DNA of 64,000 bases from Candidatus Magnetocorallium paracelense (GCA_029001845.1 JAREWP010000062.1:1-64000); one strand, 5' to 3'. Numbered from the stretch's first letter, positions 1-64,000 are shown. A program made the numbers and translations. The notes: generated by a model not told the origin, from the sequence alone.

Positions 1-16
1 AAGATAAGGAGGGAAG

Positions 17-1225
17 ATGGCAAAGGAGAAATTTGAGAGGACGAAGCCGCATATAAATGTAGGGACGGTAGGACATGTAGATCACGGAAAGACGACATTA
101 ACGGCAGCAATAACCAAGGTATTGGCAATGGAGGGAGCCGAGGGAGCGGCGCAGTTTACGGCGTATGATCAGATAGACAATGCACCTGAGGAGAAGGCCA
201 GGGGTATAACGATAGCAACGGCGCACGTAGAGTACGAGACATCAAACAGGCACTATGCGCATGTAGACTGTCCGGGACATGCGGACTATGTAAAGAACAT
301 GATAACGGGAGCAGCGCAGATGGACGGAGCGATTTTGGTGGTAAGCGCGGCGGACGGTCCGATGCCTCAGACGCGTGAGCATATATTGCTGGCCAGGCAG
401 GTGGGAGTGCCATATATAGTGGTATACATGAACAAGACGGATATGGTTGACGACGAGGAGCTGCTGGATTTGGTTGAGCTTGAGGTAAGAGAGCTTTTGG
501 GCAAGTACGGATTTCCGGGAGACGACATCCCGATAGTGAAGGGCAGTGCATTGAAGGCGCTTGAGAGCGAAGCGGGAGATGCGGGAGCTGATGAATATAA
601 GAGCATTCACGAACTGATGGCTGCAGTGGACGATTATATACCCGAGCCTGAGAGACCGTTGGACAAGCCGTATTTAATGCCGATTGAGGATGTGTTTTCG
701 ATAAGCGGAAGAGGAACGGTAGTAACGGGTAGAGTGGAGAGAGGAATAGTGAAAGTTGGAGAAGAGGTGGAGATAGTAGGGCTTGGAGAGACGAGGAAGA
801 CAGTGGCCACGGGAGTGGAGATGTTCAGGAAGCTTTTGGATGAAGGAAGGGCGGGAGATAATGTGGGAGTGTTGTTGAGAGGAGTCGGGAAGGACGAGGT
901 TGAGAGGGGTCAGGTGCTTGCAAAGCCGGGGACGATAACACCGCATACGAAATTTAAGGCGGAAGTATATGTATTGACAAAGGAAGAGGGGGGCAGGCAT
1001 ACGCCGTTTTTTAACGGTTACAGGCCGCAGATATATTTCAGGACAACCGATGTGACGGGAGTTACAACGCTGCCTGAGGGAGTGGAGATGGTGATGCCCG
1101 GAGACAATGTAAATCTGTCTGTAGAGTTGATCGGCCCTATCGCTATGGAGAAGGAGCTGAGGTTTGCCATAAGGGAAGGAGGAAAGACCGTCGGCGCCGG
1201 CGTCGTTACCGAGATCATTGAGTAG
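17..1225 (+). CDS. tuf: Elongation factor Tu
   Basis: GTPase that brings aminoacyl-tRNA to the ribosome. The 402-residue product has the full G-motif series: GHVDHGKT (19-26), RGITIA (62-67), DCPGH (84-88), NKTD (139-142) and GSALK (176-180), followed by the two beta-barrel domains. A perfect AAGGAGG ribosome binding site lies just before the ATG. It sits directly upstream of rpsJ with a 50-base gap, as in a str-S10 arrangement; the genes before it are outside the window. Codon use is odd: most of the gene favours G-ending codons (AAG, GAG, ACG, GCG, AGG), while the following ribosomal genes favour A-ending ones. The last ~20 codons switch to C-ending ones. This could reflect recombination between tuf copies or very high expression. 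Confidence 0.98.
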
Positions 1226-1275
1226 AAAGGAATATTAATTGTTTTTTTAATGACATCTCAAGGTCAACACCCAAA

Positions 1276-1587
1276 ATGAGTATGAGCGAAAAAATAAGAA
1301 TAAAATTAAGAGCATTCGATCATCGTCTGCTCGATCAATCTGTAAAAGAATTGGTAGAAACAGCTCACAGAACGGGTGCCAGAATATCAGGCCCTGTTCC
1401 GCTTCCGACTCGAATCCAAAAGTATACAGTATTGAGATCACCACATGTCGATAAGAAATCCAGAGAGCAGTTTGAAATAAGAACACATAAGAGACTCGTG
1501 GATATTTTTGAACCAACACAACAGACAATAGATGCTCTAATGCAGCTGGAACTGGCTGCCGGAGTAGATGTGGAGATTAAGCTATGA
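1276..1587 (+). CDS. rpsJ: 30S ribosomal protein S10
   Basis: S10 of the small subunit, also a transcription antitermination factor (NusE) in bacteria. The 103-residue product has the family core with [10 protein letters not shown] and the C-terminal half starting [11 protein letters not shown]. Two in-frame ATGs (1276 and 1282) are possible starts, and neither has a strong Shine-Dalgarno. The stop codon overlaps the rplC start (ATGA), indicating translational coupling. First gene of the S10 operon here. Confidence 0.97.
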
Positions 1588-2198
1588 CCGGAATTTTAGG
1601 CAGAAAACTAGGAATGACACAAGTTTTTGACGAAGACGGGAAATTAACTCCGGTAACGCTGATAGAAGCCGGCCCCTGTAGTGTTGTACAGGTTAAAACA
1701 AAGGAACGAGATAAATACAGCGCACTTAAAATTGGTTTTGATGAAACTAAAAATGTTAAAAAGCTGAATAAACCCACTAAAGGAGTATTCGAAAAAGCAG
1801 GTACAGGATATTACAGACACCTGAAAGAGTTTAGAATGGAAGGATACGCTGTTAATGAATTAATAACAGTTGAAAAATTCGCACCAGGCGATATAATTAA
1901 TGTATCCGGTGTTTCTAAAGGTAAAGGTTTTCAGGGAGTTATGAAAAGACACAATTATTCCGGAGGCCCGGGATCACATGGTTCAATGTTTAATAGAGCA
2001 CCAGGTTCCATCGGTTGCAGTGCATATCCTTCGCGAGTATGGAAAAATAAAGGAATGCCGGGACAGATGGGAGCGAAAAGAACTACGATTAGAAATCTGA
2101 CTGTCGTAGATGTTAAGAACGAACAGAATTTACTTATAGTCAAAGGGGCAGTGCCGGGTGCAAAAGGTATAATGCTGGAAATAGTGAAAAAGGATTAA
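1584..2198 (+). CDS. rplC: 50S ribosomal protein L3
   Basis: L3, an early assembly protein near the peptidyl-transferase centre. The 204 residues begin with the typical [15 protein letters not shown] and carry the glycine-rich loop region [19 protein letters not shown] (~124-142) that reaches into 23S rRNA. Its ATG overlaps the rpsJ stop by four bases, and rplD follows after five bases. Confidence 0.97.
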
Positions 2199-2203
2199 AT
2201 GAG

Positions 2204-2848
2204 ATGAAGGCAGAAGTTAGAGATTTAAACAATGCTGTTAAAGAAAGCATAGAAATAAAAGATAACATATTCGGTCTTAATAAGAGAGAAGACATACTGC
2301 ACAGCGCCGTAAGAAACTATCTCGCAAACCAGAGACAAGGCACACATTCAACAAAAACCAGAGGAAAAGTTCGCGGCGGTGGTAAAAAACCATGGAAACA
2401 AAAGCATACAGGACGCTCGAGACACGGGAGCAATCGATCACCAATATGGAAAGGCGGTGGTATTGTTTTTGGCCCGCAACCAAGAGATTATTCCTATAAA
2501 TTACCCAAAAAAGTAAAAAAACTCGCTTTATATACTGCACTATCCGTTAAAGTCAGTGAAGGCAACATGGTAGTAGTAGACAATATAGAGATAGAGAAAC
2601 CAAAGACAAAAAACATGATAAGCGTACTAAAGAATCTTGAATTGAACAATCAAAAAGTATTAATCGTTATGCCCGATAAGAACGAAAACGTAATTTTATC
2701 CGCCAGAAATATTGTCGGCGTTAAAGTGATGAGAGCGAGAGATATCAATACATATATGGTATTAACTCATAGTAAGCTTTTAATAACAAAAGAAGCCCTT
2801 GCAACAATAGAAGGTGTAGGCAATGAAGCATCTGTACTCAATAATTAA
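2204..2848 (+). CDS. rplD: 50S ribosomal protein L4
   Basis: L4 lines the peptide exit tunnel and in some bacteria represses its own operon. The 214 residues include the extended basic loop RGGGKKPWKQKHTGRSRHGS (~57-77), which is the tunnel-facing segment. An earlier ATG at 2199 stops after two codons, so 2204 is the start. The 3' end overlaps rplW by 26 bases. Confidence 0.97.
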   Translation: MKAEVRDLNNAVKESIEIKDNIFGLNKREDILHSAVRNYLANQRQGTHSTKTRGKVRGGGKKPWKQKHTGRSRHGSNRSPIWKGGGIVFGPQPRDYSYKLPKKVKKLALYTALSVKVSEGNMVVVDNIEIEKPKTKNMISVLKNLELNNQKVLIVMPDKNENVILSARNIVGVKVMRARDINTYMVLTHSKLLITKEALATIEGVGNEASVLNN

Positions 2849-3113
2849 AAAACCTCTTTTTACGGAAAAAGGAACAATAATCAAGGAAACAGAGAATAAA
2901 CTCCTCGTAGAGGTAGCTATGGAAGCGAATAAAATAGAGATTAAAAACGCTTTTGAGAAAATATTCAATGTTAAAGTAGAAAAAGTCGCAACTCTGAAAA
3001 AGCCGGGAAAGTGGAAAAGGTATGGCAGATCCATTGGTAAAACACCTCAAAGAAAAAAAGCTGTCGTCACGCTGCGTAAGGGAGAAAAACTGGATTTCAT
3101 AGAAGGTATGTAA
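2823..3113 (+). CDS. rplW: 50S ribosomal protein L23
   Basis: L23 sits at the tunnel exit and docks trigger factor and SRP. The 96-residue product matches the family length, with the N-terminal KKPLFTEKG and the basic loop KPGKWKRYGRSIGKTPQRKK (~61-80). It starts inside the end of rplD in another frame. rplB begins immediately after its stop codon. Confidence 0.96.
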   Translation: MKHLYSIIKKPLFTEKGTIIKETENKLLVEVAMEANKIEIKNAFEKIFNVKVEKVATLKKPGKWKRYGRSIGKTPQRKKAVVTLRKGEKLDFIEGM

Positions 3114-3932
3114 ATGGGAATAAAGAGATATAATCCGACATCACCGGGCAGAAGATTTCAAACTGGCTCGGACTATAAAGACATAACAACAAAAACTCCT
3201 TATAAACCACTATTGTTTCCAATAAAATCAACCGGTGGGAGGAATAATACAGGTAGAGTAACAGCCTGGAAACGGGGGGGGAGAAATAAAAGACTCTACA
3301 GATTAATCGATTTCAAACGAAATAAAATTGGCATTCCGGCAAAAGTTGCAACAATAGAATATGATCCAAACAGAACAGCAAGAATTGCGCTTTTAAAGTA
3401 TGCAGACGGTGAAAAGAGATATATATTAGCGCCTCAGGGAATGAAACCTAACGATGTGGTCATGTCAGGGAGCGAGGCTGAAGTTAAAATAGGAAATGCA
3501 ATGATGCTCAAAGACCTGCCTCTCGGTACATATATACACAATATAGAATTAAGACCGGGGCAGGGTGGTAAGCTGGCAAGAAGCGCCGGTGCACAAGCTC
3601 AGCTGGTTGCTAAAGACAGCGAGTATGTTCATATAAAGTTATCTTCAAATGAGATGAGATTGATCCCTTCAACATGTATGGCTACAATAGGCCAGGTAAG
3701 CAACTCTGAACATGAAAATATATCCATAGGTAAAGCAGGAAGAAAGCGATGGAGAGGAAAGAAACCATCGGTCAGAGGAGTGGCCATGAATCCTATCGAT
3801 CATCCGCTGGGCGGAGGTGAAGGAAGAAGTTCAGGAGGAAGACCGCCATGTACACCATGGGGTGTTCCTGAGGGTATTAAGACCAGAAAGAATAAGAGAA
3901 CAGACAAATATATTGTAAAACGAAGAAAATAA
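3114..3932 (+). CDS. rplB: 50S ribosomal protein L2
   Basis: L2 is needed for subunit association and peptidyl transfer. At 272 residues it is of standard size. It has the [10 protein letters not shown]-like N-terminus (here [10 protein letters not shown]) and the conserved C-terminal [19 protein letters not shown], which holds the invariant histidine of the DHP motif. ATG directly follows the rplW stop codon, with no intergenic space. Confidence 0.98.
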
Positions 3933-3949
3933 GAATAAAGAGGTAACCA

Positions 3950-4228
3950 GTGCCAAGATCAGTAAAAAAAGGACCTTTTGTCGATGAAAAATTGATGAAA
4001 AAGGTAAAAAAAATTGAAGAGTCAGGTGAAAAAAAAATGATTAAAACCTGGTCCAGAAGATCAACAATTATTCCCGATTTTATAGGTTATACCTTTGCCG
4101 TGCATAATGGACGAAAATTTATGCCGGTATATATAACCGAGAATATGATAGGTCATAAACTCGGTGAATTTTCCCCGACTCGTACATTTAAAGGACATGC
4201 AGGTTCCGATAAACAGAAAAAGAGGTAA
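3950..4228 (+). CDS. rpsS: 30S ribosomal protein S19
   Basis: S19 contacts the head of the small subunit and tRNA. The 92 residues begin [15 protein letters not shown] and contain [19 protein letters not shown]. The start is GTG, preceded by AAAGAGGTAACCA. The identical 16-base string, including the GTG, precedes the next gene, rplV. Confidence 0.97.
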
Positions 4229-4231
4229 CCA

Positions 4232-4576
4232 GTGGAATATAGAGCAATTTTAAGATATGTGCGAATTACACCTCGAAAGGCCCGAAGAGTTACAAAACTT
4301 ATAAAGGGCAGGAAAGCAGGCGAGGCATTAACATCTCTGAAGTTTATGCCTTATCGGGGCGCCGCAATTATTTCTAAAGTTCTAAAATCAGCCATGGCAA
4401 ATGCAGAACAGAAAGAAGTAGGTGATCCTGAGGAAATGGTGATAACGAGAGCTTATGTAAACGAAGGTCCTATGAGGAAAAAACTATTTCCAAGAGCCAT
4501 GGGCAGAGCAAATATAATAAAGAAAAAAACGAGCCATATAACAATTGTTTTACTTGATAAAGAAGACAATGAATAG
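4232..4576 (+). CDS. rplV: 50S ribosomal protein L22
   Basis: L22 lines the exit tunnel through its beta-hairpin. The 114 residues show the family N-terminus (RYVRITPRKARRV) and the C-terminal hairpin (RAMGRANIIKKKTSHITIV). GTG start, three bases after the rpsS stop, with the same AAAGAGGTAACCAGTG initiation string as rpsS. Confidence 0.97.
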   Translation: MEYRAILRYVRITPRKARRVTKLIKGRKAGEALTSLKFMPYRGAAIISKVLKSAMANAEQKEVGDPEEMVITRAYVNEGPMRKKLFPRAMGRANIIKKKTSHITIVLLDKEDNE

Positions 4577-4621
4577 CAAATCAAAACAATACATATTAAA
4601 GAAAAATTTTAAGGAGGCATC

Positions 4622-5263
4622 TTGGGACAGAAAACACATCCTATAGGAATAAGATTAGGTATTATAAAAACTTGGGACTCAAGATGGTATCTGAAGAACG
4701 GTTATGTTCAACAGCTCCATGAAGATTTACAGATACGACAATATATAAAAAGACGTTTGTACCATGCAGGTATTTCAAAAGTTGAAACCGAACGGGCCGG
4801 TCAAAAACTACGTATTATAATTCATACGGCGAGACCGGGAATTATTATTGGAAAAAAAGGCGCAGAAGTAGAAAATCTTAAAAAAACCCTGGAAGGTTTT
4901 ATCGGAAAACAAGTTAATGTAGATATAAAAGAAGTAAGAAAGCCTGAACTCGACGCACAGCTTGTAGCCGAAAATATCGCTATGCAGATAGAAAAGCGTG
5001 TCGCTTTCAGAAGAGCAATGAAAAAATCGGTTCTCTCATCCTTACGATTCGGTGCGCTAGGTGTGAAAGTGGCTTGTTCAGGCAGATTGGCTGGAGCAGA
5101 AATAGCGCGACGTGAATGGTATAGAGAAGGGAGAGTTCCATTGCACACATTTAGAGCAGACATTGATTACGGCACAGCAGAGGCAAAGACCTCATATGGC
5201 CGAATTGGTGTAAAAGTTTGGATATATAAAGGTGAAATTCTGGCTGAAAAAGAGGTTGCATAG
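4622..5263 (+). CDS. rpsC: 30S ribosomal protein S3
   Basis: S3 forms part of the mRNA entry channel. The 213-residue product begins [13 protein letters not shown] and has the KH domain with its GxxG loop (IIGKKG, ~76-81) and the C-terminal domain ending WIYKGEIL. The start codon is TTG, fixed by an AAGGAGG six bases upstream and by the conserved MGQK N-terminus. Then 68 bases without a gene precede rplP. Confidence 0.97.
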
Positions 5264-5331
5264 AATAATTATTATTAAACCAACATGTATTATGTACAGT
5301 AATTGAATCTTAGACTTAAGGATATATAACA

Positions 5332-5751
5332 ATGTTAATGCCAAAGAAAGTTAAATACAGAAAAATGATGAAAGGCAATATGAACGGTAAAGCTGTCAGA
5401 GGCTCTGAAGTTTCTTTTGGCGAGTATGCTTTAAAAGCCCTGGAACCCGGCTGGATTACGAGCAGGCAAATCGAATCCGCCAGAATTGCTATTACACGTC
5501 ATGCAAAGAGAGGTTGTAAGCTGTGGATACGCATTTTCCCGGATAAACCCATAACAAAGAAACCTGCTGAAACAAGAATGGGTAAAGGAAAAGGTAATCC
5601 CGAGTATTGGGTTTCTGTTGTCAAACCAGGTCGAATTATTTACGAAGTATCAGGCATACCTGAAGAAGTTGCAATGGAAGCATTAAGACTGGCCTCTCAC
5701 AAACTGCCAATAGCTACTAAGTTTATCCGCAGACAGGAGGCTTTGATTTGA
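5332..5751 (+). CDS. rplP: 50S ribosomal protein L16
   Basis: L16 helps position tRNA at the A site. The product (139 residues) starts with the signature [11 protein letters not shown] and carries [15 protein letters not shown] and [20 protein letters not shown]. An AAGGA lies ~8 bases before the ATG. The stop codon overlaps the rpmC start codon (TTGA). Confidence 0.98.
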
Positions 5752-5945
5752 AGGCTAGTGAATTAAAATCCTTAACGGAAAATGAGCTAAACGATAAAGA
5801 AAACGATCTGAGAAAAGAACTTTTTAATTTACGTTTCAGAGCTGTAAGAGGCGATTTGCAAAATCCAATGAGAATCAGAGCTGTAAAAAGGGATATAGCA
5901 AGAGTACTGACAGTAAAGAGAGAGAAACAATTGAATCGAGCATAA
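5748..5945 (+). CDS. rpmC: 50S ribosomal protein L29
   Basis: L29, a small helical protein at the tunnel exit. The 65 residues fit the family: [13 protein letters not shown] at the N-terminus and the central [20 protein letters not shown]. The start is TTG, overlapping the rplP stop, with AGGAGG seven bases upstream. A 108-base AT-rich gap follows before rpsQ. Confidence 0.96.
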
Positions 5946-6053
5946 AGTAGCAATAAGTCAGCTATTTCAACTTGAATTATAATAAGTTATCCATTCTAAA
6001 GGATGTATTTACAACAATTAATATTTTTCTAAAATACTAAAACGAGGAGTAAA

Positions 6054-6296
6054 ATGCCTAAAAAAATATATACCGGTGAGGTGATTAAAGATGTCATGGA
6101 CAAAACAGCAACTGTAGCCGTAACACGTCTTTATCAACATCCTGTGTATAAAAAGACAGTAAAAAAAGTAATTAAACTAAAAGCACATGATGAAAATAAC
6201 TTGTGTAAAACAGGTGATAAAGTAAAAATTAAAGAATCCAGGCCTTACAGCAAAACGAAACGCTGGCAAATTATTGATAGAATTCAGATACAATAG
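6054..6296 (+). CDS. rpsQ: 30S ribosomal protein S17
   Basis: S17, an OB-fold primary 16S-binding protein. The 80 residues contain GEVIKDVMDKTATVAV and the C-terminal KIKESRPYSKTKRWQI typical of S17. An ACGAGGAG precedes the ATG. rplN follows closely. Confidence 0.97.
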   Translation: MPKKIYTGEVIKDVMDKTATVAVTRLYQHPVYKKTVKKVIKLKAHDENNLCKTGDKVKIKESRPYSKTKRWQIIDRIQIQ

Positions 6297-6308
6297 GAGT
6301 AAATGATA

Positions 6309-6677
6309 ATGATTCAGGTCGAGACAATGCTGGATGTTGCCGATAACTCGGGAGCAAAAAAAGTACAATGTATAAAGGTACTGGGAGGATATAGAAGAAG
6401 ATATGCAAGAATAGGTGACCTGATCGTTGTAAGTGTGAAGGAAGCTATTCCCGATAGTAATATAAAAAAGGGAACAAAGGCGAAGGCAGTTGTCGTAAGA
6501 ACAAGAAAAGAGACAAAAAGATCTGATGGCACATATATACGTTTTCAACAAAATGCTGTCGTACTTATCAATGCTCAGGGAGAACCGGTTGGTACACGTA
6601 TCTTCGGCCCTGTTGCAAGAGAACTCAGATGGAAAGAATATACAAAAATAATTTCTCTTGCCCCTGAAGTTCTATAG
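6309..6677 (+). CDS. rplN: 50S ribosomal protein L14
   Basis: L14 forms an inter-subunit bridge. Two in-frame ATGs occur at 6303 and 6309. The AGGAG at 6295-6299 is only three bases from the first and nine from the second, and the second gives the canonical 122-residue [18 protein letters not shown] start, so 6309 is chosen. The C-terminus [23 protein letters not shown] is a textbook match. Confidence 0.97.
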
Positions 6678-6716
6678 TATATACAAAAATTTAAAAGAAA
6701 GAATATGGTATAAATT

Positions 6717-7034
6717 ATGGGATTGAATCTAAAAAAAGAAGATACTATACTGGTTCTCACAGGTAAAGAAAAAGGTAAAAAAGGACGAGTACTGAGAATT
6801 GACCGAGAAAAAAACAGAGTCGTCGCTGAGCAGATAAATATAATAAAAAAACACATGAAGCCTAACAGACAACACACACAAGGCGGCATTATAGATATGG
6901 AAGCACCGATTCATATCTCTAATGTCATGTTAATTTGTACAAGATGCAGTAAACCGACGAGGATTGGCAATGTAAAGCTTGAAAGCGGTAAAAAAGTGAG
7001 GGTTTGTAAGAAATGTAAGGAGGTCATGGACTAG
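6717..7034 (+). CDS. rplX: 50S ribosomal protein L24
   Basis: L24 is an assembly initiator with a KOW motif (KKEDTILVLTGKEKGKKGRV, ~6-25). The 105-residue product ends with a four-cysteine zinc-ribbon-like tail (CTRC...CKKC), as in many bacterial L24 proteins. It ends three bases before rplE. Confidence 0.97.
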   Translation: MGLNLKKEDTILVLTGKEKGKKGRVLRIDREKNRVVAEQINIIKKHMKPNRQHTQGGIIDMEAPIHISNVMLICTRCSKPTRIGNVKLESGKKVRVCKKCKEVMD

Positions 7035-7037
7035 GAG

Positions 7038-7580
7038 ATGCTACCAAGATTAAAAGAGAAATACCGAGCAGATATACTTCCTACGCTGAAAAGTGAATTT
7101 TCATATAAAAATATAATGCAGGTTCCAAAGCTTCAAAAGATAGTATTAAATATAGGCCTGGGCGAAGCTATTCAGAATATTAAGCTACTTGATACCGCCC
7201 AAAAAGAGCTTGAAATGATTTCAGGTCAAAAGGCTGTAATCACGAAGGCTAAGAAATCTATCGCCGGATTCAAGCTTCGTCAAGGTATGCCTATCGGTTG
7301 CAAGGTAACACTCAGAAAAGACATAATGTATGAATTCCTGGATAGATTTATCAATATAGCCTTACCGAGAATACGTGATTTTAAAGGAGTTTCCAAAAAA
7401 TCATTTGATGGTAAAGGTAATTATGCAATAGGAATCAGAGAACAGTTCATTTTCCCTGAAATTAATTACGAAAAGGTTGAAATGATTCATGGAATGGATA
7501 TAGTGATTTGCACTTCAGCCAATACAGATGAAGAAGGCATTGCTTTACTCAAATCTTTCGGTATGCCTTTCAGTAATTAA
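7038..7580 (+). CDS. rplE: 50S ribosomal protein L5
   Basis: L5 binds 5S rRNA and contacts P-site tRNA. The 180 residues match family length, with [13 protein letters not shown], the [22 protein letters not shown] loop region and the [10 protein letters not shown]-like segment ([13 protein letters not shown]). It follows rplX after three bases. Confidence 0.98.
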
Positions 7581-7625
7581 AGAAAGATTCTCAGATTAAG
7601 AAAGCATTTGTAAGCAAGGAGTTAT

Positions 7626-7811
7626 ATGGCAAAAAAATGCATGATAGAAAAATGTAAAAAGCCTCCTAAATTTAAAGTGAGGATATACAACAGGTGCCAA
7701 CTTTGCGGAAGACCAAGAGCATATTTAAGAAAATTTGGTCTTTGCAGAATCTGCTTCAGAACACTCGCTCTTCAGGGAAGCATACCTGGTGTTACAAAAT
7801 CAAGCTGGTAG
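7626..7811 (+). CDS. rpsN: 30S ribosomal protein S14, zinc-binding short form
   Basis: S14 type Z, 61 residues, near the 3' domain of 16S rRNA. The zinc site is visible as CQLC (24-27) and CRIC (40-43), and the C-terminus [11 protein letters not shown] is standard. Unlike most type Z proteins it also has two cysteines near the N-terminus (CMIEKC). An AAGGAG lies before the ATG. Confidence 0.97.
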
Positions 7812-7820
7812 AGGTGAAAA

Positions 7821-8213
7821 ATGCTTACTGATCCAATAGCAGATACTCTGACAAGAATAAGAAATGCTACTATGATAAAAGCTGACAAAGTTGATATACC
7901 GGCTTCAAGAATGAAGCTCGAAATATCAAAACTACTAAAAGAGGAAGGCTTTATTAGAGCATACAAGATTTTAAAGGATAAAAAGCAGGGAATATTGAGA
8001 ATATCATTAAAATATATTGATAATAAAAGCGCAATTACCGGACTTAAAAGAGTAAGTAAGCCCGGACGAAGAGTATATGCAGGCTACAGAGATGTTCCGG
8101 AAGTTATGGGAGGAGTAGGAATATCCATAGTATCCACTCCAATGGGTATTCTAACAGACAGTTCGTGCAGAAATGAAAAAGTCGGCGGTGAAGTTCTCTG
8201 TTTAATATGGTAA
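7821..8213 (+). CDS. rpsH: 30S ribosomal protein S8
   Basis: S8, a central-domain assembly protein and, in many bacteria, the spc-operon repressor. The 130 residues begin [16 protein letters not shown] and end with the conserved G-rich segment [23 protein letters not shown] 72-base gap to rplF contains the weak inverted repeat ACTGCATG...CGCAGT (8241-8260); whether this matters is not clear. Confidence 0.97.
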
Positions 8214-8285
8214 ATATAATTAAGTAATTTTTTCAAACATCGACTGCATGTTACGCAGTCAAACATCCCTAAATGAGAGGCTGAC

Positions 8286-8828
8286 GTGTCAAGAATAGGA
8301 AAGAAGCTAATACCGATACCTAAGGAGACTGAAATTAAGATTAACAACAATAACATTACCGTCAAAGGTCCAAAGGGTAATCTTAATTGGAATTTTCCTT
8401 CAACTATGAAAGTAGAGAACAAAGATAATAATTTGATTATAGAAAGAATGAATGACAGCAAAAAGGAAAAAGCTTTGCACGGTCTGACTCGCAGTTTGAT
8501 CAATAATATGGTAACAGGCGTTTCTCATGGCTTTACTCGAGATCTTGAACTGGTAGGCGTCGGTTACAAAGCACAGGTTAACGGTAATGATTTAGAATTT
8601 AATATAGGTTATTCACATACTGTGAAATATTCACTTCCAAAGGGAATATCTGCAGAAATTGATAAGAAGCAAACAAAGTTAACCTTGTCAGGTATTGATA
8701 AACAACTTTTAGGACAAACAGCCGCGAACATCAGATCTATCAGGCCACCTGACGCATATAAAGGAAAAGGCATTAGATACTCGGATGAGTATATAAAACT
8801 CAAGCCCGGAAAAACATCGGCGAAATAA
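8286..8828 (+). CDS. rplF: 50S ribosomal protein L6
   Basis: L6 lies near the factor-binding stalk base. The product (180 residues) starts with MSRIGKKLIPIPKETEI and has the second-domain signature RPPDAYKGKGIRYSDEYIKLKPGK. The start is GTG, supported by GAGAGGCTGAC upstream and the family N-terminus. Confidence 0.97.
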   Translation: MSRIGKKLIPIPKETEIKINNNNITVKGPKGNLNWNFPSTMKVENKDNNLIIERMNDSKKEKALHGLTRSLINNMVTGVSHGFTRDLELVGVGYKAQVNGNDLEFNIGYSHTVKYSLPKGISAEIDKKQTKLTLSGIDKQLLGQTAANIRSIRPPDAYKGKGIRYSDEYIKLKPGKTSAK

Positions 8829-8863
8829 AATAATAATTTAAACTTATTATAAGGAGTAAGGTC

Positions 8864-9226
8864 TTGGCTAAAGACAAGTTGATTCAGAGAAAGAGGAGAC
8901 ACAGAAGAGTAAGAAAGAGGATTTCCGGTACATCCGATAAACCTCGTCTGACTGTATATCGAAGTCTGAACAATATATATGCACAAATTATTAATGATGA
9001 AGAGGGCAATACACTAATATCCGCATCATCATTAATAAAAGAAATTAAAGAGAATCAGAATCACAGGGGTAATATTATAACTGCAAAGAACGTTGGCAGG
9101 ATAATTGGCGAAAGAGCTGTTAAAAAGAATATAACCACTGTTGTATTTGATAAGGGAAGTTTTAAATATCACGGAAGAATTAAAGCTTTAGCCGATGCGG
9201 CGAGAGAAGCCGGTCTTAAATTTTAA
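8864..9226 (+). CDS. rplR: 50S ribosomal protein L18
   Basis: L18 binds 5S rRNA with L5. The 120-residue protein has the basic RKRRHRRVRKRISGTSDKPR N-terminus and ends YHGRIKALADAAREAGLKF, as the family does. TTG start, with AAGGAGT eight bases upstream. Confidence 0.97.
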   Translation: MAKDKLIQRKRRHRRVRKRISGTSDKPRLTVYRSLNNIYAQIINDEEGNTLISASSLIKEIKENQNHRGNIITAKNVGRIIGERAVKKNITTVVFDKGSFKYHGRIKALADAAREAGLKF

Positions 9227-9306
9227 ATAATTTATTAAATTAATTATTCAAACAACCTTAAGCAGGGTATTGAAAAAAATTTACAGTTAAACAACAAGGA
9301 GGTTTA

Positions 9307-9840
9307 TTGGCCAGGATAAACGCAGAAGAGCTGAACCTGCAGGAAAGAGTAATCTTTATAAACAGGGTAGCAAAAGTAGTAAAGGGCGGCAGAAGATTTT
9401 CTTTCAGCGCTCTCGTAGTAGTCGGCGATAGTAACGGAATTGTAGGAATAGGTAAGGGAAAAGCAAATGAAGTGCCTGAAGCTATAAGAAAGGCAATAGA
9501 GAAAGCGAAAAAGTCTTTACTTCAATTCCCGATAAAGAGCGGAACAATTCCTCACAGAATAATCGGACATTACGGGTCCGGACGTGTTGTTATAAATCCC
9601 GGTATGGAAGGTACAGGACTTATAGCAGGGGGGCCGGTAAGAGCAGTTCTTGACGTAGCAGGGTTGAGAAATGTCGTTGCTAAATCAATTGGAAGCAATA
9701 ACGCTTTTAACGCCGTAAAAGCAACATGTGACGGACTGACGAAATTAAAGGACCCTGAAATAGTGCATAAGCTGAGAGGACGAAGCGAAACAAGTCATAA
9801 GGAACGCGGAGAGCAACAGAATGTTAAAGATAACACTTAA
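9307..9840 (+). CDS. rpsE: 30S ribosomal protein S5
   Basis: S5 contributes to mRNA unwinding at the entry site and to decoding accuracy. The 177 residues contain [20 protein letters not shown] and the C-terminal fold with [10 protein letters not shown] and [18 protein letters not shown]. The start is TTG, eight bases after AAGGAGG. The last 20 bases overlap rpmD. Confidence 0.97.
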
Positions 9841-10006
9841 GAAAAGTTATATTGGCACGATGGAAAAACAAAGGAAGATACTGCGTGCTCTTGGACTGAG
9901 AAAAATCGGAATGACGATTATACGAAAGGAAGACCCGTCTTTAAAAGGGATGATACATAAAGTATCACATATGCTTGACATAGAACAGGTAAAAGATAGT
10001 CAATAA
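9821..10006 (+). CDS. rpmD: 50S ribosomal protein L30
   Basis: L30, a 61-residue large-subunit protein. The family pattern [25 protein letters not shown] is clear. The ATG lies within the end of rpsE in another frame, so translation is probably coupled. An 87-base spacer separates it from rplO. Confidence 0.96.
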
Positions 10007-10093
10007 TCTTTCTTCCCCACGTATTTATTTCATTTACTTTTTCGTTTTAAACTCTACTACTGTGGCTAATAAATTAACTTAAAAGGACAAAAA

Positions 10094-10540
10094 ATGGAAA
10101 TTAATACTCTGGCGCCTGGAAAAGGCAGCGTAAAACGTAGTAAACGAGTAGGAAGAGGCCCGGGATCGGGACATGGAAAGACATCCTGTAAAGGACATAA
10201 AGGACAAAAGGCTCGTTCCGGCGGAGGTGTAAAACCGGGTTTTGAAGGCGGGCAGATGCCTTTACAAAGAAGACTTCCTAAAAGAGGATTTAAAAATGCG
10301 CTTTTTACCAGGAAATACGCTATTGTCAACTTAAAGGACTTAACAAAACTTGAAGATTTGTCAGAAATTACACCTGAATTATTAATAAAGAGAGGTGTGA
10401 TAAAAAAATTAGAATCCGGTGTAAAAATTCTTTCTAAGGGTGAGTTAAAGAAAGCTGTTACAATAAAAGCCAATCGTTTTAGTAAAAATGCCGAAGAGAA
10501 GATTGTCGCCGCAGGCGGAAAGGCAGAGGTCATAAATTGA
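10094..10540 (+). CDS. rplO: 50S ribosomal protein L15
   Basis: L15, a late assembly protein. The 148 residues open with the glycine- and basic-rich tail ([20 protein letters not shown]) and close with the globular domain ending [19 protein letters not shown]. An AAAAGGAC precedes the ATG. secY follows after 23 bases. Confidence 0.97.
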
Positions 10541-10563
10541 TTGTAGCGGTTTAGACTGTTTAT

Positions 10564-11871
10564 ATGAGTGTTCTTTCCAGATTTCAAAATATATTTAAAA
10601 TAGAGGAGCTTAAGAGACGCTTACTTTTTACCTTCAGCCTCCTTGCTGTATACAGAATTGGCGCACATATACCAACTCCTGGAATAAACGGCGAAGAATT
10701 AAGCCGATTTCTCACAGACAGAGGAGGAGCCCTTATGGGCTTCTTCGATATGTTCTCAGGCGGAGCCCTCTCGCGAGTAACAATTTTCGCTCTGGGAATC
10801 ATGCCTTATATTAGTGCTTCTATTATCTTCCAGCTTCTAACTGTCGTAATTCCAGCCATCGGTAAACTGGCAAAGGAAGGTGAAGAGGGCCGAAAAAAGA
10901 TTACCCAATACACTCGTTACGGCACAGTTTTTATTAGCGCCGTACAATCGTTCGGAATTGCTATCGGCCTGGAAAAAATGGCTAACGGACAGTTTATACA
11001 GACGCCCGGCTGGGGATTCAGGCTGACGGCAATGATTACATTAACTGCCGGAACAGCATTTATAATGTGGCTGGGCGAGCAAATAACCGAACGGGGTATA
11101 GGAAACGGTATATCTCTTATAATATTTGCAGGTATCGTAGCTAATCTCCCGAATGCGATAATAAGTACGATAGCTCTTATTAAAGCAGGCGAACTTTCAA
11201 TAATCTTCGTTATAGTACTTCTTGTTTTAATGTCTATCATAATTGCCGCCATTATTTTTATGGAGAGAGGTCAAAGAAAAATACCTATACAATATGCCAA
11301 AAGAATTGTTGGCAGAAAGATGTACGGCGGTCAGAGTACACATCTTCCACTGAAGATCAATACATCCGGTGTGATACCACCGATTTTCGCCTCTTCAATC
11401 ATAATGTTTCCCGTAACTGTCGCCAGTTTTATTTCGATCCCCTGGGTACAGGATTTTGCCAGGCAACTTTCACCGGGTTCGATAATATATACCATCGTAT
11501 ATATAAGCATGATTGTCTTTTTCTGTTATTTTTATACTGCTATTATCTTTAATCCGGTTGATATAGCAGACAATTTGAAAAAATATGGAGGCTATATTCC
11601 AGGTATAAGACCCGGCAAGAGTACATCCGATTACATTTACAGAGTGCTGTCTAGGCTTACTTTTGTAGGAGCGATCTATCTTTCAATAGTCTGTGTAATA
11701 CCTGAAGTATTAATCAGGAAATTTAACGTTCCCTTTTATTTCGGAGGCACATCGCTTCTTATTGTAGTGGGTGTAGCGCTCGATACTGTATCTCAAATTG
11801 AATCACATCTATTGACTCGATCATATGACGGTTTATTAAAAAAAGGGAGAATAAGAGGAAGACGTGGGTAA
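10564..11871 (+). CDS. secY: Protein translocase subunit SecY
   Basis: Central channel subunit of the Sec translocon in the inner membrane. The 435 residues hold ten predicted membrane helices. Family markers include AVYRIGAHIPTPGI in the N-terminal part, the plug region around GGALMGFFDMFSGGALSR, GIMPYISASIIFQLL, and the cytoplasmic loop KRIVGRKMYGGQSTHLPLKINTSG. The first stop base is shared with map (TAATG). No adenylate kinase gene lies between secY and map, unlike in many bacteria. Confidence 0.98.
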   Translation: MSVLSRFQNIFKIEELKRRLLFTFSLLAVYRIGAHIPTPGINGEELSRFLTDRGGALMGFFDMFSGGALSRVTIFALGIMPYISASIIFQLLTVVIPAIGKLAKEGEEGRKKITQYTRYGTVFISAVQSFGIAIGLEKMANGQFIQTPGWGFRLTAMITLTAGTAFIMWLGEQITERGIGNGISLIIFAGIVANLPNAIISTIALIKAGELSIIFVIVLLVLMSIIIAAIIFMERGQRKIPIQYAKRIVGRKMYGGQSTHLPLKINTSGVIPPIFASSIIMFPVTVASFISIPWVQDFARQLSPGSIIYTIVYISMIVFFCYFYTAIIFNPVDIADNLKKYGGYIPGIRPGKSTSDYIYRVLSRLTFVGAIYLSIVCVIPEVLIRKFNVPFYFGGTSLLIVVGVALDTVSQIESHLLTRSYDGLLKKGRIRGRRG

Positions 11872-12623
11872 TGATTATAATCAAGTCGAAAGAGGAAATA
11901 AGAAGAATATCGAAAGCTTCGCAAATAGTCGCTAAAACATTGAAAGCGATAGAAGAAGTTGTAAAACCGGAGGCAACGACAAAGGAGATAGAGAATTTTG
12001 CAGAGGATATTATAAAAAACAGCGGCGGTAAACCTGCTTTTAAAGGCTATAAAGGCTTTCCGGGAAGCATCTGTATCTCTATCAATGACGAAGTCGTTCA
12101 TGGAATTCCTTCAAAATCCAGAAAACTCAAACAGGGAGATATTGTAGGTATAGATCTGGGTGTAATTTATGACAGTTTTATAGGCGATGCCGCCAGAACC
12201 TACCCTGTCGGTAACATTAGTGAAAGCGCCGGCAAGCTACTTAAGATTACAGAAGAATCACTTTATATTGGCATAAGTATGGCTAAACCGGGTAACCGTG
12301 TATCCGATATATCACACTCGATTCAAACTTATGTCGAAAAAAATGGATATTCAGTTGTAAGGGACTTTGTCGGGCATGGCGTTGGAAGGCAATTACATGA
12401 AGAACCCCAGATACCTAATTATGGAGCTCCCAATAAAGGACCAAGGTTAAAGAAGGGTATGGTCCTTGCTATTGAGCCCATGATTAATATTGGAAGATGT
12501 GAAGTCGGTGTCGAGGAAAACGGATGGACCGCCGTTACGGCAGACGGAAGTCTTTCTGCTCATTTCGAGCACACAATAGTTGTAACTGAAAATAAACCTC
12601 AAATATTGACTATGATAAATTAA
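11871..12623 (+). CDS. map: Methionine aminopeptidase, type I
   Basis: Removes the N-terminal methionine from new proteins. The 250-residue product contains the type I metal ligands in family context: GIDLGVIYDSFIGDAART (two Asp), GHGVGRQLHEEPQIPNYG (His), AIEPMINIG (Glu) and AHFEHTIVVTE (His and Glu). The length equals the minimal type Ia form without extension. It overlaps secY by one base and precedes infA. Confidence 0.97.
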   Translation: MIIIKSKEEIRRISKASQIVAKTLKAIEEVVKPEATTKEIENFAEDIIKNSGGKPAFKGYKGFPGSICISINDEVVHGIPSKSRKLKQGDIVGIDLGVIYDSFIGDAARTYPVGNISESAGKLLKITEESLYIGISMAKPGNRVSDISHSIQTYVEKNGYSVVRDFVGHGVGRQLHEEPQIPNYGAPNKGPRLKKGMVLAIEPMINIGRCEVGVEENGWTAVTADGSLSAHFEHTIVVTENKPQILTMIN

Positions 12624-12643
12624 AAAAATTATAATACAAACTT

Positions 12644-12862
12644 ATGCCAAAAGAAGATAATATAGAAGTAACGGGGACAATACTTGAAGCATTGCCTAAT
12701 GCAATGTTCAAAGTGGAGATTGAAAATAAACAGGTAATTACCGCATATGTATCCGGTAAAATGAGAATGCATTATATAAAAATTCTTCCTGGAGATAAGG
12801 TACTGGTAGAGCTTTCTCCATACGATCTCACAAAAGGAAGAATTACGTACCGATATAAGTAA
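12644..12862 (+). CDS. infA: Translation initiation factor IF-1
   Basis: IF-1, a 72-residue OB-fold protein that occupies the A site during initiation. It has the classical [19 protein letters not shown] and the C-terminal [18 protein letters not shown]. rpmJ follows after 14 bases. Confidence 0.98.
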
Positions 12863-12876
12863 TTGAGGAGAGAATT

Positions 12877-12990
12877 ATGAAAGTAAGGTCATCGGTAAAG
12901 CCTATTTGCAATAAATGTAAAACAATAAAAAGAAAAGGCGTCATCAGAATTATTTGTGTTAATCCGAAACATAAACAAAGGCAAGGTTAA
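12877..12990 (+). CDS. rpmJ: 50S ribosomal protein L36
   Basis: L36, 37 codons, found by reading the gap between infA and rpsM. The peptide [20 protein letters not shown] begins in the classic way, and the rest ends NPKHKQRQG. The zinc ligands are two Cys in CNKC, one Cys in IICVN and the His of KHKQ, so this is the zinc-binding (C+) form. GAGGAG lies seven bases before the ATG. Confidence 0.97.
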
Positions 12991-13017
12991 GGTTCCAGAT
13001 AATTAAGGAGTTAATAT

Positions 13018-13392
13018 ATGGCAAGAATAGCTGGAGTAGATTTACCAAAAAATGAAAGAATAGTAATTGGGCTTACCAGAATATACGGAATTGGAAAAAC
13101 TCTGTCAGAAAAAATACTTAATGAAGCTCAAATCGATACCAATATCAGAGTAAAAGATATGAGCGACGACATGGTGTTAAAAATTAGAAATATACTTGAC
13201 AGAGATTACAAAGTAGAAGGTGAAAAGAAGAAAGAAGTATCCTTAAATATAAAAAGACTTTTAGAGATAGGTAGTTACAGAGGAACTCGTCATAAAATGG
13301 GGCTTCCCGTAAGAGGTCAAAGGACATGTACAAATGCCAGAACAAGAAAAGGTCCAAAGAAAGTAGCTATAAAGAAAAAGGGAGGTAAGTAA
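13018..13392 (+). CDS. rpsM: 30S ribosomal protein S13
   Basis: S13 bridges to the large subunit and contacts P-site tRNA. The 124 residues have the [14 protein letters not shown] start, the [11 protein letters not shown] helix-hairpin-helix and the basic tail [26 protein letters not shown] precedes the ATG. The stop overlaps the rpsK ATG by one base. Confidence 0.97.
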
Positions 13393-13781
13393 TGCCCAGA
13401 AGGAAGAAAGTAACAAAAAAGAGAGATAAAATTAAAGTTCATGAAGGCGTTGCACATGTTCAGACAACTTTTAATAATACTCTTGTAACTATTAGTGATA
13501 AGTCCGGCAACTCTCTGGTCTGGTCAAGTGCAGGAAGTCTGGGATTTAAGGGGTCAAGAAAGGGAACACCCTATGCTGCACAGATGGCTGCTCAAGTTGC
13601 CTCCAGAAAGGCGATGGAAATGGGTATGAGGCATATTGACGTTTATATAAAAGGACCTGGTGCAGGCAGAGAATCGGCTATAAGGGCTATTCAGGCAACA
13701 GGATTAGAAATAAATATTATAAGGGATGTTACACCTGTACCGCATAACGGCTGTAAACCTCCAAAAAGGAGAAGAGTCTGA
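13392..13781 (+). CDS. rpsK: 30S ribosomal protein S11
   Basis: S11 of the 30S platform. The 129 residues include [33 protein letters not shown] and the C-terminal [18 protein letters not shown]. It begins on the last base of rpsM. Confidence 0.98.
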
Positions 13782-13782
13782 T

Positions 13783-14409
13783 ATGGCAAGATATAGAGCT
13801 GCTCGCTGTAAATTGTGCAGAAGAGAAGGATCAAAACTTTTTTTAAAAGGCGACAGATGTTACACCGACAAATGCGCTATTGAAAAGAGAAAATATCCTC
13901 CCGGGCAACATGGCCAGAGAAGAGGTAAACTTTCGGATTATGCCATCCAATTAAGAGAAAAACAAAAAGTCAAGAGAACCTATGGTTTGTTAGAACGACA
14001 GTTCAGAAAATATTATATAGAAGCTGAAAAGAAAAAGGGAGTAACCGGCGAAAAGCTTCTCCAGTTTCTTGAACTGCGCCTTGATAATATAGTCTACAGA
14101 CTGGGTCTCGCCGCCAACAGATCTCAGGCCAGACAACTGATAACGCATGGTCATTTTTCTGTTAACAGCAGAAAGGTCAATATACCTTCATACAGAGTAA
14201 AGACTGATGATAAGGTAGAAGTCATTGAGTCTAGCAAAAAGCTTACCTGCTTTCAGGACAACATCGTAAAAATTGAGCAACGCGGAGTACCAGAATGGCT
14301 GGAAGTCGATACCTCTTCCTTAAAGGGCGCGATTTTGCAAATACCGGCCAGAAACGAGATTCCTCTGGACGCTCAGGAACAGTTGATTGTAGAGTTATAT
14401 TCCAAATAA
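13783..14409 (+). CDS. rpsD: 30S ribosomal protein S4
   Basis: S4, a primary 16S-binding protein that may also repress the alpha operon. The open frame extends upstream into rpsK, but an AAGGAG at 13766-13771 and the conserved [16 protein letters not shown] start fix 13783, giving the canonical 208 residues. The N-terminus keeps four cysteines (CKLC and C-x4-C), the zinc-binding form. The S4 RNA-binding domain is at ~95-155 ([15 protein letters not shown] onward). Confidence 0.97.
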
Positions 14410-14431
14410 ACGTGCAGCGATTGGAGGTAAA

Positions 14432-15505
14432 ATGGGTCTAGCAGAACGTCCTTTTCTTTTCCCCGATAATATATATTTTGATGAAGATACATTAACGGAA
14501 AGCTACGGAAGATTTATCGCCGAGCCACTGGAAAGAGGTTATGGTACAACAATAGGAAACTCTTTGAGGAGAATTTTACTTTCTTCAATAGAGGGTGCTG
14601 CAATCACTTCAGTATCGATTGAAGGCGTGCAACATGAATTTTCTACATTAAAGGGTGTAAAAGAAGATGTCGTAGAAATCATACTTAACCTGAAACAACT
14701 GAGATTCAATATGTACACGGATGACGATGTTACATCTACAATAGAGGTTAATGATAAAGACGAAATTACGGCGGCAGATATTCTTGATGAGCATGGTCTG
14801 GTTGAATCTCTCAATCCTGAAGAGCATATTGCTTCAATTGAGAATGGTACAGCGTTTAAAGCTACTTTAACTATCAGTAAAGGGCGTGGTTATATGCCAT
14901 CCGGTGAAATCGATATAAGTGAACTACCTTTTGGCACCATAGCAATTGATGCAATATTTACTCCAATAAAAAAGGTTTTTTTCCGTGTAGAAAAAACACG
15001 TGTAGGAAAGTCCACCGATTATGATAAACTGATCCTTGATTTGTGGACTGACGGCAGTATAACACCTAGAGAATCGATTAATAAAGCGACTCAGATACTT
15101 ATTGACCTTATGAGTCTGTTCACAATATCCGAGGAGATACATGAAGAACAGATCGAACTTGAGCAAGCGCCGGCGCCTGTAGATGAACAACAGACAGAAA
15201 ATCCTGTAGAGGAGCCCAATAATTTTAATGAAAACCTCATAAAAGCAGTAGATGAACTTGAGTTGTCGGTAAGGTCGCATAATTGTTTAAAAAATGCCAA
15301 TATAAAGTATATTTATGAACTTGTACAAAAAAGCGAACATGAGATGCTAAGGACAAAAAATTTCGGCAGAAAATCGCTTAATGAATTAAAAGAGATTTTG
15401 GTTACAATGGGTTTGGATTTCTATACTAAAATAGATATGGATGAAATTCAAAGAGCTTTAGCCAGAAAGAAAGAGGAGCAAAATGCGTCACAGAGTAGCG
15501 TCTAA
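14432..15505 (+). CDS. rpoA: RNA polymerase alpha subunit
   Basis: Assembles RNA polymerase and contacts activators and UP elements. The N-terminal domain (1 to ~235) has the dimer and beta-contact markers EPLERGYGTTIGNSLRRILLSS. An acidic, proline- and glutamine-rich linker (~237-270) leads to the C-terminal domain (~272-340) with the helix-hairpin-helix NFGRKSLNELKEIL. At 357 residues it is slightly longer than the E. coli protein because of the linker. The 3' end overlaps rplQ by 23 bases. Confidence 0.98.
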   Translation: MGLAERPFLFPDNIYFDEDTLTESYGRFIAEPLERGYGTTIGNSLRRILLSSIEGAAITSVSIEGVQHEFSTLKGVKEDVVEIILNLKQLRFNMYTDDDVTSTIEVNDKDEITAADILDEHGLVESLNPEEHIASIENGTAFKATLTISKGRGYMPSGEIDISELPFGTIAIDAIFTPIKKVFFRVEKTRVGKSTDYDKLILDLWTDGSITPRESINKATQILIDLMSLFTISEEIHEEQIELEQAPAPVDEQQTENPVEEPNNFNENLIKAVDELELSVRSHNCLKNANIKYIYELVQKSEHEMLRTKNFGRKSLNELKEILVTMGLDFYTKIDMDEIQRALARKKEEQNASQSSV

Positions 15506-15884
15506 ACATTTCGGAAGAACTGCAAATCAAAGAAAAGCCTTGTTTCGAGCACTTATTGTTTCTTTAATTGAATATGAAAGAATCGAGACTACTCAGGCAA
15601 AAGCAAGAGAATTGAGAAGGCAGGCGGAAAAAATAGTAACAATTGCAAAAAAAGGCGATTTACATGCAAAACGTTTAGTCATGTCTTATGTTCCAAACAG
15701 AAAAACAATGACTAAACTCTTTAATGAGATAGCGCCCAGATTTATTGACAGAAACGGTGGCTATCTACGTATTATAAAGACAAGAAACAGACTTAAAGAT
15801 CAGGCTCCTATGGCTGTTATAGAATTTATCGATTATCAAAAAAAATCAAAAGATACTAAATCAGAAGATAAAAAGGAATCATGA
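15483..15884 (+). CDS. rplQ: 50S ribosomal protein L17
   Basis: L17, usually the last gene of the alpha operon. The 133 residues begin MRHRVASKHFGRTANQRKAL and include FIDRNGGYLRIIKTRNR. The C-terminal ~15 residues form a lysine-rich tail (KKSKDTKSEDKKES). Its ATG lies inside rpoA, and its stop overlaps the ATG of a tiny downstream ORF. Confidence 0.97.
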   Translation: MRHRVASKHFGRTANQRKALFRALIVSLIEYERIETTQAKARELRRQAEKIVTIAKKGDLHAKRLVMSYVPNRKTMTKLFNEIAPRFIDRNGGYLRIIKTRNRLKDQAPMAVIEFIDYQKKSKDTKSEDKKES

Positions 15885-15970
15885 CAGATCTTTTATTTCC
15901 ATTAGGAATATTAGTCTTATGGATATTTTTTCAGGCCTACTTATTTCCGAAAATGGGTATTAAAACCTGA
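15881..15970 (+). CDS. Candidate 29-residue single-helix membrane peptide
   Basis: A very short ORF whose ATG overlaps the rplQ stop codon (ATGA), with AAGGAATC directly upstream. The peptide starts MTDLLFPLGILVLWIFFQAY and continues LFPKMGIKT before a TGA. One strongly hydrophobic stretch (residues ~4-23) is followed by a basic end, the layout of a small inner-membrane protein. The coupling overlap and ribosome binding site favour real translation with the alpha operon. No function is recognised. It could be a chance ORF, since it is so short. Confidence 0.5.
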   Translation: MTDLLFPLGILVLWIFFQAYLFPKMGIKT

Positions 15971-15983
15971 GCAACGAATATTA

Positions 15984-16000
15984 AGGAGACGTGCTCTCCT
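15984..16000 (+). other. Short hairpin after the alpha operon
   Basis: AGGAGA and TCTCCT form a six-base stem around a five-base loop shortly after the small ORF. No T-run follows, so this is not a standard intrinsic terminator. It would mask an AAGGAG ribosome binding site in front of an 11-codon ORF at 16,001, which is too short to call. Confidence 0.3.
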
Positions 16001-16063
16001 GATGGAAAAAACAAAAAAGAAAATTCCTGCAAAATAAATAATGATATTAACAAATCCGATGTA

Positions 16064-16110
16064 TGATATTTATATAAATATCAATACGCCTGCCTGTTAT
16101 CGGAGATAAC
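16064..16110. other. Two palindromes in the spacer after the alpha operon
   Basis: A perfect 20-base AT palindrome (TGATATTTATATAAATATCA, 16064-16083) is followed by GTTATC-GGA-GATAAC (16096-16110). They may be an operator, a cruciform-prone site or remnants of repeats. No promoter is convincing. The rest of 15,971-16,170 holds no gene. Confidence 0.35.
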
Positions 16111-16170
16111 TCTTATACTCAGATAAACTCCTTCTTGAAAACGCTGACACGTTAGAGAGCACTAATCCTA

Positions 16171-16314
16171 AAAAAACATTTAGCTGTCAGCTGCCAGCTT
16201 TTAAATTGCTACACTTTACAGTTCAAAACACTTTCACCCATGAGGTGAAGCTTAATATAAGCATAACATCAATACTTTCCATAGCTGAAGGCTGATCACT
16301 GATAGCTGATCGCT
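16171..16314 (+). repeat. Repeat family A, copy 1
   Basis: First of five copies of a ~110-165-base non-coding element (others at 26911, 35051, 42744 and 53932). Shared parts, in order, are a left end with AGCTGTCAGC, a block TTCAAAACACTTTCACC, the central hairpin TTCACC-N5-GGTGAA, AGCTTAATATAAGCATAACATC, then a right end rich in GCTGATAGCTGA, which is roughly the inverse of the left end. The layout is that of a non-autonomous foldback or MITE-like element. It ends ~24 bases before the EVE gene and may carry that gene's leader. Confidence 0.8.
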
Positions 16315-16337
16315 ATGTATATGTTAAATTTTTTCAT

Positions 16338-16805
16338 ATGAAGTACTGGCTTTTAAAATCCGAACCTAACCTCTTCTCTTTTAGCGATCTTAAATTATCG
16401 AATAATTCAACAGATTGCTGGGATGGTGTTAGAAATTACCAGGCAAGAAATTATATGAGAGATGATATGAAGAGGGGAGACAAAGTTCTTTTTTATCACT
16501 CAAACTGCAAAGAACCAGGTGTTGAAGGTGTAGCAGAGGTAACGAAAGAGGCCTATCCTGATTATACTTCCTTTGACACTGAATCGAGATTTTATGATCC
16601 CAAATCTACAAAAGAGTCACCCAGATGGTTTATGGTAGACATAACATGGAAAGAAGCTTTTAAGAAAAGAGTGACCTTAAAAATAATGAAAAATACCCCT
16701 GAACTTAAAAATATGAAGCTTTTGGTAAAAGGTCAGAGGCTTTCCATCCAACCTGTTACGGAGAGCGAGTTTATGAAAATTTATGAAATGGGGACCTGCC
16801 TTTAG
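16338..16805 (+). CDS. EVE domain (PUA superfamily) protein
   Basis: A 155-residue, single-domain EVE protein, related to human thymocyte nuclear protein 1. Family features are the MKYWLLKSEP start, CWDGVRNYQARNYMRDDMK, KVLFYHSNCKEPGVEG and the RWFMVDI strand. EVE domains bind modified bases in DNA or RNA; the ligand here is unknown. It stands alone: repeats lie upstream (16171-16314) and downstream (16946 onward). No strong Shine-Dalgarno precedes the ATG. Confidence 0.93.
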   Translation: MKYWLLKSEPNLFSFSDLKLSNNSTDCWDGVRNYQARNYMRDDMKRGDKVLFYHSNCKEPGVEGVAEVTKEAYPDYTSFDTESRFYDPKSTKESPRWFMVDITWKEAFKKRVTLKIMKNTPELKNMKLLVKGQRLSIQPVTESEFMKIYEMGTCL

Positions 16806-16945
16806 TTTTGTCAATATATTAACCGGAACCAAACAGGCTCTCTGCTTACGTTCTAATGACAAATGACAAAATCCAATTCTTCCCGTTATTCTCCTAAAGC
16901 CGGGGACTTGAGCTTATTGTTGAAAGGGCTGCATATCTCTTCAGG

Positions 16946-17124
16946 ACTCAGTAAATCCGGCTAAAACTAAAGAAACAATCGCAAATCAAAAGAACTAAAA
17001 AAAATAATTTAATAACCACGAAGTCACGAAGGGCACGAAGAAATAAGAAAAAAATTAAAAACTTCGTGGTTAATTTCTACTTGCGATCGTTATAGCGGTT
17101 TTTGACCAAATTACTGAGTTTCGG
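16946..17124. repeat. Repeat family B foldback, copy 1
   Basis: Imperfect palindrome of ~180 bases with ACTCAGTAA at the left end and its inverse TTACTGAGT at the right. An inner CCACGAAG...CTTCGTGG inverted pair lies at 17016-17070. A second copy is at 35164-35370. The CCACGAAG core by itself is a common environmental-bacterial repeat and also occurs at 61556-61628. Confidence 0.75.
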
Positions 17125-17136
17125 TCTTGCATCTGT

Positions 17137-17880
17137 TTATATAGTATCTATAGAGGCAAATTTTGGTTCATGAAAGGGTAAAAGTATATCTGCAGAGTCT
17201 TTTACTTTCATTAGAATATCGTATGCCTCATATGTATTTATATGAGTACCCGGAGGGATTACTTCCATTTCCATACCTTTTATGGCAGGCGGAGGTGTAA
17301 AGTTTTCCATAATACAGCAAAATCCCGTTATAACGGCCTTTCCTTCACCGGTCTCCACGAAAATGCTCATACCGCCTTCTGTATGGGCAGGGGTGTGCAT
17401 CATCTCTATGCCCGGTAAAATTTCAACATTTTTTGACAGTTTTTTTATTTGGTTATTCTCTTCTATCTCTAAAATGTAATCTTCCATGTAGCGAAAGTCC
17501 AGAGGGTGGGGATTATGAATTCTCTCCAGTTCCTTTTCATGAACATAAAATGTTGCGTTTATACATTTATCATCGTTTTCGCAATGATCGTTATGAAGGT
17601 GAGTATGAAGAACCATATCAATATCCTCAGGCCCTGTATCCCATCGATTCAAGCCCTCTTCAAAAGTATAAATCTTACCTCCAATCGCTTTTTCTCGTGA
17701 TTCTGAGCGACCGGGACTCATTTCTCCGGTATCGACGAGAATTTTGTGACCATTTCCTTCTATATACCAGCTATAGATTGGAATTGTATAGGATTCTCCA
17801 TATCCGTATTGGTAAGTCATCATTGTTTTATCGAATATCTTTGTCCCCATAACGATGGGATGGATTTTGTAGTGACCCAT
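17137..17880 (-). CDS. Metallo-beta-lactamase-fold hydrolase, AHL-lactonase-like
   Basis: The 247-residue product has the zinc motif HTHLHNDH at 92-99, an aspartate in ILVDTGE (~48-53), a second histidine in HTPAHTEGG (~160-168) and a late histidine in LLPFHEP (~236). The arrangement matches the N-acyl-homoserine-lactonase-like branch of the superfamily. The true substrate cannot be told from sequence. AGGAGGTAC before the ATG is a strong ribosome binding site. It is the third gene of a minus-strand run after the cysteine desulfurase and a zinc-ribbon membrane protein. Confidence 0.85.
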   Translation of the reverse strand: MGHYKIHPIVMGTKIFDKTMMTYQYGYGESYTIPIYSWYIEGNGHKILVDTGEMSPGRSESREKAIGGKIYTFEEGLNRWDTGPEDIDMVLHTHLHNDHCENDDKCINATFYVHEKELERIHNPHPLDFRYMEDYILEIEENNQIKKLSKNVEILPGIEMMHTPAHTEGGMSIFVETGEGKAVITGFCCIMENFTPPPAIKGMEMEVIPPGTHINTYEAYDILMKVKDSADILLPFHEPKFASIDTI

Positions 17881-17935
17881 TTTGTACCTCCTATATCAAT
17901 TGGAATTTTTTTTGATTGAGTTCTTACGACTCCAC

Positions 17936-18733
17936 TTAAAACGTTTCTCCATCGATATGCCTCTTTTCTTTTAAATATCGGAATTGTCGATAAAGAATAT
18001 ATCCCCCCCAGAGCATTGCCGCGATCATCAATATGGATCCGATCGTTTTTGAGAAGACCGCCAGAGTGTGGTCATATTTCAGCCAGCCCAGTTTTCGAAG
18101 TATATATTCCCAGTCGTGATAGTCTGTAACGTCCCTGCCCGTTACACCGCCAAGGAGTATGAGTGTAAGCGATCTTGCATCGTTTATGTATGGAGCCATA
18201 TCGATAAAATTTTCTCCAAGCCACCAAAATGACACAGAGGCGGCAAAGGTATCTCTTGTGCGGAAAAGAAAGGCCGTCATACAAATTAAGGGAACCAGCA
18301 GTTGCCCCAAACTCCCTCCCAGGGTCATTATAAACTTGCCAAAAAAACGAAAAATCGTATGACCGGCTTCATGAAAGATCAGATTAACAGAGTGTAAAAA
18401 GGATTGCCCTATATAGTCGGATTCTATTGGAGATAATATGAATTTCCAGGACCAGAATAACAATATCATCAGAAGTATCGATCTGCCGCATAATGTAAGG
18501 GGATTGAAATCGGCGCCGGGGTAAAGTAAGAGTCTTACCAATGGTGATTTGCTCTTATCGGACGGTTTAAAAGAGTGCTTTATGTTTCCTTTAGACGTGG
18601 CGTCTTTACCTGATACTTTCTCTCTGCGCTCCCTGTATTTCTCAAAAACAATACCACATTTAATACATTCGGCGCCTTTGTCGAGCTGCTCAAAATTACA
18701 TTTCGGGCATTTCATAATATTGGTAAACATCAT
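17936..18733 (-). CDS. Zinc-ribbon membrane protein with HExxH motif
   Basis: 265 residues. An N-terminal zinc ribbon (Cys 9, 12, 23, 26; CPKC and CIKC) is followed by a charged linker and about five hydrophobic segments from ~82. An HEAGH motif (121-125) sits at the edge of a membrane segment, as in M50-like intramembrane metalloproteases. A candidate third metal ligand (Asp or Glu) is present further on in WWLGENFIDMAPY or GGVTGRDVTDYHDW. It starts six bases after the cysteine desulfurase. Function is not known; a proteolytic role is an inference from the motif only. Confidence 0.7.
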   Translation of the reverse strand: MMFTNIMKCPKCNFEQLDKGAECIKCGIVFEKYRERREKVSGKDATSKGNIKHSFKPSDKSKSPLVRLLLYPGADFNPLTLCGRSILLMILLFWSWKFILSPIESDYIGQSFLHSVNLIFHEAGHTIFRFFGKFIMTLGGSLGQLLVPLICMTAFLFRTRDTFAASVSFWWLGENFIDMAPYINDARSLTLILLGGVTGRDVTDYHDWEYILRKLGWLKYDHTLAVFSKTIGSILMIAAMLWGGYILYRQFRYLKEKRHIDGETF

Positions 18734-18739
18734 TTGACT

Positions 18740-19903
18740 CTACCTGCAGGGAATGAATTTTATGATCTCTTTTTTGTTGGTGAAAAGTTGTTTAAATAAA
18801 TCAATTGCATCGTCGACTTCTTCTGTGGTGGACGATACTCCCGGAGAAAGTCTTATTGAGCAGTGGGCTTCTTCCCTGGTAAGGCCCATAGCCAAAAGGG
18901 CGTAAGAGGGATTGGAAGAACCGGATTTGCAGGCCGAGCCGGAGGATAGGGCGACACCGAGTTTGTCCATGGCAAGAACCACAGACTCACCTCTGTACCC
19001 GGGAAGCATAATATTTAATGTATTTGGCAGCCTTTCCAAAATCGGTCCGTTTAATCTTGCACCGGGGACGAAACTCATTAGGGTCTGTTCGAGCCTGTCT
19101 CTCAACTCTCTCACCCTGTTCATATCAGAAAGTCTCTTTGCAGCCAGCTCGGCAGCCTTGCCGAGGCCGATAATACCTGACAGATTCTCCGTGCCCGCCC
19201 GCATTCCGCCTTCATGGCTGCCGCCATGTATTAAAGGTTCTATCTCTATACCTTCTTTTATATATAATGCACCCGATCCCTTTGGGCCGTAAAATTTATG
19301 AGCCGAAATTGAAAGCATATCCACACCCGATTCCATTACATCTAAATCGATTTTTCCTGCTGCCTGTACGGCATCAGTGTGAAAAACGATCCCCCTCTCT
19401 CTTGCGATAGCCGCAATTTCACGAATCGGTTGAATGGCGCCGGTTTCATTGTTGGCTGTCATAATTGTAATCAGGCAGGTCGTATCCCTTATCGATGATT
19501 TAAGCTCATCTATATGTATCATACCTTTATCGTTTACTCCCAAACAGGTTATGTCAAAACCGAATTTTTCGAGCCATCTGCATGTAAGAAGAACGGCAGG
19601 ATGCTCGATAGAGGTTGTGATAATGTGTCCTTTTTTGTCCCATTTCGAAAAGGCTGTCCCCTTGATAGCCAGATTATTTGCTTCAGAGCCTCCGGCAGTA
19701 AAAAAGACTCTTTTGGCAGTACAGTTTAAAAGGGCGGCTGTATGACACCTGGCCTCTTCAATGAGCATTTTAGTGTTTTTACCTTCATGATGAATACTGG
19801 ACGGATTGCCGTAAGAAGCCTGGAAGTGAAGGTTGACAGCTTCCACCACGTCAGAATCGGGCGGTGTCGTTGCATTGTGATCGAGATATATTCTTTGATA
19901 CAT
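18740..19903 (-). CDS. Cysteine desulfurase (NifS/IscS type)
   Basis: PLP enzyme that takes sulfur from cysteine for iron-sulfur clusters or thio-modification. The 387-residue protein has YLDHNATTP at the N-terminus, AGGSEANNLAIKG, the PLP lysine K203 in SISAHKFYGPKG, and the catalytic cysteine C325 in SSGSACKSG. The short loop after this cysteine suggests the IscS/NifS (group I) class. No iscU, iscR or tRNA-thiolation gene is beside it. Two membrane or hydrolase genes follow on the same strand. Confidence 0.93.
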   Translation of the reverse strand: MYQRIYLDHNATTPPDSDVVEAVNLHFQASYGNPSSIHHEGKNTKMLIEEARCHTAALLNCTAKRVFFTAGGSEANNLAIKGTAFSKWDKKGHIITTSIEHPAVLLTCRWLEKFGFDITCLGVNDKGMIHIDELKSSIRDTTCLITIMTANNETGAIQPIREIAAIARERGIVFHTDAVQAAGKIDLDVMESGVDMLSISAHKFYGPKGSGALYIKEGIEIEPLIHGGSHEGGMRAGTENLSGIIGLGKAAELAAKRLSDMNRVRELRDRLEQTLMSFVPGARLNGPILERLPNTLNIMLPGYRGESVVLAMDKLGVALSSGSACKSGSSNPSYALLAMGLTREEAHCSIRLSPGVSSTTEEVDDAIDLFKQLFTNKKEIIKFIPCR

Positions 19904-19967
19904 GCTCTATGATAACAGTCATCGTCTTTACAGATCAACTGGGGTGCAGATCGTGGATATTTATTAA

Positions 19968-20146
19968 TCACAGTGTAACTGTTCGCAGAGTTCAGAGATC
20001 GGTGATCTGTTTAAAGAAATTTGCCTGATTTTTCATGTTAAGAACTCCTAAAAAGGGTGGAAATGGCAATTATGCCCGTGAAATTCAATAAAAAAAGTCT
20101 CTTTTACTTTCAACTGACCTCTGGTCTCAGATCACAGTTTACACAG
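19968..20146 (+). repeat. Repeat family E, copy 1
   Basis: A ~170-base sequence shared with 47168-47335. Common blocks are GGTCTGTTTAAAGA (with small changes), AAGAACTCC, AAAGGGTGGAAA, CAATTATGC and, at the right end, ACCTCTGGTCTCAGATCAC. The ends are partly inverse (ATCACAGTG and CAGATCACAG). Part of the right end also occurs, inverted, at the 3' end of the kinase gene (51651-51705). Confidence 0.7.
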
Positions 20147-20220
20147 ATTTTATAGTTTCCATGTCACTTACGGGACTATACAAGTTTAAATGCTTTTTTG
20201 TAAAATAGTTACCTGTTCGG

Positions 20221-20376
20221 TAACTACTCAGGTATTTAAGGCTGAAGACTAAAGGATGAAGCAAAAGATCAAATGACTTGGGAGTGTCAGCCAATAAAAA
20301 ATCGTAAAGTTTTATCGATAACCCATGTTCTACCTAATAGTCTTCAGCCTTCAGTCTGTACACCTAAGTAGTTATC
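20221..20376 (+). repeat. Repeat family D, copy 1
   Basis: A ~155-base foldback: TAACTACTCAGGT ... GGCTGAAGACTA at the left, the inverse TAGTCTTCAGCC ... ACCTAAGTAGTTA at the right. A second copy in opposite orientation lies at 21505-21660, so the two copies flank the SYLF and coiled-coil genes. A left-end fragment occurs at 63394-63422. Confidence 0.75.
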
Positions 20377-20414
20377 TGTTCATAACTATTCAGAAAGGAT
20401 TAAAGGAGTAAAAA

Positions 20415-20966
20415 ATGAAGAGTTTCAAGTTTGGGATTCCTGTTATTGTTTTTTTAGTATTAACCTTTTTTGCAACCCATGAGGCGTTGTCGTTGTCAAG
20501 GGCTGAAATCGATGCAAGAGTCAATGCTACGGTCAAACAATTTCGATCCGATGTTGGAGAGGCCGATGAACTTATGAAAAAGGCGAAAGGAGTACTTGTA
20601 CTTCCAAAAGTCATGAAAGCAGGCTTGGTCATTGGTGGCGAATATGGAGAGGGCGCACTTAAAATCAATGGTAAAACCGTAAGCTATTACAGCTCTACTG
20701 CTGCATCCATCGGATTACAGATAGGCGCTCAGACAAAGGCTGTCATATTGTTGTTTATGACCGATAAAGCTCTTTCCCAATTCAGAGACAGTGACGGCTG
20801 GGAAGTGGGTGTTGACACGTCTGTTGCGATTGCTTCCCTTGGAGCCGGGGAGTCACTGGATTCCAATACACTAAAGGAACCTGTCATTGGTTTTATTTTT
20901 GGCAATAAAGGGTTGATGTATAATTTGACTCTCGAGGGAACGAAGATTACGAAAATAGATAAATAG
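20415..20966 (+). CDS. Exported SYLF/YSC84 lipid-binding-domain protein
   Basis: 183 residues with an N-terminal signal sequence (hydrophobic 7-26). The SYLF core follows: KKAKGVLVLPKVMKAGLVIG, the YGEGAL strand, YYSSTAASIGLQIGAQTK and the GEKGLMY-like GNKGLMYNLTLEGTKI. SYLF domains bind phosphoinositides in eukaryotes; bacterial members are periplasmic or secreted and poorly understood. AAAGGAG before the ATG is a good ribosome binding site. A terminator follows, and inverted copies of repeat D lie on either side of this gene and the next. Confidence 0.9.
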   Translation: MKSFKFGIPVIVFLVLTFFATHEALSLSRAEIDARVNATVKQFRSDVGEADELMKKAKGVLVLPKVMKAGLVIGGEYGEGALKINGKTVSYYSSTAASIGLQIGAQTKAVILLFMTDKALSQFRDSDGWEVGVDTSVAIASLGAGESLDSNTLKEPVIGFIFGNKGLMYNLTLEGTKITKIDK

Positions 20967-20977
20967 GTTATAAGCAG

Positions 20978-21011
20978 AATGACGGAGTATCAGGGGTCTT
21001 ACTTCGTCATT
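20978..21011. terminator. Intrinsic terminator between convergent genes
   Basis: A 12-base stem (AATGACGGAGTA with TACTTCGTCATT, one G-T pair) around a ten-base loop, 12 bases after the SYLF stop codon, followed by CATTTTCAT. It lies 20 bases before the end of the convergent gene and could serve both directions. The T-tract is weak. Confidence 0.65.
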
Positions 21012-21031
21012 CATTTTCATCGTAATTGCGT

Positions 21032-21454
21032 CTATTTAATCATAAATTTCAAAAGACCGAATATTGCAATCAATTGAGAGGCCCAAAATATAAACATCCA
21101 CTTAACAATATCGAATTTAACGTTTGCCAGATCAGCCTTTGATGCTTTATTTTCCAATTCTTTTTCGACCCTGGTAATTCGCTCATTGACCTTCCCAAGT
21201 TCAGATGACATTCGCTCATTGACTTTGCCAAGTTCAGATGTAATACGTTCATTGACCTTGCTTATCTCAGCAGTTATTCGCTCATTAATCTTACCGGTCT
21301 CATCAGTCAGCCGCCTTTCAAGGCGCTCTTCGGCTATAAGTATAGCCTCTTGCCTGGAAGAAAGGTCTATCTCTTTCACGACCTCTACAAAGGCGTCAGT
21401 AGCATCATCGCCAAGCTTGTCTTTTAATGGTCTGGGAACTGTTATTACTGACAT
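21032..21454 (-). CDS. Tail-anchored coiled-coil protein
   Basis: 140 residues: an N-terminal segment (LKDKLGDDATDAFVEVVKEI), a coiled coil with four near-identical 11-residue units (KVNERITSELG type, ~55-98), and a C-terminal hydrophobic helix (~118-137, MFIFWASQLIAIFGLLKFMI). The shape recalls the CCDC90/DUF1640-like proteins, and the assignment is by layout rather than firm motifs. The units come from a 33-base tandem DNA repeat at ~21180-21290. Function unknown. Convergent with the SYLF gene. Confidence 0.75.
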   Translation of the reverse strand: MSVITVPRPLKDKLGDDATDAFVEVVKEIDLSSRQEAILIAEERLERRLTDETGKINERITAEISKVNERITSELGKVNERMSSELGKVNERITRVEKELENKASKADLANVKFDIVKWMFIFWASQLIAIFGLLKFMIK

Positions 21455-21504
21455 GTTTAATTATAACATAGATTTGTAAGTTAGTCGTTTATAAATCAAA
21501 TTGG

Positions 21505-21660
21505 TAACTACTTAGGTGTGTAGGCTGAAGAATATTAGGTAAAAGATGCGCTATCGATAAAAATCTAAGATTTTTGTTGGCCGACACTCCAAGGTCATTT
21601 GATTTTTTGCTTCAGCCTTCTGTCTTAAATCATGTTTGGTTCAGGTTATAGGGGGTTATG
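21505..21660 (-). repeat. Repeat family D, copy 2 (inverted)
   Basis: Reverse-orientation copy of the element at 20221-20376. Its reverse complement shares AGGCTGAAGCAAAAAATCAAATGAC, GGAGTGTCGGCCAA, TTTTATCGATA and the TTCAGCCT...CACCTAAGTAGTTA end, each in slightly changed form. A short piece resembling the start of repeat family F (TTAGTCGTTTATAAATC) abuts it at 21480-21503. Confidence 0.7.
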
Positions 21661-21696
21661 ATTTAAGAGAAGCTCGTCGGTTACCATGTTTCTCCA

Positions 21697-22038
21697 TCAC
21701 TCGCAGTCGCAGTTTGTTGTGATATCCTTAATTGTCCATGACTCTTCGCCATTAACGATTTTGTCCCCTTCAAAGGGGCTTGGTCCTTCAAAGCGACTTG
21801 TTATCGTGTGTATGTGGACCTCATTACCCTTATCGCTGCCTACCAAAACGTCCAGGCTTAATAACTGGCATCCTTCGCCGCCCGATACGGTTCCCGATGT
21901 TTTGGCCTTGCATATTTTCCCTGTACATTCAATCTCCAATGCAGCATCGATCGTGTAGCCGTCGCGTTCAAACTTCTCGGCGAAAAGAGGTGATACGCCC
22001 ATTGCCAAAGCCATTATTGTTAATATAAAAACTTTCAT
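21697..22038 (-). CDS. Small exported cysteine-containing protein
   Basis: 113 residues from the chosen ATG at 22038. A longer frame from 22116 would run into the upstream gene and lacks a ribosome site, while AAGGAGG lies upstream of 22038. Residues 1-20 (MKVFILTIMALAMGVSPLFA) are a clear signal peptide. The mature part holds five cysteines (IECTGKICK, EGCQ, NCDCE) and ends at a CDCE. No family is recognised. It is the last gene of a three-gene run with the channel and MotB-like genes, so it may be an extracytoplasmic partner. Confidence 0.75.
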   Translation of the reverse strand: MKVFILTIMALAMGVSPLFAEKFERDGYTIDAALEIECTGKICKAKTSGTVSGGEGCQLLSLDVLVGSDKGNEVHIHTITSRFEGPSPFEGDKIVNGEESWTIKDITTNCDCE

Positions 22039-22061
22039 CCTTTTAAAACCTCCTTTTAAAA

Positions 22062-22991
22062 TTAATCCTGGTAGTAGTAATCGTACATGGAGAGAATATT
22101 CTGAGTGAATGTCCATGCCTCGCTGTACGAAAGATTGCTGTTTTCAGGGATAATTATTTTTACATAAAGATTATTTCCATACCGTCTTTTCAGGTCTGTA
22201 AGTCTCCTGTGGAGTTCGTCTTTGTTTATATTTTCATAATCTTTCTTGCCCACATCGATAAACTGTATTCTGGGACGGTCGTTTACCCTTGAAAAACTGA
22301 CAGTCACCTGAGTCTTGTTTAAAGGGCTCCTGGCAGGCTTGATAAGTTTCAGATATTTCTCTCTGAGGGTCGAGTACTCTCTTTGCTGCTCTGTAAGGGA
22401 TGCTTCGAGTTCCACCTGTTTTAAGCGAATACTTAAAAGTTCGCGTCTCGATTCTGAAATTAGTGTATCTTTCTCCAACAATATGCTGTCTTTTTCCGAT
22501 AACTTGCTGTCTTTGTCCAATAAGAGGGCGTCTTTTTCCGATAAGAGGGCGACTTTTTCGGAAAGCAGCATATCTTTTTCGTTTATTATCTTGTCTTTTA
22601 TAAGAAGAAGTTCCTCTCTCTCGTTTATTAACTCGTCTTTTTCAGAAAGCATCTTATCTTTCTCAAAAAGAAGAACATCCTTTAAAGAGACATCAAGCTT
22701 TAAGGAGTCGATATGTTCCTCTCTCTCTGCTATTTCGTTTTTCAGTATTACAAGCATATTCCTCAGCTTCTCCATCTCCACGATTTTTTTCTTTGCCAGC
22801 TCCTCCTTTTTGTAGCTTTCTTTGATTTTACTAATAAGTTCGGCATTTTTTATAACAACGGCAACCATTGTGAACATGAAGATCATCATTACAACGATCA
22901 TAATATCGGTAAAGGCCGGCCAGAAGGGGCCTCTATCGACGCCTGTTATGTCAGTGGGTTGTACGTATGCAGGTCTGTCAAAGATGTGCAT
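22062..22991 (-). CDS. MotB/ExbD-position membrane protein with long coiled coil
   Basis: 309 residues. One membrane helix (~27-48) carries an aspartate at its start (PAFTDIMIVVMMIFMF), as in MotB and ZorB. Downstream is ~145 residues of coiled coil built from seven-residue units of the type LLSEKDA (~100-180), encoded by a 21-base tandem repeat. The C-terminal ~85 residues are a small globular part (RPRIQFIDVGKKDYENINKD onward). No OmpA-type peptidoglycan-binding domain is visible. By MotB-like topology the coil would lie outside the inner membrane. It starts two bases after the channel gene, with which it should form a complex. Confidence 0.8.
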   Translation of the reverse strand: MHIFDRPAYVQPTDITGVDRGPFWPAFTDIMIVVMMIFMFTMVAVVIKNAELISKIKESYKKEELAKKKIVEMEKLRNMLVILKNEIAEREEHIDSLKLDVSLKDVLLFEKDKMLSEKDELINEREELLLIKDKIINEKDMLLSEKVALLSEKDALLLDKDSKLSEKDSILLEKDTLISESRRELLSIRLKQVELEASLTEQQREYSTLREKYLKLIKPARSPLNKTQVTVSFSRVNDRPRIQFIDVGKKDYENINKDELHRRLTDLKRRYGNNLYVKIIIPENSNLSYSEAWTFTQNILSMYDYYYQD

Positions 22992-22993
22992 TT

Positions 22994-23947
22994 CTATTTA
23001 CTTAAACGAAAACCTTCGGCCAGAATATTCTTTATCTTATCTGTTTTTTCGATAAACAGATCAAGCTTTTTAAGGTGAGAATCCTGGTGTGTAATCACTT
23101 TGTCCAGTTTATCCGATTGTGAAGCATTCATTGCGTTCAGGTTAGAAAATGCCGGCTCGATCCCTGATGCGACCTTTTTCAGTTCTCCTACAATGAGAGA
23201 GAGCTCCTTTATAAGCTTTTCCGTTTTAAGGTTCACCGATTCCGCTTCAAAGGTAAAATTCGGTATTATGTACATCATAGAGGTTTCATCAAGTTTTCCG
23301 AAAATATAAGAACGGATTTCTTTAAGCCTTTGGTAAAAATAGGAGAAAAAGAAATAGCAGACGATTGCCGTGGCCGTTGTTGTAAGAGCGGTGTTCATGC
23401 CATAGATTATAAGCCACATTCCGTCCCCCAGTACGGACTCTTTTAAAACGGTGCTTGCACCTGTGAGAGCCGTTATAACGGAGACAACAGTACCGAACAC
23501 ACCTGTAAGTATCAGTATATTATTGACGAATTCGGGGAAAGTCATATGCCTTGATTCTTCTGTATATGTTATTGTGGATAAAGCGCCGTGGTTTATGGGT
23601 ACGCCTCTTTCATAGAGGTGCTTGATTCGAAAGTAACGTCTGCTTATGATCGACTTTGTAGACATCCTTTGGAAGAGGTAGTCATCGTTTTTTTCTTTAC
23701 CGTCGATAAAGATATCGATCTGCTTCTCTTCAAAGGCGTAATGGAGGAAGCCTGAGACCAGTTTTACCGTACCGGCAAGGAAAATTGCAACAATTGCACC
23801 GTTTAATGCGAGCCCGAAAGAAGTGATGCGGTCACCAAAATAGAGATCGATAATAAAATCCAGATTCACCACCAATACAATGGCGGCGAAAACAAATATA
23901 ATAAAAAAATGCAGCAGGGCGTTATTGCTTCTATATTTACTTAACAT
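22994..23947 (-). CDS. MotA/TolQ/ExbB-type ion-channel protein
   Basis: 317 residues with four hydrophobic helices (~13-32, 42-66, 140-165, 180-207). Helices three and four carry the family's small-residue pattern (LTGVFGTVVSVITALTG and NTALTTTATAIVCYFFFSYF). A ~75-residue cytoplasmic loop lies between helices two and three, and a ~100-residue C-terminal tail is predicted helical. It is immediately followed by the MotB-position subunit, making a two-part ion-driven motor or energiser. A repeat C element lies seven bases upstream of the start. Confidence 0.85.
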   Translation of the reverse strand: MLSKYRSNNALLHFFIIFVFAAIVLVVNLDFIIDLYFGDRITSFGLALNGAIVAIFLAGTVKLVSGFLHYAFEEKQIDIFIDGKEKNDDYLFQRMSTKSIISRRYFRIKHLYERGVPINHGALSTITYTEESRHMTFPEFVNNILILTGVFGTVVSVITALTGASTVLKESVLGDGMWLIIYGMNTALTTTATAIVCYFFFSYFYQRLKEIRSYIFGKLDETSMMYIIPNFTFEAESVNLKTEKLIKELSLIVGELKKVASGIEPAFSNLNAMNASQSDKLDKVITHQDSHLKKLDLFIEKTDKIKNILAEGFRLSK

Positions 23948-23957
23948 AAATTAATGT

Positions 23958-24079
23958 CATTCACTTAAGGAGCAATACACCATCCGCCTTCATCGGCTAA
24001 ACTCGAAGGCTCTGCTTCGCTGCGCCTTCTCAAACATGACCCGCTTCCGTCGGAAGGTGCTTCACCCCTTAAGTGAATG
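23958..24079. repeat. Repeat family C, copy 1
   Basis: A 122-base element bounded by perfect 13-base inverted ends (CATTCACTTAAGG and CCTTAAGTGAATG). It contains GGCTAAACTCGAAGGCTC and CTTCCGTCGGAAGGTGCTT. A second copy, most of it nearly identical, is at 42594-42715 with a decayed right end. Both copies have the same orientation. It lies directly upstream of the channel gene. Confidence 0.8.
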
Positions 24080-24177
24080 GTATTGTAACATAGATAATAT
24101 AATTGACGATTGTTGATTGACAATTATCAATTGTCATTTAAAGACGCCTCTGTTTTTCTTTAGGTCAAAACCGCAGG

Positions 24178-24196
24178 ATCAACAAAAATTGTTGAT
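24178..24196. repeat. Palindromic hairpin, copy 1 (covarying pair)
   Basis: ATCAACAA-AAA-TTGTTGAT. A matching hairpin with a compensating base change occurs at 40278-40297 (ATCGACAA-TAAA-TTGTCGAT). Both have AACCG shortly before and CTCTAAGGGCCT or TCTCAAAGGGCCT after. It lies 150 bases beyond the end of the minus-strand gene at 24347. The rest of 24,080-24,346 holds only short GATTGACGATTG-type repeats and no convincing gene. Confidence 0.5.
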
Positions 24197-24346
24197 TCAG
24201 ATTCTCAAAGGGCCTGCTGTGTATGTCATTTTCCGTTTTTTTAAAATCGATTAAACTTACAATAAAAAAGCGGGGTGTATAATACGCTTCTTTATACAAA
24301 GAACTATTATACCAAAATATCTGTAAAAACATCACCCAACATAATT

Positions 24347-25924
24347 TCAGCTCTTTTCGACTTTCCACTCTATAACACTCTTCTCCTCTGTACTGAAATT
24401 TATACCCATTAAAAATATCCGCTTCCCTGCTCCCAAATATTTTTCATAGTACTTCTTCTGCTTTATTTGTCGTATCCCCTTTTCTGCGCTTTGATTGCAT
24501 TTAAATTCAATGATAAAAAGTTTACTGTCGAATTCTATAACCATATCGATTCGCCCCTTAGATGTCAAGACCTCTGTGTGAGCTTCTATTCCCGATGCGC
24601 AGATCATCAGATAAAAGAGCGAATGAAAGTACCCCTCGTCCGCCTTTTGCATCAGAGTATAAGGAATGGAGGCATACAATCCCCTTAATGTTTTAAAAAA
24701 ACGATCATAATCTTCATTTGTAAGATATTCCGACAGTAAAATAAATTTTGATCGTTCCGAGCCGTCTTCAATCTCCGAGTAAGAGGTAAAAAGATGTCTT
24801 AGTAATGAAGTTTTTACTTCCTGGTTCGGATAACTCAGTATATAAATATAGTTTCTCACTGCCTTAATCGTCAGATAACCGGTTTGAAAGAGAATCGCTT
24901 CAATTTTCAGATTGTCGATATCGTAGGAAGTAAAAATATCTTCCGTTATTTCGATATTTTCCAGCTTAGGAAGGGAATAATTTTTATTTTTTAACAGCTT
25001 TATCAGGAATTCAGGAGTTCCTGTCTCAAACCAGTAGTTTTTAAAAGACAAACTTTCAAGAAGCAATAATATTGAGAATGGATTATAGACGCTCACATCT
25101 CTGTCAGAAAATCTGTAGCCATTGTACCAGACATTAATCTTTCCCAGTAATTGAGTATAGTCTGATCGATATTTTTCTCCCAGGGTCATTATATGGCTTT
25201 TGAAATATTTCTCCATCTCTTCCGGTGTATAACCAAGCATTTCGTTGTATTTCTCCTGCATTGTCAAATCGTAGAGATTATTCAGTTCGGAAAAAATCGA
25301 AACTTTGCTGAATTTCGAGACACCTGTGATAAAGACGAATCTCAAGGCGCCTGCTACATCGTCTCCCTTTAAAACGCCATAAAACTCCCTTAAGAGGTCT
25401 CTGTTATCCTTAGCTGTCTTCAATTTGTCACTCTCTTCGCCGATAAAATCTATCATTGGCTTGTCATACTCATCGACAAGGACTACAACTTCTTTGCCGG
25501 TATTCTCCCTTAACTTTATGATTAGTTCTCTGAATCTCCTTATCAGTCTGACGGATTCCAGTTGTATGTTGTTTTTTTTACCATACTCCTCAAGCGTATT
25601 ATTTAATTCTTCCTTGAGCTCTTCAGTTGATTTATGAGGAATGAGGTTGAAATCCAGTACAATTACGGGGTGTTCCTTCCATTCCCAATTCGTATGACCG
25701 TGAATCCACAAATCCTTAAATAATTCCCCATTGCCTTGAAACAGACATTTGAGCGTTGACACAAGAAGGGATTTTCCAAACCTGCGGGGGCGGGCAAGGA
25801 AATAAAGCCTTCCCGATTCAAGCAGACGAAATATATATCTCGTCTTGTCAACGTATAAAAAATTTTCGATTATTATCTGTCTAAAGGACTGAATACCGAT
25901 TGGTAGTTTTTGATATTTTCCCAT
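24347..25924 (-). CDS. AAA-like ATPase with C-terminal PD-(D/E)XK nuclease domain
   Basis: 525 residues. The N-terminal AAA-ATPase-like domain begins LPIGIQSFRQIIIENFLYVD and has the unusual P-loop RPRRFGKSLLVSTL (~45-58) and a Walker B region VVVLVDEYDKP (~146-156). The C-terminus has a PD-(D/E)XK-type core: GRIDMVIEF (Asp) and FIIEFKC (E-x-K). This is a common family in anaerobic bacteria, often in many copies per genome, whose biological role is not settled (mobile-element or defence functions are suggested). It stands alone. Confidence 0.9.
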   Translation of the reverse strand: MGKYQKLPIGIQSFRQIIIENFLYVDKTRYIFRLLESGRLYFLARPRRFGKSLLVSTLKCLFQGNGELFKDLWIHGHTNWEWKEHPVIVLDFNLIPHKSTEELKEELNNTLEEYGKKNNIQLESVRLIRRFRELIIKLRENTGKEVVVLVDEYDKPMIDFIGEESDKLKTAKDNRDLLREFYGVLKGDDVAGALRFVFITGVSKFSKVSIFSELNNLYDLTMQEKYNEMLGYTPEEMEKYFKSHIMTLGEKYRSDYTQLLGKINVWYNGYRFSDRDVSVYNPFSILLLLESLSFKNYWFETGTPEFLIKLLKNKNYSLPKLENIEITEDIFTSYDIDNLKIEAILFQTGYLTIKAVRNYIYILSYPNQEVKTSLLRHLFTSYSEIEDGSERSKFILLSEYLTNEDYDRFFKTLRGLYASIPYTLMQKADEGYFHSLFYLMICASGIEAHTEVLTSKGRIDMVIEFDSKLFIIEFKCNQSAEKGIRQIKQKKYYEKYLGAGKRIFLMGINFSTEEKSVIEWKVEKS

Positions 25925-26010
25925 AATACTATCGATTCCGCTTTCGGTAAGCCATGGAGAAAGCGTCGGGTGTTAGAATTTGTAAAAAAGCTTGTCTTTT
26001 TTATTGCAGA

Positions 26011-26808
26011 TCATCTGATTGCAGTACATTCTATATTATCTCCCATTATGAGCTTATAGAGATTTCCGGGCACCATGCCGTTGGCAATGAATGACTCCGT
26101 TCCCATTGAGGCGATATCCAGTAGTTCCGTTACCTTTGATAGCATTCCGCCTGTGACATCTGTTGCATCAGAGCCTTTTATACAGGCCTCTACTTTATTC
26201 AGACCTGTTTTTGTTATCTCCGGGATAATATTACCATGGGAATCGAGAACGCCCTCATAGTTGCCCAGACTCACCATTCTCGTTATATTGTATCTTCCGG
26301 CATGAGTGAGAAATTTTATTATAATGCCTATTACTCTGTCAGCGGAGTATATAGTACACCCGTTATGGGTATCGAGTATAGGAGAGCCGAATACGACCGG
26401 TATAATTTCCTGATTCAGTGACTCTTTTATTGATTCCGGAGATGAGTAAACAAGCTCCCTTTTACCGGTTAAAAACATGGCTGACGCCGGCAGCCCCAAG
26501 GCAGGTATTCCATGGTTCAACAGTTCATTCACGACCAGTCTGTTAAGGCGGATCGCATCATCATGAACCTTGCAAAACCCCAGCCTTCCGGTATTATCAC
26601 AAAAACCGTCAATCGTACCGTATTTAGCGGCCCCCGGATGTCCGTAAGAGCCTCCTCCGTTACCTATTACCAGCCTGAGCCCCTGCCTTTCCTGCAACGC
26701 ATCCCTCACCTCAGAGGCCAGACGTTTTATAACATCGGGCCTTGCTGTATAGGGTCTCTCTTTAACTGTAATAAGAGAGCCTCCGAATTTAATGAAAATG
26801 ACTTCCAT
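26011..26808 (-). CDS. Isopentenyl phosphate kinase-like amino-acid-kinase family protein
   Basis: 265 residues of the amino acid kinase fold. IKFGGSLIT at the N-terminus, the IPK-type loop GGGSYGHPGA with its histidine (H57), a C-terminal nucleotide region SLGNYEGVLD, and DVTGGMLSKV (~218-227) fit isopentenyl phosphate kinase better than acetylglutamate or UMP kinases. IPK converts isopentenyl phosphate to the diphosphate. No other isoprenoid gene is nearby, so the substrate remains inferred. Confidence 0.8.
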   Translation of the reverse strand: MEVIFIKFGGSLITVKERPYTARPDVIKRLASEVRDALQERQGLRLVIGNGGGSYGHPGAAKYGTIDGFCDNTGRLGFCKVHDDAIRLNRLVVNELLNHGIPALGLPASAMFLTGKRELVYSSPESIKESLNQEIIPVVFGSPILDTHNGCTIYSADRVIGIIIKFLTHAGRYNITRMVSLGNYEGVLDSHGNIIPEITKTGLNKVEACIKGSDATDVTGGMLSKVTELLDIASMGTESFIANGMVPGNLYKLIMGDNIECTAIR

Positions 26809-26910
26809 AACTCAGTGGGGCAGGTTCGGGTTTACAAACTCCATTCGACGATTTCTCAATATTATAACTGAATTTGATAATTTGCAGTATGACGCAGGAC
26901 AAAAATTAAC

Positions 26911-27036
26911 TAAAAACAGCTGTCAGCTCTTTAATTGCAACTCTTTATGGTTCAAAACAGCTTCACCTGTAAGGTGCAGCTTATTATAGGCATAACATCA
27001 ATTCTTTCCTTAGCTGAAGGCTGACCGCTGTCTTTA
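26911..27036 (+). repeat. Repeat family A, copy 2
   Basis: Same orientation as the copy at 16171. It carries AACAGCTGTCAGC, TTCAAAACAGCTTCACC, the hairpin TTCACC-TGTAA-GGTGCA (one mismatch) and a right end GCTGAAGGCTGACCGCTG, cut short. It lies between the divergent IPK-like and HDOD genes. Confidence 0.75.
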
Positions 27037-27167
27037 GATGTAAGTGAGTGACAATATTTACTTAATCAATGATTTTCCAATGGCAGTCAGAATTGAATTG
27101 ACTCAACCTGCTCTGTACAAGTATCATGTATATAGGAGATGGAGGCGAAAAGCACCTTGTTTATAAC

Positions 27168-27201
27168 TGAGGTAAAGCAATATTATTTGCATTTTACCTC
27201 A
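27168..27201. other. Large hairpin in the leader upstream of the HDOD gene
   Basis: TGAGGTAAAGCAA and TTGC-A-TTTTACCTCA form a stem of ~13 pairs around a TATTAT loop, with one bulged base. It lies ~140 bases before the HDOD gene. It could be a transcription terminator, an RNA leader element or an operator. Nothing matching a known riboswitch was seen. Confidence 0.4.
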
Positions 27202-27217
27202 AGCAGGGTAAGTGTTC

Positions 27218-27253
27218 ACGGCCGGGGCTTTAATAATTCAGGGCTGTTTTTTT
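27218..27253 (+). terminator. Possible terminator or attenuator before the HDOD gene
   Basis: ACGGCC and GGCTGT pair (one G-T) across a loop of about 18 bases, directly followed by seven T residues. It lies 85 bases upstream of the HDOD start and just after the larger hairpin, so attenuation of the HDOD transcript is possible. The stem is short. Confidence 0.35.
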
Positions 27254-27338
27254 ATGTTGAGAGTAAATGTCGGTTCCTGACCTGAACCTGTGAACCCTTT
27301 GCAGACAGATAAAATTATATGGATTTTGAGGTAGAGCG

Positions 27339-28187
27339 ATGCAGGATATTAGCAGATCATTAAGATTACACGTTCAAAAGATTACCAAACTTCCTACAAT
27401 TCCCATTGTAGCCCAGGAAATATTGAGTCTCCTTCATGACGATTTAGTGACAGTCGATGTGCTGGAGAAAATTATTGCAAAAGATCCTACAATATCGGCC
27501 AAAATACTTAGTTTCGCCAATTCAGCCTTTTTTGGAGCAAAGGGCGCAATAAAGACGATTCATGACGCTGTAATCAGGATCGGATTTAAAAATGTTAAAA
27601 ATATCTCTGTTGGTATATCTTTAATGACTGTGCTTCATGAGGGAGAAGGCGATACAGTTCTTGATTATCAGCGAATTTTTAAGCATTCCGCAACAGTGGG
27701 AATGATCGCGAAAATGCTTGCAGAAAAACTTGCCCCCAACATATCGGAGGAGATTTTTATTAACGGTATTCTTCACGATATAGGGCTGCTGGTTTTGAAT
27801 AAGTATTTCCGGGATCTTTATCAAAAGGTTCTTAAAGAATCTAAGAATTCCGTTCCGGTGCTTACTTCGGAAAGAGAGATGATGGGCTTTACCCATGCCG
27901 AGATAGGCACATGGCTGGCTGATAAATGGAAACTTCCCAACAGTGTTTTGGATACGACTTTATATCACCACACACCTGCACTTGCTAAAGAAAATTTAAA
28001 GCATGTGGCTGTAACGCATTTGTCGGATTTTATTGCGATTAAAAAGGTGTACAGTGTAATCGAAGGAAACTCCGATTATCCCCTTGATATGGCGGCTCTG
28101 GAAATACTTGAGATAAATGAAGAGTATATTTCGGATTTCGAGAAAGAGATTAATAAAGATGTGCTTATGGACTCTATTTTCAAGTAG
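27339..28187 (+). CDS. HDOD domain signalling protein
   Basis: 282 residues, almost entirely an HDOD domain: LPTIPIVAQEILSLL at the start, AKDPTISAKILSFANSAFFG, IRIGFKNVKNISVGIS, and an HD-like ILHDIGLLVL (~147-156). HDOD proteins are regulatory HD relatives; their output is usually unknown. GAGGTAGAGCG before the ATG is a fair ribosome site. It leads a + strand run with a histidine kinase and a sigma54-type response regulator. Confidence 0.93.
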   Translation: MQDISRSLRLHVQKITKLPTIPIVAQEILSLLHDDLVTVDVLEKIIAKDPTISAKILSFANSAFFGAKGAIKTIHDAVIRIGFKNVKNISVGISLMTVLHEGEGDTVLDYQRIFKHSATVGMIAKMLAEKLAPNISEEIFINGILHDIGLLVLNKYFRDLYQKVLKESKNSVPVLTSEREMMGFTHAEIGTWLADKWKLPNSVLDTTLYHHTPALAKENLKHVAVTHLSDFIAIKKVYSVIEGNSDYPLDMAALEILEINEEYISDFEKEINKDVLMDSIFK

Positions 28188-28250
28188 TTTTTTGTTCACG
28201 AAAACCGATCTCTGACTGATAAAAACAGTTCTTTCCAGAGGGTATGCACA

Positions 28251-29660
28251 ATGACTAACGGTTTTATGCAATGGCTGAACACGGTTTTTACGGAAGAGGG
28301 GTATCAACACCACCCCTTCGACGGTTTGTCCGAAGAGGAGAGGATTATTGCAAAAAGGATAGGGAAAGAGTATGAAAAGGCATCTATTTATAAGAGTTAT
28401 TCAAAACTCTATCTCCAGTCCATGGAGGGAACGGAAAATTTTTATGAAATGTCCATAAACGCCCTTTCGGCGCTCATCAAGATAGGAGATCTTGGTAGTG
28501 AGATAATGGATGTCGTCCTTCTCTGCGAAAAGATTCTCGATATATTCTCTGAAGAACTCGAGTTCGAGAATTGCTCCATCATGTTGGTTGAGGACAACAA
28601 AAAACATCTCAGGCTGATTGCCGGGAAGGGAAAGGGAGACAAATACGAGCCTGTTAAAAAGCTGAAAAGAGGAAGAACCATAAAGATTGGAGAGGGGATA
28701 GCAGGTAAGGTAGCTAAAACAGGTGAGCATATATTTATACCGGATGTGTCGAAAGACATGCGCTTTAAAGATATGGAAACGGACATTACCGTTTCCTCGC
28801 TGCTCTGTATTCCGGTTACAAGTCGTGAAGATATTATAGGTGTAATCAACTTCAGCCATCCTATTTTAGAGAGTTTCGATAAAGATACGATCAATCTCAT
28901 GCTTCTTTTGTCTAACTTTGTAGGACAGATGATAACGCTTACGGAACTCAATAATAAACTGGCCGGCTGGGGAGAGACGTTAAAAGCTGAGGTGGATAAA
29001 AAAACTTCCGAGCTGAAGAAAATGAATCGGAAGATCGAGAATTCGCTTAAAGAAAAGGAGGCGCTTTTCAGAGAGATGCATCACAGAGTGAAAAATAACC
29101 TTCAGGTTATCATAAGCCTTCTTGAGTTTCAGTCCGAATACATCAGAGATGAAGGAGATAAAGAGATTTTCAATGACAGTAAACGAAGGATTAAGGCCAT
29201 GGCTTTTATTCATGAAAAGCTCTACCATTCCAAAAATTTTTCCAATATCGATTTTAACGCCTATATCTACGAACTTGCCGGGTATCTTTTCAATTCCTTC
29301 GGCGTGGACTCAGACAGGATCGCCTTGGATTTCAATATAACATGCGATTTTCCCCTAATAGACAAAGCGATTTACTGCGGACTGATTATTAACGAACTTG
29401 TTGCGAACTCCTTGAAGTATGCCTTTCCCCATGACAGAGGCGGAAAGATAAGTATCGCCCTTCATAAGAGAGGGAATAATGATTTTGAACTCATAGTCGG
29501 CGATAATGGTGTCGGTATCCCCGATGATATTGATTTCAGACATACCGGCACGCTTGGTCTTCACCTGGTGACAGGTCTTGTGGAAAATCAGTTGCATGGA
29601 GGCGTTGTTCTGAACAGAGAAGGAGGAACGGAATTTAAGATCAGATTCAAAGAGAAGTGA
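28251..29660 (+). CDS. Cytoplasmic histidine kinase, GAF plus HisKA_2
   Basis: 469 residues without membrane segments. A GAF domain (~95-235), a short coiled coil (~240-280), then a HisKA_2-type dimerisation domain with the phosphoryl histidine in MHHRVKNNLQVIISLLEFQ, and an HATPase_c domain (IINELVANSLKYAF for the N box, VGDNGVGIP and TGTLGLHLV for the G boxes). A cytosolic signal is expected. The response regulator 51 bases downstream is the likely partner. Confidence 0.93.
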   Translation: MTNGFMQWLNTVFTEEGYQHHPFDGLSEEERIIAKRIGKEYEKASIYKSYSKLYLQSMEGTENFYEMSINALSALIKIGDLGSEIMDVVLLCEKILDIFSEELEFENCSIMLVEDNKKHLRLIAGKGKGDKYEPVKKLKRGRTIKIGEGIAGKVAKTGEHIFIPDVSKDMRFKDMETDITVSSLLCIPVTSREDIIGVINFSHPILESFDKDTINLMLLLSNFVGQMITLTELNNKLAGWGETLKAEVDKKTSELKKMNRKIENSLKEKEALFREMHHRVKNNLQVIISLLEFQSEYIRDEGDKEIFNDSKRRIKAMAFIHEKLYHSKNFSNIDFNAYIYELAGYLFNSFGVDSDRIALDFNITCDFPLIDKAIYCGLIINELVANSLKYAFPHDRGGKISIALHKRGNNDFELIVGDNGVGIPDDIDFRHTGTLGLHLVTGLVENQLHGGVVLNREGGTEFKIRFKEK

Positions 29661-29711
29661 TCATTTGTTTTGTGTTCGATACAGTTTATAAGCTTATAAA
29701 GGTCTGAAGAA

Positions 29712-31436
29712 ATGGAAAAAGCTAAAATTCTTGTGGTTGAAGATGAATTTTTAATTGCAGGTAATATTCGCAGGCGTCTTGAAAAGATGGATTATGACGT
29801 TGTAGGCGTCGTGTCGAACGGAGAGGATGCTATCGGAATTTTTAAGGAGCGGACTCCCGATCTTGTGCTGATGGATATTATGCTGGAAGGTGAAATGGAC
29901 GGAATAGAGACTGCCAGGCATATTCGATCTTATGATAATAAACCTGTAATTTTTCTGACAGCTCTGGGAGATAAGGAGACTCTTGAACGTGCCAAAATAA
30001 CCGAACCCCATGGTTATCTTGTTAAACCCTTTGAATATAAGGACCTTCTTTCTACTATTGAGATTACACTGCATAAATATGAAACGGAAAAAAAACTGAG
30101 AGAAAGAGATGAAGAGAAAAAGGAGTATCTTGCAAAACTGGAGGCAATCTTCGGAAGTGTCAGAGACGGAATAATAACTGTGTGTAGAGATTTCTCTATC
30201 ATGGAATTAAATCAGTCTGCGGAAAGGATATGCGGACTGGCACGTAAGAAATCGATAGGGACGCTGTTTTCCTCTATTGTGACTGGCTGTAATAAAAGAT
30301 GCTGTGAAGCGATTAAAGAGACGATTGATAAAGGGAAGCCCGTTGAGATATACAGGCTGGAATGCCGGCGTAAAGATCATCCGGGTCAGGTCGTAACAAT
30401 TCATACATCTCCTGTTTACTACACGATCGGGATTCCTTCGGATATCGTCATGGTTATCAGAGACGAGACATATCTTAACGATCTTGAACGTGATATGGAG
30501 CTGCGGCGCAGACATTCCAATATTATCGGTAAAAGCAAACAAATGCAGGCGGTATATTCTCTGATCGAGACGCTTACAGATATTAAATCAACTGTATTAA
30601 TAACCGGAGAGAGCGGAACCGGCAAGGAACTTGTCGCTGAGGCCATTCATTACAGCGGCGCCAGGAGCAATCAACCGCTTGTGAAAGTGAATTGTTCCGC
30701 CCTGTCCGAATATCTTCTTGAAAGCGAGCTCTTCGGTCATATGAAAGGTGCTTTTACGGGGGCTTTACGAGACAAGAAAGGCAGGTTTCAACGTGCTGAC
30801 GGCGGTACGATTTTTCTGGACGAAATCGGAGATATTTCTCCCAGGATACAAAAGCGCCTGCTGAGAGTGCTTCAAGATGGAGAATTCGAACGAGTAGGCG
30901 ATTCTACTCCGATCAGAGTAGATGTCCGTGTTGTGGCGGCAACAAATAAAAATCTTACAAAAGAGGTTTCAAAGGGTGACTTTCGTGAAGATCTGTACTA
31001 TCGTTTAAAGGTCGTGGAACTTGCCATACCTCCCTTAAGGGATCGACGTGAAGATATTCCGCTTTTGTTAAATCACTTTGTTCAGAGGTTTAATCAAAAA
31101 TTAAATAGGAATATAAGAGGTGTTTCAGACGACGTTAATAAGAAATTCATGACCCATTCCTGGCCTGGCAATGTAAGGGAGCTTGAGCATTCTCTTGAGC
31201 ATGCTTCGATTTTGTGCCGCCACTCTGTCATAAAACTCGAGCATCTTCCCGCCAGCTTAACTGACACGCCAAAAGAGAATGTCGAAAGTGTAAAAGGAAA
31301 GAGAAACGAAGTCGAACTTCAAGCCGTTATCGATGCACTGGAAAAAACGCGTTGGAACAAGACAATGGCCGCCAAGCTGCTTGGCATAGACAGGCAGACC
31401 ATTTACAGAAAGATTAAAAAGTATAATATTACTTAA
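29712..31436 (+). CDS. Sigma54-dependent response regulator, REC-PAS-AAA-Fis
   Basis: 574 residues. A receiver domain (phospho-acceptor D55 in LVLMDIMLEGEMDG) of the type usually paired with HisKA_2 kinases is followed by a cysteine-rich PAS domain (~130-260), a sigma54 activator AAA domain (GESGTGKE Walker A, GAFTGA at 346-351, GGTIFLDEIGD Walker B) and a Fis-type HTH ending RQTIYRKIKKYNI. It should activate sigma54 promoters. No clear -24/-12 site was found in the window. Confidence 0.95.
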   Translation: MEKAKILVVEDEFLIAGNIRRRLEKMDYDVVGVVSNGEDAIGIFKERTPDLVLMDIMLEGEMDGIETARHIRSYDNKPVIFLTALGDKETLERAKITEPHGYLVKPFEYKDLLSTIEITLHKYETEKKLRERDEEKKEYLAKLEAIFGSVRDGIITVCRDFSIMELNQSAERICGLARKKSIGTLFSSIVTGCNKRCCEAIKETIDKGKPVEIYRLECRRKDHPGQVVTIHTSPVYYTIGIPSDIVMVIRDETYLNDLERDMELRRRHSNIIGKSKQMQAVYSLIETLTDIKSTVLITGESGTGKELVAEAIHYSGARSNQPLVKVNCSALSEYLLESELFGHMKGAFTGALRDKKGRFQRADGGTIFLDEIGDISPRIQKRLLRVLQDGEFERVGDSTPIRVDVRVVAATNKNLTKEVSKGDFREDLYYRLKVVELAIPPLRDRREDIPLLLNHFVQRFNQKLNRNIRGVSDDVNKKFMTHSWPGNVRELEHSLEHASILCRHSVIKLEHLPASLTDTPKENVESVKGKRNEVELQAVIDALEKTRWNKTMAAKLLGIDRQTIYRKIKKYNIT

Positions 31437-31522
31437 TCTTATTGTAACGATTTTGCACATATTTTTTTTGGGCAGCGCCAAATTTGCACAGCTTTTCTAA
31501 TATATTGGTATAAGAGCTACCT

Positions 31523-31565
31523 GTGACATGTCGCTTTTTGGTTGTTTCGTATTGTGACATGTCAC
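31523..31565. promoter_or_regulatory. Paired palindromic operator-like sites
   Basis: GTGACATGTCGC (31523-31534) and GTGACATGTCAC (31554-31565) repeat at a 31-base spacing, close to three helical turns. The second is a perfect 12-base palindrome, 14 with flanks (TGTGACATGTCACA). They lie 87-130 bases after the sigma54-type activator gene. A dimeric regulator site is likely by form; the protein is unknown. It differs from a CRP site, which has six bases between the half sites. Confidence 0.45.
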
Positions 31566-31670
31566 ACTGATATGCAATGTATCTCTCCTTTAAATTCCTC
31601 TGTTCTATTATCCTGATTGTATAGGAATGCCCATTTTTTTTCATGCAGTTTTGCGAGGCATAAACAAAAA

Positions 31671-31746
31671 ATGCAGCTGCAGGCTTTAGCCTGCGCGAAC
31701 CGTAGGTCAGCCGAACCCGGGCTCAGGCTGAAAGCCTGCGGCTGCA
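31671..31746. repeat. Long GC-rich foldback
   Basis: ATGCAGCTGCAGGCTTTAGCC at the left and GGCTGAAAGCCTGCGGCTGCAT at the right are near-perfect inverses, making a 76-base hairpin. It is of the type of widespread genomic palindromic repeats. It is much richer in G and C than its surroundings. Confidence 0.7.
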
Positions 31747-31783
31747 TTAAGTGTAGGAATTTCAAAGAAATCCCTTCTAGGTC

Positions 31784-31906
31784 TCCTCTCCCCTTGAGGG
31801 GAGAGGATTAAGGTGAGGGGTGACGGTGGAGCAGCGTAACCGTATCGAGTACCGTACCGCCCCCCTCACCCCAACCCTCTCCCCCTTCAAAGGGGGAGAG
31901 GGAGTA
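31784..31906. repeat. CCCTCACCCC-type palindromic repeat
   Basis: CCTCTCCCCTTGAGGGGAGAGG (a hairpin) and AGGTGAGGGG on the left are answered by CCCCTCACC and CCCTCTCCCCCTT...AAGGGGGAGAGGG on the right, giving a 120-base palindromic unit. It is a known kind of dispersed repeat in environmental genomes. Between it and the gene at 32152 no convincing gene is seen. Confidence 0.75.
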
Positions 31907-32151
31907 AGAGAAAGGTCGCTGCTTAAGCAGCTTAATTTAAACACTTTGAGATAATCGATTAAGCAGACTTTACATGTAACGTAACTATCTTTACTTTCAT
32001 CGATCAGGATTTTCAAATATCCCTCTTTTGTGCATTTCAAACTGTAACTGTAATGGAATCCCCACAACAATCTTATGGCATGTTTTTTGATAGTATTATC
32101 TGATCCGTTCTCTTTGTGGTTTTTATGAAAAGCGAGGACTAAAGCGATTAT

Positions 32152-34026
32152 ATGCCAACAATAATACCATACAGCCCTTATGTGTCAACTCTTAAATATC
32201 CCGGCACCGAATATCCGGACGACTATACAGTGGACACATTAATCAATATTGCAAAAGAGGCCTCTTCTAAGGGTCTCCTTATCAGAACTTCCAAGAATAA
32301 TGATTTAAAAGACGCTGTGAAAGGGGCAAATCTTCTGATAAAAAGATTTAGCGACATAGAACAATATAGAGAAAAAATGGTTAACATTCCTCCTGTAAGC
32401 GAAGTCGGAATCGCATTGGCCGACCTTGGCAATGAAGTCGCAGCCATGTCGTATATCACAAAAAATAATATCTTACTGATAATTTTAAATAACAACGAGG
32501 CAATGGAGAAAGATTTTTTAGATAACAGAGAGGCTCTGGAGAGACTTATTTGTCATGAATACATAGAATCGAAAAACGTGATGGACCATAGTGATCTTAT
32601 GGAAATGGAAGTAATGGAAAACGGCATGGACGCAAGAACACAACTGAATATGATCCTTCTAAAGCATATGAGTCAGGATCAGTTGAACGAGATTAATGAT
32701 TATCATAAAAATGACCCTGAAAAGCATTTTTATAATGCTGTGATTAAGGAGAACCTCAGACGCTTGTCAGCCGGAATCATGAGTGAAAACCAGGGAATTG
32801 TGAACAGTACAGAAAAGTTCCCGCCAATAACTCCCGATGAGTTTAAAATGGTAGTAGAGGAGCATTCCGACGGTGTTGCTGTTGAAGAGTCGATAGTTTC
32901 TGATTCCCGATCGGATTCCAAACCCGATTTCATCATTAAAGACATTGTGGAGTATTTGGAAACCCCCGCAGAAGAGCTTATACGGCTCATCTATTCCAAA
33001 ACCAAATGGGATGCAAAGAAAATACTTGTTAATGAGGTTGTTAACAGAGCTTTTCGCTTAGAAAAAGGTATAAGACTGAAACTTACGAATGAGAACTCGA
33101 GATCAATAGAGTTCATATTTGAAGAGACCGATAAAGACAGGCTCTGGGGCAAAACGGTAAGCGGCGACAGAGGATACTATGTACTTGCCAATTTGTTTGC
33201 AATGGAGACTCTTGACAGAGAGATGAATATGCAGACCTTTCAGCTTGCCGAAAAATTCAAGACGATGGTCAAGGGGTTGTTCAACAGAGCGCAGGGCAGT
33301 TTGGAGGGGTTGGTGGAAGAGAAATTGGGGAAGCCTGCATTGACGATCTTTGTGGAATCCATCATAAGAGTAACACATGGATTGCAGATCGGAGATATCG
33401 TTGATGTTGTCGTAAGCGGCAACAAAATGTCCGGGCAGATGACCTATCTCGGGCTTTGGGAAGTAAAAGAGGATAGTGTAAGAAAAAATAAAATAAAGCT
33501 GAAAAACGAAAACCTGAAGCCCAAACTTTTCGATCCTGACGAAATAGACGTTTTTGATATAAAAGAGAGAGAAACCCATGTCGTCGGAGTTGTTGCAGGA
33601 GGGGGGTATGTACACCCCTTTGAAGTACAGGGCGTTATTGAGAAATTGTTACGCGGCGAACCTGTAAGACTCTTCAGGCGCATGGAGGAGGACGAAAAAT
33701 TATCCGTCATTATACGCGAGGGGTTTATCGGAACCAGAGGAGACGGAAGTATCGGTTCTATTTCTGTTGTTTTTGATCTTATGCCCCCGGCTTTGGATTC
33801 TCTGGGCATTGAAGAGCATATCTGTGTAATGGTTGAGGGACGTCATATGATGGATGCACTGGATAAGCCGGAAATCGATATCCCACCGGATTCGGATATT
33901 ATATCTCAAGGATATGACGGTGTTCTGTATAACAGGGAAACGAGGCTCGGCTTAAAGGAACAGGTGAAGCTGTTTGACGGTTTAATGTTTAAGGGCGAAA
34001 TCGTGATGCTTACGGAACTCTATTAA
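32152..34026 (+). CDS. Large uncharacterised protein
   Basis: 624 residues, acidic and soluble, with no signal peptide or membrane helix. No family is recognised. The N-terminal part (1-230) includes LICHEYIESKNVMDH, with a histidine-glutamate pair but not a full HExxH. The C-terminal two thirds are strand-rich and end with a region holding GVVAGGGYVHPFEVQG and a G-rich GFIGTRGDGSIGS. GAGGAC lies upstream of the ATG. Its neighbours are signal-transduction genes: the sigma54-type activator before it and the MEDS-LuxR regulator after. The good reading frame and codon use support a real gene. Confidence 0.8.
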   Translation: MPTIIPYSPYVSTLKYPGTEYPDDYTVDTLINIAKEASSKGLLIRTSKNNDLKDAVKGANLLIKRFSDIEQYREKMVNIPPVSEVGIALADLGNEVAAMSYITKNNILLIILNNNEAMEKDFLDNREALERLICHEYIESKNVMDHSDLMEMEVMENGMDARTQLNMILLKHMSQDQLNEINDYHKNDPEKHFYNAVIKENLRRLSAGIMSENQGIVNSTEKFPPITPDEFKMVVEEHSDGVAVEESIVSDSRSDSKPDFIIKDIVEYLETPAEELIRLIYSKTKWDAKKILVNEVVNRAFRLEKGIRLKLTNENSRSIEFIFEETDKDRLWGKTVSGDRGYYVLANLFAMETLDREMNMQTFQLAEKFKTMVKGLFNRAQGSLEGLVEEKLGKPALTIFVESIIRVTHGLQIGDIVDVVVSGNKMSGQMTYLGLWEVKEDSVRKNKIKLKNENLKPKLFDPDEIDVFDIKERETHVVGVVAGGGYVHPFEVQGVIEKLLRGEPVRLFRRMEEDEKLSVIIREGFIGTRGDGSIGSISVVFDLMPPALDSLGIEEHICVMVEGRHMMDALDKPEIDIPPDSDIISQGYDGVLYNRETRLGLKEQVKLFDGLMFKGEIVMLTELY

Positions 34027-34111
34027 CTATTTGAGTTTGCTTGATTCTAAAATAAATATTTCCGAGTCACCATTTTTTACACAAAAAGTTAAAACAGTGG
34101 GGAAATAGAGG

Positions 34112-35047
34112 ATGAAATTTAAATTACACGATCACACATGTCTGATTTATGAGTCCAAAAAAGAACAGTTTGCTGCTGTTGCGCCTTTTATAAAGGAGGG
34201 GCTCGAGAACGACGAAAGATGTTTTTACATGGCAGATGACAACTCAACGGATACAGTATTGAATTCCCTGGCCGAAAAGGAAATCGATGTATATTCCGCT
34301 TTAAAATCCGGCTATTTAACTATTATAACGGCCAAGGAGTCATATTTACGAGGAGGCTTCTTCGATCCCGACAGGATGATCGAATTCCTGAGAACGATCA
34401 TTCCAGGGGAAGGCAAAAGAATAAGGGTCACAGGAGAAATGACATGGTTTTGTTCTTGCGACGATATTGCATCCGACGATTTGATATATTACGAGTCGAA
34501 ACTGAACAGTGTGTTTCCGGACAATAAAGTCACAGCGCTTTGCCAGTATAACAAGTCGGTTTTTTCATCGTCTTTCTTAATTAATGTGCTTGAAACACAT
34601 CCTCTGGTTATATATAACGAAACGCTCTGCAACAACTGTTATTACGTCCCTGAAGAGGAGTTGTTTAACGACAATGCAGCATCTGCAAAGTTTGACCGCA
34701 TGTTGAAGAGTCTTGTCGATAAGGAGCTGCGAGAGGCAGAGATACTGGATGCTTTTGACGCCTTTGCCAATTCTTATAAGGCGCGGATTCTTAACCGGTT
34801 GTCGAATAACACAGGTATAAATAATAATGGTGAAGGCTTTGAATACAGAAATCTGCTGACAACGCGGGAGAGAGAGATTTTAAGCCTAATAGCAGGCGGG
34901 TTGTTAAACAGAGAAATAGCATATCGTCTTAAAATCAGCATTCATACAGTCAACGCTCACAGATCGAAGATTATGAAAAAGCTCAATGTTCACTCAACAG
35001 CGAACCTTGTTAAATACGCCCTGAATGCCGGAATCGCTTATAACTGA
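34112..35047 (+). CDS. MEDS-domain LuxR-type regulator
   Basis: 311 residues. The N-terminal MEDS (DcmR-like sensory) domain (~1-190) begins HDHTCLIYESKKEQFAAVAPF and has EGLENDERCFYMADDN and VTGEMTWFC. The C-terminal LuxR HTH (~248-308) reads LTTREREILSLIAGGLLNRE and HTVNAHRSKIMKKL. MEDS proteins are thought to sense small ligands, perhaps one-carbon or hydrocarbon compounds, but the ligand here is open. It lies 85 bases after the large unknown gene and could regulate it. Confidence 0.92.
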   Translation: MKFKLHDHTCLIYESKKEQFAAVAPFIKEGLENDERCFYMADDNSTDTVLNSLAEKEIDVYSALKSGYLTIITAKESYLRGGFFDPDRMIEFLRTIIPGEGKRIRVTGEMTWFCSCDDIASDDLIYYESKLNSVFPDNKVTALCQYNKSVFSSSFLINVLETHPLVIYNETLCNNCYYVPEEELFNDNAASAKFDRMLKSLVDKELREAEILDAFDAFANSYKARILNRLSNNTGINNNGEGFEYRNLLTTREREILSLIAGGLLNREIAYRLKISIHTVNAHRSKIMKKLNVHSTANLVKYALNAGIAYN

Positions 35048-35050
35048 TTC

Positions 35051-35160
35051 TAAGAAAAGCATTTAGCAGTCAGCCATCAGCTTTTTAATTCCAACGCTTT
35101 ACGGTTTAAAACACATTCACCTGTAAGGTGAAGCTTATTATTGCCATTTTATCAATACTC
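35051..35160 (+). repeat. Repeat family A, copy 3 (truncated)
   Basis: Carries the left end AGCAGTCAGCC, the block GGTTTAAAACACATTCACC, the hairpin TTCACC-TGTAA-GGTGAA and TATCAATACTC. The right end is missing, replaced by repeat B, which starts at 35164. This suggests that B inserted into or recombined with A. Confidence 0.75.
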
Positions 35161-35163
35161 AGA

Positions 35164-35370
35164 ACTCAGTAAATCCGGCTAAAACTGAAAAAACAATCCC
35201 AAATCAAAAGTACTCAAAAAAATAACTTTATAACCAGTCCGATCACGAAACCAGGGCACGAAGAAATAAGAAAAAAACTAAAAACTTCGTGAACTTAGTG
35301 GCCTTCGTGGTTAATTATTACTCGCGATTGTTCTAACAAAATTTGGTTAAATTACTGAGTTCCGGATTTA
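35164..35370. repeat. Repeat family B foldback, copy 2
   Basis: Second copy of the element at 16946-17124, ~28 bases longer. Ends ACTCAGTAAATCCGG and ATTACTGAGTTCCGG are inverse. The inner CACGAAG/CTTCGTG pair is present twice. Nothing else is seen between the MEDS-LuxR gene and 35403. Confidence 0.75.
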
Positions 35371-35402
35371 CATGCTTTGTGGTGATTCGGAGGAGCTTAG
35401 CG

Positions 35403-35969
35403 TTATTCGTAAATTTCGGGATAGAGTTTAATTGCGCATTCAGGACAGAGTCCGTGGCTGAAATCTGCTTCGGAATGTTTTTCAATATATGTTTCTATAC
35501 GGTTCCAATAACCTTTATCATCTCTTATTTTTTTGCATGATGCGCAAATCGGAAGAAAACCCTGCAAAATCTTGATATCTTCCAACGCCTTTTCGCGCTC
35601 TAAAACCGCTTTTTCTCGTCTCTCTTCCGTTATTTTTCTTTGAAGCGTAAGAGAGGCTGTTACCCATATAGCAAAGAGAGCCAGGGCGCGGTTAAAAAGG
35701 ACTTTCCACATTTCTCCTCCAGGCGGCGAGTAGAAAAAACCTCCCACTGTCAATATTGTGGAGATTACAGCGACAATAATTGTCGCTTTTTTTTCGGGAG
35801 CCCAAAGTGAGAGCAGCACAACGGCTATATAGGGAACGCCTCCGGCGACGCCAAGAGGAATCGCCAGGTCAATAACTAAAATGATAAAGGCAAGCAGTCC
35901 GCATCCGACATATATTAAAACAGTGCTTTGCCCTGTTTCGGCCTTGGAATTTCGGATGTTTTCCTGCAT
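35403..35969 (-). CDS. Membrane protein with C-terminal cysteine cluster
   Basis: 188 residues from the ATG at 35969. A start at 36026 would overlap the upstream gene, while GAGGATATAAAG lies before 35969, two bases after the glycosyltransferase stop codon. About three or four membrane helices (~16-37, 42-60, 65-85, 90-110), a short charged coil, then LPICASCKKIRDDKGYWNRI and HGLCPECAIKLYPE. This CxxC...CxxC tail is a recurrent C-terminal module of membrane and PAS signalling proteins in related bacteria; its role is unknown. Last gene of the polysaccharide run. Confidence 0.75.
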   Translation of the reverse strand: MQENIRNSKAETGQSTVLIYVGCGLLAFIILVIDLAIPLGVAGGVPYIAVVLLSLWAPEKKATIIVAVISTILTVGGFFYSPPGGEMWKVLFNRALALFAIWVTASLTLQRKITEERREKAVLEREKALEDIKILQGFLPICASCKKIRDDKGYWNRIETYIEKHSEADFSHGLCPECAIKLYPEIYE

Positions 35970-35971
35970 CT

Positions 35972-37012
35972 TTATATCCTCACTGTATAAATCTTTTTTT
36001 GTGCTTTCAAGTGGCACATCCTGCAATCGATCATCTGGTTACAAGGACTGTATACTTTTTGGGTTTCCTGTAATATTTTTTTCGCCCCTTGATGACAGGG
36101 ATTGAATTTGAGACACTTTTCAAGGAGTTTTGTATCTCCTTCTATTGAGTAGAGATAATAATAGGCGCCTGATTTTCTTCGGTTGTCATAACAGTGTCCG
36201 GCTATATGTCTGAACATTTTCGTCGCCTTTTCAGTATCTATGTGCCTTAGTTGTGATGCTCTGTTGTAGTATCTTATCCAGGTGTTGTCGTATTGAAACG
36301 ATTTATAACGGCTCAACTCCGGAATCTCTGTCATCTCGGGGATAAAAGCACCCCATTTTTTGGAAAAAAGCACAGTGTCCTCTGTAAGTATATTTTGAAA
36401 ATCAGGATTGTCTTCTCCTGTATAACCTCTGTGATGAATAATCTTAAGTCCCAACGAGCAGGCTGTTCTCCTTCCCGACTGCCAGGCCTGAAGACATATA
36501 TCAAGGTCGTGCTGGTATTTCCTGAACTTTGTATCAATGTAGTAATTGCCGCAATTTCTTACCAGCATAACGGCGCTGCACAATGAAGGAACATATACGG
36601 CATCCTCCTTCATTCCTTCAGAATCGTGCATAAATCCGACAATCGGTTCGAGCATACCATCTACTCCGATGTAATAGCCTTCGTGATTCGTACCGCCATC
36701 ATCGAATGTATGGACACAACCTGTAATATCTGCGTCAAGGGCGGTTGAGGCCCTGTAGAGTTTGTCTATCCAGTCGTAATCGTGGATCTCCACATCATCG
36801 TCTATATAGATGATATCTTTACCGATTTTGGCTGCATATGTAAGCATGTCGTTCATAATAACAGGATGGCTGAAGGTGTCATCATAGTTGTTGTCGATTA
36901 TAACAAGCTCGGCTCTTGTAAGATCGGTTGATTTAACTGAACTTATGGCTCTTTTGGCGTTCAGGTGATTAATATTAGGTGAACAGAGTAAAATAATAAC
37001 GTCTTTTTTCAT
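35972..37012 (-). CDS. Glycosyltransferase family 2-like protein
   Basis: 346 residues with a GT-A-type N-terminal domain: VIILLCSPNINHLNAKRAIS, a DNN motif (VIIDNNYDD) and the metal motif DIIYIDDDVEIHDYDW (~70-85). A later QHDLDICLQAWQSGRR segment resembles the acceptor side of family 2 enzymes. The C-terminal ~100 residues include helical, TPR-like repeats (TEKATKMFRHIAGHCYDN) and a cysteine-containing end. It probably acts in cell-surface polysaccharide synthesis, like its neighbours. Confidence 0.85.
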   Translation of the reverse strand: MKKDVIILLCSPNINHLNAKRAISSVKSTDLTRAELVIIDNNYDDTFSHPVIMNDMLTYAAKIGKDIIYIDDDVEIHDYDWIDKLYRASTALDADITGCVHTFDDGGTNHEGYYIGVDGMLEPIVGFMHDSEGMKEDAVYVPSLCSAVMLVRNCGNYYIDTKFRKYQHDLDICLQAWQSGRRTACSLGLKIIHHRGYTGEDNPDFQNILTEDTVLFSKKWGAFIPEMTEIPELSRYKSFQYDNTWIRYYNRASQLRHIDTEKATKMFRHIAGHCYDNRRKSGAYYYLYSIEGDTKLLEKCLKFNPCHQGAKKILQETQKVYSPCNQMIDCRMCHLKAQKKIYTVRI

Positions 37013-37052
37013 AAATTATTCCTAAAATCTTCAGCCTGTTTACATGAGGCAT

Positions 37053-37088
37053 GGGTGGCGCGGATAAACTTGTTTATCCGCGCCATCC
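37053..37088. repeat. 17-pair hairpin between glycosyltransferase genes
   Basis: GGGTGGCGCGGATAAAC and GTTTATCCGCGCCATCC pair with one G-T and a TT loop. It lies 40 bases upstream of the start of the 346-residue glycosyltransferase. No T-tract follows on either strand, so it is more a REP-like element or an mRNA processing or stability hairpin than a terminator. Confidence 0.5.
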
Positions 37089-37170
37089 GAGCAGATACGT
37101 AGATTATCGTTTTTCGATGAATAACTTAATAAGCAACAAAAAATCTTTAGCCTTAAATATATCCGCCTGA

Positions 37171-40146
37171 CTATTTTGTAAATACATTGGCTGTATAGTC
37201 GGTTTTCTCTTTGAAACCGTTTTCTCTCAGTTGATGCTCCATCTCCTCCCTCTGCATGGAACCTATAACTATGTAAGGCAGGATTTGCTTTTTTTCCTTT
37301 ATGATGTAGCTGGGGTATACTTTATAACCGAACATCATGTCTCCCCACTTATCTGAATTACTGTCAAGAAAACCCGATACATTAACAGCCATCGATTCCA
37401 GAATGCGAAGGGTTTCCTCACCGCCTTTCCCTGTGCCCCAGATATAAACGGGACGATTACCACTGTATTCTCTGACATCTGAAAGGAGATATTTTTTAAA
37501 TGTAAGCTGCATTCTGTTATATCCCATCCATCTGCTGAGGGATTCAACATCACCTCTTACGCCACTGTCTCCGATGTCCAGATGAGAGAGCAGCGCCGGG
37601 ACGTCGATTTGACCGGTTTTGCCGTGAGAGGAGTGAATTTTAGCATTTTCGTCAATACCGGTAATATAATTTTTTACAGTATCAGAGTGTACGACTATCA
37701 GATCGGAGGAATTAACGAGGTACGTATCTTGCACCCTGTGCGTATCTTCTTCCTTTGAGGAGTTCTCCGGTATTACTGTTTCAGGGGCGTCATAAACGAT
37801 TTTCATATCACCGCAAAGGCTCCTGAGCTGATGAAGTATGCTCATACCAAAACCTCTGTCAGCAATCCATACAAGATCGTAAAGAAATCTTCTCTCATCC
37901 AGAAAATCCTCATAGTCATCAATATTGTTAATTATCTCTGCACTCATCTTTCGTAAGGCCGACAACGTATCGTTGTCAGGTAACACAAGGGTGCTTACAC
38001 TTACATTCCATTGATTTTTAATAAAGGAGTATATTATATTGTGCAAAGAGGGGAGATCATTCACCGGCTCTGTATTGATCGGTCCGGGATTTTCTGCGAG
38101 TTCTATTTTATCGGTTACAATCAATATTTCCGGTCTTCTGCCATGTCTTGCAGCCCTTGTTAACAACAAAGGCTCTTTTGACAAGTGATTCTCTTTCAAA
38201 TATCCTTTCCATTTGTCGTAAATTTTCAGACTGTTTTTTCTAATAACACTGTATTTACAGTTAAAATCCTTTACAGAACCTTCCATAAAAAGCTGAATGG
38301 CCACAGCATCGGGTTGGTATATAACTCTGTATCCACCTTTCCGAAGCGCGCAGAATAAGTCGATATCCGCGCAGTCGGACTGAATACACTCCTCATTGAG
38401 ACCTCCACACTTATCCCATGCCGCGCGGTCTATCATAATACAGTTCATCGACAGGGCGTCCACCTCTCTGACAAAGCAGTATTTTTCCTCTTCAGGTTCG
38501 TCTCGTGTTCCGTAGGCCCATACTTCACCGTCATTCCAGAGTATCTCTCCGGCCTCTGTTAGTCTCCCCTCATTGTTCACCAGTTTTACCCCGACAGCAC
38601 CTGTTTTTTTATATTCATTAAATGTGCTTTTCATAAAAGATACGCACATCGGCTGAACCAGTACATCTCCTCTTATAAACATGAGATATTTCCCTGAAGC
38701 TCTTTGAGCGCCTTGTTGACAGGCATTGAAAAAATTCATCTCTTCTTCCAAGGTAATAAGAATTATATTATTAATCGTTTTGAGGCTTGCAGAAATGAGA
38801 GGATTTTTTATCTCCACGTCGATGACTGCGATTACTTCATAGGTCGTAAAAGCGACGTTTGCAAATATCGAACGGAGAGAATCATATAGAAATATCGACT
38901 CTTCGGTAACAGGCAAAATTATCGATAATTCGGGACTGCTTGCTTCAGGAAAAGAGAACGTCTCCAGCTGTTTAAAAAGTGAACGGTTTAAGAGGAGGCT
39001 GCATTCGTTGTCAGGGAACGATAATGCAGATATCCCGTTGTAATAAAGGTTATCTCTGTCCATAAAGCACGATGTCATGGGTTTCATAATAATTTCAGTA
39101 AGAGCCCAGGAAAACCACTGAAAGTGAAAGAGGTTTTTCATGGAAGGTATGTATACAGCCAGACCCTTTGCTTCTTTTGATATTGCCTCATAGAAGGTCT
39201 TTTCATTGACAGCATCGACGATTACAGGACGAACAGGTATTTCTGTTTCTATTTCTTTAAACAATTCAATATGTCCGGCGGAATCGGTTATAATGAGTAT
39301 TTCCATATCCCGCATTTTTTGCCTGGTAATCTGATTTACAACTTCTTTAAGTTCTGCTCCATATCCCTTTTCCAAATTCGCCTTGGTCCCCTCCAAAGGT
39401 ATTGAAACCGTAACGAGAGGATTGTCAGGCAGAATTGAGGAGAAACTCTTGTAGCGCATGTAGACTTCATTATATTCAGGGAAAAAGGGAGACCACTCCA
39501 TAAAACCGCTTTTAGAATTACCGTGAAATCTGTATACCGAGAGAAAGGAGGGAATGTGATAGAATTTATATTTCCTGCCGATTCTGAGCCAGTACTCGTA
39601 GTCCATCGTGTAATTGAGGGTAATATCCAAATATCCGCACTCTTTAATTATTTCGGACTTAAAAAAAAGAGAGGGTTGGGTCGGGGGGACGCCTCCGTCC
39701 CAGAAGCGGAGGAGTCCTTCGAAATCGAGTTCGCGATTATATCCTTTTAACAGTTGAGAAGAACTCTCGAAAAAGAAGTAGCTTTCACCTACTATCACCT
39801 TTGCTTCAGGAATGGTTTTAAAGGCTCTTGTGACACTTTCAAAGGCATTGTTGCAGTAATAGTCATCGGAGTTTATCCAGGCGATTATATCGCCGTTCGC
39901 CATTTTCAATCCCTTATTCAGGGCATCGGCCTGGCCTTTGTCGCTTTCGGATATCCAACGGACGTGAGGGTATTTTTTTAATATATGTATGGTGTTGTCA
40001 GTGGACCCGCCATCAACGATTATATGTTCAAAATCAGGATAATTCTGATTCAGAACGCTCTTGATCGTATGCTCTATATATCCGCCCTGGTTAAAGGATG
40101 GTGTAATGACGGATATCTTAAGGTCTGTTGTCTTTTTATAATCCAA
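37171..40146 (-). CDS. Multidomain glycosyltransferase
   Basis: 991 residues. Domain one (~10-240) is a family 2 transferase: SVITPSFNQGGYIEHTI, VDGGSTDNTIHIL and the DxD-type AWINSDDYY. A second family 2-like domain (~405-650) has LSIILPVTEESIFLYDSLRS and FIRGDVLVQP, with DADIDLFCALRKGG-like CADIDLFCALRKGG. Then follows a region like the N-terminal half of a GT4 enzyme (~690-880), and a C-terminal Rossmann-like sugar-nucleotide segment (VYIWGTGKGGEETLRIL, ~895-911). The start is TTG with AGGT just upstream; no nearby ATG fits. The likely role is building a surface polysaccharide, possibly with xylose from the adjacent decarboxylase. Confidence 0.88.
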   Translation of the reverse strand: MDYKKTTDLKISVITPSFNQGGYIEHTIKSVLNQNYPDFEHIIVDGGSTDNTIHILKKYPHVRWISESDKGQADALNKGLKMANGDIIAWINSDDYYCNNAFESVTRAFKTIPEAKVIVGESYFFFESSSQLLKGYNRELDFEGLLRFWDGGVPPTQPSLFFKSEIIKECGYLDITLNYTMDYEYWLRIGRKYKFYHIPSFLSVYRFHGNSKSGFMEWSPFFPEYNEVYMRYKSFSSILPDNPLVTVSIPLEGTKANLEKGYGAELKEVVNQITRQKMRDMEILIITDSAGHIELFKEIETEIPVRPVIVDAVNEKTFYEAISKEAKGLAVYIPSMKNLFHFQWFSWALTEIIMKPMTSCFMDRDNLYYNGISALSFPDNECSLLLNRSLFKQLETFSFPEASSPELSIILPVTEESIFLYDSLRSIFANVAFTTYEVIAVIDVEIKNPLISASLKTINNIILITLEEEMNFFNACQQGAQRASGKYLMFIRGDVLVQPMCVSFMKSTFNEYKKTGAVGVKLVNNEGRLTEAGEILWNDGEVWAYGTRDEPEEEKYCFVREVDALSMNCIMIDRAAWDKCGGLNEECIQSDCADIDLFCALRKGGYRVIYQPDAVAIQLFMEGSVKDFNCKYSVIRKNSLKIYDKWKGYLKENHLSKEPLLLTRAARHGRRPEILIVTDKIELAENPGPINTEPVNDLPSLHNIIYSFIKNQWNVSVSTLVLPDNDTLSALRKMSAEIINNIDDYEDFLDERRFLYDLVWIADRGFGMSILHQLRSLCGDMKIVYDAPETVIPENSSKEEDTHRVQDTYLVNSSDLIVVHSDTVKNYITGIDENAKIHSSHGKTGQIDVPALLSHLDIGDSGVRGDVESLSRWMGYNRMQLTFKKYLLSDVREYSGNRPVYIWGTGKGGEETLRILESMAVNVSGFLDSNSDKWGDMMFGYKVYPSYIIKEKKQILPYIVIGSMQREEMEHQLRENGFKEKTDYTANVFTK

Positions 40147-40277
40147 TGTACCTGTTATGATTGACGATTTTCGATTGACGAATGACGATTAAAGGATTGT
40201 CAATTAATAATTACAGGTGCTGACGCTTTTCTTTACGCTGCTGCGTACTAAACACTTTTGCCTTATTTTTAAACCGG

Positions 40278-40297
40278 ATCGACAATAAATTGTCGAT
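40278..40297. repeat. Palindromic hairpin, copy 2 (covarying pair)
   Basis: ATCGACAA-TAAA-TTGTCGAT, 26 bases after the end of the decarboxylase gene (minus strand). Compared with 24178-24196, an A-T pair is replaced by a G-C pair in the stem while flanks (AACCG, AAGGGCCT) are kept. It could act as a terminator hairpin for the decarboxylase, but there is no U-run after it. Short GATTGACGA repeats fill 40150-40200. Confidence 0.5.
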
Positions 40298-40322
40298 ATA
40301 GAGTCTCTAAGGGCCTAAAAGA

Positions 40323-41270
40323 TTATATTATTTTTTTAAAATACTCTATTGTTTTTCTTAAACCTGTATCCAGATCCGTAGCCGGCTGCCAGCCCAGCTT
40401 TTCTTTTGCAAGCGATATATCGGGCCTTCTCTGCTGCGGGTCGTCTTTAGGCAGGGGGTTGTAAATGATCTTTGATTTTGAGCCGGTCATTTGAATCACC
40501 TTTTCGGCGAGTTCGACTATTGACATCTCAAGGGGATTACCGATATTTACGGGGCCTGTAAAATCGTCGCTGCTGTTCATGAGCTTAACGAGCCCGTCTA
40601 TGAGGTCGTCCACGTAGCAGAAACTCCTTGTCTGAGCACCGTCTCCATATGCCGTGAGGTCTTGTCCCTGCAAGGATTGAACTATAAAATTACTTACAAC
40701 GCGTCCGTCCTGGGGATGCATTCTCGGGCCATATGTATTGAAAATTCTTGCGATTTTGATTTGTAAATTGTGCTGTCTGTTGTAATCGAAAAAGAGTGTT
40801 TCTGCACAACGTTTTCCTTCGTCGTAACACGATCTGGGTCCGATTGGATTAACATTTCCCCAGTATGACTCGGTTTGAGGATGAACGACCGGGCTGCCGT
40901 AGACTTCGCTTGTAGATGCCTGAAGTATCTTTATTTTAAGGCGTTTGGCCAGCCCAAGCATATTGATACTGCCGTGCACCGATGTCTTTGTCGTCTGCAC
41001 GGGATCAAACTGATAGTGTATGGGGGAGGCCGGACATGCCAGATTATATATTTCGTCAACCTCGACGTAAAGGGGAAAACATATATCCTGTCTGATAAAT
41101 TCGAAATAGGGACTCTCCATCAGATGGACGATGTTCTCTTTATTTCCTGTATAGAAGTTATCAACACATATAACCTCGTTCCCCTCATTTAAAAGTCTCT
41201 CACAGAGGTGAGATCCGAGAAATCCGGCGCCGCCTGTCACAAGTACGCTCTTTCTGCTTTTCCTGCTCAT
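40323..41270 (-). CDS. UDP-glucuronate decarboxylase (UDP-xylose synthase) family
   Basis: SDR-type enzyme converting UDP-glucuronate to UDP-xylose, 315 residues from the ATG at 41270. The in-frame ATG at 41306 has no ribosome site, whereas GAGGGAG lies ~12 bases before 41270, and this start puts the glycine motif ([11 protein letters not shown]) at the usual place. Catalytic residues in SCYDEGKR (Tyr149, Lys153), plus STSEVYG and the family-specific [21 protein letters not shown]. It begins the minus-strand polysaccharide run that continues with the glycosyltransferases. Confidence 0.93.
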
Positions 41271-41460
41271 AAGATGTTCTACTCCCTCAAAAATTATAGT
41301 GTCCATACAGGTTCCCGATTGTGAACTGCTGTATTCTTATCGTTTTTTAAAGCTAAAAACTATAGTAAGTTATATGATTTCTCCTGTTTTGTCAAGGACT
41401 TTGTCTGTTTATATTGTGAATTGTATGGTATTGGGGTAGGATTTGCAATCCAAAAGTGAC

Positions 41461-41502
41461 AGTTCATGCTTTCCGGTATAAACCCGGTATAAACCATGAA
41501 CT
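41461..41502. promoter_or_regulatory. Inverted arms around an 11-base tandem repeat
   Basis: AGTTCATG (41461-41468) and CATGAACT (41495-41502) enclose two exact head-to-tail copies of CCGGTATAAAC (41473-41494). A further GTTCATCCGG follows. The one-turn spacing of the tandem copies suggests a protein binding site, in the spacer between the divergent decarboxylase and REC-PAS genes. The rest of 41,307-41,720 shows no gene and no certain promoter. Confidence 0.45.
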
Positions 41503-41720
41503 CCGAGGTTCATCCGGTTACAAACATTGAAAATAATTACAGGCTTGTGCTAATATTTGCAAAACCTTTAAACATATGAGAAAATAAATCAAATAATATT
41601 TATAGTGAATGACAATATCTGAAAGGGTAATCGACTGAACGAGCGATTTTCTTTATAAATTTTTACCTTCCGTCCATTTACCTGAATAGATATAAAATAA
41701 TATAAAAAGGAGATACAACG

Positions 41721-42497
41721 ATGTCAGAAGAAGTAAGATATTCAATACTTTGTGTAGACGACGAGGAAGATATTATTCAAAGCCTTTATGACATTTTTAT
41801 GTATAAGTATGATGTCAGAACCGCAACCAACGGAGCAGAGGCCTTAGAAATTTTTAAGGAGGAAGATATTGCTCTTGTTATATCTGATCAAAGAATGCCC
41901 AAGATGCAGGGCTCTGAGCTCCTTGCACATATAAATAGAATGAAGCCCTATTGTAAAAAAATACTCCTTACCGGATATTCTGATATAAGTGCAGCGAAAG
42001 ATGCAATAAATCAGGGTTCTGTAGATAAATATTTCGATAAGCCATGGAATAATGATGAGCTTTTAGCGGAAGTTGAGAATCTGCTTAAAAATTATGATTT
42101 CGATAAATTTATAGTATCCATGGAAAGCGATCTTAAAGTTATGAATGTGGAAAGCAGATTGAAGAAAAGTTTTGAGCGATTCTTAGAGAGATATCCCTCC
42201 GGTGTTTGTGTGTTGAACAAGGATAATAAGGTTGAATATATGAATAACAAAGGGCTTGATTTATTTAAATGTAAAGATATATCAGCCGTTGAGGGTAAAC
42301 ATCTGAAGGACAAATTCATTATATCGGAATCCATTTTAAAAGATATGCATGACAGATATGTTGCGAATGATCAGACCCCTGTAAATATAGATATAAATTT
42401 GGAGGACAAAACAAGAGGCAGTGTAAAGGCAAGTGTGATATGCGAAGACTCTGAGGGGGAATCCATATCTGTGGTTGGAATTCTTTTTCAACCATAA
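41721..42497 (+). CDS. Response regulator, REC-PAS
   Basis: 258 residues. The receiver domain has acidic DDEED at 13-17, D56 in LVISDQRMP, a Thr/Ser in ILLTGYSD and K107 in DKPWNND; the SDQRMP/TGYSD/KPW combination is that of RpfG-like receivers. A C-terminal PAS domain (~145-258, FLERYPSGVCVLNKDNKVEY) replaces the expected output enzyme. No DNA-binding domain. AAAAGGAGATACAACG before the ATG is a strong ribosome site. It may signal to the CNB-histidine kinase downstream by protein contact. Confidence 0.92.
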   Translation: MSEEVRYSILCVDDEEDIIQSLYDIFMYKYDVRTATNGAEALEIFKEEDIALVISDQRMPKMQGSELLAHINRMKPYCKKILLTGYSDISAAKDAINQGSVDKYFDKPWNNDELLAEVENLLKNYDFDKFIVSMESDLKVMNVESRLKKSFERFLERYPSGVCVLNKDNKVEYMNNKGLDLFKCKDISAVEGKHLKDKFIISESILKDMHDRYVANDQTPVNIDINLEDKTRGSVKASVICEDSEGESISVVGILFQP

Positions 42498-42563
42498 TTC
42501 TGTCAATCTTAACTCAATCAGATATGAGTGATATTTTATCTCGTCTCTCCTGCACGCCCTCTA

Positions 42564-42587
42564 AGTCCCCTTTTGAAACAGGGGACT
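42564..42587. terminator. Hairpin after REC-PAS gene
   Basis: AGTCCCC and GGGGACT pair across a ten-base TTTTGAAACA loop, 67 bases past the REC-PAS stop codon. The form is a common dispersed GTCCCC repeat. No T-tract follows, so termination is only possible, not shown. Confidence 0.35.
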
Positions 42588-42593
42588 CAATGT

Positions 42594-42715
42594 CATTCAC
42601 TTAAGGAACAAAGCGACTTCCGCCTTCACCGGCTAAACTCGAAGGCTCCGTTTCGTTGCGCCTTCTCAAACATGACCCGCTTCCGTCGGAAGGTGCTTCA
42701 CCCCTTAAATTTATG
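42594..42715. repeat. Repeat family C, copy 2
   Basis: Second copy of the 122-base element at 23958-24079. The left end CATTCACTTAAGG is intact; the right end has decayed to CCTTAAATTTATG. Inner parts such as AACATGACCCGCTTCCGTCG are identical in both copies. Same orientation as copy 1. Confidence 0.8.
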
Positions 42716-42743
42716 GTATTGACAGAGGACTTACAATCTTTAA

Positions 42744-42904
42744 CTAAAAAACATTTAGCTGTCAGCCATCATCTGTCAGTTTTTTAATTGCAATACTTTA
42801 TGGTTCAAAACACTTTCACCAATAAGGTGAAGCTTATTATTAACATAACATCAATACTTTCCATGGCTGAAGGCTGACCGCTGATAGCTGACTGCTGTTT
42901 TTAG
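42744..42904 (+). repeat. Repeat family A, copy 4 (full length)
   Basis: The clearest full copy: ends CTAAAAAACATTTAGCTGTC and, inversely, GCTGACTGCTGTTTTTAG; block GGTTCAAAACACTTTCACC; hairpin TTCACC-AATAA-GGTGAA. It ends 38 bases before the TTG start of the CNB-histidine kinase. Confidence 0.8.
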
Positions 42905-42942
42905 GTTAATATCTTCTGTATAATGGAATAAAGGTCTGTATA

Positions 42943-44277
42943 TTGAATAATCTGACAAGCGCGCAAATATTAGAATTAATCAGGAAGAACATGCTCTTCT
43001 TAAACGCTGCCTCTTTTGAAACCATGGAGGATACAGACTTATATGCTGTCATGAAAATAATAGATGTCTCCTATGTTAAAAAAGATGAGATTATTTTCAG
43101 GCAGGGAGATGAAGGCGATTCGATTATGCTTGTTTTAAAAGGTAAGGTAGGAGCCTTTGTAGAGAAAGATATCGACATAGAAAAGATGCTGGTAAACACG
43201 ATTGAGGAAAACAATTTTTTCGGTGAAATGGCCATCATCCATGAAACAACCAGGGTAGCAACTATCAAAGCATTGTCTGACAGCATAATCGGCGCCATTA
43301 ACAAGGAGGATTTCTGGGATTATTTCAAACTCTACCCGATAATAGCCAAAAACATCCTCTGGGGAATTAACCTGAGACTTAAACACACTCACAGGAACCT
43401 TGTCAGAAAACTGGTGGAGGAAAAAAACTTCCTCAAAGCTTTCAATCGAGAGCTGGACAAACAAGTAAATGAACAGACCGAGAGACTGAGAGAAAAAGAT
43501 ATGGAGCTTTTAGAGATGGACAGGATCGTCGGTATAAGCACCATGGCCGCAGGTTTCGCCCATGAAATCAATACGCCTCTGGGAGTTATTAAAAGTAGTG
43601 TGGATACAGTAAAAAAGTCCGGCTTCATCCTGACAGAGGCTTTAAAATCCTTATATAATTCCGACGAGGGGAAAACCTTACTTGGCGAGTGTAACAAAGA
43701 TGGAAGAGTGGCATTTGAAATGGATACTTTCCACAAAAAATTTGCAAGGATTGAGCGCGGAGTAGAAAAGATAACAAATATTATTCAGAGCATAAAAAGT
43801 TTTGCAAATCTTGATATGACTGAGAAAGAACATCTTGATATCAACAAAATTATCGATGAAACTATAAATATGTTGACCTTAATAGGTGCTAAAAACATAG
43901 CGTTTGTAAGAAAATATTGTGATTCTCCGCAAATAGAGTGTAATGCAAGCGCCATAAATCAATCATTATTTAACATTATAAGCAATTCTGTAGATGCTGT
44001 TGAAGATGAAGGGGTTATCGAAATATCGACCACATATGACTTTGAAAAAGATCAGATCGCCATTGAGGTTCATGATAACGGGCATGGTATGCCGCAGGAA
44101 ATATTACGGCAGGTATATATTCCCTTTTTCACAACCAAGCCTGTGGGAAGCGGGATTGGCGTAGGTCTGACAATTGCCGAGCGTGCAGTAAAACATCACA
44201 ATGGTCAGATAAGTATCGTCAGCGTAGAAGGGAAAAGTACAACAGTAACATTGACTCTTCCTGTAAAACAAAAGTGA
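42943..44277 (+). CDS. Cyclic-nucleotide-binding histidine kinase
   Basis: 444 residues. A cNMP-binding (CRP-type) domain (~20-135) carries FRQGDEGDSIMLVLKG and a phosphate-cassette-like FFGEMAIIHETTRVATI. After a coiled coil come HisKA (GFAHEINTPLGVIKSSVD) and HATPase_c (NQSLFNIISNSVDAVEDEG, DNGHGMP, GSGIGVGLTIAERAV). TTG start, with AAAGG nine bases upstream. No membrane helix. The ligand may be cAMP, since an adenylate-cyclase-type gene lies 3 kb away. The last codons lie in one arm of a 24-base inverted repeat. Confidence 0.92.
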   Translation: MNNLTSAQILELIRKNMLFLNAASFETMEDTDLYAVMKIIDVSYVKKDEIIFRQGDEGDSIMLVLKGKVGAFVEKDIDIEKMLVNTIEENNFFGEMAIIHETTRVATIKALSDSIIGAINKEDFWDYFKLYPIIAKNILWGINLRLKHTHRNLVRKLVEEKNFLKAFNRELDKQVNEQTERLREKDMELLEMDRIVGISTMAAGFAHEINTPLGVIKSSVDTVKKSGFILTEALKSLYNSDEGKTLLGECNKDGRVAFEMDTFHKKFARIERGVEKITNIIQSIKSFANLDMTEKEHLDINKIIDETINMLTLIGAKNIAFVRKYCDSPQIECNASAINQSLFNIISNSVDAVEDEGVIEISTTYDFEKDQIAIEVHDNGHGMPQEILRQVYIPFFTTKPVGSGIGVGLTIAERAVKHHNGQISIVSVEGKSTTVTLTLPVKQK

Positions 44278-44322
44278 AGTGAAAAAGAATTTTCTCACTC
44301 TTTTTCACTTCACTTTTGTTTT
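44265..44322. terminator. Bidirectional terminator with 24-base perfect stem
   Basis: Bases 44265-44288 and 44299-44322 are exact inverses (AAAACAAAAGTGAAGTGAAA... and its complement) around a ten-base loop. A-rich on one side and T-rich on the other, it can end transcripts from both convergent genes. Both coding regions run into it: each gene ends in the same codons AAA CAA AAG TGA (Lys-Gln-Lys-stop), one in each arm. Confidence 0.85.
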
Positions 44323-45146
44323 AATCTGTCTATCTCTTTTTTTGACAATCCCGTAAGTCTCATCATTCTTTCCATACTCTCGCCAGACTCCTTCATTGCT
44401 TTGGCGATTTCCAATTTGCCCTCTATCTTTCCCTCTTCAAATGACGTATCTATAACTCCCTTAATATCCCTGTATATCTTCAGGCTCTCCTCATACTCCG
44501 CCAACTGCTTCTCGTTGAAATTTGCGATCTCTGCTCTCTTAAAGCCCTGTAAAAAAATTTCCTCCTTAAAAATTTCAGGTATCTTCTCAAACTCTTCCAA
44601 GTGTTTCAAAAAATATAACCACTTGTCAAAGTGCGTCCCCAACTGCTCCTCTCTCTTTATAAAACGCGGCATCTCTATGAATATGTAAGTCAGTTTGTCG
44701 TAAAACACCTGACAATACTGATCCTTTAACTGCACATTGCTGATGTAATCTTTCCTTTCTCTGTTATCGTCAAAGGTGAAATCCAGTATGGCTACGCAAT
44801 ACACCGGGGTCAGCTTAAAATCCCAATCTCCCTTTTCGGCCTGTTCTTTTATGGGAAAAGTCGTATAAAATACTGCTCTGTCTTTAAAAAACCTGATCTT
44901 TGCCTTTTGCATCTCCACTATAAATCGATCACCTCTCTCGCTCTCGCAGTGTATGTCGAATATGGCTTTTCTCTCTGTTTCGATGCTCCCCTGTTGCTCT
45001 AAATTCTTAAATGATAGATCTTTAATTCTGTGTATGGGGGGCAGAAGTTCGTTCAAAAAATCGATAAGTAAATCTCTGCTCGCCTCTTCTCCGAAGAGTT
45101 TCTTGAAACCGAAGTCCGTATATGGATTTATATATTTCGCTTTCAT
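44310..45146 (-). CDS. Rpn-family recombination-promoting nuclease / transposase-like protein
   Basis: 278 residues of the PD-(D/E)XK transposase-like family. INPYTDFGFKKLFGEEASRD at the N-terminus is the family signature. The nuclease core shows IFDIHCESERGDRFIVEMQ (Asp and E-x-Q, ~62-80). The C-terminus has a helical region (EEGKIEGKLEIAKAMKESG) and a small HTH-like end. Such genes are usually multicopy and promote recombination. No inverted repeats typical of an insertion sequence were found at its borders. Confidence 0.92.
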   Translation of the reverse strand: MKAKYINPYTDFGFKKLFGEEASRDLLIDFLNELLPPIHRIKDLSFKNLEQQGSIETERKAIFDIHCESERGDRFIVEMQKAKIRFFKDRAVFYTTFPIKEQAEKGDWDFKLTPVYCVAILDFTFDDNRERKDYISNVQLKDQYCQVFYDKLTYIFIEMPRFIKREEQLGTHFDKWLYFLKHLEEFEKIPEIFKEEIFLQGFKRAEIANFNEKQLAEYEESLKIYRDIKGVIDTSFEEGKIEGKLEIAKAMKESGESMERMMRLTGLSKKEIDRLKQK

Positions 45147-45257
45147 AATATTAAATTATAACCTGAAACAGTGAAATTATGCACTGCTGAAACTTCAAAG
45201 GGGATATTTGTTTAACATTTCATTACAATCTCCTATCGGGTGTATGCTCGAAACCAA

Positions 45258-45300
45258 AGCGTGAAGGGAAGAGCACAACCGTAACAATAACTCTTCTTTT
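45258..45300 (+). pseudogene. Relic of a histidine kinase 3' end
   Basis: The stretch matches the end of the CNB-histidine kinase gene (44220-44262): it reads Glu-Gly-Lys-Ser-Thr-Thr-Val-Thr-Ile-Thr-Leu-Leu against Glu-Gly-Lys-Ser-Thr-Thr-Val-Thr-Leu-Thr-Leu-Pro. An upstream base is missing (AGCGTGAAGGG for AGCGTAGAAGGG), so the frame is broken. It looks like the remains of a duplication around the Rpn gene. Confidence 0.5.
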
Positions 45301-45474
45301 ACACCGCCTTCTTTCTAATAAATTTTATCCTTACTACATTGGTAACAACCTCATTTTTTGACATCTCCCGCTCTTTTCTGGTAGAGTATTTTTATATTCT
45401 TAAGCAGATTTACAAAACCGTAAGGGAATAAAGTTTAGACATAAACCGTGAAAAACGTGGGTTATTTTCTACCT

Positions 45475-45644
45475 AAATCTGACAATTGGATCGAGGAGCG
45501 AGGGTGTAAAAGCAAGTACTTAGGCAAGTAAGCAAGCCAATTCAGAGCAGGTGTAGCAGAGCTGCGCCAAACACTTGATCGGTGAAGCCTGACGCACCAT
45601 AAGTGCTTGATTTTACAGCCGAATCCCGATCTATTTTCAGATTT
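45475..45644. repeat. Unique 170-base foldback
   Basis: The left arm (AAATCTGACAATTGGATCGA ... TGTAAAAGCAAGTACTTAGG) and right arm (CATAAGTGCTTGATTTTACA ... TCGATCTATTTTCAGATTT-like) are imperfect inverses across ~50 bases each. Only this copy was found. The right end abuts repeat family F. Confidence 0.55.
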
Positions 45645-45822
45645 AGTCGCTTATAAGTAAAATTCTGCGCAAAAAAGCACCAATGTTTAAAAACAGAACA
45701 CAGATTGCACTGAATAGAAGGGATTACACAGATTTTTTTATTTTTCTTAATCTGTGCAATTTTATAAATCTGTCTAATCTGTGTTCTGTCTTTTTTTTGG
45801 TTCCGGCTATGCCGGGTTAGGT
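45643..45822 (+). repeat. Repeat family F, copy 1
   Basis: TTAGTCGCTTATAAGTAAAATT ... GCAAAAAAGCACCAATG at the left, a nested CACAGATT...AATCTGTG inverted repeat in the middle, and TTGGTTCCGGCTATGCCGGGTTA at the right. Related copies are at 52480-52680 and 61507-61665. No gene is seen between 45,147 and 45,930. Confidence 0.65.
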
Positions 45823-45930
45823 TCTATTTAAAAGTCTCAATAATATTATCGGAAATTAGTAAACCGGCTCCCGTACACCGACCAGGGGATAGTTGTTAAA
45901 TATACAAATATTGACAGAGGTGAGTTGAAT

Positions 45931-47157
45931 ATGAATGACGAATCAAGATATAAAATTTCTCATATGGGAGATTCATTTGCAAATACCTTAGAGAAGACTT
46001 TCACAACTAATAACACGCCTGCCGAACAGGCTCGATTTTCATTATCCGGTTTTTTGGAATCCCTCATTTCCATAGGAGAATTTATTTTCACGGCAGTAAA
46101 AATTTCCACAACAGGTATTTACGGTTTTTTAGAGAATACAGCGGAAGTTATTTCATTATCGACTAAAATTCTTGCTCTTGAGTCGGATAAAGATCAGGCA
46201 GAAAGGAGTATAGGTCAAAAGATAGTCGAATTATCCAGAAAAACGATAAACTCGAATGTCTACGGTAACGAAGAGTTAACCTATCTCATGGATGAACACA
46301 GACTTATAGCCAGGAAAATATCTACTCTCACAATGAAAAGAGAGGGTATTCTGCAATTTTTGGCAGGCAAGTACAAAGCGATGAAGAGTCGCCTGAGAGA
46401 CCTGACTGAAAAGGGCTTTGAAGAAGACAAAAAGAGCTCCCCAGCCGAAAGGGATAAACCTGCTTTACAGGTTAAACCAATACAACCAATATATGGCAAC
46501 TTTAAAAAAGAGGACTCTGTTTTACCGGAAGATAAAAAGTCTGAACAGGAAAAGCCCGAGGTTGACAGGCAAAAAGACGAATTTATTGCCAAAGCCCCTG
46601 AACCGGAGGCGCCTGCTGAAAGGAAGTCAATCGATAACGATTCACCTGATAGCGATTCTCTTCAGGAGCAGTTAAAGACAGAAGACTCTTCTCTGTCGGA
46701 AGAGAGGAAGCCATTATGGGAAATACCTGAAGCTGACAGGCAAAAAGACGAATTTATCGCCAATGTTCCTGAATCGGAGGCGCCTGCAGAAAAGAAGTCA
46801 ATCGATAACGATTCACCTGATAGCGATTCTCCTCAGGAGCAGAAGGAGATACAGGAAGATGAATACAGATTTAAATTAAATATTGATGATTACGACGATA
46901 TTATCGATGATGAAGATTCATCTGAAAAGATAGATTCTCTTTTAGAGGACGAGACCTCCAGGCTGTCGATTCTGAACTCGGCTGAAGATAACGCATCGAA
47001 ACAACCCATCGGACGACATCATGACGAGACCAATTCTCCTCTTGAAACTTCCATTGAAGACACTTTCAAACTTTCCGCGAGACCTCCGGCCGAGGGTGAA
47101 ACAGAGGAACAATCCGATTTAAGAAAGGTATTACATGAGTCCATCGGTGATCACTAA
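45931..47157 (+). CDS. Acidic low-complexity repeat protein of signalling locus
   Basis: 408 residues from the ATG at 45931, which GGTGAG six bases upstream supports over the TTG at 45925. The N-terminal ~165 residues are helical (FLESLISIGEFIFTAVKIS, TLTMKREGILQFLAGKYKAM), followed by a long disordered Pro-, Glu-, Ser- and Asp-rich tail. In the tail a 57-residue unit is repeated twice (DRQKDEFIAKAPEPEAPAER and DRQKDEFIANVPESEAPAEK), a 171-base tandem duplication in DNA at ~46507-46846. No family recognised. The many Ser/Thr in acidic context and the kinase and FHA genes downstream make it a candidate substrate, which is an inference. Confidence 0.75.
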   Translation: MNDESRYKISHMGDSFANTLEKTFTTNNTPAEQARFSLSGFLESLISIGEFIFTAVKISTTGIYGFLENTAEVISLSTKILALESDKDQAERSIGQKIVELSRKTINSNVYGNEELTYLMDEHRLIARKISTLTMKREGILQFLAGKYKAMKSRLRDLTEKGFEEDKKSSPAERDKPALQVKPIQPIYGNFKKEDSVLPEDKKSEQEKPEVDRQKDEFIAKAPEPEAPAERKSIDNDSPDSDSLQEQLKTEDSSLSEERKPLWEIPEADRQKDEFIANVPESEAPAEKKSIDNDSPDSDSPQEQKEIQEDEYRFKLNIDDYDDIIDDEDSSEKIDSLLEDETSRLSILNSAEDNASKQPIGRHHDETNSPLETSIEDTFKLSARPPAEGETEEQSDLRKVLHESIGDH

Positions 47158-47167
47158 AGAAAGAAGT

Positions 47168-47335
47168 AACCGTTTACAGAGATCCGGGTTCGGTGGTCTG
47201 TTTAAAGAGATTTGTCCTATTTTTCATTGTAAGAACTCCCAAAAGGGTGGAAACGCCAATTATGCTCATGAAATTCAACAAAAAAGTCCCTTTTACCTTC
47301 AACTTACCTCTGACCTCAGATCACTGTGAACAGTA
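47168..47335 (+). repeat. Repeat family E, copy 2
   Basis: Copy of the element at 19968-20146: GGTCTGTTTAAAGAGATTTG, AAGAACTCCCAAAAGGGTGG, CAATTATGCTCATGAAATTC and ACCTCTGACCTCAGATCAC. It fills most of the space between the repeat protein and cyclase genes. Confidence 0.7.
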
Positions 47336-47426
47336 GAATGAAACAAAAGCATTGGCAGACAGCATTGTATGTTTCATACAAAGATACAACAGATAAACAT
47401 AATGAAGTTTCCGGTTTTGCATATCA

Positions 47427-49037
47427 ATGAATCCTGACAACAAAAGTAACGATTTTTCAGAAAGCATGAGTCTGGAAAAAATACTGGAAGAGCGGGAGCG
47501 CCTTGAGAATATTCTCAAGAAGAAATTTATTAAAAAAATTACTGTAATGTTCACCGATCTGAAGGACTCGATCTCCTTTTCCGAAAACAACAGCGATATC
47601 ACCACACGCACGCTTTTGAAGTATCATAATGAGATTTTATTTTCAATAATTCAAAAAAACAACGGTGTTCTCGTTAAGACCATGGGAGACGGAACGCTCT
47701 CTTACTTTGAAGAAGTTACCGACGCTTTGTATGCCTGCATTGATATACAGCGAAGCTTCGATGAATTCAACAAAACCAACAAAGCGGAAAATCCCATGCT
47801 TGTACGCATCGGATTACACACCGGAGAGGTGATAGTAGAGAAGAACGATATATTCGGTGATGTTGTCAATATGGCAAGCCGCTTTGAAAATACAGCCGAA
47901 GCAGGAGAAATCTGTTTTTCGGAAGATACTTATAACGACATAAAGGATAATAGTGAGTTCTCCTGTATCTTTAAAAAAACCTCCGTTATAAAAGGCAGGA
48001 AAGAGGTTTATAAAATATATAAGCTTCTATGGAAGGAAGAAGAGATCGACAAATGCAGGAGAGGCGGTACTCCTTCAACGATTCCCTTACTAATACAATC
48101 GGTAAAAGATCAACCCAGAGAGATTTTACTTTTGTCCGGTCGGGAGACAGTTATCGGAAATTCGAATGAGTGCGGTATTGTGATAAATGGGAAAAGTGTC
48201 TCGAAGAGGGAAGCAAAGATATTTGAAAAAGAGGGAGATTATATAATAGAGAATATAGAAGGCGCAGCGGAACTCTATGTAAACGGTAAAAAAACGATGC
48301 GTCAGGAATTAAGAAACGGCGACGATATAATTATAGGAGACTTCTGCTTTACTTTTGTGCAAAACAATGATGCCGCCCTGTCCCCTGAAATTCGCTTATC
48401 CCGTGGGAAAGAAAATAAAGATTGTAATGAGCGGCAAAAAGCAGAGGATAGCCCGGAGACAAAAGAGATATTGAGGAAGGCCGGTCTACTGGAAAAAAAC
48501 AATGAGCTTATCGAGCTCTTTTTCTATTGTCTCGCAAACAAGGCCCCCCTGGCGCCTGTTTATCTTATGCTTACTTCTCACCTGGAAAAATTCGGCAGAA
48601 TCAATACCCGATTTAACGGCGAAGAAAAGATATGGTATTTTAAAGAGTCCCTAATTCTTGGAAGAATCAAGGAGGCGGATCACTATATTTCAAATAAGGC
48701 CATTTCCCGCGTACCATTTCATATCGGCTTTAAAGGCGGCTTGAGCTACATCCGTATGGACTGTAGCGATTCAGTGAATTATGAACCGGTGGAGATCGTA
48801 AAATCAGGTATTAAGGAAATGCTGAAACCCGGTGTCGATTACCCCCTTGATAAGCGCGGGTTGATTATATTTTCGACCTGCTTTCCTCTGGAGTACGAAG
48901 TATATGAAAACATCTTCCTTTTCCTCAGATTCCTGCACCCCGGAGACTGTCTCAGAAAAAAATACAATATCGAATTACATCAGGTATGGAGTGATTTTGA
49001 GCTTGAAACAAGAAGCGGGATTGTTATAGGGAAATAA
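47427..49037 (+). CDS. Class III adenylate cyclase with FHA domains
   Basis: 536 residues. The cyclase domain (~36-200) has both metal aspartates (D44 in MFTDLKDS, D88 in KTMGDGT), the adenine-selecting pair K84 and D141 (NDIFGD), and the transition-state residues N148 and R152 (VVNMASRF), so it should be active and make cAMP. A canonical FHA domain follows (~230-305, ETVIGNSNECGIVINGKSVSKREA). A second, weaker FHA-like domain lies at ~410-500 (LILGRIKEADHYISNKAISRVPFHIGF). FHA domains bind phosphothreonine, fitting control by the Ser/Thr kinase encoded next. The start has no strong ribosome site. Confidence 0.92.
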   Translation: MNPDNKSNDFSESMSLEKILEERERLENILKKKFIKKITVMFTDLKDSISFSENNSDITTRTLLKYHNEILFSIIQKNNGVLVKTMGDGTLSYFEEVTDALYACIDIQRSFDEFNKTNKAENPMLVRIGLHTGEVIVEKNDIFGDVVNMASRFENTAEAGEICFSEDTYNDIKDNSEFSCIFKKTSVIKGRKEVYKIYKLLWKEEEIDKCRRGGTPSTIPLLIQSVKDQPREILLLSGRETVIGNSNECGIVINGKSVSKREAKIFEKEGDYIIENIEGAAELYVNGKKTMRQELRNGDDIIIGDFCFTFVQNNDAALSPEIRLSRGKENKDCNERQKAEDSPETKEILRKAGLLEKNNELIELFFYCLANKAPLAPVYLMLTSHLEKFGRINTRFNGEEKIWYFKESLILGRIKEADHYISNKAISRVPFHIGFKGGLSYIRMDCSDSVNYEPVEIVKSGIKEMLKPGVDYPLDKRGLIIFSTCFPLEYEVYENIFLFLRFLHPGDCLRKKYNIELHQVWSDFELETRSGIVIGK

Positions 49038-49224
49038 TTCGACTCATATTTATTGCTATATTTTTTAGCAGGATTAAGTAAGATGAAATTATATTCCTTT
49101 TTCTCTCTATAATGGAATTTATCCTGCTGATTATTTTTCGCCTGCTCCGAAAATTAGCCCTGAGAGATCACGTTTATCCTGTAATCCTGTCTAAATAGTT
49201 ACATTTTCTAAATAGATAATATTT

Positions 49225-51714
49225 ATGAAATCCAATCTAAGCAAGCCAAAACTCATCCATTCGATATTAGGGCTTTTATTAACGGCCCTGGTTGTTGCCG
49301 CCTTTCTGACAAAATGGTATCCCACCGAATTTTTAGAGTATAAAACCTATGATTTAAGATCCTCTGTTCTAAGAGGTAGCAAACAATCGCCTGTGGTCAT
49401 AGTGTCTGTCGATGACGATATGATAAGGAGGCTTGGTTCGTCACAACAACGCTCTTATTTGGCAAAGGCTATTGATTTTCTCTCTAATCAGGGCGCGGCA
49501 TACATCGCTATCGATATATTTCCCCCGGATTATAAAAAAAGCAATGAATTACTTCTGATTGAACATCTTAAGGAGATATTCAATCGTAAGAAGCTTGTTT
49601 ATAAAGAAGCCGTTCTGTCGAAAATCAATGAAATACTGGAAAGAGAGGGGAAGGGGTACGACAGTAACGCGATACTCTCTTACGCCTTTAAAAACGCCGG
49701 AAACGTAATCTTACCAATTTTCTTTACAACAGTCGCCGATAAAAAGATCGTCAACGAAAAAGCAGCGGACTATATGATCACTGCATCAAAAGAGAGTGAC
49801 GGTATATCCGTGGGAACAGAGGCGGAGTATGCTTTGACATGGCCCCCTGAATTTTCAAAAGATGCTCTCTCCCTGGGGCATATAAACCTTTTTCCCGATC
49901 AAGACGGTGTTTTAAGAAAGGAGACTCTCCTTATAAATTACAAAGACCGCCATTACCCCTCCCTTGCGCTGCAGCTGGCTCTCAGGTATATGCAAGAGAA
50001 GTTACAGAGCCTCACAACAGCGGATGGAATAAAATTCGACAATCTCTATATACCTGATAAGGAGATGCTGATAAATTTCAAATCGCAAAAAGAGGAATTT
50101 CCGATCTACTCTTTGGACAAGATCATTGAAGGCCAGATACCTTCGGATATCTTTAAAGACAAAATTGTTTTAATCGGTCTGACAGGACAAAACAGCAGGC
50201 ATATGTACAGGACATCGGCCGGCGCGGACTTGTCTGCCATAGAAATAACGGCTTCCGCACTGGAGAACATAATTAACCAAAGTTATATAACCAGACCTCC
50301 TTTGGCATGGAAGTTCGATCTTTCCGCTCTGATACTGTTCGGAATTCTTGTTTCCTTTATTATGCCTGTACTGAGACCGGCGATCGTTATTGTACTGTCG
50401 ATTTTACTGATCCTTGCCTGGAATAGTGTCGCACTCTTTCTCTTTATATACCACGGAGTCTGGCTAAAAATCGTTTATGTGACAACCATACTCTTTTTAG
50501 GCGCCCAAGTCAGTTGTATAAGAGAGGGGAAAACGTCCTTTGAAAAGAGAGAGATTAATAAAATTACGGGACTCTCCTATCAGAAACAGGGAAGGCTCGA
50601 TATGGCCCTTAAAAAATTTATGCACTGTCCTGTAGAGGATAACTCCGTGAAGGACCTGCTTTACAACCTGGGACAAGATTACGAGAAAGAAAAACTCTAT
50701 AACAAATCCATCTCCATATATGAACATATCTTAAAAGCCGGCCCATACAGGGAGCTCAAAGAGAGGGTGGAGGCATTTAAAAAAGGAGAATTCAGCTTTA
50801 AAAGTGATAGAGAGATATCGGAATTGGGCAGATATTCCATAGTCAGAGAGTTGGGCAGAGGGGCAATGGGTGTCGTCTACCTTGCCAGCGATCCGAAAAT
50901 TAACCGACCCGTGGCGATTAAGACAATACTCTATGAAAATCTATCTGAAGATGAAGTCGATGAGATGAAGAGAAGATTTTATAAAGAAGCCGAGGCAGCG
51001 GGAAAGCTCTCACACCCCAACATTGTAAGCGTATACGATATTGGTGAAGAACATAACATGAGCTTTATTGCCATGGAGTATCTGGAAGGTACGGATCTTA
51101 AGCAATATGTCAAAAAAGACAATCTCATGACACTCAGCCAGATTCTGAAAGTCATAATTTCCGTTGCTAATGCCTTAGATTTTGCCAATAAGAATGGTAT
51201 TGTTCACCGGGATATAAAGCCGGCAAATATTATTTTGATGAACAACAATGAGATCAAAGTCGCGGATTTCGGTATTGCCAGGATAGCAGAATCCCAGGGC
51301 GACGTAACTTCCCGTGATTACGGAACACCGAGTTATATGTCACCTGAACAGATCAGATTCTCGAAATCGGACGGCAGATCGGATATCTATTCCCTTGGAA
51401 TCATATTTTACGAGCTGATAACAGGGGAAAAGCCCTTTAAGGGCGATAACATATCCGGCCTGATGTATAACATAACGACAGGTAACTGCCACTCCGTAAA
51501 GGAGATCCGGCCCAAAGTACCTGATTGTATTTCAACGATTATTTCCAAAATGATGGCTCTTAGTCCTGACGAACGTTACCAAAGAGGAAGAGAAGTCGTA
51601 AAAGCCATACTGCAATGCAAGAAGACACTGTTAAAATTTAGTTTTAGTATCTATTCACAGGGATCTGAGGTCAGAGGTACGTTGAAAGACAAAGAGTGTT
51701 TTAATGTTTTTTAA
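49225..51714 (+). CDS. CHASE2-TPR-Ser/Thr protein kinase
   Basis: 829 residues. A membrane helix (~12-30) and an extracytoplasmic CHASE2 sensor (~35-345, VVIVSVDDDMIRRLG, AAYIAIDIFPPD, IVLIGLTGQ) are followed by about three membrane helices (~362-435), a TPR-like segment (~445-520, LSYQKQGRLDMALKKF) and a Hanks kinase domain (~533-800): LGRGAMGVVYLA, VAIKTI, HRDIKPANI, ADFGIARI and GTPSYMSPEQ are all intact. The order is unusual in that the kinase is C-terminal after the sensor. The last ~22 residues (from SIYSQGSEV) lie in a fragment of repeat E and are probably an acquired tail. Confidence 0.93.
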   Translation: MKSNLSKPKLIHSILGLLLTALVVAAFLTKWYPTEFLEYKTYDLRSSVLRGSKQSPVVIVSVDDDMIRRLGSSQQRSYLAKAIDFLSNQGAAYIAIDIFPPDYKKSNELLLIEHLKEIFNRKKLVYKEAVLSKINEILEREGKGYDSNAILSYAFKNAGNVILPIFFTTVADKKIVNEKAADYMITASKESDGISVGTEAEYALTWPPEFSKDALSLGHINLFPDQDGVLRKETLLINYKDRHYPSLALQLALRYMQEKLQSLTTADGIKFDNLYIPDKEMLINFKSQKEEFPIYSLDKIIEGQIPSDIFKDKIVLIGLTGQNSRHMYRTSAGADLSAIEITASALENIINQSYITRPPLAWKFDLSALILFGILVSFIMPVLRPAIVIVLSILLILAWNSVALFLFIYHGVWLKIVYVTTILFLGAQVSCIREGKTSFEKREINKITGLSYQKQGRLDMALKKFMHCPVEDNSVKDLLYNLGQDYEKEKLYNKSISIYEHILKAGPYRELKERVEAFKKGEFSFKSDREISELGRYSIVRELGRGAMGVVYLASDPKINRPVAIKTILYENLSEDEVDEMKRRFYKEAEAAGKLSHPNIVSVYDIGEEHNMSFIAMEYLEGTDLKQYVKKDNLMTLSQILKVIISVANALDFANKNGIVHRDIKPANIILMNNNEIKVADFGIARIAESQGDVTSRDYGTPSYMSPEQIRFSKSDGRSDIYSLGIIFYELITGEKPFKGDNISGLMYNITTGNCHSVKEIRPKVPDCISTIISKMMALSPDERYQRGREVVKAILQCKKTLLKFSFSIYSQGSEVRGTLKDKECFNVF
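51651..51705 (-). repeat. Repeat family E fragment inside the kinase gene end
   Basis: CTATTCACAGGGATCTGAGGTCAGAGGTACGTTGAAAG, as split here by its parts TATTCACAG, GATCTGAGGTCAGAGGTA and GTTGAAAG, matches the reverse complement of the right ends at 20120-20146 and 47300-47335. It supplies the final codons and stop of the CHASE2-kinase gene. Confidence 0.65.
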
Positions 51715-51868
51715 AGGAGAGTTGTCAGCAGTTAAAAGCACTACGGGCAGGGAAACAATAATAAAATCATTCCACCCGGGAACCCCGGTTTAAAAAAACG
51801 AATCCTACTATTATATAATGAATTCAAGTGAAGAATGAAAATTCCTATGTAATGACAATAAACGCACT

Positions 51869-52342
51869 CTACTTCTCTAATTCAAGAATCGTTCTAAAAG
51901 GCTCGGGGATATCTTCCTTATTCAAAACGACAGGACATTTAAGACAGTTTTTCGCTGTGGGCTTTTCATTGCAAGTCAGGCACTCATTAACCAGAGCCTC
52001 TGTTTTCCGGATTTCCCTCTCCGCTTGACTCAATCTCCTTTGTCGATCCTGAATTTTTTCATGAGTTGACGATAGCTTACCAAGTACTCTCTCAGCAGCG
52101 TCTTTTCCTCTCTTATTTTCTTTCCGGATAGTTAATATCGCTTTAATATCCTCAAGAGATAGTCCTAAATCCTTCATGCTTTGAATGAATTGAATCTTTT
52201 CAACCATGCTCTCAGTAAACAATCGGAAGCTTCCCTCCGTTCTGCCTGAAGGCTTTATCAAACCGATCTCTTCATAATATCGAACCGTTCTTTGACTAAC
52301 TCCCGCTTTTTTAGAAATTTCACCAATTTTAAAAGTTTTCAT
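51869..52342 (-). CDS. MerR-family transcriptional regulator
   Basis: 157 residues. An N-terminal winged helix (KIGEISKKAGVSQRTVRYYEEIGLIKP) and the second MerR helix region (IQSMKDLGLSLEDIKAIL) are followed by a coiled-coil dimerisation helix and a C-terminal cluster of four cysteines (NECLTC, NCLKC) that may bind metal or a thiol-reactive ligand. MerR proteins activate promoters with over-long spacers; no such promoter was identified nearby. No metal-resistance gene is adjacent, so its target is not evident. Confidence 0.92.
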   Translation of the reverse strand: MKTFKIGEISKKAGVSQRTVRYYEEIGLIKPSGRTEGSFRLFTESMVEKIQFIQSMKDLGLSLEDIKAILTIRKENKRGKDAAERVLGKLSSTHEKIQDRQRRLSQAEREIRKTEALVNECLTCNEKPTAKNCLKCPVVLNKEDIPEPFRTILELEK

Positions 52343-52479
52343 AAATCTAATATATCATTACTTAAACGTAAATGTCAATTTGACCTTTAGGTTCTTGTTT
52401 ATATAAGTTTAACCTGAGCCGGGAAATCGGTCACCAAAAAGTTATTCGTTACGTTTTAATGACATATGACATTCATAAA

Positions 52480-52680
52480 TATTGGTGCTTTTTTGAACAC
52501 AAATTTATTTATAAGCGACTAAAACACAGTTAACGATCAGATGTGAGCTTAATTTTTTTAAATTATCCGGTAAAAGCCAATTTATGTTTATTTTTTGTGA
52601 TGTTGAGAACTTTGAGTAATTTAAGGTAAAATCTTTTTTACAACGTTCTGTCTTTTTTGGCGCCGGCTATGCCGAGTTAT
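52480..52680. repeat. Repeat family F, copy 2 (rearranged)
   Basis: The left part (TTGGTGCTTTTTTGAACAC ... TTATAAGCGACTAAA, 52490-52523) is in reverse orientation relative to 45643, while the right part (GTTCTGTCTTTTTTGGCGCC, GGCTATGCCGAGTTA, 52646-52680) is direct. The two ends may therefore be separate units or one was inverted. It ends just before the phosphorylase gene. Nothing else is seen in 52,343-52,705. Confidence 0.55.
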
Positions 52681-52705
52681 AATAATACAAAATGGAGGTG
52701 CTGCT

Positions 52706-53488
52706 GTGATCGGAATTATTGGAGGAAGCGGCGTTTATAATATAAAGGGAATAGAATTTTTAAGAGATATCACCTTCGATACGCCATATGGGGCGCCATC
52801 AGACTCTTTTATGCAGTTTCGAATCTCAGGAACTGATGTGATTTTTCTGGCGAGACATGGTTCTACACACAGCTTGCCTCCCCACAAGATCAACTACCGA
52901 GCAAATATCTGGGGGCTTAGAGAGTTGGGCGTTAAAAGAATTGTAGCAACCGGTGCCGTAGGCGGCATTAATATGGAATGTAAGCCCGGAGATTTAGTGA
53001 TTGTCGATCAAATTATCAACATGGCTCATGGCAGGGCGTCCACTTTTTACGATAAAAAGGGAGATGTTACACATATAGACTTTACAAACCCTTACTGCCG
53101 GGAGTTGAGACTTCATCTGATAGAATCCGCCGAAAAGCTGAACTTACCGGTACACAGAAACGGTACATACATTTGTACGCCGGGGCCGAGGCTGGAAACA
53201 AAGGCGGAAATTAATTACTATTCGATTATAGGCGCCGATGTGGTCGGAATGACCGGGATGCCGGAAGCCTGCCTGGCAAGAGAGTTGGAAATTTGCTATA
53301 CCACAATCGCCGCAGTAACCAACTACGCAGCAGGGATCGGTAAAACACCGCTTACGGCCAGGGAGGTAATAAACACGATGGGAGAAACTCAGGAAAAACT
53401 GAACACTCTGATTTCAAAGGCAGTTCAGGCAATACCGGCGCCTTCGGAATGCGAATGCAGGACAGCCTTGAGAGATGCGAAGGTTTAA
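52706..53488 (+). CDS. MTAP/PNP-family nucleoside phosphorylase
   Basis: 260 residues of the trimeric purine nucleoside phosphorylase family. Phosphate site: IGGSGVYNI and ARHGSTHSLPPHKINYRANI; ribose and base site: ATGAVGGIN and GMTGMPEACLARE. The residue that recognises the purine 6-position is N206 in AAVTNYAAG, where methylthioadenosine phosphorylases have aspartate. This points to a 6-oxopurine substrate such as methylthioinosine, guanosine or inosine. GTG start, with GGAGGTG six bases upstream. Role: purine or methylthio-nucleoside salvage. Confidence 0.92.
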   Translation: MIGIIGGSGVYNIKGIEFLRDITFDTPYGAPSDSFMQFRISGTDVIFLARHGSTHSLPPHKINYRANIWGLRELGVKRIVATGAVGGINMECKPGDLVIVDQIINMAHGRASTFYDKKGDVTHIDFTNPYCRELRLHLIESAEKLNLPVHRNGTYICTPGPRLETKAEINYYSIIGADVVGMTGMPEACLARELEICYTTIAAVTNYAAGIGKTPLTAREVINTMGETQEKLNTLISKAVQAIPAPSECECRTALRDAKV

Positions 53489-53514
53489 GCCACTCGACGG
53501 ATATCTACTGACTG

Positions 53515-53895
53515 TCAACTGAATATTTCTTCAATTTTCCTGGCGAATGTTTCCAACGTCAATGGTTTGGCTATATAACTTGTAACTCCGCTCTTTATTG
53601 CTTTTAATACGGAATCCTCTGTTGCTTCCGAGGTAATCATAAGAAATGGAATATCTTTAAATTTTTTTGTCTTGCGTACTTTCTCCAACAACTCTATACC
53701 TGTCATTACAGGCATATTCCAGTCGGAAATGATGAAGTCCACTTTAAGGATATTAAGGGTTGCCCATGCATTCATGCCGTTTTCGGCAATTTCCACATTT
53801 TCATACCCTATCCTTTTTAAAAGACCTTTGATAATACGCAACATAGGCGACTGATCGTCGACTATAAGTATTTTTATGTCTTGTGGTGGTAACAA
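53515..53895 (-). CDS. CheY-like single-domain response regulator
   Basis: 126 residues, receiver domain only: acidic pair in IVDDQS (13-14), phospho-acceptor D58 in FIISDWNMPVMTG, LMITSEA and K110 in YIAKPL. It resembles CheY closely. The start is TTG, with AAGGAG seven bases upstream; no ATG fits. A repeat A element separates it from the histidine kinase gene upstream on the same strand, its most likely partner. No flagellar or chemotaxis genes are in the window. Confidence 0.93.
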   Translation of the reverse strand: MLPPQDIKILIVDDQSPMLRIIKGLLKRIGYENVEIAENGMNAWATLNILKVDFIISDWNMPVMTGIELLEKVRKTKKFKDIPFLMITSEATEDSVLKAIKSGVTSYIAKPLTLETFARKIEEIFS

Positions 53896-53931
53896 TATCT
53901 TACTCCTTCTTATAGAACTCTATTAGTTATC

Positions 53932-54094
53932 TAAAAAAAGCATTTAGCAGTCAGCCGTCAGCTATCAGCTTTTTAATAGCAACACTTTACGGTTTAAAAT
54001 ACAACTACCCATAAGGTGAAGCTTATTATTGGCAAAACATTAATACTTTCTTTGGGTTGAAGGCTGACTGCTGATAGCTGACAGCTGTTTTTAA
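53932..54094 (+). repeat. Repeat family A, copy 5
   Basis: Full-length copy: left TAAAAAAAGCATTTAGCAGT, block GGTTTAAAATACAACTACCC, AAGGTGAAGCTTATTATTGG, and right GCTGATAGCTGACAGCTG. The central hairpin is weakened (CTACC against GGTGAA). It has the + orientation like the other four, although both neighbouring genes are on the minus strand. Confidence 0.8.
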
Positions 54095-54115
54095 GATTAT
54101 AGTAATATCGCTGTA

Positions 54116-56308
54116 TCAGCAACTTAGTTTTATTGTAAACTCTGCTCCTTTTTCAATATTTTGAACCGTTAATGAGCCTTTTAAGCTTTCTTCTACAATA
54201 ACTTTTGACATATACAGACCGATCCCGGTGCCTTTGCCCTCTTCTTTTGAGCTAAAGTAGGGATCGAAAATTCTGTCCTTAATTTCCTCAGGAACTCCTC
54301 CTCCGTTGTCTCTGATTGAAATGTACACGTATCCATTATCTTTGTCGACATTAATGGAAATCATCCCTTTTTCAACGTTGGTTGTATCTTTTTGGCGCAT
54401 TTCAATGATAGCATCTCGCGCATTGTGAATTAAGTTTAACAAAACCTGTTTTAATTCATTTGGAAATCCTCTTATTTCCATGTCTTCACAAAGAGAGGGT
54501 TTATTAAGAAAATTGTCGAACGATTCATTGTGGGTCAGACAATTGAGGGAACAGGCGATGCTACTGTTTCTTAATTGCTGAAAGTACATAGACAAAACCT
54601 CATATGCAGTTCTTTTTATTTGAAATAAAACCTTCTCTTTTGCAGGTTTAAAATAGTTTCTGAAATCGTCGATTGTTTTAGACATGTACTCCAATTGAAT
54701 CTTTGCCTGTTGCATTGTGTCTTCCATATAATCTGCGTTTAATTCATTATACTCATAGGCCTCTTTTATGCCGAAGAGTATAATGCTTACTGCATTTAGC
54801 GGCTGCCTCCATTGATGCGCAATGGCGCCCATCATCTCGCCCATCGCAGCTATTCGGGACTGCTGAATAAGCATTTGCTCCTTCTTTCGTCTCTCTTCAA
54901 CTTCCTTTTTAACACGAGTTTCGAGATTCTTGTTCAATTCATTAAGATTCCCTTCGATTCTCATTCGTATGTTTATCTCACGTTCCAGTTCTTTATTGGT
55001 CGCAGTTAATTCATGTGTACGCTCCCGTACTTTTTCCGCCAAACTCGTTTGATAGTCATGGAGTTCATCTTCCTTTCGTCTCTGCTCTATAGCTAACGCA
55101 TAAACAGAGGCCATACGTTTTATTATTGTCAGGTCACGCTCATTATAATCTCTTTCAGAGTTCGCCACAGCTACCTGACCGACGAGCGTTTCACCTATAA
55201 TAGAGGGAGCAGATAAAAAACGGGTTATTTTTATGTGACCCTCAGGGGTTCCGACTGATCTTTGGTCGTCTTGAGGTTTGTTTGTTAACAACGATTTCTT
55301 GTTTACTAACACCCACCCCCAAAGGCCTGTAAATTTCTCAAATATTATCCCTTTATTTTTAACATTGCATTTATCCCAGATTTTTTCTGACAGGGTAGGA
55401 ACGACGAGAAAGTCTGTTTCAGGGTCTATATATCCGGTGAAACCATATTGGCTAAGTGTCAGCTCTTGCGCGTGCTTTAAAACAGTGGAAGAGATATCGT
55501 TGAGCGGAGCTTTTTTGATGAGAAGCTCCGATAGCCGGGCCAGAGATTTATTGATGTCAATCTCCTGTTTAAGGGACTTGGTGTTTAATTCCAGTTGTTT
55601 TACCATATTATCAAAGGTGGACGAAAGTCCCCCAATCTCATCATCCTTTGTAATATTGGTTCTGTAAGAAAGATTCCCCTCACTTATGATCATGGCGCCT
55701 TTTTGAAGGTAAATAATCGATTTCACTATACTCCAAATAACATAATGGAAAGGTACGATGACTGCTGTAATCAATACGATCAGGATTATTAGTTCAATAT
55801 AATCCGATATTTTACGGGTTCGTTCTATATCGCTTTTCACTGAAGATGACAGGCTGAGAGCAGACGATATCATGAGTTGTGAGTTCACCAGAAACTGAGA
55901 GATCAGTATACCTCTACGCTCCTCGTAGTTCTCTTTTCTGTATGCGCCTCGATTTTTATCCAGTTCGAGAATATCCCGGAAAATATCGTTACTTTTTGTA
56001 TAATTTTTTTTCAGTCGATTCATACTGTCTTTATCTTCACCGAATTCCATGTCGCCTGAGGATAATAATTTTTCTAATGAGTCATACTTCGCTTTACTCT
56101 GAATAAAAGCTCTTTTCAGATTTGTTAAAAGATAATCGCTCGTCGACAGGTTATGAAGAAAAATCTCTTCCACTATTTCGGTGGCCAGCAAATCCTTTTT
56201 CATTGCTCTGTCTATGCGATAAGCTTTAAACAAAAAAATTATGAAAAGGATTACTGCCAGGGTTATTGTAATGATTAATCCAAGTTTGTATTTATTCTTT
56301 ATAGTCAT
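54116..56308 (-). CDS. Membrane histidine kinase with HAMP and GAF
   Basis: 730 residues. Membrane helix one (~8-28), a ~145-residue periplasmic helical domain, helix two (~175-203), HAMP (~205-255), a GAF domain (~275-415), a coiled coil, HisKA with the histidine in IAHQWRQPLNAVSIILFG (~497-514), and HATPase_c (LIHNARDAIIEM, RDNGGGVP, GKGTGIGLYMSKVI). No receiver domain of its own. The gene follows a substrate-binding-protein gene by 13 bases, which implies that the binding protein feeds a ligand signal to this kinase. CheY lies downstream. Confidence 0.93.
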   Translation of the reverse strand: MTIKNKYKLGLIITITLAVILFIIFLFKAYRIDRAMKKDLLATEIVEEIFLHNLSTSDYLLTNLKRAFIQSKAKYDSLEKLLSSGDMEFGEDKDSMNRLKKNYTKSNDIFRDILELDKNRGAYRKENYEERRGILISQFLVNSQLMISSALSLSSSVKSDIERTRKISDYIELIILIVLITAVIVPFHYVIWSIVKSIIYLQKGAMIISEGNLSYRTNITKDDEIGGLSSTFDNMVKQLELNTKSLKQEIDINKSLARLSELLIKKAPLNDISSTVLKHAQELTLSQYGFTGYIDPETDFLVVPTLSEKIWDKCNVKNKGIIFEKFTGLWGWVLVNKKSLLTNKPQDDQRSVGTPEGHIKITRFLSAPSIIGETLVGQVAVANSERDYNERDLTIIKRMASVYALAIEQRRKEDELHDYQTSLAEKVRERTHELTATNKELEREINIRMRIEGNLNELNKNLETRVKKEVEERRKKEQMLIQQSRIAAMGEMMGAIAHQWRQPLNAVSIILFGIKEAYEYNELNADYMEDTMQQAKIQLEYMSKTIDDFRNYFKPAKEKVLFQIKRTAYEVLSMYFQQLRNSSIACSLNCLTHNESFDNFLNKPSLCEDMEIRGFPNELKQVLLNLIHNARDAIIEMRQKDTTNVEKGMISINVDKDNGYVYISIRDNGGGVPEEIKDRIFDPYFSSKEEGKGTGIGLYMSKVIVEESLKGSLTVQNIEKGAEFTIKLSC

Positions 56309-56321
56309 GGATAATATCAGC

Positions 56322-57323
56322 TTATTTAATTATTGTGACAGCCTGAGGTCTTACATTTTCCAATGCGTCAAAATAGATGTATTCCAGATAATTGGGCACT
56401 TCCTTTGCTTTGGTTCTTTCTTTTTCTATGTTCCATCTTGCCTGGCCTTCCAAGACAATCAACAATGCCTGGGGGAGGCTCACAGTAAGGTCCATGCCTG
56501 ACCATTTTGCATCCAGAGCCTCTGCTCTCAATCCCGATATTGATGAGTAAAAGGTCTTTGCCTTACTATTGTTTTTCTTAGCGAAGAACTCCGCCTTAAT
56601 AAGGGCCTTTATGAATAGCTCCGTATCGCTTCTGTGCGAACCTAACCACTGTTGTTTTGAAAGAAGTACGAAGTAATAATCCTGCCCGCTTTGTCCGGGC
56701 CAGCTGACATAATTAGTTTCCAATCCTTTTTTTATCTTTAAAACATATGGTTGCCAGATATGGCATCCGTCTATCTCCCCCTGCAGCATGGCTTTCACTA
56801 TCTCTTTGGGGCGAAGGTCAGCTACTTCAATATCTTCAAATGAAAGGTTATTGAGAGTCAAAAAAGTTCCGAGAAAGAATTCGCCTGTACTGTTTTTTGT
56901 AACACCGATTCTTTTCCCCTTTAAATCAGCAATTTCTTTTATACCTCTGTCTTTTCTTGCAATGACCTCGGATAAATCCGCAGCAGTCACTGTAGCCAGA
57001 ATCTTTATGTCTTTTCTATCAAAGCTGTGTTTTATAAACCCTGCATCTGCTGTGGTGGAAATATCAACTTCATCGTTTAAAAGGGCTGTCGCCGCCTGTT
57101 TCCCTGATGGATAGCTTTTTAACTCAACATTCAGTCCCTGTTCTTTGAAAAACCCAAGCTCCTTGGCAATAAAAACCAGAGCTGCAGTCGTAGTTACGGC
57201 AACTTTGATTTCCCCTCTCTCAGGAGACTTCCTCTGGAGGTTTCCTTTTAAAAAATAAACTAATGACGATATTATTAAAAAAGCAAAAAAGATAATACTT
57301 ACTGTCAAGGGGGGCTTTTTCAT
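56322..57323 (-). CDS. SsuA/NrtA/THI5-like substrate-binding protein
   Basis: 333 residues. An N-terminal membrane anchor or signal (~8-26) is followed by a periplasmic binding domain: VAVTTTAALVFIAKELGFFK, the GLNVELKSYPSGKQAATALL segment, GKRIGVTKNSTGEFFL and GEIDGCHIWQPYV. These are marks of the NMT1/THI5 and taurine/nitrate-type family. No ABC permease or ATPase is nearby. GGAG lies six bases before the ATG. Its position 13 bases upstream of the histidine kinase suggests it serves as a sensor input rather than as a transporter part. Confidence 0.9.
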   Translation of the reverse strand: MKKPPLTVSIIFFAFLIISSLVYFLKGNLQRKSPERGEIKVAVTTTAALVFIAKELGFFKEQGLNVELKSYPSGKQAATALLNDEVDISTTADAGFIKHSFDRKDIKILATVTAADLSEVIARKDRGIKEIADLKGKRIGVTKNSTGEFFLGTFLTLNNLSFEDIEVADLRPKEIVKAMLQGEIDGCHIWQPYVLKIKKGLETNYVSWPGQSGQDYYFVLLSKQQWLGSHRSDTELFIKALIKAEFFAKKNNSKAKTFYSSISGLRAEALDAKWSGMDLTVSLPQALLIVLEGQARWNIEKERTKAKEVPNYLEYIYFDALENVRPQAVTIIK

Positions 57324-57521
57324 ATATTACTCCATTTATTATGTAGGTGAATTGATTGAAAACGGAAGACCTGTCAGCAGTCTTCAGGTTAAACAGCTTA
57401 GTAATTACAGTATATCAAAATTATCAGTCCTAAGAATAGCAGAGAGCTTCCGGCAGACGGTATCGAGCTAAAAACAATACTCCCGACACCTTTCAAGCTT
57501 CCTTTGGCTACAAGCAACCCG

Positions 57522-57621
57522 GTCATTCCGGCGAAAGCCGGAACCCGGGCGTTTTTGAACAACATATTATGAAGTACTCCCTTATTTCGACCCACTGGAT
57601 TCCGGTTTTCACCGGAATGAC
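57522..57621. repeat. CATTCCGG-type inverted repeat
   Basis: GTCATTCCGGCGAAAGCCGGAA on the left and its inverse form TTCCGGTTTTCACCGGAATGAC on the right. Each half is a hairpin (CCGGC-GAAA-GCCGG; CCGGT-GAAA-ACCGG in reverse), with compensating changes in the stem. This is a widespread genomic repeat type. Confidence 0.75.
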
Positions 57622-57758
57622 GACTGTGGGTTATCTGCGAGTCAGATAGCCAAAAATTGTGCCTGAAAATAATGGGATACTACTTTAATAATTTACCTTT
57701 GATTCCTGATTCCTGTTAATTACTTTTTTATTATGTGTCAGAATTTCATTCTATATAG

Positions 57759-57764
57759 TATAAT
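57759..57764 (+). promoter_or_regulatory. Possible -10 box
   Basis: TATAAT within an AT-rich stretch, ~100 bases before the REC-HD-GYP gene. The matching -35 region 17 bases upstream (TGTCAG) is poor, so this is a weak prediction. The rest of 57,324-57,866 holds only the CATTCCGG repeat. Confidence 0.2.
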
Positions 57765-57866
57765 AGACTTTATAAATTGTTTAGTCCTGTTGACAGAGGA
57801 TTGAAAATTTACAGGTTAAACATACAACTTCACTACCCACTGTGTACAGTCACAACATAAAAAAGT

Positions 57867-58961
57867 ATGCTGAAAAATTCTATTAATCAGAGCGATATTA
57901 ATAATTCTTTAATATTGGTTGTAGACGATAATCCGGCTAATTTAAAAGTGATTTCAGGATTTCTTAAATCAGAGGGATATCACAATATTATCGAAAGCAC
58001 ACAGCCCCTGGAGGCCCTTCACTTATTAACAGACCGCAAACCCGATCTTTTGATAACGGATATGATGATGCCGGAGATGAATGGCGCAGAGCTGATTTTT
58101 GAAGTTAAAGATAATCCCGAAACAAGTTGGATTCCATGTATTGTCGTAACTGCCGACCACAGTGCTCAAACGCTTCAGGATGCTTTTGACGCCGGTGCAA
58201 GCGATTTTCTGACAAAACCCATAACGGACAGAACTATTCTTCTGGTAAGAGTAAGAAATTTTTTAATTCATTCTCTTCTTTTCAAGAACGTGATTGCAGA
58301 TAAGGATTGTCTTCAGGGAGAGGTTCTTAAGAAAACGCAGGAGTTAAACCTGAAAAATCTTGAGCTCGCCGGTACTACTATAGAAATTATTTACAGATTG
58401 TCAAAGGCTGCTGAATATAGAGACAACGAGACAGGAGAGCATATTCTGAGAATGAGCAAATATTCCGCTATCCTGGCGAAGACTCTCGGCTATGACAGCA
58501 AGTTTGTAGATAATATTTTACATGCCAGTCCAATGCATGATGTCGGGAAAATCGGTATTTCAGATGCTATTTTATTTAAACCGGGAAAGCTTACAAACGA
58601 GGAATTCGATATAATGAAGACCCATACGACTTTAGGTAAGGAGATTCTCGACAAAAGCGATAAGAAACTCTTGCAGATCGGTGCTGTGATTGCTGAAACA
58701 CATCATGAAAAGTGGAATGGAAGGGGGTATCCCTACGGTCTAAAGGGGTTGGAAATTCCCGATGAGAGCAGAATTGTCGCTGTTGCAGATGTATTCGACG
58801 CACTTACAATGAAAAGGCCTTATAAAGAACCATGGCCTGTGGAAAAGGCTTTGGAACTTATTAAAAGCGAGTCAGGCGAGCACTTTGAGCCTGTTGTGGT
58901 TGAAGCGTTTTTTAAATCCATTGAGGAGATATTAAAGGTAAAAGGAGAGCATTCCGAGTGA
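57867..58961 (+). CDS. Response regulator with HD-GYP phosphodiesterase domain
   Basis: 364 residues. The receiver domain (acidic D20-D21, D65 in LLITDMMMPEMNG, K117 in LTKPIT) is followed by a helical linker and an HD-GYP domain: EYRDNETGEHILRMSKYS, MHDVGKIGI with the HD at 224-225, and HHEKWNGRGYPYGL (279-292). All metal ligands of an active cyclic-di-GMP phosphodiesterase appear present. No GGDEF cyclase is in the window. No clear ribosome site. aroD follows after 73 bases. Confidence 0.94.
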   Translation: MLKNSINQSDINNSLILVVDDNPANLKVISGFLKSEGYHNIIESTQPLEALHLLTDRKPDLLITDMMMPEMNGAELIFEVKDNPETSWIPCIVVTADHSAQTLQDAFDAGASDFLTKPITDRTILLVRVRNFLIHSLLFKNVIADKDCLQGEVLKKTQELNLKNLELAGTTIEIIYRLSKAAEYRDNETGEHILRMSKYSAILAKTLGYDSKFVDNILHASPMHDVGKIGISDAILFKPGKLTNEEFDIMKTHTTLGKEILDKSDKKLLQIGAVIAETHHEKWNGRGYPYGLKGLEIPDESRIVAVADVFDALTMKRPYKEPWPVEKALELIKSESGEHFEPVVVEAFFKSIEEILKVKGEHSE

Positions 58962-59034
58962 ATATGGGAGCTTGGTAATTTGATAGGAAATAGTCCTCAG
59001 TCTTTAATCCATACACCTGATGTAGAATGATTGT

Positions 59035-59733
59035 ATGATCAGAATAGGAAGTTTAGAGCTTGGAACCGGGCTGCTTGTGGCTGCGCCTTTTACGGATCTC
59101 GATGTGAGAGATATATCCTTTATCGAAGACATCGATATAGTGGAGTTGCGCATCGACATGTTCGAAGACATTTCAATTTCAGGAATAGAAGAGACATGCA
59201 AGAAGGCGAGAAATAAATTTAAGCTTCCGATTATTGTAACTGTGAGGTCTCGTCATGAGGGCGGTATAAAAGATATCGATAATGACACAAGGCTTGAAAT
59301 TTTTCGTAAAACGACAGACTTTGCAGACGCTGCCGATATCGAATTGAGTTCTGAAATAGCCGCTGAAGTCGTTTCAATGTCCCGGAAAGCAGGTAACAAC
59401 GCTATTGTTTCATATCACAATTTTCATTCCACGCCTCCTGTAAATGAACTTTCCGATATTTTAAACGACGCTATATCTATTGGCGCGGATATTACCAAAG
59501 TAGCCGTTATGCCGGAAACAGCCGGTGATCTCAGGATTATAACCCAATTTACTCTGAACCATTGGGACAAAGGAGTGGTCACTATAGCAATGGGACGTAC
59601 AGGAATGCTGTCAAGGGCTTATCTGCCTATGATAGGATCGCTCTTTACTTTCGCCTCATTAAAAACAACATCAGCACCCGGACAACCGTCGGTTGGAGAA
59701 TTAAAAAAAAATTTTTTTAAGGTTGGAGATTGA
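59035..59733 (+). CDS. aroD: 3-dehydroquinate dehydratase, type I
   Basis: Shikimate-pathway enzyme forming 3-dehydroshikimate by a Schiff-base mechanism. The 232-residue product has VELRIDMFED (substrate-binding Glu/Arg), VTVRSRHEGG, the catalytic H128 in VSYHNF, the Schiff-base lysine K155 in ADITKVAVMP and AMGRTGMLSR, with the final GQPSVGELK loop. It is a stand-alone enzyme, not fused to shikimate dehydrogenase. No other aro gene is close by. Confidence 0.94.
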   Translation: MIRIGSLELGTGLLVAAPFTDLDVRDISFIEDIDIVELRIDMFEDISISGIEETCKKARNKFKLPIIVTVRSRHEGGIKDIDNDTRLEIFRKTTDFADAADIELSSEIAAEVVSMSRKAGNNAIVSYHNFHSTPPVNELSDILNDAISIGADITKVAVMPETAGDLRIITQFTLNHWDKGVVTIAMGRTGMLSRAYLPMIGSLFTFASLKTTSAPGQPSVGELKKNFFKVGD

Positions 59734-59816
59734 CGATTGTCGATTGATGATTTAATGGGTGAAGGGTTTTAATTCCTTAATCCCTCAATTCGGAATTCCA
59801 GAATTTTTCAGAAATC

Positions 59817-61430
59817 ATGGGACTTGAAAGTATAGGCGTGGGATTTAGTGATTATTACAGCATTGCCGCTGTAATAATCGTATTAATCGGCGCAAGGATT
59901 ATTTACAGGGAAGTAAAGAACATTCTCTCCGTTTGCTCCGTCAAGTTTTTGTCTGATAAAATAAAGGACGCCGACGTATATATTGACAATAAACTGGTCG
60001 GTAAAATACATTCCAAGTTCAATCTCTCTCCGGGCACGCATTTCTTTAAAGTCATTAAAACCCTTGATGACGGCAGTTTTTACAATTATGAAGATAGAGT
60101 AACATTCCAAAAGGGTGAATCCAAAGAGATCAACGTGGAGTTTAGCAAAGTATTAACTGAAAAATATTATTGGGAAAGGGCGAATAAAACGGAAGAACCC
60201 GATGACTATGCCGAATATTTAAACAGATATCCCCATGGTACATTTGCAGACAAGGCGAAATCCATGCAAGAGGAAATGTATTTTAATCAATCGAAGGAAG
60301 GTGTGGCGGAGTGCGAAAAGTATCTGATTAAGTATCCCCATGGCAAGTATTCGGAAGAGGTTAAAGAGACCATGGAGGAGCTTTATTTTGCTAACTGCAC
60401 ATCCTTATCCGGCTGTAAGGAGTATATAGAGAAGTATCCGGACGGTAAACACTCGAATGACCCGGAGGTAAAAAAGGCGAAGACGATACTCACATCTGTA
60501 GATTACAGGGTTTCCAAGACAATGACAGGTCACTCAGGCTCGATTTTTTCCATGACAACTAACGGTTTCAGGATTATATCGGGTTCTGACGACAAATCCA
60601 TACGGCTTTGGGACATCAGGACAGGCGCTTTTCTGGACCTCATTGTAGGGCACACCGATTGTGTGACCTCCATTGCATCGTCAGGAGATAAAATCGTATC
60701 CGGTTCTGACGATAGAAGTATCAGGATATGGCATATTAAGACAGGTGAACTTCTTCATTCCATACAGGGACATACAGACTGGATAAATTCTGTGGAAATA
60801 TTTGACGATATGATAATATCGGGGTCCGGTGATAAGACAATCAAAATCTGGTCTTTACAAAACGGCGAATTATTACATACTCTCGAAGGTCATAAGGAAG
60901 GCGTTTCAACGGTTATTGTCAACAACGGAATTATTATATCCGGTGAGTGGAACGGAGACATTAAGATATGGGATTTAAAGACTCATAAAGAGATCAATAC
61001 ACTTCAGGGGCATAAGGACAACATATCGTCTCTGTATGCAAAGAACTCCACTCTTATATCGGGTTCATGGGACGATACGGTACGGATATGGGATTTTAAG
61101 TCCGGTAAATTACTTAGAAAGATGCACATTGATGCAGTCAGGATCTATGCAGTCAATATGATTGGCGATAAGCTAATCTGCGGCAGTTGGGACGGAACGA
61201 TAAGAATATGGGATTTTAAAAGCGGTGAACTGCTAAAAAATATTGCCGCCCATTCCGGCACCGTTTCTTCTGTATGTGTGTCAGAGGACAAGTTCGTTTC
61301 CGCTTCTTATGACAAAACAATAAAGATTTGGGCTATAGAAAAGGGACCTGCCGAATCGGATGCCGCGGCGCTGGGAAAAACAGGCAGTCTCAGTAAGACA
61401 AGCAGAGTACAATATAATGCCGCTTATTGA
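59817..61430 (+). CDS. Membrane-anchored seven-bladed WD40 protein
   Basis: 537 residues. A membrane helix (~14-32, IAAVIIVLIGARIIY) precedes a PEGA-like beta domain (~55-115, DADVYIDNKLVGKIHSKFN), then three short repeats with YPHG or YPDG (YPHGTFADKAKS, YPHGKYSEEVKE, YPDGKHSNDPEVKKA; ~135-215, TPR-like), then seven WD40 units (~240-528; SGSDDKSIRLWDIRTG, SGSDDRSIRIWHIKTG through SASYDKTIKIWAIEKG), one complete propeller. Seven highly similar blades suggest recent internal duplication. Likely a scaffold for protein complexes; the partner is unknown. Confidence 0.88.
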   Translation: MGLESIGVGFSDYYSIAAVIIVLIGARIIYREVKNILSVCSVKFLSDKIKDADVYIDNKLVGKIHSKFNLSPGTHFFKVIKTLDDGSFYNYEDRVTFQKGESKEINVEFSKVLTEKYYWERANKTEEPDDYAEYLNRYPHGTFADKAKSMQEEMYFNQSKEGVAECEKYLIKYPHGKYSEEVKETMEELYFANCTSLSGCKEYIEKYPDGKHSNDPEVKKAKTILTSVDYRVSKTMTGHSGSIFSMTTNGFRIISGSDDKSIRLWDIRTGAFLDLIVGHTDCVTSIASSGDKIVSGSDDRSIRIWHIKTGELLHSIQGHTDWINSVEIFDDMIISGSGDKTIKIWSLQNGELLHTLEGHKEGVSTVIVNNGIIISGEWNGDIKIWDLKTHKEINTLQGHKDNISSLYAKNSTLISGSWDDTVRIWDFKSGKLLRKMHIDAVRIYAVNMIGDKLICGSWDGTIRIWDFKSGELLKNIAAHSGTVSSVCVSEDKFVSASYDKTIKIWAIEKGPAESDAAALGKTGSLSKTSRVQYNAAY

Positions 61431-61506
61431 TTTAGAACTCTTCAATCTCCTTTAATACAACAGGAGAAAGCTCTTTGCATGCCCTTTGTAGAACGAATAA
61501 TAAACA

Positions 61507-61665
61507 TTAGTCGCTTATAAATAAAATTGTGGGCAAAACAGCACCGATATTTTTTATTACCACGAAGATCACCAGGACACGAAGAAAAATAAGAAATTAT
61601 TTTTTTCAACTTCGTGATCTTCGTGGTTAAAGAATTCTTTTTGGTTCCGGCTATGCCGCGTTAGG
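61507..61665 (+). repeat. Repeat family F, copy 3, with CCACGAAG core
   Basis: TTAGTCGCTTATAAATAAAATT and CAAAACAGCACCGAT at the left, TTTGGTTCCGGCTATGCCGCGTTA at the right. The middle holds an ACCACGAAG...CTTCGTGGT inverted repeat (61556-61628) instead of the CACAGATT pair present in copy 1. The rest of 61,431-61,843 shows no gene. Confidence 0.65.
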
Positions 61666-61843
61666 TCAATATATTCGAAATACCTTCTCTTTGGAGAAGT
61701 TAACATATAATACCGACACAGGCACAGTCATCTATCATTCCGGGATGACAGAGGGCAATAACATGAAGAATTTCAAGGTATACACTGCTGAGGAATTCAT
61801 TACCGCCATTACCGGCATATCCCGGGAAAATCCTTTCAAAGGT

Positions 61844-63377
61844 TTAAAACCTGTACTCCAAAGAAGCATAAATCGATCGGCCGTCAGCAGGATATACAAC
61901 GGGTTCGGGGATATAAAACCCGCCGTTTTCCTCTCCATACTCTGCATATGTATAATCAAAGAGATTTTTTATGGAAAGAGCGATTTCAACAGCCTTATAA
62001 TTGTAAGCATACTGAATGTCAACCACTGTATAATGATCGATCTCTATCGTGTTTTCATTATTGATCTCTTTACTGTCCACATAGTTTACGGACCCGTCAA
62101 ATCTGCCGAACCTCTTTGTTGACCATCCGATGGCGGCGCCAAGTTGATGCCTGGGTACAAGGGGAACTCTGTTGTTGTCATAGGAAGCCCTGTCCGTGTC
62201 AAAGTCCAAAAACTTCGCATTTTGATAAGTATAGTCAAAGGACGCATAAAGACCATGGGGGAGTGTAAAATCGATATTGGCTTCAACACCCTTTGACTCC
62301 GATGCACCGGCGTTCTCTATCTTAAACCTGCCGTCCGTATTGATCAGTTTATCTCTGCTTCTAATATAAAAAGCAGCGACTCCGTACTTGATGTTGTCAG
62401 AAAGGTTACCTCTTAATCCGATTTCGTAACTTTTCTCTTTTTCCGGCTTTAGATCGTCATGCAGACTCATAAACACCTGTGAGGATATAAGAGATATTAT
62501 TCCCGTAGTATAATTTCCGAATATATCATCCAATCCGTTTTCGCTCCCAAGATCGCAAAAAAGAGATATGTAGAAGTATCATTCTGTAATGACATCCCGG
62601 GATCGTCTTTATACGCCTTTGCAGGCAGGCCTCCCGGCATTCCGGTGTCGCTATCCTGTATATTCATAAAAAGATCGAGAGAGTGGTTGTTTCCGATATA
62701 TCCGTATTCAGTAGTCAGCAGTCTGTTTTCTACAAAGCTGTTATCACGATAACCCTTTGTGTCAAAGAGAGTGTAATCTATGCTAAAGTGACTTCCCTTA
62801 TCGAGAAGACTCTCCAGGTGGAAAGAGGGATTGCTTGTAGTATGGCTGCCATATAAAAAAGAGACCTCTCCTTCAAAATCGCTCTCAGGTTTTTTTGTAA
62901 TGATATTGATAATGCCTCCCACGCCATTAGGCCCGTACAATACAGAGGAAGGACTCTTGATGACTTCAATCCTCTCAAGATTATTCACAGGAATGTTGAG
63001 AATGTCAATAATATTATTCGGTGTGTTCATCTCAATGCCGTTCATCATAAAGAGCACCCCTTTGGCAGTGGGCTGCATCCCTCTGAATCCGGCTGAGGCG
63101 AACTTTTTCAGGCTGCCAAAGCTGTTTATGTTAGTCCGGGAACATGACGCAGCAAATCGGTTATGTCAGTTGGTTGATATTTCTCGATATCGTCCTTTGT
63201 AATTACCATTAAATTGGTAGGGACTTCCATTTCGCTTCTCTCCGTTCTGGTGGCTGTGACAACAATTTCGTCCAGTCGTATGCTCTGTTCGCTGATTTGA
63301 TCCTCTTCCATTGACTCGGCTGTAATCATTACCGGGAAAAGAATCAGAATAAGGGTCATGATTAAAATTTGCGCCAT
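61844..63377 (-). pseudogene. TonB-dependent outer-membrane receptor, degraded
   Basis: Three consecutive frames together encode one receptor. 63377-63126 has a signal peptide (MAQILIMTLILILFPVMITA), a TonB box-like DEIVVTATRTE, and the plug start. A frameshift after HVPGL moves reading to INSFGSLKKFASAGFRGM. 63078-62497 continues the plug (SPSSVLYGPNGVGGIINIIT) and first barrel strands. A second shift near the T6 run at ~62560 leads to 62533-61844, which has LKPEKEKSYEIGLRG and the C-terminal strand ending YASLEYRF. At ~510 codons against the usual 600-700, a piece of barrel appears lost between NYTTGII and DLKPEK. AAGGAGG before the ATG is still intact. Confidence 0.85.
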
Positions 63378-63393
63378 TAATGTTCCTCCTTTT

Positions 63394-63422
63394 ATAACTA
63401 CTCAGGTATTCAGGCTGAAGCA
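63394..63422 (+). repeat. Repeat family D fragment
   Basis: TAACTACTCAGGTATTCAGG followed by CTGAAGC matches the left end of the element at 20221. It lies in the short spacer between the hicB and TonB-receptor genes. No right end is present. Confidence 0.5.
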
Positions 63423-63468
63423 AGGAATTGAATTGTCAACAGTCAACACAACTCTTGACGAATGCAAT

Positions 63469-63900
63469 TTAAGCCGCGTCCTGAACTTCAACAACCAGAC
63501 GTTTCCCTAAAAAAGTGAGAGCTGCGTTTACTTGCTCAATATGCGACCGATGGTCCAAATCAACCAGCCGGCCGATTGCATCTTTATTTAGACCAAGCAT
63601 TTCTCCTAAAGTCGTATATGTAATCTTTTCCTCACAGATTGCTTTATATAAAGCCAATTTTGCTGAAACCAATGGTGGAACGATGACAGTTTCCTGTCCG
63701 GCTTCAGGTATCGACGGATTGGGGATGTCACGACCTTCATTAATATATCCGCCTAAAGCAGCAATAAGACAATCGATCGTTTCAGATAATGTCTCATCTT
63801 TTGTTTCTATGTCAGTAACAGCTTCAGGAACATCGGGAAAAGTAATCAGGTAACTACCATCACTTTGTTCCATCAATGCAAAAGGATATTCAAACTTCAT
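63469..63900 (-). CDS. hicB: HicB-family antitoxin
   Basis: 143 residues. The HicB partial RNase H-like domain (~1-60) has YPFALMEQSDGSYLITFPDVPEAVT and LSETIDCLIAALGGYINEGRDIP. The C-terminal part (~75-143) is an HTH DNA-binding segment (ALYKAICEEKITYTTLGEML, AIGRLVDLDHRSHIEQV), as in self-regulating HicB proteins. GAGAGGTTTAT before the ATG is a good ribosome site. A short coding end just upstream is likely the toxin gene hicA, so this should be the antitoxin of a hicAB pair. Confidence 0.92.
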   Translation of the reverse strand: MKFEYPFALMEQSDGSYLITFPDVPEAVTDIETKDETLSETIDCLIAALGGYINEGRDIPNPSIPEAGQETVIVPPLVSAKLALYKAICEEKITYTTLGEMLGLNKDAIGRLVDLDHRSHIEQVNAALTFLGKRLVVEVQDAA

Positions 63901-63914
63901 ATAAACCTCTCATT

Positions 63915-64000
63915 TCATGAAATATCATCAAGCGTCAAACCAAGCTGGTCAAGCATTGCAGATAGCAAGCCTGCTCTGATTTCTTTCTTCCGATCTTTAA
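63915..64000 (-). CDS. Likely 3' end of hicA toxin gene (partial)
   Basis: The reading frame runs in from the window edge and ends at 63915, 14 bases before hicB. The visible residues, KDRKKEIRAGLLSAMLDQLG then LTLDDIS, fit the C-terminus of HicA mRNA interferases (KEI-x-x-G-x-L-x-x-x-L-x-Q pattern). The order toxin then antitoxin is typical. The catalytic histidine is outside the window, so the assignment rests on this short end and the neighbour. Confidence 0.5.
   Translation of the reverse strand, partial: KDRKKEIRAGLLSAMLDQLGLTLDDIS

Follow-up and report, generated by a model that had tools for sequence, protein, structure and literature searches.

A two-gene family of putative ion-driven motors whose B subunit carries a long coiled coil and a predicted TolR-type domain

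Two adjacent genes of Candidatus Magnetocorallium paracelense, which we call A and B, represent an undescribed and fairly widespread two-gene family within the superfamily of 5:2 motors. The preferred reading is that the AB pair forms an ion-driven motor, probably of 5:2 stoichiometry, with a register-locked rod that would extend to the outer-membrane side and serve the maintenance of the envelope, and we put the probability of this reading at roughly 0.55. Confidence differs between the parts of this picture. The architecture is very probably as described below, a role at the outer membrane or in the envelope is about an even bet, and a role in lipid handling is doubtful.

Results

Locus and genomic context

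The window, by which we mean the whole stretch of 64,000 nucleotides that was analysed, had initially been annotated with three tightly packed frames on the minus strand, separated by gaps of 2 and 23 bases, and these coordinates were confirmed. The features of the locus are as follows.

22994..23947, minus strand: A subunit gene, 317 aa, predicted divergent MotA/TolQ/ExbB-family channel
22062..22991, minus strand: B subunit gene, 309 aa, membrane helix, long coiled coil and predicted TolR-type domain
21697..22038, minus strand: small exported Cys-containing protein, 113 aa, outside the module, merely following B in the window genome
23953..24084, no strand assigned: MITE-like inverted-repeat element with 34-nt imperfect inverted arms, outside the AB family

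The earlier observation that the pair has no flagellar, Tol or Zorya neighbour in the window also holds. The window genome (Nitrospirota, with relatives in the Thermodesulfovibrionia) has separate TolQ-TolR-TolA, ExbB-ExbD and MotAB-type sets located elsewhere, thus AB would be an extra motor. The MITE-like element, which is present in the genome in at least 40 copies of 92-97% identity (40 listed of 273 candidates), ends 5 bases ahead of the annotated start codon of A. Given this position it may have changed the promoter or ribosome-binding region of AB, and the expression of the pair is possibly altered in the window organism.

Several other genes of the window were noted in the course of this work. 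Upstream of A on the same strand is a protein with AAA-ATPase_like and PDDEXK_9 domains (24347-25924, minus strand), and no such gene recurs beside AB in 77 non-redundant loci. On the other side lie an LA_3696-type protein that has a membrane helix at its C-terminus and is predicted to form a coiled coil (21032-21454, minus strand; NF047472, 5.7e-13) and a SYLF-domain protein of the BPSL1445 family (20415-20966, plus strand; 1.5e-64). Further away, a membrane protein (17936-18733, minus strand) combines a zinc-ribbon-like CxxC pair near its N-terminus with a HEAGH motif inside a hydrophobic stretch; it matches no family above the Pfam cut-off and looks like a divergent M50-type membrane metalloprotease.

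The A subunit

Judged by its sequence, A is a divergent member of the MotA/TolQ/ExbB channel superfamily. The window protein matches PF01618 with E=3.5e-4 and 20.7 bits, which is slightly under the Pfam cut-off of 22.9, and the same profile is matched at E<=0.01 by 31 of the 34 A-family members, the best of them at 3.9e-6 (L047, 27.1 bits, above the 22.9 cut-off). The channel pattern that had been recognised in A by the initial annotation is thus borne out. Hydropathy and the alignment place the first two helices at residues ~15-33 and ~46-64, followed by a cytoplasmic loop, and the third and fourth after this loop at ~144-162 and ~180-205. The fourth falls under the hydropathy threshold in the window protein and is apparent in its homologues. 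The protein continues in a C-terminal tail of ~100 residues with a conserved GFRL motif at its end. A weak likeness to ZorA is seen in 20 of the 34 members, for which the nearest profile is ZorA2, while the window protein itself has no PADLOC match, and a PDB sequence search with A returned only coiled coils, on the tail.

The B subunit

Three segments and one residue of B are important for what follows.

22848..22922, minus strand: B residues 24-48, membrane helix (signature [FL]WP.FTDIM, invariant columns, ZorB profile match over residues 19-75)
22905-22907, minus strand: B D29, aspartate invariant in the family
22344..22844, minus strand: B residues 50-216, continuous coiled coil of ~25 nm (AlphaFold2 helix, hydrophobic period, tandem repeats)
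22065..22343, minus strand: B residues 217-309, predicted TolR-fold domain (AlphaFold2, VIA-align, hhalign)

The single membrane helix and its aspartate that had been proposed for B are confirmed: D29 is invariant, as are the alignment columns W24, P25, F27 and T28. The helix appears to be of the MotB/ZorB type, with matches to PADLOC ZorB3 (1.4e-7 over residues 19-75) and to the PDB chain 8vvn_B (8.4e-6), and the first 75 residues of B match PRK09040 at 1.9e-6.

AlphaFold2, run for B with 39 family members, gives one helix from residue 29 to 216, with a mean pLDDT mostly above 90, and a compact domain at 227-306. The hydrophobic residues of the coil recur with a period of 3.50. Across the family the coil has about 150 to 550 residues, and the spacing between helix motif and end-domain start varies from 178 to 577 residues. 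When these anchor-to-anchor lengths are taken modulo 7, a single class accounts for 56 of the 73 sequences. The length differences between disjoint pairs of nearest relatives are exact multiples of 7 in 17 of 25 cases (p 1.5e-9), and 24 of the 25 are equal to 0, 3 or 4 modulo 7, corresponding to heptads or to stutters/stammers. The coil therefore acts like a rod with a locked register, gaining or losing length by whole heptads or by stutters. The DNA that encodes the window coil consists in part of 21-bp (7-residue) and 42-bp tandem repeats, thus the heptad changes could come partly from slippage rather than from selection on register. The off-register differences are almost only of 3 or 4 residues, which still points to a maintained coiled coil.

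The lengths of the rods were computed at 0.1485 nm per residue. The shortest is 22.7 nm, the median 26.9 nm and that of the window 25.2 nm, with about two thirds of the family between 23 and 30 nm, which should suffice to bridge the periplasm. The remaining ~32% exceed 30 nm and reach up to 82 nm, so for these an upright straight stance is impossible in a normal periplasm and tilt, fold-back or breaks would be needed. Two B proteins with coils of ~550 and ~470 residues (L152 and L153, 70-80 nm if straight), whose genes adjoin his-operon genes, are hard to fit in the periplasm. Peptidoglycan lies ~9 nm from the inner membrane (PMC4646322). Even the shortest rod over-reaches this distance, which would make the outer membrane the natural target.

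The initial annotation had described the C-terminal domain of B as small and unknown and as not ExbD-like; our models show instead that it has the TolR fold. Its predicted secondary structure order is b-b-b-a-b-a, with a mean pLDDT of 86 and values mostly around 90 over residues 227-306. Structural re-alignment of Foldseek's candidate list with VIA-align gave TolR 5by4 at Z 9.3 (2.4 A, 86 of 93 residues) and TolR 2jwk at Z 8.5 (all 74 residues), and the next unrelated chain came at Z 6.2. Foldseek itself, with either the full B model or the end domain, had no match at E<=0.001 and returned mostly RNase H-like integrase cores. Sequence comparison is in line with the fold assignment in its register, as hhalign of B against five TolR/ExbD sequences (E 0.0018, yet with a probability of only 15%) aligned the helix, the LYVKIIIP strand and the SYxEAW helix, the last with the TolR ADxxxxYGxVV segment, in the expected register. 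The NCBIfam TolR model matches B at E 0.47 and covers only the helix, and there is no Pfam ExbD match in B. The window protein ends in YDYYYQD, and most members end in Y-D-Y-Y-x-Q-D.

Distribution and conservation

Single-sequence searches with A in 60 relatives and 395 genomes of the phylum returned only ordinary TolQ (L010) or nothing, and the same type of search in plasmids, phages, viral contigs and a first genome scan found no relatives of A. Two weak matches (L017 and L018) were inspected and judged to be chance. The family surfaced only when the query was the helix of B together with its end domain. With this query a second Nitrospirota genome (G416) was found that has the same gene pair, with identities of 52% for A and 41% for B. 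When the B end domain was then run against 84,980 species genomes, 42 loci emerged. Nearly all of these are from Gammaproteobacteria (Thiohalomonas, Leucothrix, Thiotrichaceae, Ectothiorhodospiraceae), and the others include Mariprofundaceae (Zetaproteobacteria), one record labelled Deltaproteobacteria and the Nitrospirota. An even sample of Gammaproteobacteria has B in 55 of 369 genomes (~15%). The tree of A groups the window protein with G416 and two other sequences at a support of 100/100.

In all 74 non-redundant loci that have room for it (of 77), A immediately precedes B in the same orientation, and the frames often overlap by 4 bases. Their neighbours are housekeeping genes such as radC-coaBC, thiC, his genes and dtd, in an order that is kept within clades, which argues against a role in defence. 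Viral sequences scanned with A, B and their alignments likewise yielded no relatives, so a link to phages or defence islands is not indicated. No named model for the family was found in the family libraries searched, nor any description of the AB pair or of a link between a motor and MlaC in the open-access literature. The initial annotation had named placement in an already described Tol, Exb, Mot or Zorya subfamily as a result that would refute it; by curated cut-offs, AB lies outside all of these.

The proposal that fared less well was that of a three-gene module including the exported Cys protein, for which a survey of co-conservation had been suggested. That survey found no homologue of the third gene in the 42 AB loci, and its relatives, at 41-45% identity, are in five genomes of the same family in which A was not found. 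The gene that follows B in G416 is dapB, on the opposite strand. The third gene is not co-conserved, an outcome that the initial annotation itself had counted as a refutation, and the conserved unit is A plus B; a private role for the Cys protein within the window lineage is possible. As a separate observation, one clade has a different exported Cys-containing protein (177-180 aa) between B and MlaC (L025:2845-3375, L027:4376-4915, L029:492-1022), and the one of these that was scanned has no Pfam match.

Association with an orphan MlaC

MlaC is a periplasmic phospholipid carrier. In 10 of the 77 non-redundant loci AB has an MlaC gene next to it in the same orientation. The order differs between loci (MlaC-A-B or A-B-x-MlaC), the loci belong to three separate branches of the A tree, and AB-linked genes match PF05494 with E=1.5e-33 and 1.4e-21. 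The linked MlaC proteins and unlinked ones of other AB genomes group in a single clade (100/100), separate from the MlaC of ordinary mla operons, and where the flanks of the orphan genes were read mlaD is not adjacent. This stand-alone clade of Gammaproteobacteria (L160-L178) is fully supported as separate from the mla-operon proteins.

Using a profile trained on the AB-linked sequences and a score of at least 118 bits for membership, the orphan clade is found in 24 of the 55 Gammaproteobacteria that have AB and in 2 of the 70 that are AB-negative (Fisher 1.2e-8, a test that ignores phylogeny). With the AB-adjacent MlaC genes removed the comparison is 19 of 50 against 2 of 70 (5e-7). The two AB-negative genomes with an orphan MlaC (G520 and G445) gave no divergent A in a search that ran without a positive control. 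More than half of the AB-positive genomes are without the orphan MlaC. Leucothrix arctica has AB and no MlaC match at all, and in both Nitrospirota AB genomes, including that of the window, only ordinary MlaC was found. This makes the association a lead for part of the AB family, rather than for the whole family or for the window organism.

Discussion

Comparison with known systems and alternative readings

With TolQ-TolR the AB pair has in common the channel superfamily, a one-helix B-type subunit with an essential aspartate, the predicted fold of the end domain and, probably, service to the outer membrane. The differences are in the build of both subunits, as TolQ has one helix ahead of the cytoplasmic loop where A has two, in the manner of MotA, and TolR joins its helix to its domain by a short link only, whereas B has the register-locked coil of 150-550 residues. 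Genes for TolA, TolB or Pal do not recur in the 77 non-redundant AB neighbourhoods, and an identity with a Tol or Ton system was rejected on these companions even though the end domain appears to be TolR-type. A related possibility is that AB is an ordinary Tol/Exb-type energiser, whose TolR-like domain would sit on peptidoglycan, with the coil as a flexible spacer and the force passed to a TonB/TolA-like partner elsewhere. We consider this rather unlikely, while giving it serious weight. The fold of the end domain agrees with it, given that truncated TolR binds peptidoglycan (PMC4646322), and the variable genes beside AB would be compatible with a partner encoded at another locus. However, a reach of ~9 nm would be enough for peptidoglycan, yet no rod is shorter than 22.7 nm; a flexible spacer would not hold the heptad register; and no TonB/TolA-like gene recurs beside AB.

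The Zorya pair ZorA-ZorB (types I-III) provides the nearest profile for the helix of B and, weakly, for A, and it has the same gene order. Its long tail is on A and in the cytoplasm, whereas AB has its coil on B, with the putative TolR-type domain at its far end. ZorB ends in a Pal/OmpA-like peptidoglycan domain (PMC11890865), which is absent from B, where the sole folded periplasmic domain matches TolR. The score against the Zorya model NF041788 is 21.6 bits, compared to a cut-off of 400, and no ZorC/D/E-type genes recur in the AB neighbourhoods. Identity with Zorya was rejected on cut-offs, companions and end domain alike. These same points make it improbable that AB is a Zorya-like anti-phage motor with effector genes that are lacking or unrecognised. 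The weak ZorB and ZorA2 matches would fit such a motor, as would the window gene upstream of A with its AAA-ATPase_like and PDDEXK_9 domains, but no nuclease or helicase recurs in the 77 loci and the surroundings are housekeeping genes, not defence islands.

The orientation of B also has to be considered, as the coil could in principle work in the cytoplasm like the ZorA tail if B were inserted in reverse. The flanks of the helix carry a mean net charge of -2.5 on the N-terminal side and -1.5 on the following side, thus the positive-inside rule lends no clear support to an N-in orientation. Against the reverse insertion, the aspartate and the [FL]WP.FTDIM signature align with MotB and ZorB, which are both N-in, and TolR-type domains are known solely as periplasmic. 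Additionally, the coil and end domain of the B family have 0 cysteines in 21,828 residues (the A family has 29 in 8,794), which fits a periplasmic location, although coiled coils are Cys-poor anyway and this is supporting rather than decisive. We give the reverse insertion very little credence. By homology and by its TolR-type domain the coil of B is probably periplasmic, and the earlier placement of the coil outside the cytoplasm seems to have been right. Least credible of all is a machine of three components whose output would be the exported Cys protein, which is suggested by the tight packing of three genes on one strand in the window genome but contradicted by the absence of that protein from the other AB loci searched, the nearest relative G416 included, and by its presence in genomes where A was not found.

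Other non-flagellar and flagellar motors resemble AB in part. MotA-MotB and PomA-PomB have the same helix order in A and an aspartate motif near the start of the B helix, but AB has no OmpA-type domain, a small cytoplasmic loop and no linkage to flagellar genes, none of which recur in the 77 loci. An identity as flagellar stator was rejected on the TolR-type end domain and the lack of flagellar context. GldL-GldM and AglR-AglS(Q) are, like AB as we read it, non-flagellar motors acting across the periplasm. GldM spans the periplasm by a chain of folded domains and not by a coiled coil that ends in a TolR-type domain. Non-flagellar pairs were recently grouped as 'generic ion transporters' (GIT) by Puente-Lelievre et al. 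2025 (PMC12505986), with compact B subunits without extended linkers and with the word 'coiled' absent from the text. AB would belong to that heterogeneous group and differs from it by the long coil of B.

Proposed mechanism and implications

Motors of the 5:2 superfamily work by ion-driven relative rotation of A and B (PMC9389320, PMC11890865). For the preferred reading, that of an ion-driven motor with a rod to the outer-membrane side, we picture five A subunits presumably arranged around two B subunits, as in the MotA-MotB, ExbB-ExbD, TolQ-TolR and ZorA-ZorB superfamily. Ions that flow through A and pass D29 of B would cause A and B to rotate relative to each other. The two B chains would exit the channel as a parallel coiled coil, forming a stiff rod that carries rotation or strain to the paired TolR-type domains, which may lie well past the peptidoglycan, at the outer membrane or close to it. 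Looking at the gene associations, the work done at the far end of the rod is most likely outer-membrane or envelope maintenance, and in a large subset of Gammaproteobacteria it could be linked to the dedicated stand-alone MlaC-type phospholipid carrier.

A more specific version would be that AB directly powers the movement or hand-over of phospholipids across the periplasm, with the rod and its outer-membrane TolR-type domains loading or unloading the dedicated MlaC-family carrier. This is a speculative proposal that we think is probably wrong, but if true it would describe a lipid transporter driven by ion-motive force and not by ATP.

The described 5:2 motors that serve the outer membrane pass on their force by way of a separate partner (TonB, TolA) or rely on anchoring to peptidoglycan. 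In AB the motor's own axle is apparently the arm that transmits the force, varying threefold in length yet keeping the coiled-coil phase. The coil lengths of the family make up a natural series for separating torque from pull, and insertions of +7 and +3 residues should differ in their effect. As to what drives phospholipids from one membrane to the other, the link to a dedicated clade of MlaC proteins points to an answer that can be tested.
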